From the IMG/VR virus record IMGVR_UViG_3300043496_000093, positions 1-22,753 of that record: a stretch of 22,753 nt of DNA, one strand, 5' to 3'. Position 1 is the first letter of the stretch. Each line of letters starts with the position of its first letter. The DNA comes from a virus. A program made the position numbers and the translations under genes. The notes beneath the pieces are model-generated. The model saw only the letters and a program-made list of their open reading frames with translations, was not told where the DNA came from and did no database searches. Below, one piece after another: positions 1 to 22,753 of the stretch.

Positions 1-863
1 CCTACCCAACGACGCTCTTCCCAGACCCGGCACGGACTCCAAATGAAATCCTCCCAATATACATAGTCAAGTGCGACTCTTTGGTCAGTAATGCGCTTGA
101 ACTTCATGATCACCGGTGCGGGAGGCTGCATCGGTGGTTGTTGAGGGGGTGGCATACCTGGCTGCGGAGGGCCAGACGCTCCGGGTGCTCCAGGTCCCGG
201 AGGTGGCATGCCCTCTGGTGGCGGTCCTCCTGGGCCACCCATGGGAGGTCCACCAGCAGGTGCTATCGAAACTGGCGGCATGGGTTGCGGTGGAGGCTGA
301 TGAACTTGTTGTTCGTCTGGCGCAGGGCCTGTTTTAAACCCTGAGTTCTCCGGTAGATTGTGATGGTCAACGTCCTCCCCTACGGACGGCGAACCTTCCA
401 AAATCAGCTCGTCTTCCTCCGTATCGGTCTCAAGACGGCACCACGCCTGTCCAAGACCAGGTACGAGACGATCAGTTGATACATGCCTGAGGACAGCATC
501 AAACAGATCACGGGGGTCATCGCCATCTGGCATGATGGCTCGTTGAAGTATGGACGATGCAACTCGACCTAAATCGTCTTTGTAGTCAGTGAACTTCCTC
601 TTGACCTCTGGCTTTGGAATCTGCGAGTACAACGCTGCCCGCATGATCTTCGTGTTGGCGTAGAAGAGGTTGAACCACTTCTGTCCAGAATCCATGGCAT
701 CGCGTTCATCTACGAACCGGCGCACAACTTTCCTAGCCCGCTCGTGAAACTTCTTGGTTTCTTGTTCGGCGTAGGCAATTTCAGTCTTCCAGAGCTCAAT
801 TGAAGTGAGCTTTTCTGGATCGACAATTGTGGGGCTACCACTAGATGGGCTATCGGAGATCAT
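1..863 (-). CDS. Phage portal protein, N-terminal part (runs off the window)
   Basis: Open frame on the minus strand from ATG at 863 to the window edge, about 287 residues with no stop. Portal proteins form the dodecameric ring through which DNA enters the capsid. The fragment has the shape of podovirus-type portals: an acidic/basic helical start (residues 20-60), then QKWFNLFYANTKIMRAALYS at 61-80, then QIPKPEVKRKF. Further on are a WEDF-like stretch (270-273) and CRVWEERRW near the edge. Its ATG overlaps the TerL stop (ATGA), the usual terminase-portal order. Residues about 179-250 are almost entirely Pro, Gly, Gln and Met, an unusual low-complexity insert between two conserved portal blocks. 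The family call rests on recognised motifs and position beside TerL; the C-terminal half is not visible. Confidence 0.82.
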   Translation of the reverse strand, partial: MISDSPSSGSPTIVDPEKLTSIELWKTEIAYAEQETKKFHERARKVVRRFVDERDAMDSGQKWFNLFYANTKIMRAALYSQIPKPEVKRKFTDYKDDLGRVASSILQRAIMPDGDDPRDLFDAVLRHVSTDRLVPGLGQAWCRLETDTEEDELILEGSPSVGEDVDHHNLPENSGFKTGPAPDEQQVHQPPPQPMPPVSIAPAGGPPMGGPGGPPPEGMPPPGPGAPGASGPPQPGMPPPQQPPMQPPAPVIMKFKRITDQRVALDYVYWEDFIWSPCRVWEERRWV

Positions 864-2203
864 GCGATGCGCCTATTCCCAAGTGTCTTTGAACGGTCAT
901 TATGCAGAGCTTCAAGGGTAAACAAGTGGTTCATCCCATCGTTAATGGGGACCACATTGCTTTCTTTCTTCGCAATTGCTTTCGCAAACTTGGGATGTGC
1001 TACGACGCACATATACCCGAAGGCGTCTGCATAGTCCGAGCACCAGTCGTGCAGGGGTACGTCCGAGAAGATCAGGTTCTTGTCATCCCAGACCCGACGG
1101 TAGCCCTTCAGTGCCTCGAGGAGGTCTTCTGTAGCGAGTTTGTCAAAGGCGACAAGGGGGAATATCTTTCTCGCCGAAGCAAGACGGTCCCGCACTTTGT
1201 GATTTGGAACCAACTTGGGACGAATGTTCTGGTCAAGGAACTGTTCGACCAGCGACCGACCCGTTTGTAAATTCCGCGCTCGCGCATCGTGTGGGAGCCA
1301 CACATCACCCAGCTCACCAACGAACGAGTGAAGCTTGTCAATGTGGTAGAAGATGTCCTTCCCTTGCGTCGCCTCAACGTGGACAATCCGGACAGGAAAA
1401 TCACCTTTTGTACTGGGTGCCTCTTGCCAGAAGATGGCAACAGTCGCATCTGTGAAGCCGAGGTCGAAGACGACGTTAGTCGGGAGGTTCTCATCATAGA
1501 TGTTATCCTTGATCCGACCTTGCAAGAAGACGTCGTTGAGTTCATTGGCGTAGATAGCACCCTTGAGAGCACTGTCAAACGAGCACAGGTACTCCTGGGC
1601 GAACTCTTCCGAATCCATGTCTTTTTGGAGCTCACTGAGCTCGCCGGGGGCCATGATCCCCGATGTGTTTGCCCTTAACTCGAGATAGTACCAGTCAGGG
1701 TTTACTTTTGCTTCTTTGCAGACATCGTAGAAGATATTCTTTCCACGAGGAGTGGATGCGAAAACAAACCAACCGTGCCGATCCGATAATGTAGGCCGAA
1801 TAACTTGCGGGAAGACGGATGGCCTGAATAGGGCATATTCGTCGCCCACCCCACCATCGAGGTACATGCCGCGGAGTGTATCAGCATTATCCGCACCGAG
1901 TACGTAGATGGTCCGGTCGCCATGGAGTGTAATCTTTAGTTCAGCTTCTTGAGGGGGCCGACTCATGTATGGTTCGGCATAATCCTTCAAGTACGTCCAT
2001 GCGACGCGCTTTGCTTGGGCATAGGTAGGCCCGATATAAGCCAGCTGGGGCTTATAGTTCTCGCACTCTAGGGCACCGAAGATGAGGTCATTTACTAGAC
2101 CAACGGTTTTCCCCGCTCGGCGGTGGGTGTTGAGGGCACCCCACCGTTGCTGGCGATTATGAAATGAGACGAACTGTTGTCGTGGTGTGTACTTTAAGGC
2201 CAG
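860..2203 (-). CDS. terL: Terminase large subunit (packaging ATPase/nuclease), probable CTG start
   Basis: TerL pumps DNA into the prohead and cuts concatemers. In a 447-residue reading the ATPase Walker A is HRRAGKT (27-33), Walker B is LDGGVGDEYA (D121/E122), and STPRGK follows near 151. The RNase H-like nuclease domain has FDLGFTD (D247), PHDAR (D306) and SDYADAFGYM (D393). The length suits the family. The start is odd. The frame is closed upstream by TAA at 2221-2219, and no ATG, GTG or TTG lies between that stop and the Walker A. The first ordinary start, TTG at 1990, would delete the ATPase motif. CTG at 2203 is preceded by GTGAGG with a 5-nt gap and gives MALKYTPRQQF, a normal TerL beginning. 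A +1 shift from ATG 2234 is the alternative. The function is very secure, the exact start is not. Confidence 0.93.
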   Translation of the reverse strand: MALKYTPRQQFVSFHNRQQRWGALNTHRRAGKTVGLVNDLIFGALECENYKPQLAYIGPTYAQAKRVAWTYLKDYAEPYMSRPPQEAELKITLHGDRTIYVLGADNADTLRGMYLDGGVGDEYALFRPSVFPQVIRPTLSDRHGWFVFASTPRGKNIFYDVCKEAKVNPDWYYLELRANTSGIMAPGELSELQKDMDSEEFAQEYLCSFDSALKGAIYANELNDVFLQGRIKDNIYDENLPTNVVFDLGFTDATVAIFWQEAPSTKGDFPVRIVHVEATQGKDIFYHIDKLHSFVGELGDVWLPHDARARNLQTGRSLVEQFLDQNIRPKLVPNHKVRDRLASARKIFPLVAFDKLATEDLLEALKGYRRVWDDKNLIFSDVPLHDWCSDYADAFGYMCVVAHPKFAKAIAKKESNVVPINDGMNHLFTLEALHNDRSKTLGNRRIA

Positions 2204-2238
2204 CGCGGCCTCACTACGTTACCTTACCCAGCATTGTC

Positions 2239-3528
2239 TTATTTAAGCAGTCCCCACTGCTGTCGTAGATAGTCTGGTAGCAACTTGTTAGAAAAACCAA
2301 GCTGATTCAGACTTTGTGTACCTTGTAAAAGTCCATATGAAAACATCGGATCTGGTTCGTCATATATCCCGGCAAGTTCATCGTGATGAGGATTCATGGC
2401 TTTACGAGTCTCGTCACTGTACCCAAACCTTGTCTGGGCAGCCTGTGCAAATTTCTCACCTGGTGCATTCTGATACGGAATATGCTTAGGCACTTCCTTG
2501 TATCGAAGCAACGCTAGAAGGTGAGACATTCCATCTGGGCCTAGCTTCTTTTGAAACTCTGGATCCTTAGCCACTTCCTCAATTTGTTCGTAAACCGCCT
2601 TAGGATGTTGATAAAACGCCTGATTTGATCCACCCGGCAGGTCATAATCATTCTGCAGTCGATGGGTCAACTCATGTAAATTCGTGCCAACTACCCCACC
2701 ACCTGGATTCGGAGAATCTATGAACCGTGGCAAGTTTATCTCAATATCGTCCGTATCTGGGCTATACGAACCCCTATGAGAATCATCAGCTTTATCTACT
2801 ACCTTCACCGTCCCTTCTTTGAGGTGGGGGAATCTTTCGAAGAGTTCGGGGTGATCAAGCAGCTCACCTTGAGTATACATACCAGGCTTCGGCATTTGCA
2901 TACCGACGATCCTCTGCATGGCACCTGCATACTGAAGGGGACTGTAATTCTCGCGGACATATCTACTTTTGTCGACCTGCGACATCATCGGTATGTCTTT
3001 TTTGAACCGTGCATCCTTATCGTTTATCTCCTCGAGGAACTTAACGACGTGGGGGTCATCCCTTGGCCGCGGGGGTGCCAACACGAGCTGATGCTCGTTC
3101 CAAATCATGTCTGGCGTGGCTCCTGACTGCAGCTGCTTGAGTATTTTTTCCTGTTTTTGGGGCTGACTGGCTAATTTCATCGCCGGAACAAACATCGCTC
3201 CGACTGCTTTTCCAGCCGGGGCTAACGCACTGCTCAATGCTAGTGCTTTCTTGGCTGGGGACAGCGGATTTGCGTACTCCCCTACAGATTCATAAGCGCC
3301 GAACCCTTTATTACCTGTCTCAGGCAACATCTCCCCCATCCTTTCAGATGTGGGGAGAACATTTGCCCCTCCGTTACCACGTAGCTTTCTTACAATAGCC
3401 TCCAGGTCTCCTGGGGTGCCCAGAGTCGCCTTCACGCCACCCCGAAGAGTGGACGCACCCATATCTATAAGGCCACGCAAGCCCTCTACGAGACTGGCTT
3501 CTCTGCGTGTACCAGGAGCAGCTGGCAT
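2239..3528 (-). CDS. Probable virion/ejection protein with HELTH zincin-like domain
   Basis: 429 residues. The N-terminal part (about 15-70) has glycine-rich amphipathic segments and a LPTSERMGEMLP stretch, resembling N-termini of phage internal or ejected virion proteins. A small-residue hydrophobic segment (91-117) follows. The C-terminal half carries GTNLHELTHRLQ, with HELTH at 285-289, the HExxH zinc-binding and catalytic motif of metallopeptidases. PGEKFAQAAQTR around E358 could give the third zinc ligand, as in HExxH...E domains of large polyvalent phage proteins. It starts in a TAATG junction with the small-terminase-like gene and ends 36 bases before the TerL CTG. Its place between small and large terminase genes is unusual. 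It could be an ejected protease, a wall-acting enzyme or a degenerate domain. The motif is seen directly; the function is inferred. Confidence 0.6.
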   Translation of the reverse strand: MPAAPGTRREASLVEGLRGLIDMGASTLRGGVKATLGTPGDLEAIVRKLRGNGGANVLPTSERMGEMLPETGNKGFGAYESVGEYANPLSPAKKALALSSALAPAGKAVGAMFVPAMKLASQPQKQEKILKQLQSGATPDMIWNEHQLVLAPPRPRDDPHVVKFLEEINDKDARFKKDIPMMSQVDKSRYVRENYSPLQYAGAMQRIVGMQMPKPGMYTQGELLDHPELFERFPHLKEGTVKVVDKADDSHRGSYSPDTDDIEINLPRFIDSPNPGGGVVGTNLHELTHRLQNDYDLPGGSNQAFYQHPKAVYEQIEEVAKDPEFQKKLGPDGMSHLLALLRYKEVPKHIPYQNAPGEKFAQAAQTRFGYSDETRKAMNPHHDELAGIYDEPDPMFSYGLLQGTQSLNQLGFSNKLLPDYLRQQWGLLK

Positions 3529-3884
3529 TACTTATCAGGGCCTTTAACCTGAACGTCAATTATCTCCTCATCCCCTTGCCGCTTATACGCAAGCCGCGTG
3601 GAGGTGAGCCATGGAACGTCGATAATCACCCCGCCCTGTTGTTTCACGTCATTTGCCGGGGGCAACAACTTACTGATCGCTTGCACAAACACTCGAGCAT
3701 TCTGGTCGCTCTTCTGTGCGAAGTCCACTAACCACACACTTCCTCCGAGAGCATCGAACGCCTCGCGAAACAGCTCTCGCAACTGCCGGTTAACTTGCTG
3801 TGGTGTCGCCTCGGCAGCAAGGCTATTCACGGGGGCGTGAAACCTCGGTGGTCCTGGCGGAATCAAGCTGGGTAACTTGTCCAT
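3528..3884 (-). CDS. Putative terminase small subunit-like protein
   Basis: 118 residues from ATG 3884. The longer frame reaching 3929 would include the -10 box at 3912-3917, so the internal ATG is preferred. The core AFDALGGSVWLVDFAQKS followed by ARVFVQAISKLLP resembles a family of small proteins encoded beside TerL in many podoviruses. These have an LGG...L..WA...P..FY..Y.KLLP-like pattern and are sometimes annotated as small terminase or left hypothetical. The N-terminus is proline-rich and the C-terminus basic/acidic. It is the first gene of the leftward packaging operon and overlaps the next by one base (TAATG). Recognition of the packaging site would be the role if it is TerS; that is an inference from position and weak similarity. 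Confidence 0.5.
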   Translation of the reverse strand: MDKLPSLIPPGPPRFHAPVNSLAAEATPQQVNRQLRELFREAFDALGGSVWLVDFAQKSDQNARVFVQAISKLLPPANDVKQQGGVIIDVPWLTSTRLAYKRQGDEEIIDVQVKGPDK

Positions 3885-3911
3885 TTTGAAGTTCCAAATG
3901 CGCCTGCGTAA

Positions 3912-3917
3912 ATTATA
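3912..3917 (-). promoter_or_regulatory. -10 box of leftward (packaging/structural) promoter
   Basis: A perfect TATAAT on the minus strand lies 28 bases upstream of the chosen ATG at 3884. The best -35 is TTAACA (3942-3937) with a long 19-base spacer, so the promoter may be weak or need help. Further upstream, minus-strand CGTAAC (3987-3982), TGTCAC (3977-3972) and TTTACA (3967-3962) repeat the order seen at the rightward promoters. A related element with TATAAT at 4048-4043 lies about 130 bases further upstream. Confidence 0.5.
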
Positions 3918-3961
3918 ACGCGCTATCACCGGCCAGTGTTAATCCAATTTCACGGCCAAGA

Positions 3962-3987
3962 TGTAAAATGTGTGACAAATCGTTACG
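3962..3987 (-). promoter_or_regulatory. Degenerate copy of the phage operator facing the leftward genes
   Basis: On the minus strand the order is CGTAAC, four bases, TGTCAC, four bases, TTTACA. The rightward promoters use TGTAAC, four bases, TGTAAA, five or six bases, TTTAC(A/G). The match is imperfect, but orientation and order agree. It suggests that leftward transcription is under the same regulator. The usual -10 distance downstream of TTTACA holds only a poor box, so this copy may be an operator without being the promoter itself. Confidence 0.4.
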
Positions 3988-4280
3988 GAGTACAAATTTT
4001 GAAAAATAATTTTGAGGGGGCCGATACTCCGGTACGCGGAAAATTATAATACGTTATAACAGGCCCGATTTTCGGTGTGTATATTTAGCCGTCGGAGCCG
4101 AAAAAACGCGCCAAAACGTGTTGTGGCACGACGTGGCTATCTCGGGGCACGATTCGGAAGCCGAAATCGACGGCCAGAGTACTTGGATCGATATACGCAG
4201 TATATACTAGGAGACGGATTTTGCAAAATTCTATGCGCTGGGCCGGCCGCCCGAGGCCGTCAGGGCCCCACCGCCCTCTC
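3988..4280. other. Divergent intergenic region, no convincing gene
   Basis: Short open frames here have no ribosome site, family resemblance or sensible composition. The stretch holds a two-strand TATAAT cluster (4043-4050), a near-palindrome around 4150-4169 (CGATTCGG against CCGAAATCG, one unpaired base) and ATATAC-GCA-GTATAT at 4191-4205. A GC-rich block follows at about 4238-4275. The switch from leftward to rightward genes and the GC-rich/AT-rich border make a replication origin possible, but nothing proves it. Confidence 0.4.
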
Positions 4281-4284
4281 AAAT

Positions 4285-4309
4285 TGTAACGGGTTGTATC
4301 AAATGTAAC
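4285..4309 (+). promoter_or_regulatory. TGTAAC hexamer cluster upstream of the 4467 gene
   Basis: TGTAAC at 4285, TGTATC at 4295 and TGTAAC at 4304 are spaced by 10 and 9 bases, close to one helical turn. TGTAAC also begins each of the five clear rightward promoter sites in the window. The third copy continues as TGTAACAGTT, which recurs at 4428 and 5115. Confidence 0.55.
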
Positions 4310-4359
4310 AGTTAAGAAATACTAGTACTTTACCTAGTACGTAACTAAATGTAATGATA

Positions 4360-4365
4360 TATAAT
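4360..4365 (+). promoter_or_regulatory. -10 box for the 4467 transcription unit
   Basis: TATAAT in an AT-rich stretch, about 100 bases before the start codon. No good -35 lies at 17 bases. TTTACC at 4329-4334, between two CTAGTAC repeats, is 25 bases away. The promoter may therefore depend on an activator at the TGTAAC sites, or the true boxes may differ. Confidence 0.4.
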
Positions 4366-4400
4366 ATCTTTACTGTGAAAATTAAATGAAAGGAAAGAAA

Positions 4401-4436
4401 TGCAATAGATGTAACACATGCAACAGATGTAACAGT
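4401..4436 (+). repeat. Four tandem 9-bp repeats (TGYAAY-type) in the leader
   Basis: The copies are TGCAATAGA, TGTAACACA, TGCAACAGA and TGTAACAGT. Another TGTAAC lies at 4447-4452. The unit carries the same hexamer as the promoter operators and lies downstream of the -10 box, so a bound protein could block transcription. The repeats also fall in frame inside a short open frame, 4386-4451 (21 codons), giving CNRCNTCNRCN. That frame has no good ribosome site. Confidence 0.55.
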
Positions 4437-4466
4437 TCACAACACATGTAACTTTGAAAGTTCAAA

Positions 4467-4688
4467 ATGAACATTGGTCAACTCATTACTTACTTGATTC
4501 TCAACAGTGACAAAAGCAACAAAGAGATTCTTGCAATTGTACACAGTCAGTTTGAATGCAACACAACTATGGCATGTGTTGCTTGGTACAAGACAAAGTT
4601 GAGGAAGGAAGGCAAGATTGATGCTAAGAGAAGTCAGAAGCACAATGCTGCTTTGACTCAAGATGAACTTGATGAACTCTGCAAGTAA
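4467..4688 (+). CDS. Small paralog-family protein (putative regulator), short form
   Basis: 73 residues that are nearly all one domain: IGQLITYLILNSDKSNKEIL, then AIVHSQF, then CVAWYKTKLRKEG, with a tail ALTQDELDELCK. The same domain is found in the 5227 and 20558 proteins of this window. The TGTAAC-type hexamers cluster upstream of all three. The domain looks helical and basic toward its WYK-K-RK end, compatible with nucleic-acid binding, but I know of no proven function for the family. Codons here are much more AT-rich than in the 5227 paralog, so the copies have had different histories. The leader is AT-rich and the ribosome site weak (GAAAG at -13). A regulatory role is inferred from size, domain and operators. 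Confidence 0.75.
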   Translation: MNIGQLITYLILNSDKSNKEILAIVHSQFECNTTMACVAWYKTKLRKEGKIDAKRSQKHNAALTQDELDELCK

Positions 4689-4696
4689 TTGAGAAT

Positions 4697-4716
4697 GAGG
4701 GGCTGAAAGGCCCCTC
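4697..4716 (+). terminator. Hairpin after the 4467 gene (weak terminator or attenuator)
   Basis: GAGGGGC and GCCCCTC form a 7-bp stem around a TGAAAG loop, 9 bases after the stop codon. Only CCTTC follows, so termination may be partial, letting some transcripts reach the 4748 gene. Confidence 0.5.
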
Positions 4717-4747
4717 CCTTCAAACTCGCAATCCTGGAGAAACTTTC

Positions 4748-5014
4748 ATGCCTGACCTCAGCAACTTCGGCCAATACGGTACGCTCGTAGCCAGCGTCCC
4801 TTACGGCCAGCACATCGGCCTGACCTGCAAGAACCACCTACATCTGCGATGGTCCACCAAGAACATTGCACCAATCGGTGCCCGGAACATCTTTTACTCG
4901 TCCTGGCCCGAACCGGAATGTGACTGTTCTTGCGGGGACCTGATTGTCCTGAAGGACGAAGATGAGGATGACGGAGCGCCGGAAGATCTGAGCGAGACGG
5001 ACGCTCCGAGGTAG
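4748..5014 (+). CDS. Small conserved phage protein with RWSTKNIAPIG motif
   Basis: 88 residues starting at ATG 4748, with GGAG ten bases upstream. The core LTCKNHLHLRWSTKNIAPIG is followed by ARNIFY and CDCSCGDL. The Cys/His pattern (C27, H30, C58, C60, C62) suggests a small metal-binding fold. The last 25 residues are strongly acidic. I recall similar RWSTKNI proteins in other phages, all without known function. The gene lies between the partial hairpin at 4697 and the strong terminator at 5021, so it is probably read through from the 4467 unit. No function is proposed. Confidence 0.7.
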   Translation: MPDLSNFGQYGTLVASVPYGQHIGLTCKNHLHLRWSTKNIAPIGARNIFYSSWPEPECDCSCGDLIVLKDEDEDDGAPEDLSETDAPR

Positions 5015-5020
5015 ACCAGG

Positions 5021-5047
5021 GACCAGGCGGAAGCCTGGTCTTTTTTT
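5021..5047 (+). terminator. Strong intrinsic terminator
   Basis: GACCAGGC and GCCTGGTC form an 8-bp perfect stem with a GGAA tetraloop, followed directly by seven T. It closes the 4467-5014 unit. Confidence 0.9.
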
Positions 5048-5114
5048 GAACGTTGTGGTTGGGCAGACGGGCGGGGCAGTGTGGCCTACTGGAAATCCAA
5101 CCTGTCCTCCAAAT

Positions 5115-5164
5115 TGTAACAGTTTGTAAATTGTGTTTTCCAAGTGGCTCTATTGCGTTATAAT
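5115..5164 (+). promoter_or_regulatory. Phage-type promoter with operator, for the 5227 gene
   Basis: TGTAAC at 5115 and TGTAAA at 5125 are 10 bases apart. A -35 box TTTTCC at 5136-5141 lies 17 bases from the TATAAT at 5159-5164. The spacing equals that of the other promoters in the set, although this -35 lacks the TTTAC of its siblings. Confidence 0.78.
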
Positions 5165-5226
5165 TGTTTTAGAGACAGGGAATTAGCCCTGCGCTCTACT
5201 TGGTCCACACTAGGAGTTGATTGATC

Positions 5227-5688
5227 ATGAGTAAGAAGCATGTTACAGAGAACAAAGAGCAGAACACGACGAACCAGGAAAGCGTGCCGCCCTCAGAAGG
5301 GGGTGACAACCAGCCGGTGGGAAGCGCAATGCTCGAGATGCTCGGTGCTCCGGCTGAACTCGTCGAGGCTGCCAAGGTTGCAGAGAGCGAGGCACAGACT
5401 AGCACTGAACTGGTAAAGATCGAACTGCCGGCGCCAGTTGAACAAGTCAAATTGCCGTTTGGCATCGGACAGCTCGCGCGGCACTTGATCTTGAAGACGG
5501 ACAAGAGCAATGCTGAAATCCTGGCTGTGATCCACAAAGTGTTTCCGGCGGGGAACACAACGCCGGCGTGCATTGCGTGGTACAAGACGGACCTCCGCAA
5601 AAAGGGGCTGCTTGCTGCCTCGGAGAAGCGCGGAAGTGCGAAGACAGTTGCTCTGACGGAAGAGCAACTGCAAGAGCTGCTCAAATAA
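5227..5688 (+). CDS. Paralog-family protein with acidic/disordered N-terminus (putative regulator)
   Basis: 153 residues. ATG 5227, with TAGGAG ten bases upstream, is preferred to TTG 5221. Residues 1-75 are polar and low in structure. Residues 79-128 repeat the domain of the 4467 protein (GIGQLARHLILKTDKSNAEI, then CIAWYKTDLRKKG). The end ALTEEQLQELLK matches the 4467 tail, so both are full homologs of one gene with a different N-terminal extension. It has its own promoter with TGTAAC/TGTAAA sites and its own terminator, forming a single-gene unit. That arrangement is typical of a separately controlled regulator, which is inference only. The gene is GC-rich, unlike its AT-rich sibling. Confidence 0.8.
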   Translation: MSKKHVTENKEQNTTNQESVPPSEGGDNQPVGSAMLEMLGAPAELVEAAKVAESEAQTSTELVKIELPAPVEQVKLPFGIGQLARHLILKTDKSNAEILAVIHKVFPAGNTTPACIAWYKTDLRKKGLLAASEKRGSAKTVALTEEQLQELLK

Positions 5689-5713
5689 GAGCGAAAAACG
5701 ACAAAAAATGATA

Positions 5714-5740
5714 GAGGCTGCCAAGTGCAGCCTCTTTTTT
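5714..5740 (+). terminator. Intrinsic terminator of the 5227 unit
   Basis: GAGGCTGC and GCAGCCTC form an 8-bp stem around a CAAGT loop, then six T. Confidence 0.9.
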
Positions 5741-5791
5741 ACTGCGTGCGCCTAGTGTCGTGCGTCAGCACAAAACACGGCCGACAGTTTT

Positions 5792-5834
5792 ATATATACG
5801 CATCCTATATATATGTCATAGGATGCGTATATAT
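5792..5834. repeat. 17-bp perfect inverted repeat with 9-bp spacer
   Basis: The left arm 5792-5808 (ATATATACGCATCCTAT) is exactly complementary to the right arm 5818-5834. It lies in a non-coding stretch (5741-6045) between a terminator and the next promoter. TTTT follows, so transcripts entering from the left would meet another hairpin. The DNA could also extrude a cruciform or bind a dimeric protein. Confidence 0.85.
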
Positions 5835-5851
5835 TTTCGATATGTTGTGCT

Positions 5852-5872
5852 ACACACACACACACACACACA
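5852..5872. repeat. AC dinucleotide microsatellite
   Basis: Ten AC units plus a terminal A, in the same non-coding stretch as the inverted repeat. Such runs are rare in compact phage genomes and prone to slippage. I see no coding frame using it. Confidence 0.9.
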
Positions 5873-5953
5873 TAGATAATATAACTAATCCCAGGCCGGT
5901 TTACAGGTCCCCCATAGCGCATCGCACCAAGCGCATAACCCTCCCAGGGAAGA

Positions 5954-6004
5954 TGTAACAAAGTGTAAAAGTGCTTTACGCGGGACTTCTTGAAGTGTTA
6001 TAAT
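5954..6004 (+). promoter_or_regulatory. Phage-type promoter with operator, for the accessory operon
   Basis: TGTAAC 5954, TGTAAA 5964, TTTACG 5975-5980 as the -35, an 18-base spacer, TATAAT 5999-6004. TGTAAA with TTTAC(G) is an inverted pair around AGTGC. Confidence 0.85.
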
Positions 6005-6045
6005 ATCTGTTGCACAGCAGTTGTCCACAGAATATCAACCCTCTC

Positions 6046-6231
6046 ATGGCAACATACACCCCCTCAAAACCGCTAAGCTCCATGTCTAAGTTAGAAATGG
6101 AGGAAAAGATCAAATCTTATAGGTTCGTTTTGTTTAAATTACACAAGGAAATGGAGGAAAAAGACTCAGAAATAGCACGATTGACATATCTTCTTGACAA
6201 AGCCCAGAAACAAAATGGAAAGCAGAAATAA
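6046..6231 (+). CDS. Short coiled-coil protein, unknown function
   Basis: 61 residues from ATG 6046. A TTG at 6010 in the same frame would sit at the transcription start, so the internal ATG is preferred, although no clear ribosome site is visible. ATG 6082 is another possibility. After a short polar start the chain is a charged helix with heptad-like spacing (LEMEEKIKSYRFVLFKLHKE and onward to LLDKAQKQ), most likely a coiled coil that dimerises. It is the first gene after the 5999 promoter and overlaps the next gene by one base (TAATG). Not assigned to a known family. Confidence 0.6.
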   Translation: MATYTPSKPLSSMSKLEMEEKIKSYRFVLFKLHKEMEEKDSEIARLTYLLDKAQKQNGKQK

Positions 6232-6461
6232 TGTTAAAGTTAGTGCATGGCAACCGATGGCAGTCCAAGGTCCCCGAGGCCTGCCAGTTGTGTGAAAACG
6301 AGATCAAAACTACTTTTATTGATGGTTGTACTTACAGCGGTCAGTGGGGGTATATGTGTGCCAGGTGCCACGCAATCCAGGGCGTGGGATTCGGTACGGG
6401 TCGAGGCCAGCAGTACAAGCTGGATAAGACAGACAACAAGTTCTACAAGGTGAAAGGCTAG
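6231..6461 (+). CDS. Small zinc-ribbon phage protein
   Basis: 76 residues. CQLC (18-21) and CARCH (43-47) form a CxxC...CxxC zinc knuckle pair around FIDGCTYSGQWGYM. GVGFGTGRGQQYKL follows. The pattern of paired Cys, FIDG, a glycine-rich GxGTGxGQxY tail and about this length recurs in many phage small proteins and is usually annotated as hypothetical. Metal binding is well supported by the motif; the partner (DNA, RNA or protein) is unknown. It starts inside the previous stop (TAATG). Confidence 0.75.
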   Translation: MLKLVHGNRWQSKVPEACQLCENEIKTTFIDGCTYSGQWGYMCARCHAIQGVGFGTGRGQQYKLDKTDNKFYKVKG

Positions 6462-6462
6462 C

Positions 6463-6612
6463 ATGAATCGGCATCATCTGATGGTGGTGCTGACAATACT
6501 CCTTGTGATAATCATGGGGAGTGTCAGTATGTTCGTGCAGCCAAGCGCACGATGCCACACTGATAGTGAATGTATGTGCACGACAGACTGTCTAGATTCG
6601 GCGGAGGAATAA
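6463..6612 (+). CDS. 49-residue membrane-anchored, Cys-rich small protein
   Basis: ATG 6463 follows AAAGG with a 5-nt gap, and the stop overlaps the next ATG (TAATG). Residues 6-25 (LMVVLTILLVIIMGSVSMFV) form one membrane segment or uncleaved signal. The tail holds four Cys, in CHTDSECMCTTDC, and is acidic, so it would probably face the periplasm where disulfides can form. There is no lipobox. It lies among ordinary translated genes with matching junctions, which is the main reason to accept it. Function unknown; a small envelope-acting protein is one possibility. Confidence 0.6.
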   Translation: MNRHHLMVVLTILLVIIMGSVSMFVQPSARCHTDSECMCTTDCLDSAEE

Positions 6613-6782
6613 TGCTCGCAAAGATCAAGACGAAAGTGGTCAACCCCGTACATAGAAGCCACGACAAGCCCTTCGTCGCATGCTGCTTCTGTGGATCCTT
6701 TTATACCAAGCTCGGCATCTCCCGACATTGGGATAAATGCCCGGCACGTCCTCAATCAGCCATCAAAATGGAGGTAAAGTGA
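6612..6782 (+). CDS. Small C2HC zinc-finger protein
   Basis: 56 residues from ATG 6612, with a strong ribosome site GGAGG four bases upstream. The finger CCFCGSFYTKLGISRHWDKC has CxxC, an H and a C in classical spacing. Basic residues flank it. Such mini zinc fingers are common in phage early regions and may bind nucleic acid or host proteins. It overlaps the next gene by one base (TGATG). No specific function can be given. Confidence 0.72.
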   Translation: MLAKIKTKVVNPVHRSHDKPFVACCFCGSFYTKLGISRHWDKCPARPQSAIKMEVK

Positions 6783-6955
6783 TGGAAATGGGCACGCGGT
6801 ACATGCAGCAAACGTTGACCAGGTTACGCCTCGCGTTAGCGGCCCTGGACGTAGCGATTATGATGACTCCGACAGGTGAAGTCAGGAACAAAATGACAGA
6901 GATCAACATCCAGATGATGATGCTGGAAGAGGAAATCAAGAAAGGACTGAAGTGA
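6782..6955 (+). CDS. Short helical protein, unknown function
   Basis: 57 residues from ATG 6782, ribosome site GGAGG at 6771-6775. The sequence is almost wholly helical and methionine-rich, with amphipathic repeats (LTRLRLALAALDVAIMM, then IQMMMLEEEIKKGLK), suggesting a coiled coil or helical hairpin. The next gene begins at a GTG inside its stop region (4-base overlap). No family recognised. Confidence 0.62.
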   Translation: MEMGTRYMQQTLTRLRLALAALDVAIMMTPTGEVRNKMTEINIQMMMLEEEIKKGLK

Positions 6956-7164
6956 AGCAGCCGTACGAGATAACGAAGATAAGCCCCTTCAGCAAGAAGG
7001 CTCAAACTCAAAAGATCGAGTTCGATATGGCGGACTACGATGCATGGCAGAAAGGAAAGCTGATCCAGAATGCTATGCCTTATCTGACCCCCTCAGAAAG
7101 GGAATTCCTGATGACAGGGATCACAGCGGAGGAATGGGATAACGTGTTTAAAGGAGGTAGTTGA
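6952..7164 (+). CDS. Small conserved phage protein (SEREFLMTGIT family)
   Basis: 70 residues from GTG 6952, with AAAGGA upstream. The C-terminal part NAMPYLTPSEREFLMTGIT followed by EEWDNVF matches a pattern I recognise in many phage proteins of similar size (LsxdEREFLmtGitxeeWdxxF), all of unknown function. The N-terminal part is basic. Translation is coupled to both neighbours by 4-base overlaps. Confidence 0.72.
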   Translation: MKQPYEITKISPFSKKAQTQKIEFDMADYDAWQKGKLIQNAMPYLTPSEREFLMTGITAEEWDNVFKGGS

Positions 7165-7340
7165 ATCATCTAGAACACATCGTAAGAAAAGCAATTGAAG
7201 AAGGCAGGGATCCATATCGTGCATGGGCAGACTATCGGGGAATCACTCGATTGCAGGCTAAGCACGATGTAGAACTGCTGATGACCAACTCTAAGTTTGT
7301 CGCTACCATCAGACCACCCCTCAAGGAGCGTAAACAGTAA
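7161..7340 (+). CDS. 59-residue protein with TTG start
   Basis: TTG 7161 is preceded by AAGGAGG, the best ribosome site in this operon, though spacing is short (3 bases), and overlaps the previous stop (TTGA). The product starts MNHLEHIVRKAIEEGRDPYR and continues AWADYRGITRLQAKHDVELL. It reads as two helices with a helix-turn-helix-like middle, then a basic tail. No family is assigned. The coupling and ribosome site are the evidence that it is real. Confidence 0.58.
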   Translation: MNHLEHIVRKAIEEGRDPYRAWADYRGITRLQAKHDVELLMTNSKFVATIRPPLKERKQ

Positions 7341-7341
7341 C

Positions 7342-7365
7342 ATTGCTGACCCACCAGTCAGCAAT
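7342..7365 (+). other. Perfect hairpin at a gene junction
   Basis: ATTGCTGAC and GTCAGCAAT form a 9-bp stem around CCACCA, starting one base after the stop of the 7161 gene. No T-run follows. It may tune translation of the next gene, whose start is unclear, or protect mRNA ends. Confidence 0.6.
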
Positions 7366-7404
7366 CTACTGCCTATTTTCCAGGCAGGGCAACGGGAGTT
7401 CAAA

Positions 7405-7650
7405 GTGCGACGTAGCAGGTACGAAGGAAGCAGACCTTTTCAAACAACATATGCTGGCGCCTTTAATGGGTACAGCAAGACCAGGGAGGGGGCGATTATG
7501 GCAGCCATGAGGCACGTAGTGAAGGACGGGTACAATCGGGCGACAATCACGGATCGGGTCCGGGATGTGGATGTTGCCTGGGTGACAGTGAACAAAGATA
7601 GAACATCGGCAACGGTCCAGGTCGCAAAAGCTCTGAAGGTGATCGAATGA
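7405..7650 (+). CDS. Hypothetical protein, about 81 residues, start uncertain
   Basis: GTG 7405, with GGGAG 5 bases upstream, is my preferred start. The frame is open further up to 7297, but that would overlap the 7161 gene deeply, and there is no ATG in between. The product starts with basic residues, then has RPFQTTYAGAFNGYSKTREG and IMAAMRHVVKDGY, then a beta-rich end (AWVTVNKDRTSATVQVAKAL). This looks like a small alpha/beta fold. The end overlaps the next gene by 4 bases (ATGA). No family recognised. Confidence 0.6.
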   Translation: MRRSRYEGSRPFQTTYAGAFNGYSKTREGAIMAAMRHVVKDGYNRATITDRVRDVDVAWVTVNKDRTSATVQVAKALKVIE

Positions 7651-7853
7651 GCACGGTCACTAACAAAGAGCTGGTCGATGAGATTATCGCAGGTAATGGC
7701 TATTACTTCGATGATCCTCGGGTCTTGTTGATCACGGAGTACACGAACATGGAAGGGGTACGTGAGTGCTGGGGTCTGGATTACAGACTCCCCACCGAGT
7801 ACTATCCCACCGTGTTCGTCAATGACCCCGTAGTGATCTGGAGAGCCAAATGA
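7647..7853 (+). CDS. Small conserved phage protein, unknown function
   Basis: 68 residues. The pattern ELVDEIIAGNGYYFDDPRVL followed by ITEY and ECWGLDY is like small phage proteins with an (aG-G-DDPRV-I-EY) core seen in many replication-region operons. It is beta-rich after the first helix. It is coupled on both sides by ATGA overlaps. No function known. Confidence 0.68.
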   Translation: MSTVTNKELVDEIIAGNGYYFDDPRVLLITEYTNMEGVRECWGLDYRLPTEYYPTVFVNDPVVIWRAK

Positions 7854-8137
7854 AAATCAAGCGGATCAAGCTGATAAACATTGGTGGTCGAGTCTACTTC
7901 CCAACTGGTGGACCTGACGGGGATACAGACCCGGAGATGCTGATGCATGTCTATGCTGCGGGGGACTGTGACACCTGCAGGTGGCCGTGGAAAGACCCGG
8001 AAAAGGAAAAGAAGATCCTGGCCTGTGCTCTGTATGATGAGCGCGAGACGAATAGCACTTGGCCTACGTTTGAAGAGGTCGAGATTCTCCTGCCGGATGG
8101 CACCCCCTTCAAAGAGTGGGAGTATCTGGTACCATGA
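7850..8137 (+). CDS. Hypothetical protein with a CDTC knuckle
   Basis: 95 residues. GDCDTCRWPW is a single CxxC, with one more Cys at 59, so metal binding is possible but incomplete. The N-terminus is basic and beta-like (IKRIKLINIGGRVYF) and the C-terminus acidic. Its stop overlaps the kinase start (ATGA). No family recognised. Confidence 0.62.
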   Translation: MKIKRIKLINIGGRVYFPTGGPDGDTDPEMLMHVYAAGDCDTCRWPWKDPEKEKKILACALYDERETNSTWPTFEEVEILLPDGTPFKEWEYLVP

Positions 8138-8643
8138 AAGATCTTGTTCAGATGGATCTCTTGATAAGGTATTTGAGTTCAATCAAATCTCCTTTGGGCA
8201 TAATCCTGGTGGGGATCCCAGGATCTGGAAAAACAACTTTGGCGCGAGCGATTAGCCCCTACATTGAGCCTGTTGTCATTTGTAGTACAGATGACTTTGA
8301 TCCTAGGGTCAAGTTAACAGCTAAGAAAGGTCGAGGTCTGATGGTGCTTCTGGACCATTGCATAGCTCGAGCAGCAATGACAGGTGCTTCAGTGATCGTA
8401 GACCAAACCAGCATGGAACGGATCAATCGAGAACAACGATTGCTTCAGTTTCCAGAGTCATATCTAACAATGTGCATAGATTTAAGTGGCACTGAGTTGG
8501 ATAAGTGCATAGCAATGGCGGAAGAAAGAGCTAAACAAGGAGGTAGAAATGTACCAGAGAAAATAATCAGGGAGTTGTACAGTAAGTATGAAGCCCCGAC
8601 ACATGATGAGGGATTCAACTTTGTTTATCATTTCATAACGTAG
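8134..8643 (+). CDS. P-loop kinase/ATPase, polynucleotide-kinase-like
   Basis: 169 residues from ATG 8134, which overlaps the previous stop. Walker A is GIPGSGKTT (27-35). STDDF (51-55) is like the catalytic Asp of small AAA kinases and zeta-toxin/PNK-type enzymes. VIVDQTSM (87-94) resembles the VIVDNTN strand of that group, and a lid-like RAKQGGRN follows at 133-139. Substrates in this fold include 5-prime ends of DNA or RNA, nucleotide sugars or small molecules; the sequence does not decide. It lies in the accessory operon, not with the replication genes, so a repair or counter-defence role is possible. More AT-rich than its upstream neighbours. Confidence 0.78.
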   Translation: MKDLVQMDLLIRYLSSIKSPLGIILVGIPGSGKTTLARAISPYIEPVVICSTDDFDPRVKLTAKKGRGLMVLLDHCIARAAMTGASVIVDQTSMERINREQRLLQFPESYLTMCIDLSGTELDKCIAMAEERAKQGGRNVPEKIIRELYSKYEAPTHDEGFNFVYHFIT

Positions 8644-8655
8644 TATTGGAGAGGT

Positions 8656-10086
8656 ATGAAGAAGACATCACTGTCTGTTGCAATTGCCATTGCCTTTGGA
8701 TCAGCGCAGGCCCAAAGAGCACCGAATGAGGTGATCATCTACACCCCAGTAGATGGCACAGTATCAATTGGGAGGCGTAGCACTAACACCAATAGAACGG
8801 TGGAAGTCCTGGTTAACAAACAGGACAAAGTGAAACAGATAGTGATGGAATGGAAGTTCGTCGCTAATGAGGGACAGCCATTTGTCATCCCCGTATATCC
8901 TCAGAAGGTCCGATACGGGGTGACAGGCTTCTGGATCGAGAAGATCCTCGAGGCGGGTGGGACCTGTACCAATGCGTTCTTCGGTGGTGACCCCCGCGAA
9001 GGAGTTGTCAAGCGTTGCGAGTATTGGACAGGCCCACCTCAAGTCGTAATTAAACCACCACCAACCGACCATGGAGCGGGTCTTCCCGTTAACATCGATG
9101 GCATTACGTTCCAACCAGGCATCAACTATCAATACCTGTCAGAGCCTGGACCTCAGAAACCAGTTGCTCAACCCGGAGACTGGGAAAAGGGGGGCGACCT
9201 CCGTACCCTTTGCAATGCAACGAAGATGGCGCGAGATGATCCTATCGTTAACCCGGGTCAGCCAGGTGCAGCGCACATGCACACGTTCTTCGGAGCGGTC
9301 AATATCAACGCCTACACAACTCCGGAAAACATCAGGCTTAACAATCAGTTCTCCTCCTGTCGCGGGGGAATGATCAACTCGACTGGCTACTGGGTGCCTA
9401 CGTTGTTTGACATGGCCACGGGCAAGGCGATAGTACCGAGACAAAATCTTGTGTATTACAAGACACAGCTCTGGTCGTACATGATCGGGTTTCCGAACAT
9501 CACTCCCCTCCCCCAAGGCCTGAGGATGGTGACAGGGGATGCGAAGGCTACGAGTGGGACAAATTGGAATACCAGCTATGGCTGTCTGATGCCGGCACTG
9601 GGCTACAACCGACCCATTCCAACCGACCGTACTGATAAGCAGATCCCCGATTGGTGTGCTGTAGGGGACCAGATGTGGCAGGTCATCAACTTCCCACAAT
9701 GCTGGGATGGCGTCAACCTGGATAGCCCCGACCACAAGGCTCATATGGCCTTTCCGGTAGCCAACACGATTCCCCCAGGTACACCGGAACGCCAATACAA
9801 ATGTCCAGACACTCATCCAAAGGTCATCGTTGCCATCAGCTACCACATCCAGTACAATGTGCCAGCGAATCCGGATGAGATGAAGAAGTGGGCGCTCTCA
9901 AGCGATGTCTACAAAAATACTGAACCAGATAAGCCAGGTGGATACAGTTCGCATGGCGATTGGATGTACGGATGGGACCCCGCTATTTCTAATTTGTGGG
10001 GTGCTAACTGCTCGCAAGTTCGACGGGACTGCGGCAGCCATGAAGTCGGCGACGGCCGTCAAGCACTTGAGTTTCAAGGAAACTAA
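8656..10086 (+). CDS. Exported DUF1996-domain protein
   Basis: 476 residues with a clean signal peptide: KK, a hydrophobic core, then AQAQ giving cleavage near residue 19. Residues 20-135 form a beta-rich preface. Residues about 180-460 carry the hallmarks of DUF1996: DDPIVNPGQPGAAHMHTFFG (194-213), STGYWVPTLFD, INFPQCWDGVNLDSPDHKAH, CPDTHP and SSHGDWMYGWD, with many Cys and conserved His. DUF1996 is known mainly from secreted proteins of fungi and actinobacteria, and its activity is not settled. Histidine/aspartate clusters suggest metal or sugar binding. Ribosome site GGAGAGG. In a phage it would go to the periplasm or outside, suggesting host-surface change or an added factor. Followed directly by the Acb2 homolog. 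Confidence 0.88.
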   Translation: MKKTSLSVAIAIAFGSAQAQRAPNEVIIYTPVDGTVSIGRRSTNTNRTVEVLVNKQDKVKQIVMEWKFVANEGQPFVIPVYPQKVRYGVTGFWIEKILEAGGTCTNAFFGGDPREGVVKRCEYWTGPPQVVIKPPPTDHGAGLPVNIDGITFQPGINYQYLSEPGPQKPVAQPGDWEKGGDLRTLCNATKMARDDPIVNPGQPGAAHMHTFFGAVNINAYTTPENIRLNNQFSSCRGGMINSTGYWVPTLFDMATGKAIVPRQNLVYYKTQLWSYMIGFPNITPLPQGLRMVTGDAKATSGTNWNTSYGCLMPALGYNRPIPTDRTDKQIPDWCAVGDQMWQVINFPQCWDGVNLDSPDHKAHMAFPVANTIPPGTPERQYKCPDTHPKVIVAISYHIQYNVPANPDEMKKWALSSDVYKNTEPDKPGGYSSHGDWMYGWDPAISNLWGANCSQVRRDCGSHEVGDGRQALEFQGN

Positions 10087-10087
10087 C

Positions 10088-10312
10088 ATGAGTTTTACAC
10101 AGCCAAACATTAGAGGTTATCGGCAGTTAACTGAGGAGGATGCCAAGTTAATTAATGAGGTTAAGGACAAAGCTGAAGAGGTTGGTCAGCTAATTGCGAA
10201 GCTCAAAGATCAACCCGGCATTGATGGACGTTGGGTGTCCATCGGAGCAACTCAATTGCAGCAAGGTTTCATGGCTGTGATTCGGGACATTACACAACCA
10301 GCCACATTTTGA
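10088..10312 (+). CDS. acb2: Acb2-family cyclic-nucleotide sponge (anti-CBASS), probable
   Basis: 74 residues from ATG 10088, AAGGAA upstream. The sequence follows the Acb2 pattern: an N-terminal NIRGYRQLTEEDAKLINEVK stretch, then DGRWVSIGATQLQQGFMAVI and RDITQPATF. Acb2 proteins are small helical hairpins that assemble into hexamers and soak up cyclic di- and trinucleotides made by CBASS immune systems. By count, Tyr is residue 11 and Lys is residue 26. As I recall, these are the numbers of the ligand-binding Tyr11 and Lys26 of Pseudomonas phage PaMx33 Acb2. It sits behind an exported accessory protein in the early operon, a fitting place for a counter-defence gene. Identification is by motif memory, without a search. 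Confidence 0.83.
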   Translation: MSFTQPNIRGYRQLTEEDAKLINEVKDKAEEVGQLIAKLKDQPGIDGRWVSIGATQLQQGFMAVIRDITQPATF

Positions 10313-10313
10313 A

Positions 10314-10397
10314 ATGGACAAAGCAAAGAGCATGATCCTGGCTGTTGTCATTGGCATCTTGCTAGCGGCAACATTGGTACACTGGTGGTCTACATAG
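10314..10397 (+). CDS. Possible 27-residue single-pass membrane peptide
   Basis: ATG 10314 starts two bases after the Acb2 stop. The product is MDKAKSM followed by a hydrophobic stretch ILAVVIGILLAATLVHWW and ends ST. One clean transmembrane helix with a charged N-terminus is seen. There is no separate ribosome site, so translation would depend on coupling with the Acb2 homolog. Its shortness leaves real doubt; a chance reading is possible. Confidence 0.4.
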   Translation: MDKAKSMILAVVIGILLAATLVHWWST

Positions 10398-10412
10398 CAT
10401 CGCCAGATGAGG

Positions 10413-10463
10413 TGTAACGAATCGTAAATAGATTTTACGCCAAGTGCACCTCTGTGTTATAAT
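10413..10463 (+). promoter_or_regulatory. Phage-type promoter with operator, for the primase operon
   Basis: TGTAAC 10413, CGTAAA 10423, TTTACG 10434-10439 as the -35, an 18-base spacer, TATAAT 10458-10463. CGTAAA/TTTACG form an exact inverted pair. Confidence 0.85.
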
Positions 10464-10489
10464 AGATTTGATGCCTGCAATGGGTATCG

Positions 10490-10586
10490 TTTTCCTGGTA
10501 GGTGCTTGGTTGCACCAGCGGATCAAAAGCGGAGGGACTAACCAACCCTCCGCTTCCGCCTTCATCCCAGGAATATACCAGGAAAA
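10490..10586 (+). ncRNA. Structured 5-prime leader enclosing the primase ribosome site
   Basis: TTTTCCTGGTA (10490-10500) is exactly complementary to TACCAGGAAAA (10576-10586). Inside lie GGTGC/GCACC (10501-10505 with 10512-10516) and GCGGAGGG/CCCTCCGC (10529-10536 with 10546-10553). The right outer arm contains AGGA (10580-10583), the only good ribosome site for GTG 10590. A second CCAGGA at 10568-10573 could compete for the left arm. The leader thus can hide or free the ribosome site. It is a cis-regulatory RNA candidate; the ligand or protein is unknown. Confidence 0.62.
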
Positions 10587-10589
10587 TTT

Positions 10590-12611
10590 GTGGCGACTAT
10601 TCAACTCTTTGCCCCACCGCCTCCAGCACCATGGGATAACGAGAGCGTCGGCTTTATGACAGCCGATTTAGCCAGATCTGGGTTGATCCCTGAAGACCTA
10701 GCTGCATATGCGATCGCTAGTACTAAATATAGCGCTCCAGCTTATTTAATTCCTTATAAGGACAATGACAATCTTTGGCGTTGCCGTATTTGCCGAGAAC
10801 AAGACAAGTACATCTCGACTACTAATGGCAAGCCAGATATTTGGATACCTCCACAGACTGAGCTCGCAGGTCTCTATGACGGGGATCTGTTCATCGTTGA
10901 GGGGGAGAAGAAAGCGGCTGCAGTCTATAAATACTGGAACTTTGCAAGCGTAGTCGGCATTGGTGGATGTTGGAATGCTGTTACTAAAAATGAGAAGAAT
11001 GAACAGTATCGACTTACTGAAAAGCTTCAGATTCTAATTACACCAGGTCGCAAAGTACACCTCATTCTTGATGGCGATGTCATTGAGAATAAAAACGTTG
11101 GGCGTGCAGCTATAACATTGAATAGTTGCATCGAAGCACTTAACGGCGTCATGCAGTTGTATCGGCCCCCTACAGAATGGAAGGGGGTAGACGACTATAT
11201 CTTTCAAGAGCCAAAGGCAAGCTTTGAACTCCTTGAAATGGTTCCACTCGAGAAGCTTGCAATCAATCGCACGCTTCTGTATACTCAGCTTGAATGTAGT
11301 CTTGGTGCTAATGGTCAGCTCATAGCTAATGAACTAAATGCTGCCAAGCTAATAGCCTATCATTTCAAATCTTTGCAAATCTTTAAAGACAAACGTCTTG
11401 GTTTCATTGATGCAACTCGTCGACCTGTAGCAGCAGACAAACTTGCATCTGCAGCTCTCCATTATCTACAAGGTGACATTAGCCCCCGTTATCCTTCTGG
11501 AGCCATAAACGGAGGCTTTACGGACTATGTAGCTTCAGGCGATAATGAAACCGACTTGGTTCAAGATCTTATTAAGAATCGTCTTGTTTGGGATGGTGTT
11601 GAGCGCCTTGAAACTTGGGGTAGCGAGTATTTCGAGACAGAGCTGCCAAAGCTTGCAAATGAGTGGGGCCGAATCTTGTTTACTGCGCTGGTCTCGCGTA
11701 TACTCGAACCAGGTTGTAAAGTAGATACTGTTTGTATCCTTAATGGTCCGCAAGGAATCGGTAAGACTACATTCTTCACTGAACTTGCTACTATTGATGG
11801 ATACAACTTTTATAGAAATGTCACTGATCTTCCTGGATCAACAGGTGATGATCGGACCTTTAAACAGACCCTTGTTGTATCATTAGTCGTAGATCTTGGC
11901 GAGGGGATAATCTTTGAAAGTAGAAAGACTTCGAGTGACAGACTCAAGCAATTCATAACTGACCAGTATGATGAGTACCGCGTTGCATATGCCAAAAATA
12001 ATACCAATGCACCACGAGGCTATATCCTGGTTGGGACTACAAACCGAAGTGATCAATTAACTGATCTTACAGGCTCACGCAGATTCCTGTATCTTAATAC
12101 TAAAAAGATCAAACGTCTCGAGTATCCGATCAAGCTTCAATTGTTAGCTGAAGTAGCAGCAAAGTATGAAGAAATTCGGAAATCAAACTGGTATAATCTA
12201 CGTTTGGCTCGGGAAGACTTGCCACAAGCATTGCAAGATGCACATCCGCATATAACTGAAGTCAATGAACTACTTAACATTCAACATTACCGTTCTGATC
12301 CATTAACAGATGTAATCCAACAACTTCTTGATAATGATGATGTTTCAAGGCTTAAAGAGAAGGATGAAATCATTATCACTGCAGCATTTGTTTCTTCTAG
12401 AGTAAATAAAGCTGGTGATTTAAGCTTTACTGCTTTAGTTGGACGTAAGTTTGTAGAACTAGGTAGTTCGCCAATCTTTCCATATACATTTGAACGAGTC
12501 CGTAAGCGTACAAATCAAGTAAATTACAAACAAGGACATAAGGAGGTATATAACACGCTAATAAGCAATGAACAAGGTATGTTTACTGGATTCATAGTTA
12601 AAAGGAAATAG
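10590..12611 (+). CDS. Toprim-like primase / VirE-like superfamily 3-type helicase
   Basis: 673 residues from GTG 10590 (AGGAAA upstream, inside the leader stem). The N-terminal part has RCRICREQ and a toprim-like module: FIVEGEKKAAA (E104) and HLILDGD (D161/D163), as in DUF3854-type primase domains. The C-terminal part is a VirE/DUF5906-type helicase: LNGPQGIGKTTFF Walker A (385-396), VVDLGE Walker B (433-438), sensor VGTTNRSD and arginine-finger TGSRRF (494-499). It would prime and unwind at the phage fork. The classic zinc-ribbon is reduced to one CxxC (65-68). The gene is AT-richer and uses more A/T-ending codons than the next genes, hinting at a separate origin. Ligase follows two bases on. 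Confidence 0.88.
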   Translation: MATIQLFAPPPPAPWDNESVGFMTADLARSGLIPEDLAAYAIASTKYSAPAYLIPYKDNDNLWRCRICREQDKYISTTNGKPDIWIPPQTELAGLYDGDLFIVEGEKKAAAVYKYWNFASVVGIGGCWNAVTKNEKNEQYRLTEKLQILITPGRKVHLILDGDVIENKNVGRAAITLNSCIEALNGVMQLYRPPTEWKGVDDYIFQEPKASFELLEMVPLEKLAINRTLLYTQLECSLGANGQLIANELNAAKLIAYHFKSLQIFKDKRLGFIDATRRPVAADKLASAALHYLQGDISPRYPSGAINGGFTDYVASGDNETDLVQDLIKNRLVWDGVERLETWGSEYFETELPKLANEWGRILFTALVSRILEPGCKVDTVCILNGPQGIGKTTFFTELATIDGYNFYRNVTDLPGSTGDDRTFKQTLVVSLVVDLGEGIIFESRKTSSDRLKQFITDQYDEYRVAYAKNNTNAPRGYILVGTTNRSDQLTDLTGSRRFLYLNTKKIKRLEYPIKLQLLAEVAAKYEEIRKSNWYNLRLAREDLPQALQDAHPHITEVNELLNIQHYRSDPLTDVIQQLLDNDDVSRLKEKDEIIITAAFVSSRVNKAGDLSFTALVGRKFVELGSSPIFPYTFERVRKRTNQVNYKQGHKEVYNTLISNEQGMFTGFIVKRK

Positions 12612-12613
12612 TT

Positions 12614-13504
12614 ATGGCAACCGCAGTCTCTCTCCGTCCACTCTTAGCTTGTACACTAGATGATGTTACCCTTTTACAGCTCCCTGCTATCGGGTCTGCT
12701 AAACTCGATGGAATCCGCTGCTGCATCGACAACGCCGTCGCGGTCTCCAGAAATGGCAAACCTATTCGGAACCGATTTATACAAGGCATTCTGGGTCAAT
12801 CCCATTTCAATGGCCTTGATGGCGAACTCATCGTCGGCCCCCCTTCAGGCAGCGATGTCTTTAACCGCACAACCTCAGGAGTCATGTCCGCCGAAGGCGA
12901 ACCGGACTTCACATACTGGGTCTTCGACAACCACCTCATTCCATACGCTCCGTACGTTACTCGTTTCAACTCAGTTGCTGACTACCCGAAGCATGATCGA
13001 GTCGTTAAACTACCACAAATCTATATCCACACACTTAGCGAGTTGGCTGAGTTCGAACGAAAAACTCTTGCAACAGGATTTGAGGGGGTAATGCTTCGCC
13101 GTCCCGACGGACCATATAAGCAAGGACGTAGCACACTCAACGAGCAAATACTACTCAGGCTGAAACGGTTCCGGGACGGTGAGGCAATAATAACTGGGCT
13201 CGAGGAGGGGAAGATTAACGACAATGAAGCGACTACAAATTCACTTGGATACATCGAGCGGTCGACTCACCAGGCTAACATGCGTAAAGCTGGCCGTGTG
13301 GGCACTCTACTGGCGACTGATCTACAGACGGGGGACCACCTCCGGTTAAGCCCTGGAAAGCTGACTGCAGAACAACGAATCAGATACTGGGGAATGCCTA
13401 GTACCATTCTCATGCGTCAGTGTAAGTACAAGGCATTTGACTACGGGGCCATTGATGCTCCCCGGTTTGCAACGTTCCAAGCATTTCTGGATGGACAACC
13501 ATGA
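12614..13504 (+). CDS. ATP-dependent DNA ligase
   Basis: 296 residues. The nucleotidyltransferase motifs are all present: motif I AKLDGIR with the adenylated Lys30, motif Ia-like SRNGKPIRNR, motif III DGEL (69-72), motif IIIa YWVFDN, motif IV EGVMLRRPDG and motif V LLRLKRF. A C-terminal OB-fold follows (GRVGTLLATDLQTGDHLRLS, then YKAFDYG). It joins nicks, such as Okazaki fragments, with ATP. Ribosome site AGGAAA. It is the second gene of the primase operon, and its stop overlaps the next ATG (ATGA). Length is that of compact phage ligases. Confidence 0.93.
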   Translation: MATAVSLRPLLACTLDDVTLLQLPAIGSAKLDGIRCCIDNAVAVSRNGKPIRNRFIQGILGQSHFNGLDGELIVGPPSGSDVFNRTTSGVMSAEGEPDFTYWVFDNHLIPYAPYVTRFNSVADYPKHDRVVKLPQIYIHTLSELAEFERKTLATGFEGVMLRRPDGPYKQGRSTLNEQILLRLKRFRDGEAIITGLEEGKINDNEATTNSLGYIERSTHQANMRKAGRVGTLLATDLQTGDHLRLSPGKLTAEQRIRYWGMPSTILMRQCKYKAFDYGAIDAPRFATFQAFLDGQP

Positions 13505-13758
13505 ACCAGAAAATGAAGTTCTTCCCCGCACATAAAGGTAGTAAGGTAATTCCTGTAGGTGTAGCATTACGGGATCCCTTATTTTGCCAGATGCTTTTGG
13601 GGATTATCCTTTATCGGAATGGCGGCGAGACCATGACATTCACCCAGGATGATTTCAACAAGATCGTGGGGCTGCATGTTCTCGAAGGATTAAACGACCA
13701 AGGTCACTTCATGCTCGGATTGGGATATCCGAAGAAAGGCGATCATGAGCTTTCTTAA
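13501..13758 (+). CDS. Hypothetical protein, 85 residues
   Basis: Starts at an ATGA overlap with the ligase gene. The basic N-terminus is followed by a hydrophobic stretch (FCQMLLGIILYR), then TFTQDDFNKIVGLHVLEGLN and HFMLGLGY, which look like a helix and a beta end. It overlaps the next gene by 14 bases. No family recognised. Reality is supported by translational coupling and codon use like the ligase. Confidence 0.62.
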   Translation: MNQKMKFFPAHKGSKVIPVGVALRDPLFCQMLLGIILYRNGGETMTFTQDDFNKIVGLHVLEGLNDQGHFMLGLGYPKKGDHELS

Positions 13759-13960
13759 TGGTAACATCAAAGTCAAAGAGTCTGCGGGGGCACGACTGTT
13801 CCCCTTGCAAGCTTATGAAGCAGTGACTGCGTCCTATGAACCTGGGGACCCGATCGGTTACGGCCCTACCCCGGCAGATGCGATCAACGACCTCATCGAG
13901 CTCATCCATCTGCACTTGGAGTCCATCGATACTGCCAATCCGCAGAGTAAACCATCATGA
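13745..13960 (+). CDS. Hypothetical protein, 71 residues
   Basis: ATG 13745 lies within the end of the 13501 gene (GGCGATC upstream, weak). The product starts with a short beta part and has GYGPTPADAINDLIELIHLH, a helix after a glycine turn. This pattern (G-G-T-xxAixxLi) is common in small HicB-like or phage accessory folds, but the match is too weak to name it. The stop overlaps the next ATG by 4 bases. Confidence 0.6.
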   Translation: MSFLNGNIKVKESAGARLFPLQAYEAVTASYEPGDPIGYGPTPADAINDLIELIHLHLESIDTANPQSKPS

Positions 13961-14181
13961 ACGCATTAAAGGCAATGTGGAACGTCCAGGCAGGTCTTAT
14001 CATTGGCGAGCCGATGCACGAGTATTCTAGGTCTTGGTCCTATACAAGTAAAGAATATCAAAGTGACCAAAACAAGCGTGGACCAGAGTTCCAGGAGATG
14101 CAAGCAAAGGCAACCGCATATGCAACAGACCTCCAAAATGGTGGATTAAACTGGGTCAATCTCACCTACGTCTGGTTGTAA
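13957..14181 (+). CDS. Hypothetical protein, 74 residues
   Basis: Begins in an ATGA overlap and ends with a TAA that is part of the TGTAAC of the next promoter, so coding and control sequence meet. The product has EYSRSWSYTSKEYQSDQNK and a helix EFQEMQAKATAYATDLQ, then LNWVNLTYVWL. It resembles small phage proteins of unknown function; no motif gives an activity. Last gene of the 10590 operon. Confidence 0.62.
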   Translation: MNALKAMWNVQAGLIIGEPMHEYSRSWSYTSKEYQSDQNKRGPEFQEMQAKATAYATDLQNGGLNWVNLTYVWL

Positions 14182-14227
14182 CAAAGTGTAAAAAGGCATT
14201 TACACGGAAGCAAAATTGCGTTATAAT
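14177..14227 (+). promoter_or_regulatory. Phage-type promoter with operator, for the 14278 operon
   Basis: TGTAAC 14177, TGTAAA 14187, TTTACA 14199-14204 as the -35, a 17-base spacer, TATAAT 14222-14227. TGTAAA and TTTACA are an exact inverted pair. The first hexamer contains the stop codon of the previous gene. Confidence 0.87.
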
Positions 14228-14277
14228 TATTGCGTGCCGCGAAATCTCTCAAGGTACATGGTTCAACGAGGAGTCAT

Positions 14278-14499
14278 ATGGCATTCAGGTTAGTTGAAAT
14301 TGCAAGTGGGAACGAAGTCAAGCCCGGGATGAATGTCCTGGACTTCCGCAATGAAATCTGGCAGCTTGTCAAGTTTGATCCCCCGCGTACAGCTGCATCA
14401 ACAGGAAAGGTCACAGTTACTCAAAAAGGTCATAAGTTCGAAAGCACGTTCTATCCTTCTGTGTTTGATCTTAAAATAGTCGAGGTTCCAAGTGAGTGA
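14278..14499 (+). CDS. Small beta-rich protein, unknown function
   Basis: 73 residues from ATG 14278, with GAGGAG 4 bases upstream, so the longer frame from TTG 14230 is rejected. The product is beta-rich: NEVKPGMNVLDFRNEIWQLV, then GKVTVTQKG and FYPSVFDLKIVE. The outline is like a small SH3- or OB-like barrel. First gene of its operon. It overlaps the next by 8 bases. No family recognised with confidence. Confidence 0.68.
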   Translation: MAFRLVEIASGNEVKPGMNVLDFRNEIWQLVKFDPPRTAASTGKVTVTQKGHKFESTFYPSVFDLKIVEVPSE

Positions 14500-14881
14500 A
14501 GCAAAAGACATTGGTGCACACATTGACGCTTTGTATGCCTTGCGCGAACAGCGCCTGGGTATCGAGCGTCGAGTCAAGGAAATGAAAGAGCAAGAAGTCC
14601 AGATGCGGAATAGCATCTTTGAGATGCTTGCCGGCATGGGGCTCACAAAGGCAAGCGGGGCTGTTGCCACAGCAGGTATCAAGGTCTCAAATGTCCCCCT
14701 GGTCGAAGACTGGGATCAGCTCTGGAAGTATATCCAGCAGACCGGCGAGTTCGACTTGGTTCAGAAGCGGGTCTCTGTCACAGCTTGGCGTGCCAGGTTC
14801 GATGACGGGATCACCATTCCTGGTGTCAGCAAGGTCGAGGACGTTGACATCTCATTGACAAAAGCATCTCGAGGCATCTAA
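14492..14881 (+). CDS. Conserved phage protein with coiled-coil N-terminus
   Basis: 129 residues from GTG 14492. Residues 10-50 are a charged helix (LREQRLGIERRVKEMKEQEV). Then follow GLTKASGAVATAGIKVSNVP, VEDWDQLWKYIQQTGEFDL, and VQKRVSVTAWRARFDDGITI with PGV. I recognise this layout (coiled coil, DW-xx-xxYI, LLQKRvs-xAW, G-xPGv) from a widespread phage family encoded among replication genes. Its function is not known to me. Coupled to the next gene by TAATG. Confidence 0.7.
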   Translation: MSEAKDIGAHIDALYALREQRLGIERRVKEMKEQEVQMRNSIFEMLAGMGLTKASGAVATAGIKVSNVPLVEDWDQLWKYIQQTGEFDLVQKRVSVTAWRARFDDGITIPGVSKVEDVDISLTKASRGI

Positions 14882-14997
14882 TGGAGTTCGTTGTTGTCAC
14901 AGTTATCTGGGGCATCATCAACTTTGTCCTTGGCTTAGTGCTTGGCGTAAGGTTCGCCAGCAAGAAGCTTGATGCAATGCTAAAGGCCTCTAAATGA
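14881..14997 (+). CDS. 38-residue single-pass membrane protein
   Basis: ATG 14881 overlaps the previous stop (TAATG), and the stop overlaps the next ATG (ATGA). The product has one membrane helix at residues 3-24 (FVVVTVIWGIINFVLGLVLG) and a basic tail (VRFASKKLDAMLKASK), so the tail should stay in the cytoplasm. The double coupling favours a real gene. Function unknown. Confidence 0.6.
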   Translation: MEFVVVTVIWGIINFVLGLVLGVRFASKKLDAMLKASK

Positions 14998-15179
14998 CCG
15001 AGCTACTTTCAGTAGTTCTCCAGGGCTGGCTGAAAGGCCAGTCCCTTCCACAACAATGTGCAGAGGAGTTGTACAATGACAGATCCCTAGCCCTCACCAA
15101 AGATCAGAGGAATTGGTTGTTCCACTTCATAGCGTTGTGGGACCTTACAGAGTCAACGGAGAAAGTAAATGTCAACTGA
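14994..15179 (+). CDS. Hypothetical protein, 61 residues
   Basis: ATG 14994 lies in an ATGA overlap. The product is helical (LLSVVLQGWLKGQSLPQQCA and LTKDQRNWLFHFIALWDL). Its end overlaps the next gene by 11 bases. No motif seen. Acceptance rests on coupling and on the next gene's ribosome site (GGAG at 15158) lying within its last codons. Confidence 0.55.
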   Translation: MTELLSVVLQGWLKGQSLPQQCAEELYNDRSLALTKDQRNWLFHFIALWDLTESTEKVNVN

Positions 15180-15861
15180 AGTTGAAAGTTCAGATGTCAT
15201 CAAGGCAAGAATCCAGGAACAGCTGGAGCGTCAGGCCAAAGCTGCGCAGTCACTACGGACAAGTGGCGCGTTTATCACGTTCAAGAACGCGAACCTCAAG
15301 GTTGACGGTAACCCAGTGCCGAACAACCAGATCGATTGCCGTGTCTTGGCAGCGATCCCCGAACGTGCCTGGTACGACGGTCCTTATGATGCAGACAACG
15401 CGCAAGTCCCAGCTTGCTACGCTCTGGATAGCGTCGCGCCCCATCCAGATGCGGCTAATCCTCAGTCGGATGTGTGTATGGACTGCTCGAAGAATAAGTG
15501 GGGAACAGCTCCTCCGAGACCTGGTTCGAATGTTCCAGGTAAAGGCAAAGCCTGTCGTGAGGGGGCCCGTGTCATCATCGTACCGGCGGCTGTCCCCCTT
15601 AAGACAGCACCCCTCTACACCGCGAAAGTCCCTGTGACCTCGCTCGCTTCGATCCAGAACTATGTCGGGCGTTGCGCGGACTCTGGACATTTGAGTGGTG
15701 AATTCATTGCTACCATGTCAGTCACCGAAGATAAGAAGACCTTCTTTAAGGTGCACCTGGCTATTAAAGAACATTCACCTGACATTGATCGAGCGCTGCT
15801 TCTCCAGAGGCAGGAAGAGGCTTACCAGTTAGCCTTGAGCCCGTACCCTCAACTGGAATAA
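15169..15861 (+). CDS. Putative phage ssDNA-binding/recombination-associated protein
   Basis: 230 residues from ATG 15169. A helical start (residues 8-28) leads to SGAFITFKNANLKVDGNPVP, then a beta domain. A Cys pattern follows: ACYAL, VCMDCSKNKWG, and GKACREGARVI. Phage proteins with this FITFKNG..-GNPVP-...-C..C-..WGTA-GKAC plan lie among replication genes and are sometimes annotated as ssDNA-binding. The four Cys probably hold a metal. It would coat ssDNA beside the polymerase, nuclease and helicase genes that follow. The match is by family memory, so the function is tentative. Confidence 0.6.
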   Translation: MSTEVESSDVIKARIQEQLERQAKAAQSLRTSGAFITFKNANLKVDGNPVPNNQIDCRVLAAIPERAWYDGPYDADNAQVPACYALDSVAPHPDAANPQSDVCMDCSKNKWGTAPPRPGSNVPGKGKACREGARVIIVPAAVPLKTAPLYTAKVPVTSLASIQNYVGRCADSGHLSGEFIATMSVTEDKKTFFKVHLAIKEHSPDIDRALLLQRQEEAYQLALSPYPQLE

Positions 15862-15881
15862 CCAACGTTCGAGGCGTATAC

Positions 15882-16073
15882 GTGATCAACTTGCTTCTTC
15901 AGCTGCTAGTACTGGTTCTGATCTTTGGTGTCTTGTGGTGGATCTTCACTGCTCTGATACCACTACCGGACCCATTCGGCAAAGTAGCTCAGGTAATCAT
16001 TGCGATCATCTTCATACTAATATTGATCGGGATTTTCTTCGGAGGGATCACATTACCCTTCATTAGAAGTTAA
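15882..16073 (+). CDS. Two-helix membrane protein (Thivi_2564-like)
   Basis: 63 residues from GTG 15882, with GAGGCG upstream. Two membrane segments, LLLQLLVLVLIFGVLWWIFT (4-23) and VIIAIIFILILIGIFFGGIT (38-57), are joined by the conserved-looking loop ALIPLPDPFGKVAQ. I recognise this loop plan from small membrane proteins widespread in proteobacteria and their phages (Thivi_2564 family), function unknown. Two helices of this size could also suit a holin, but no lysis genes are nearby. Last gene before a terminator. Confidence 0.72.
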   Translation: MINLLLQLLVLVLIFGVLWWIFTALIPLPDPFGKVAQVIIAIIFILILIGIFFGGITLPFIRS

Positions 16074-16081
16074 GTTCTGCT

Positions 16082-16117
16082 CTTCCGGCGAGACTTCACA
16101 GTTGCCATAGCCGGAAG
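16082..16117 (+). other. Inverted repeat before the terminator
   Basis: CTTCCGGC (16082-16089) pairs exactly with GCCGGAAG (16110-16117) across 20 bases. It makes a tandem hairpin with the terminator a few bases on, and may stabilise the transcript end. Confidence 0.6.
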
Positions 16118-16120
16118 TTT

Positions 16121-16145
16121 GCCCTGGTGGACCAGGGCTCTTTTT
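16121..16145 (+). terminator. Intrinsic terminator of the 14278 operon
   Basis: GCCCTGG and CCAGGGC form a 7-bp stem around TGGA, followed by TCTTTTT. No clear promoter lies between it and the polymerase genes at 16188, so partial read-through probably feeds them. Confidence 0.85.
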
Positions 16146-16187
16146 CCTGGGTTCATGTGAGTCCAGAGAAAAGACAAAGGGACAAAG

Positions 16188-16826
16188 ATGAGAGAAGTAG
16201 TTTTTGACTTTGAGACCAAAGAGATAGACGTACTGCCGAAGTATCCACCTAAGCCGGTAGGTCTAGCCATTATGGTCGACGGTCAGCCTCTAGTACCTGA
16301 TACATTCTATCTTGCCTGGGGGCATGCGAATGGGGGTAACTGTAATGAGGAACCAGTTATTGAAGCCGTCCGTGAACTTGCGGAAGCTGATGACACTACC
16401 TGGATTGCACACAACCTGGCATTCGATGCTGCGGTCTTACAGAAGCACTGGAACATTCGTTTGCCGTGGGGACCCAGAACAGTATGTACCATGCTTCTCA
16501 CGTTTCTGGGTAATCCATACGGAGCACTGTCCCTTAAGGAGATATGTGAAGGACCCTTGGGTATGGCGCCTGTGGAACGTGACGCAGTACGGGAATACAT
16601 CGTGGGCCGTGGAATTGGCAAAGCGACTGACTGGGGAGCACATATCTGGAAGGCACCCTGGGAGTTAGTGGCCGCTTATGCAAAGGGTGACATCGTTAGA
16701 TGTTCGGCATTGCACAAGTTCTGGAGAACAGTTCCGTATTTGATAACGCCATATAAGAGTAGCAATAATGGCAAGGTTAATAAGACACCAGTAGGACAAG
16801 AAAAGTGGGGGATACCAGCAAAATGA
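16188..16826 (+). CDS. DNA polymerase I-type 3'-5' exonuclease subunit (split gene)
   Basis: 212 residues with the DEDDy exonuclease signature: FDFET (D7, E9) as Exo I, WIAHNLAFD (N76, D80) as Exo II and YAKGD (Y164, D168) as Exo III. This is the proofreading domain that usually sits before the polymerase domain in one chain. Here it ends at 16826 and the polymerase gene starts at 16823 with a 4-base ATGA overlap, so the two would be made from coupled genes and probably bind each other. Ribosome site AAAGGGAC upstream. No motif residue is missing, so activity is expected. Confidence 0.88.
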   Translation: MREVVFDFETKEIDVLPKYPPKPVGLAIMVDGQPLVPDTFYLAWGHANGGNCNEEPVIEAVRELAEADDTTWIAHNLAFDAAVLQKHWNIRLPWGPRTVCTMLLTFLGNPYGALSLKEICEGPLGMAPVERDAVREYIVGRGIGKATDWGAHIWKAPWELVAAYAKGDIVRCSALHKFWRTVPYLITPYKSSNNGKVNKTPVGQEKWGIPAK

Positions 16827-18127
16827 ACGCTGAACAACTCGAGATTCGGCTGATGCCCCATATCTATGAAATGGAGCAACGGGGTGTCAGCCTCGATGGT
16901 GCAGGTCTAGCCAAAGACTACGACTTCTATTTCTTCAAGATGGATCAATTGGATGACCAGATTCATGAACGTCTAGGCAAGGTCTTCGACATCGATTCCA
17001 ATGAGGATTTGGCTAATGCCATTCAAGCAAAGTACCCCGATGCAGCATTCTTTCCTACACCAGGAGGTGCCAGGTCAGTAGCTAAGGACTCACTGACAAA
17101 TGCTATTCAAAGCGTAGATAAGGATGTCTTAGCTAAGCTCCTTATACGAGGCGCGCTTGCAACAAGCCTACGGACCTTTATTGGTCCGTGGCATAGACAA
17201 TATCAGGATAATGGCAGACTCTACATCAAGTGGAACCAGTTCCGTAACTATACAGACACAGGAGCACGAACAGGTCGTCTCTCGTCTTCTCCAAATCTCC
17301 AGAATATACCTGTTGACTGGGAACAGCTCAAAGGAAGACTCAAGAACTGCGACGACTACCAAGTCGGGTTTGACCTTCCTCAGATCCGCAAATATATTAT
17401 CCCTGATCCAGGAAAGACTTTTGTAGGGGGTGACTATCAGGCGCAGGAAATGCGCCTGCTGGCACACTTCGTTGGAGGGGCCCTGCTTGAACGCATACTG
17501 GCAGAGCCCACCAGTGATATTCACCAGATAGCTGCGGACATAGCGCAACTCACTAGACCAGTAGCAAAGACCCTAGGCTTCGCAGTTCTTTATGGTGCAG
17601 GAGTAGGACGGATAGCCCAATCAATTGACTGTAGTACTGAGAAGGCAGCCTGGATTAAGGCACAGTATCTTCGGGCATTGCCAGAGATCAAGCAGTTCTC
17701 GAAAGCAGTTACAGACCAGGGCAAAAGGCTTGGCGGTGCGATCACCACGATCAATGGTAGAAAGTATGTTACCGACACACCTAAGCAGGCGGTCAATGGC
17801 GGACGTACGATGACCTACGAGTACAAACTCGTCAACTACAAGATTCAAGGTTCAGCAGCTGAACAGACTAAGCTAGCTATGCTGAACTACGTTGAGAAGA
17901 ACGAAGGACAACTGGTTCTGTCAGTACATGACCAGTTGGTAGCCCAGGTCGACGAAGGAGTCACCCCCACAAAACTGGGTGAAGCCATGACCGAGGCCTT
18001 CGCAGAGCGGCTCAGATACCAGATTGTTGTTGATCTGGCTGAGGGGCCAAATTTCGCCAAAACTAAAGGTGGTGGTACACGTGCATTGGGCATGAAACCT
18101 ACCAACACCGTAACGCCGGAGCTGTAA
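16823..18127 (+). CDS. Family A DNA polymerase, polymerase domain (split gene)
   Basis: 434 residues from ATG 16823. Visible motifs: TGARTGRLSSSPNLQNIP (146-163); motif A GGDYQAQEMRLLAHF with catalytic D204; motif B TRPVAKTLGFAVLYG with K249, F253 and Y257; motif C LSVHDQLVAQV with D370. Most A-family enzymes read HDE in motif C; here it is HDQ (Q371), a noted change of the third acidic residue. Phe at the F762-equivalent position predicts E. coli-like sugar discrimination. The protein lacks its own exonuclease and begins with a short thumb-side region, matching the separate gene before it. It replicates phage DNA with the helicase and ligase of this window. Confidence 0.92.
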   Translation: MNAEQLEIRLMPHIYEMEQRGVSLDGAGLAKDYDFYFFKMDQLDDQIHERLGKVFDIDSNEDLANAIQAKYPDAAFFPTPGGARSVAKDSLTNAIQSVDKDVLAKLLIRGALATSLRTFIGPWHRQYQDNGRLYIKWNQFRNYTDTGARTGRLSSSPNLQNIPVDWEQLKGRLKNCDDYQVGFDLPQIRKYIIPDPGKTFVGGDYQAQEMRLLAHFVGGALLERILAEPTSDIHQIAADIAQLTRPVAKTLGFAVLYGAGVGRIAQSIDCSTEKAAWIKAQYLRALPEIKQFSKAVTDQGKRLGGAITTINGRKYVTDTPKQAVNGGRTMTYEYKLVNYKIQGSAAEQTKLAMLNYVEKNEGQLVLSVHDQLVAQVDEGVTPTKLGEAMTEAFAERLRYQIVVDLAEGPNFAKTKGGGTRALGMKPTNTVTPEL

Positions 18128-18786
18128 TGCCCAAGTTCGAAGCCCCCTGGGGTTGGTCTAAACTCGACACTTTCCGTAAGTGTAAGAAGCAGTTCGAGTA
18201 CCAGTATATCCAGAAACTACCGCAGCCTGGCAATGATGCCATGGCGCGGGGAAATGAAATGCATGAAACCATCGAGGCTTACCTCCAGGGTTGGATCGTG
18301 GATTTGCCACCAGAGTTAGCAGAGTGGAAGGAAGCCTTTGACGCTTTGAAGACGTCTAACTTCACAGCTGAACAAGCCATCGGCTTGGACAATCACTGGA
18401 ACGTCTTGCCTGACTGGTTCGATAAGCGCACCTGGCTTCGAGCTAAGATGGATGCGAAGATTCTTAAGGACAAGGACACCCTGCGAGTCATTGACTTCAA
18501 GTCAGGCAAGTATCGTATCCCCTCAGAAGACCAGGTTGAACTGTATGCCATCGTTGGTTATGCGATGCATCCTGAAGTTAAGACGGTAAAAGCTGAGTTC
18601 TGGTTCATCGATCAAAATGATAGTTACATGCGGGAGTACAGTGCCGAAGAGCTTGAAAGGCTCAAGACAAAGTACGAGAAGGCAGCAGAAGCACTGTACA
18701 ATACTGAGGTCTGGGTCGAGAATCCCAGTCGTGAATGTAAGTGGTGCACCTACTCTAAGAGCAAAGGTGGACCCTGCAAGTTCTAA
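18127..18786 (+). CDS. PD-(D/E)XK nuclease, RecB/Cas4-like
   Basis: 219 residues from ATG 18127 (TAATG junction with the polymerase). WSKLDTFRKCKKQFEYQYI is the typical entry of Cas4/RecB nucleases. ARGNEMHETIEAYL gives the His of the core, AKMDAKI the first Asp and VIDFKSGK the D-x-K, then QVELYA the Q...Y motif. C-terminal Cys in ECKWCTYSKSKGGPCKF, with Cys19 near the start, could hold an iron-sulfur cluster as in Cas4/AddB. It would process DNA ends for recombination or repair. It belongs with the polymerase and VRR-NUC genes. Confidence 0.88.
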   Translation: MPKFEAPWGWSKLDTFRKCKKQFEYQYIQKLPQPGNDAMARGNEMHETIEAYLQGWIVDLPPELAEWKEAFDALKTSNFTAEQAIGLDNHWNVLPDWFDKRTWLRAKMDAKILKDKDTLRVIDFKSGKYRIPSEDQVELYAIVGYAMHPEVKTVKAEFWFIDQNDSYMREYSAEELERLKTKYEKAAEALYNTEVWVENPSRECKWCTYSKSKGGPCKF

Positions 18787-18801
18787 CGTTGTGAGGGCAA
18801 G

Positions 18802-19140
18802 TTGAATGTAAAACCACTCGAAGGTACTGTTGAATATAACTGTGTTAAGTTAGCGGAGAAACATCAATGTCTACTAATCAAGATAGAGAAGCGGAAGGGG
18901 TTCCCGGATCGGATACTCCTAGCTCCCAACGGGCGAATGGTGTGGATAGAATTCAAGCGGATGGGGGAGGAGCCGATGAATTTCCAGAAACACATACATT
19001 CACAGCTGAGATCAATGCATTTTCAAGTGGAAGTAGTCGAGAGTTATTCGCGCTTCCTGGAATTGATGCTGTCCTTGAAGGCTTTGCCAGCCCTGAATGG
19101 GTCCCCGCCGATTATCAAAGTAGAGGCGTCCAGTGGTTAG
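18802..19140 (+). CDS. VRR-NUC domain nuclease
   Basis: 112 residues from TTG 18802, GAGGGCAAG upstream. The domain has EYNCVKLAEKHQCL, then KRKGFPDRILL with the catalytic Asp, WIEFKR (E-x-K) and SQLRSMHFQVEVVES. VRR-NUC proteins are compact Holliday-junction/flap-type nucleases often encoded by phages. The domain itself is complete by about residue 90. The last 22 residues (after SRFLELM) look unlike the family and share DNA with the helicase gene. The gene overlaps the helicase frame by up to 274 bases. Confidence 0.87.
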   Translation: MNVKPLEGTVEYNCVKLAEKHQCLLIKIEKRKGFPDRILLAPNGRMVWIEFKRMGEEPMNFQKHIHSQLRSMHFQVEVVESYSRFLELMLSLKALPALNGSPPIIKVEASSG

Positions 19141-20462
19141 CTTCTCGAATTGGCTCTGCCTTGTTTCTGCCGCCGGGCTTCGGGAAGACTTCTATTGTAT
19201 TGGCGGCCAAATTACAAGTAAATACCTACAAGGTTCGGGGTTCGACTTCAGCCAGGATGCTTGTAATAGCCCCTCTTACAGCGGCAGTGACAACGTGGAT
19301 GGCAGAGCCCAAGAAGTGGCGCCAGTTTGCGAGCATGAAAGTAGCTCTGGCCCGGGGTCCGGAGCGCGAACAGATCCTGATGGATGACTCCAATGATGTG
19401 GTTGTTATTAACTACGATGCTCTTGCATGGGCAGCTCCTCTACTCGCACGTGGGCATAACTTTAGCATACTGGCTTGCGATGAACTTACTCGTCTTAAAC
19501 ACATTCAATCAAAGCGATTCAAGCTCCTGAAGCCGTTGCTTCCGAGTTTCATCTTCCGTTGGGGCATGACAGGCACCCCCGCAGCGAACGGGTTACTTGA
19601 TCTCTTCGGTCAGATCATGGTCCTAGATCTAGGACAACGATTGGGTCGGTACATTACGCACTTCAGAAGTCAGTACTTCTACCAGAAGCCCTGGGATCAG
19701 TACCGCTACTATATCTCTGATGAGTCAGCTACCCGTTTGGTTGATAAGATCAAAGACATCTGTATGTACATGGATCCAGGCGAGTTCCTGAATCTACCAC
19801 CACTTTTGGATGTCATACGGACTACGCCAATGACCCCGCCTATCAGGAAGCTCTACAAAGAGCTCCATGACGAGTTCATCATTGCTCTTGAGATGGGGGT
19901 GGTGACTGCGGCGAATGCGGGGGTACTGACTTCGAAGTTAAGGCAGTTCACTGGTGGGGCTGTCTATCACCCTGGAACAAATCGGGTCTGGAGCGAGGTG
20001 CATCTATCAAAGGTCGAAGCACTAAATGACCTCGTTGAAGAGATGGCCGGTGAACCACTAATGGTGGCATACCAATTTGAGCATGAGTTCGAGCGTTTGA
20101 TCAAGATTTACCCTGAGGCACTATTTATCAAAGGAGGAATGACTAAGAACCAGCTACAAGATACAGTTGAGAAGTGGAACACGGGCAGTCATCCACTACT
20201 ACTAGTACAACCTAGCGCGGCAGCTCTGGGTTTAAATTTGCAGTTTGGCGGTCATAACCTGGCTTGGTTCACGTTGACCTACAATCTCGAAGAGTACATC
20301 CAGCTAATAGCCCGGCTCCTCCGGAAGGGGCAGACTAAGCCAGTGATGAACTACATTTTGACAGTCGAAGACACCATTGACGTCACGGTAGCAAAGGTAC
20401 TGGTAGAGAAGGATTTGACCCAGAATAAGGTCTTTGCCGCGTTGCAACAGATTAAAGTGTAA
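18867..20462 (+). CDS. SNF2-type superfamily 2 helicase, start uncertain
   Basis: 531 residues if read from ATG 18867. The helicase core begins near residue 75: DYQSRGVQWLASR, motif I PPGFGKTS, Ia MLVIAPLTAAVTTWM, motif II LACDELT, motif III MTGTPAANG, motif V near PSAAALGLNLQ and motif VI QLIARLLRKGQ. These are the SNF2/Snf2-like translocase motifs with DELT in place of DEAH. ATG 18867 has GGAG eight bases upstream, but residues 1-73 would then be the second frame of the VRR-NUC gene and look disordered. GTG 18942 is another start, and no ATG lies closer to the core. Remodelling of replication or recombination intermediates is the likely role. Confidence 0.85.
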   Translation: MSTNQDREAEGVPGSDTPSSQRANGVDRIQADGGGADEFPETHTFTAEINAFSSGSSRELFALPGIDAVLEGFASPEWVPADYQSRGVQWLASRIGSALFLPPGFGKTSIVLAAKLQVNTYKVRGSTSARMLVIAPLTAAVTTWMAEPKKWRQFASMKVALARGPEREQILMDDSNDVVVINYDALAWAAPLLARGHNFSILACDELTRLKHIQSKRFKLLKPLLPSFIFRWGMTGTPAANGLLDLFGQIMVLDLGQRLGRYITHFRSQYFYQKPWDQYRYYISDESATRLVDKIKDICMYMDPGEFLNLPPLLDVIRTTPMTPPIRKLYKELHDEFIIALEMGVVTAANAGVLTSKLRQFTGGAVYHPGTNRVWSEVHLSKVEALNDLVEEMAGEPLMVAYQFEHEFERLIKIYPEALFIKGGMTKNQLQDTVEKWNTGSHPLLLVQPSAAALGLNLQFGGHNLAWFTLTYNLEEYIQLIARLLRKGQTKPVMNYILTVEDTIDVTVAKVLVEKDLTQNKVFAALQQIKV

Positions 20463-20508
20463 CAAAATGTAAAAGTGCTTTACACGGTGGCATTGGCTGT
20501 GTTATAAT
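20458..20508 (+). promoter_or_regulatory. Phage-type promoter with operator, for the 20558 gene
   Basis: TGTAAC 20458, TGTAAA 20468, TTTACA 20479-20484 as the -35, an 18-base spacer, TATAAT 20503-20508. TGTAAA-AGTGC-TTTACA is an exact palindrome with a 5-base centre. TGTAAC includes the stop codon of the helicase gene. Confidence 0.9.
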
Positions 20509-20512
20509 GAAT

Positions 20513-20542
20513 TTCACACCAGGAAATTCTTCAGGGTGTGAA
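20513..20542 (+). other. Leader hairpin with repeated ACCAGGA motif
   Basis: TTCACACC (20513-20520) pairs exactly with GGTGTGAA (20535-20542) around a loop that contains AGGA. A second copy, ACCAGGAGAG, is the ribosome site of ATG 20558. ACCAGGAAA also appears in the primase leader. Two GGA motifs, one in a loop and one over the ribosome site, is the pattern bound by CsrA/RsmA proteins, but this is only a suggestion. Confidence 0.5.
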
Positions 20543-20557
20543 CACCAGGAGAGTTCT

Positions 20558-21340
20558 ATGGATTTGAAGAATATGAGCATGTCAGAACTCATTGCTCGTT
20601 ACAACACAATAGCCCCAAGCAAAGGTGTTGGTCCTCAAACTGAGTTCAAAAACCTAGCGGCTGCCCGTGCCGCAATCACTGATCTGGAGAATAGAAATAT
20701 GGATACCCCGTCCACCAATCCCGCGACACCAGCGGCAACGCCTCCTCTGAGCTTCCAAAAGGTTGCTGGGGGTCCCTCGATTGAACAGCAAATCGCTAAT
20801 GCAGTTGCAAGTGCGGATGCTGGCACTGCGCCAACCGGTACTGCTGATGGTACCAACAAGTACAGCACCGTTGGTAAGCGTGGTCCGAACCAAGGCATTG
20901 GCGAATTCGCCAAAGGGCTTCTGTCTGCCGGTATGCCTACCGCCGATGTTCTGACGAAGGTCCGTGAGCAGTTCCCGACTGCGAAGACCTCGCCTTCGTG
21001 CATCGCCTACTACAAGGCAGCTCTGAAGAATCCGAACCTGGGCAAAAAGAAGGCCGCAGTTGATCCCGCAGCCCTTCGTGCCAAGGCACAGGAACTGATG
21101 AACGCGGCGACGGCAGCTGAGAACGCGGCAGTTGAAGCGGCCAAGCAACAAGCGGCTCAAGCTGCGCAACAAGCAGCTCAAGCCCAGGCAGCGGCACAAC
21201 AAGCGGCTCAACTGGCAGCGGCACAACAAGCGGCTCTGGCAGCTGCGGCGAATGGCGGACAACCCGCTACTCCTGCGACGTCACAGGCGCAACCCGCAAC
21301 GCAACCCGCGGCACAGCCTGTCAACACGGCGGCCATGTAA
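20558..21340 (+). CDS. Third paralog-family protein with Ala/Gln-rich tail
   Basis: 260 residues from ATG 20558 (CAGGAGAG upstream); an ATG at 20507 in the same frame lies in the -10 box and is rejected. Residues 7-45 form a helical domain (MSELIARYNTIAPSK, LAAARAAITDLE). A polar linker follows, then the shared domain at 113-156: GIGEFAKGLLSAGMPTADVL and CIAYYKAALK. The last 75 residues are Ala/Gln/Pro-rich with internal repeats. This is the most diverged of the three paralogs: the AWYK motif is AYYK and the basic end is weaker. It has its own operator-promoter and terminator, as the 5227 gene does. Possible structural or regulatory DNA-binding protein; unproven. Confidence 0.78.
   Translation: MDLKNMSMSELIARYNTIAPSKGVGPQTEFKNLAAARAAITDLENRNMDTPSTNPATPAATPPLSFQKVAGGPSIEQQIANAVASADAGTAPTGTADGTNKYSTVGKRGPNQGIGEFAKGLLSAGMPTADVLTKVREQFPTAKTSPSCIAYYKAALKNPNLGKKKAAVDPAALRAKAQELMNAATAAENAAVEAAKQQAAQAAQQAAQAQAAAQQAAQLAAAQQAALAAAANGGQPATPATSQAQPATQPAAQPVNTAAM
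21187..21236 (+). repeat. 27-bp tandem repeat within the Ala/Gln-rich tail
   Basis: GGCAGCGGCACAACAAGCGG plus CTC (23 bases) at 21187-21209 recurs exactly at 21214-21236, a 27-base period encoding nine residues. A recent in-frame duplication in a low-complexity tail. Confidence 0.75.
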
Positions 21341-21345
21341 AAACC

Positions 21346-21363
21346 GAGGGGCTTCGGCCCCTC
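21346..21363 (+). terminator. Hairpin terminator after the 20558 gene
   Basis: GAGGGGC and GCCCCTC form a 7-bp stem with a very stable TTCG loop, five bases after the stop. The following ACTCCTTTT is only moderately T-rich, so termination may be partial and feed the 21384 genes. Confidence 0.7.
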
Positions 21364-21383
21364 ACTCCTTTTAAGGATCTAAC

Positions 21384-21671
21384 GTGGATCACGCTCAGTA
21401 TATCAAGTTGATCACCCCCGCAATGGAGACGGTGGTCAAGAAACACCAGGATTACGGGGACGACAAGCTCGGCTTGCATTCGTACTTCCCGTATGGCATG
21501 CCATCGTATGTCCAAATGATGCATGTCAAGACGCAACGCCTGGTTGCTCTCACGAAACTGGCCAGGGAACCCAACTACGAGTCCGTGAATGATACGTTGA
21601 TGGACCTCATCAACTACGCGGTCTTTGCACTCGACTACCTCGATAAGGACCCCGATGGACTACGAAGCTAG
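21384..21671 (+). CDS. Nucleotide modification-associated domain protein (Nmad1/DUF1599-like)
   Basis: 95 residues from GTG 21384, with AAGGA upstream. The chain is helical, with KKHQDYGDD, MMHVKTQRLVALTKL and NDTLMDLINYAVFALDYL. This His/Asp/Lys pattern (mHxKxxRl...ES..DtLlDlanYa) is that of DUF1599, called nucleotide modification-associated domain 1 because it occurs beside phage pyrimidine-modifying enzymes. Here it overlaps a ThyA-like gene by 17 bases, in keeping with that. Its exact reaction is not known to me; nucleotide binding is likely. Confidence 0.75.
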   Translation: MDHAQYIKLITPAMETVVKKHQDYGDDKLGLHSYFPYGMPSYVQMMHVKTQRLVALTKLAREPNYESVNDTLMDLINYAVFALDYLDKDPDGLRS

Positions 21672-22476
21672 CTATGACAGCCTGGTTAAAGACGTCATAG
21701 GTAGTGGCCAGGCACGAAACACCAGGAACGGGGCGACTCTAGCCCTCTTTGGTCAAAGTTTGTTCATCGGAGAGCTGGAGTTCGGCGAATTCCCACTCTT
21801 GACCCGACGCCGTATCTATTACAAAGGCGTACTCGGTGAACTCGCAGCCTTCGTTAGGGGGGCGACAGTCATCAGAGACTTCAAAGAGTGGGGCTGTAAC
21901 TACTGGGACCGAAACGCCAAAGCATGGGTTGGTAACCTAGGTCTCATGGTTGAAGACATGGAAGTAGGCCAGATCTATGGTGCTCAGTGGGTCAACTGGG
22001 AAAAGAGCGGTCATAACCAGCTCAAACATGTCATCGCTTCGCTTAAGAACGACCCAGATGGCAGACGGCATGTCCTAACCACTTACTCGCCCACAGCACA
22101 GGCATGTCTCCCCCCGTGTCACTTGTTGACTCAGTTCTACGCCAATAACAATGGTGCCTTGGACTGTCAGGTATACATGCGTTCGGTGGATCTGATCCTA
22201 GGTTTGCCATCGGACGTTGTACTCTATAGCGCCTTATTGATAGCCATGGCTGCAGAAGTAGGGCGTAGACCAGGGACTTTGCAGTTCGTCTTCGGGGATA
22301 CACATGTCTACGTTGACCACATTGATACTTATTTGGAAAGGCAAGCCCGCAACCAGACCTCTAAGCTACCGACCTATGCCTTACTGTTGTCAGGAGTGCT
22401 CGATTTCAAGCCTGATAACATTGAGATCCAGAATTACCAATTTGCTGAGGCCATCCCTTATGAGCTCAATGTTTAA
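21655..22476 (+). CDS. Thymidylate synthase homolog, predicted dCMP (hydroxy)methyltransferase
   Basis: 273 residues from ATG 21655, AAGGAC upstream. ThyA-fold hallmarks: RNTRNGATLALFG phosphate loop, GELAAFVRG (E62), YWD, IYGAQW, DGRRHV (both Arg), catalytic Cys155 in LPPCH, YMRSVDLILGLPSD and FGDTHVYVDH. In true thymidylate synthases the motif reads GLPFN, where Asn (E. coli N177) reads the uracil ring. Here the residue is Asp187. T4 dCMP hydroxymethylase has Asp at this place, and an Asn-to-Asp change in TS is known to favour dCMP. So the substrate is probably dCMP, with product 5-hydroxymethyl- or 5-methyl-dCMP. The neighbour Nmad1 gene agrees. Which C5 group is added cannot be read from sequence. 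Confidence 0.87.
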   Translation: MDYEASYDSLVKDVIGSGQARNTRNGATLALFGQSLFIGELEFGEFPLLTRRRIYYKGVLGELAAFVRGATVIRDFKEWGCNYWDRNAKAWVGNLGLMVEDMEVGQIYGAQWVNWEKSGHNQLKHVIASLKNDPDGRRHVLTTYSPTAQACLPPCHLLTQFYANNNGALDCQVYMRSVDLILGLPSDVVLYSALLIAMAAEVGRRPGTLQFVFGDTHVYVDHIDTYLERQARNQTSKLPTYALLLSGVLDFKPDNIEIQNYQFAEAIPYELNV

Positions 22477-22753
22477 GCAGGTCAGTGACTTTCATGAACG
22501 AGTCCTAGGCCAGAATTTCCCTGACATTCCTACGTTGGTAAGCCCAACGTGGGTTATCGAGCGCACCAGATTCTTACTCGAAGAAGTTGGCGAATTCACG
22601 GACGCGGCAATTAAGGGCGACATGGTAGAAGCAGCCGATGGGCTCGCCGACATCATCTACGTTGCACTAGGTACCGCGTGGCAAATGGGTATACCCATGG
22701 ACAAGATCTTTGAACATGTCCATAACTGCAACATGAAGAAGCAGCGGGGACAA
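22469..22753 (+). CDS. MazG-like nucleotide pyrophosphohydrolase (cut by window end)
   Basis: 95 codons from ATG 22469, which overlaps the previous stop by 8 bases; the frame is still open at the window end. The all-alpha NTP pyrophosphohydrolase motif is visible: RFLLEEVGEF (EExxE), then AADGLADIIYVALGTAWQMG with the E...D pair of the metal site, IPMDKIFEHVHNCNMKK at the end. These enzymes hydrolyse NTPs or dNTPs to monophosphates. Behind a dCMP-type enzyme, removing unmodified dCTP is an attractive role, as T4 uses a dCTPase, but the sequence does not fix the base. Confidence 0.85.
   Translation, partial: MFKQVSDFHERVLGQNFPDIPTLVSPTWVIERTRFLLEEVGEFTDAAIKGDMVEAADGLADIIYVALGTAWQMGIPMDKIFEHVHNCNMKKQRGQ

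Follow-up and report, generated by a model that had tools for sequence, protein, structure and literature searches.

A covarying RNA leader that probably controls translation of a primase-helicase gene in uncultured phages

Introduction

The leader of the phage lambda N gene, with its nut site and its long RNase III stem, is opened by RNase III, and purine-type riboswitches are built on a three-way junction with a contact between two inner loops. The leader of MS2, an RNA phage, has a fold unlike that described here. Control of the MS2 maturation gene is kinetic, as the ribosome site is hidden by a strong fold of the leader and opened by a transient fold of the nascent chain (PMC6071253). Genes 43 and 32 of phage T4 carry translational operators, a simple hairpin or a pseudoknot, that are bound by the gene product (PMC3014915).

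Here we analysed a 22.7-kb IMG/VR virus record of an uncultured phage (22,753 nucleotides, hereafter the window), in which a structured leader precedes a VapE-like primase-helicase gene. As in the MS2 maturation leader (PMC6071253), a strong fold hides the ribosome site and a predicted nascent alternative would open it; unlike MS2, the RNA is the mRNA of a DNA phage, has its own promoter and forms a three-way junction. The T4 gene 43 and 32 operators are likewise structured leaders of phage replication genes that overlap or adjoin the ribosome site, yet they bear no sequence relation to this locus, and whereas they are a hairpin or pseudoknot with a bound product, binding of a protein to the present leader is hypothetical. 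It resembles the lambda N leader in that an early-operon leader stem is predicted to limit initiation, but neither nut nor a long RNase III stem was recognised in it. With purine-type riboswitches it shares the three-way junction and a possible contact of the inner loops, but its joining strands are 0, 1 and 16 nt long and no Rfam riboswitch model matches.

Results

A terminase gene occupies 860-1990 on the minus strand of the window. The replication genes are on the plus strand and comprise the primase-helicase gene, an ATP-dependent ligase, a 3'-5' exonuclease-like ORF, DNA polymerase A, a PD-(D/E)XK nuclease, a helicase and thymidylate synthase. Since the start codons of aligned homologs (GTG, TTG or ATG) fall at the same residue position, the GTG start at 10590 is supported. 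The best terminase relatives among the matches listed are 31-36% identical and belong to phages of many hosts, the HIP1 octamer, a clue to a cyanobacterial host, is not enriched, and the searches of named phages and genomes brought up no near relative of the virus group.

The sequence-only reading had drawn a perfect 11-bp outer stem (10490-10500 with 10576-10586) that includes the ribosome site, AGGA, six bases ahead of GTG 10590, and encloses two hairpins. The stem is exact in the sequence, the ribosome site lies within it and both hairpins are there; the stem (P1) lengthens to 12 bp with one G·U and closes a three-way junction around P2 and P3 (Table 1). The upper stem of P3 has 9 bp in the window and is capped by the loop ACTAACCAA (10537-10545), and a conserved 5-nt bulge, NCAAA, lies at 10523-10527. 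The transcription start was inferred from a promoter whose position is kept in the homologs, where it reads TTTACA (TTTCCT in L006), an 18-base spacer and TATAAT.

Table 1. Positions in the window of the leader elements and of the gene they precede
Feature	Positions	Strand	Basis or remark
Sigma-70-type promoter, TTTACG-18-TATAAT	10434-10463	+	Same place in homologs
P0 hairpin, GATGCCT-GCAAT-GGGTATC, at the predicted transcript 5' end	10470-10488	+	6 of 7 pairs doubly changed
P1 left arm, GTTTTCCTGGTA	10489-10500	+	Fold and covariation
P2 hairpin, GGTGC-TTGGTT-GCACC, loop complementary to P3 loop	10501-10516	+	Fold and covariation
P3 hairpin, lower stem GCGGA/TCCGC	10518-10559	+	Fold and covariation
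CCAGGAA (P1'), alternative partner of left arm 10492-10498	10567-10573	+	Nascent-chain folds, complementarity test
P1 right arm, TACCAGGAAAAT	10576-10587	+	Fold and covariation
AGGA ribosome site, six bases 5' of GTG	10580-10583	+	Sequence
VapE-like primase-helicase, 673 aa, gene probably controlled	10590-12611	+	PF05272 and DUF3854

The fold energy of the leader is -57 kcal/mol (z -4.52; none of 200 shuffles was equally good), energies here and below being those of nearest-neighbour models without pseudoknots. In a scan of 756 segments on both strands of the window its segment came 11th (z -4.2), and as other segments reach similar z values, fold energy alone is insufficient and does not make the leader unique. 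Two other strongly structured stretches are 5701-5880 on the plus strand (z -4.8 to -6.3) and 10141-10260 on the minus strand (z -6.7). Covariation is the stronger evidence for the leader structure.

Searching IMG/VR with the protein turned up this gene behind a homologous leader in five other distinct virus records. The records that bear the leader fall into three lineages, with proteins 56-76% identical, and since the upstream genes differ between lineages, promoter and leader travel with the primase-helicase gene. Between the window and L005 the leader is 90-98% identical, the gene about 75% on average (60-base bins). Six distinct leaders were compared, those of the window (L002 is identical), L005, L013, L018, L004 and L006. 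A covariance model built from two near-identical leaders, the window and L005, matched L013 (E 1.4e-9), L006 (1.5e-6), L004 (6e-6) and L018 (1.5e-4), each time at the leader of the primase-helicase only, in one copy per record and on the plus strand; antisense matches of the model reflect self-complementarity and were excluded from the pair count. A structure-guided alignment was used, as the right arm of P1 was put in the wrong place when RNAalifold was run on the raw MAFFT alignment. In the resulting six-leader alignment (A9) compensatory changes occur at 28 of 38 base pairs, compared with 3-9 in slid controls, and 95.5% of cells are paired, compared with at most 52%; A9 was fitted to the model, so that these counts favour it, and a hand alignment agrees.

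All five helices covary, among them P2 and the upper stem of P3. Nine core pairs of P1 are fully paired in every leader of the three lineages and eight of them are doubly changed, the core arms reading UUCCUGGUA/UACCAGGAA, UCCUGUGCU/AGCACAGGA and UUGGUGCAG/CUGCACUAA. The lower stem and bulge of P3 are almost invariant (GYGGA-NCAA(A)-...-UCCRC). Thus the compensating changes that were to be looked for across related phages are present, and they occur together with the same downstream gene and a ribosome site or start region within the structure, the marks of a conserved cis-regulatory leader; the covariation rests on only three independent lineages.

As the antisense strand of the leader folds too (z -3.2) and the leader lies directly 5' of a replication gene, we considered a DNA-level element, such as an origin or protein-binding palindromes, or a chance structure. 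The compensatory changes exclude chance. Read on the plus strand, the non-canonical pairs are 16 G·U and a single A·C, indicating that the leader is a transcribed RNA, and we regard this alternative as highly improbable.

The earlier proposal that the structure can hide the ribosome site holds for all leaders in its outcome, but not in its device. AGGA is within P1 in the window, L005 and L013, whereas in L004, L006 and L018 P1 stops just before CCGAGA, which can form a hairpin with UCUUGG across the start codon. This second hairpin, in which the ribosome site of these three leaders lies, is weaker than P1, so that their exact device is not that of the window; its stem is retained between L004 and L006 while the loop differs. 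Either P1 or a hairpin abutting it is thus directly 5' of the start codon in every lineage. Opening the ribosome site is calculated to cost 6.1 kcal/mol in the window, 8.6 in L013, 4.0 in L004 and 3.1 in L006, and for the full-length L004 leader the predicted optimum is a fold other than the consensus. On these models every leader hides its start region, by one of two different local devices. The opening cost in the window leader declines smoothly, from 8.6 kcal/mol at 20 C to 5.1 at 45 C by the energy model only. A plain thermosensor, one of the readings first offered, is made less likely by the elaborate conserved architecture.

A second CCAGGA had been said to compete for the left arm of P1, giving two exclusive states. 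The motif is present, at 10567-10572, one base from where it had been placed, and extended to CCAGGAA it can pair over 7 bp with the left arm (P1'). For window chains of 104-110 nt, ending at or just past CCAGGAA, P1' is the optimum, and in chains of at least 114 nt P1 takes over. A window leader whose ribosome site is forced open also folds best with P1', which leaves AGGA exposed at a cost of about 6 kcal/mol. This order of pairings recurs in the nascent-chain folds of the other lineages, an alternative pairing of the left arm preceding P1. Compared with shuffled linkers, in a test made post hoc after the pairing was noticed, P1' complementarity is significant in the window (p 0.004) and in L013 (0.05 by run, 0.004 by energy) and not significant in L004, L006 and L018, the third lineage. 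As the nascent folds agree but the complementarity is significant in two of three lineages, a P1/P1' switch is plausible and partly supported.

These folds would also suit a purely kinetic control, in which no ligand takes part and translation occurs mainly before P1 replaces P1', as in the MS2 maturation gene. The order of pairings is kept, as this would need; however, the ribosome site belongs to the right arm of P1, so that the open interval would be short, and P1' lacks significance in one lineage. We consider control by kinetics alone unlikely.

The P2 loop of the window, UUGGUU, exactly complements AACCAA in the P3 loop over 6 bp (chance 0.001), and in L013 four pairs are kept, UGGU/ACCA (chance 0.06), both values having likewise been computed post hoc. 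L018 has no such complement and has a different P3 loop, and in the third lineage P2 carries a GNRA loop (GUGA). The P2-P3 loop contact may therefore be taken as a lead and not as a result. Together with the three-way junction, the perfect complement in the window, the shorter one in L013 and the GNRA loop would fit a small-molecule riboswitch of an undescribed class, in which P2 and P3 lie side by side through the loop-loop contact. Against it stand the weak statistic in L013 and the missing contact in L018, few unpaired bases are strictly conserved and no Rfam class fits, making a riboswitch quite unlikely in our view.

An RNase III processing or antitermination element, of the type of the lambda N leader or the HK022 put RNA, could also place long stems right after the promoter of a multi-gene operon, and would end at the gene by chance. 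However, right arm and start codon stay linked in all lineages, which antitermination does not need, and the upper stem of P3 has just 8-10 bp across leaders, which is short for RNase III. This we hold to be more improbable still than a riboswitch.

Discussion

As the closing stem of a conserved folded RNA hides the ribosome site, the output of the gene is probably controlled by RNA folding, and we put the probability that the leader is a cis-acting control of translation initiation of the primase-helicase at roughly two in three. The most economical reading is that of a replication operon whose leader is off by default or tuned down. In the computed architecture the conserved promoter begins the RNA at or beside P0, followed by P1 enclosing P2 and P3 in the three-way junction. 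We propose that the finished fold would bury the ribosome site, from which we infer that translation is low by default. During RNA synthesis the left arm would first pair with CCAGGAA, and this P1' state, if held, would keep the ribosome site open until displaced by P1, so that a factor favouring one or the other pairing would set the amount and timing of the primase-helicase.

Sequence by itself cannot separate a protein, a metabolite, folding kinetics and RNase III as the trigger. Our first choice, a guess to which we give clearly less than even odds, is a phage or host protein acting on the P2/P3 domain and the NCAAA bulge. As a refinement of the proposed translational control, the primase-helicase, or some other replication protein that the operon encodes, might bind P2/P3 and lock P1, making the leader an autogenous operator. 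Such a role would suit a controlled gene that encodes a replication protein and a bulge, NCAA(A), that has invariant GGA/UCC on either side in all leaders, and has precedents in T4 gp43 and gp32, which act on their own leaders (PMC3014915); but the P3 loop is different in L018 and six leaders are too few for protein-RNA co-evolution, and we see autogenous control as tentative, with the odds against it. A bolder version, which we regard as speculative and rather doubtful, is a new class of three-way-junction riboregulator that is docked by the P2 and P3 loops, has a replication protein or a nucleotide signal as its input and, by switching between P1 and P1', times the whole replication operon.

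No Rfam 15 family matched anywhere in the window at the gathering cut-off, and at E<=10 the best match to the leader was an antisense miRNA model (15.6 of 95.5 bits). Neither a BLASTN search of named phages with the leader nor the protein search in genomes gave a match, and nothing specific on this leader type was found in open-licence papers. We regard the leader as a new RNA family of a known kind, not represented in Rfam 15: a strongly covarying RNA found only as a replication-gene leader in uncultured phages. It offers a compact system in which to test whether RNA folding serves DNA phages to time their replication, and other viromes can be searched with its model. A helicase-based search gave 12 contigs, among which the leader model matched only in L112 and L113, both already-known records.

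Several candidates were rejected. The pattern GGATCAA..CTAACCAACC has 73 matches in IMG/VR, with the flanking stem only in the window family and L013, and L121, its lone match in 85,000 genomes, has no covariance-model match even at E<=10. A leader peptide in the frame from GTG 10444 to 10659, which runs through the window leader, is by eye not kept in other lineages.

The region 5' of the leader holds further plus-strand ORFs. A small ORF just upstream (9905-10312) has an Acb2/Tad1 hairpin domain (PF24729, E 5e-15), which suggests a cyclic-nucleotide sponge against CBASS or Thoeris; it is partly present in L005 and absent from the stretches examined 5' of the leader in L013, L018, L004 and L006. 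A 476-aa protein with DUF1996 (8656-10086; PF09362, E 1e-45) and a signal-like N-terminus had no match in a PHROG search. Between the Acb2-like ORF and the promoter lies a hydrophobic 27-aa peptide, MDKAKSMILAVVIGILLAATLVHWWST (10314-10397), which is retained in L005 (85%). In L018 and L013 an imperfect inverted repeat seen by eye, TGTAAC-N4-GTTTACA (before L018:1856 and L013:1876), overlaps the -35 box and is a possible operator.
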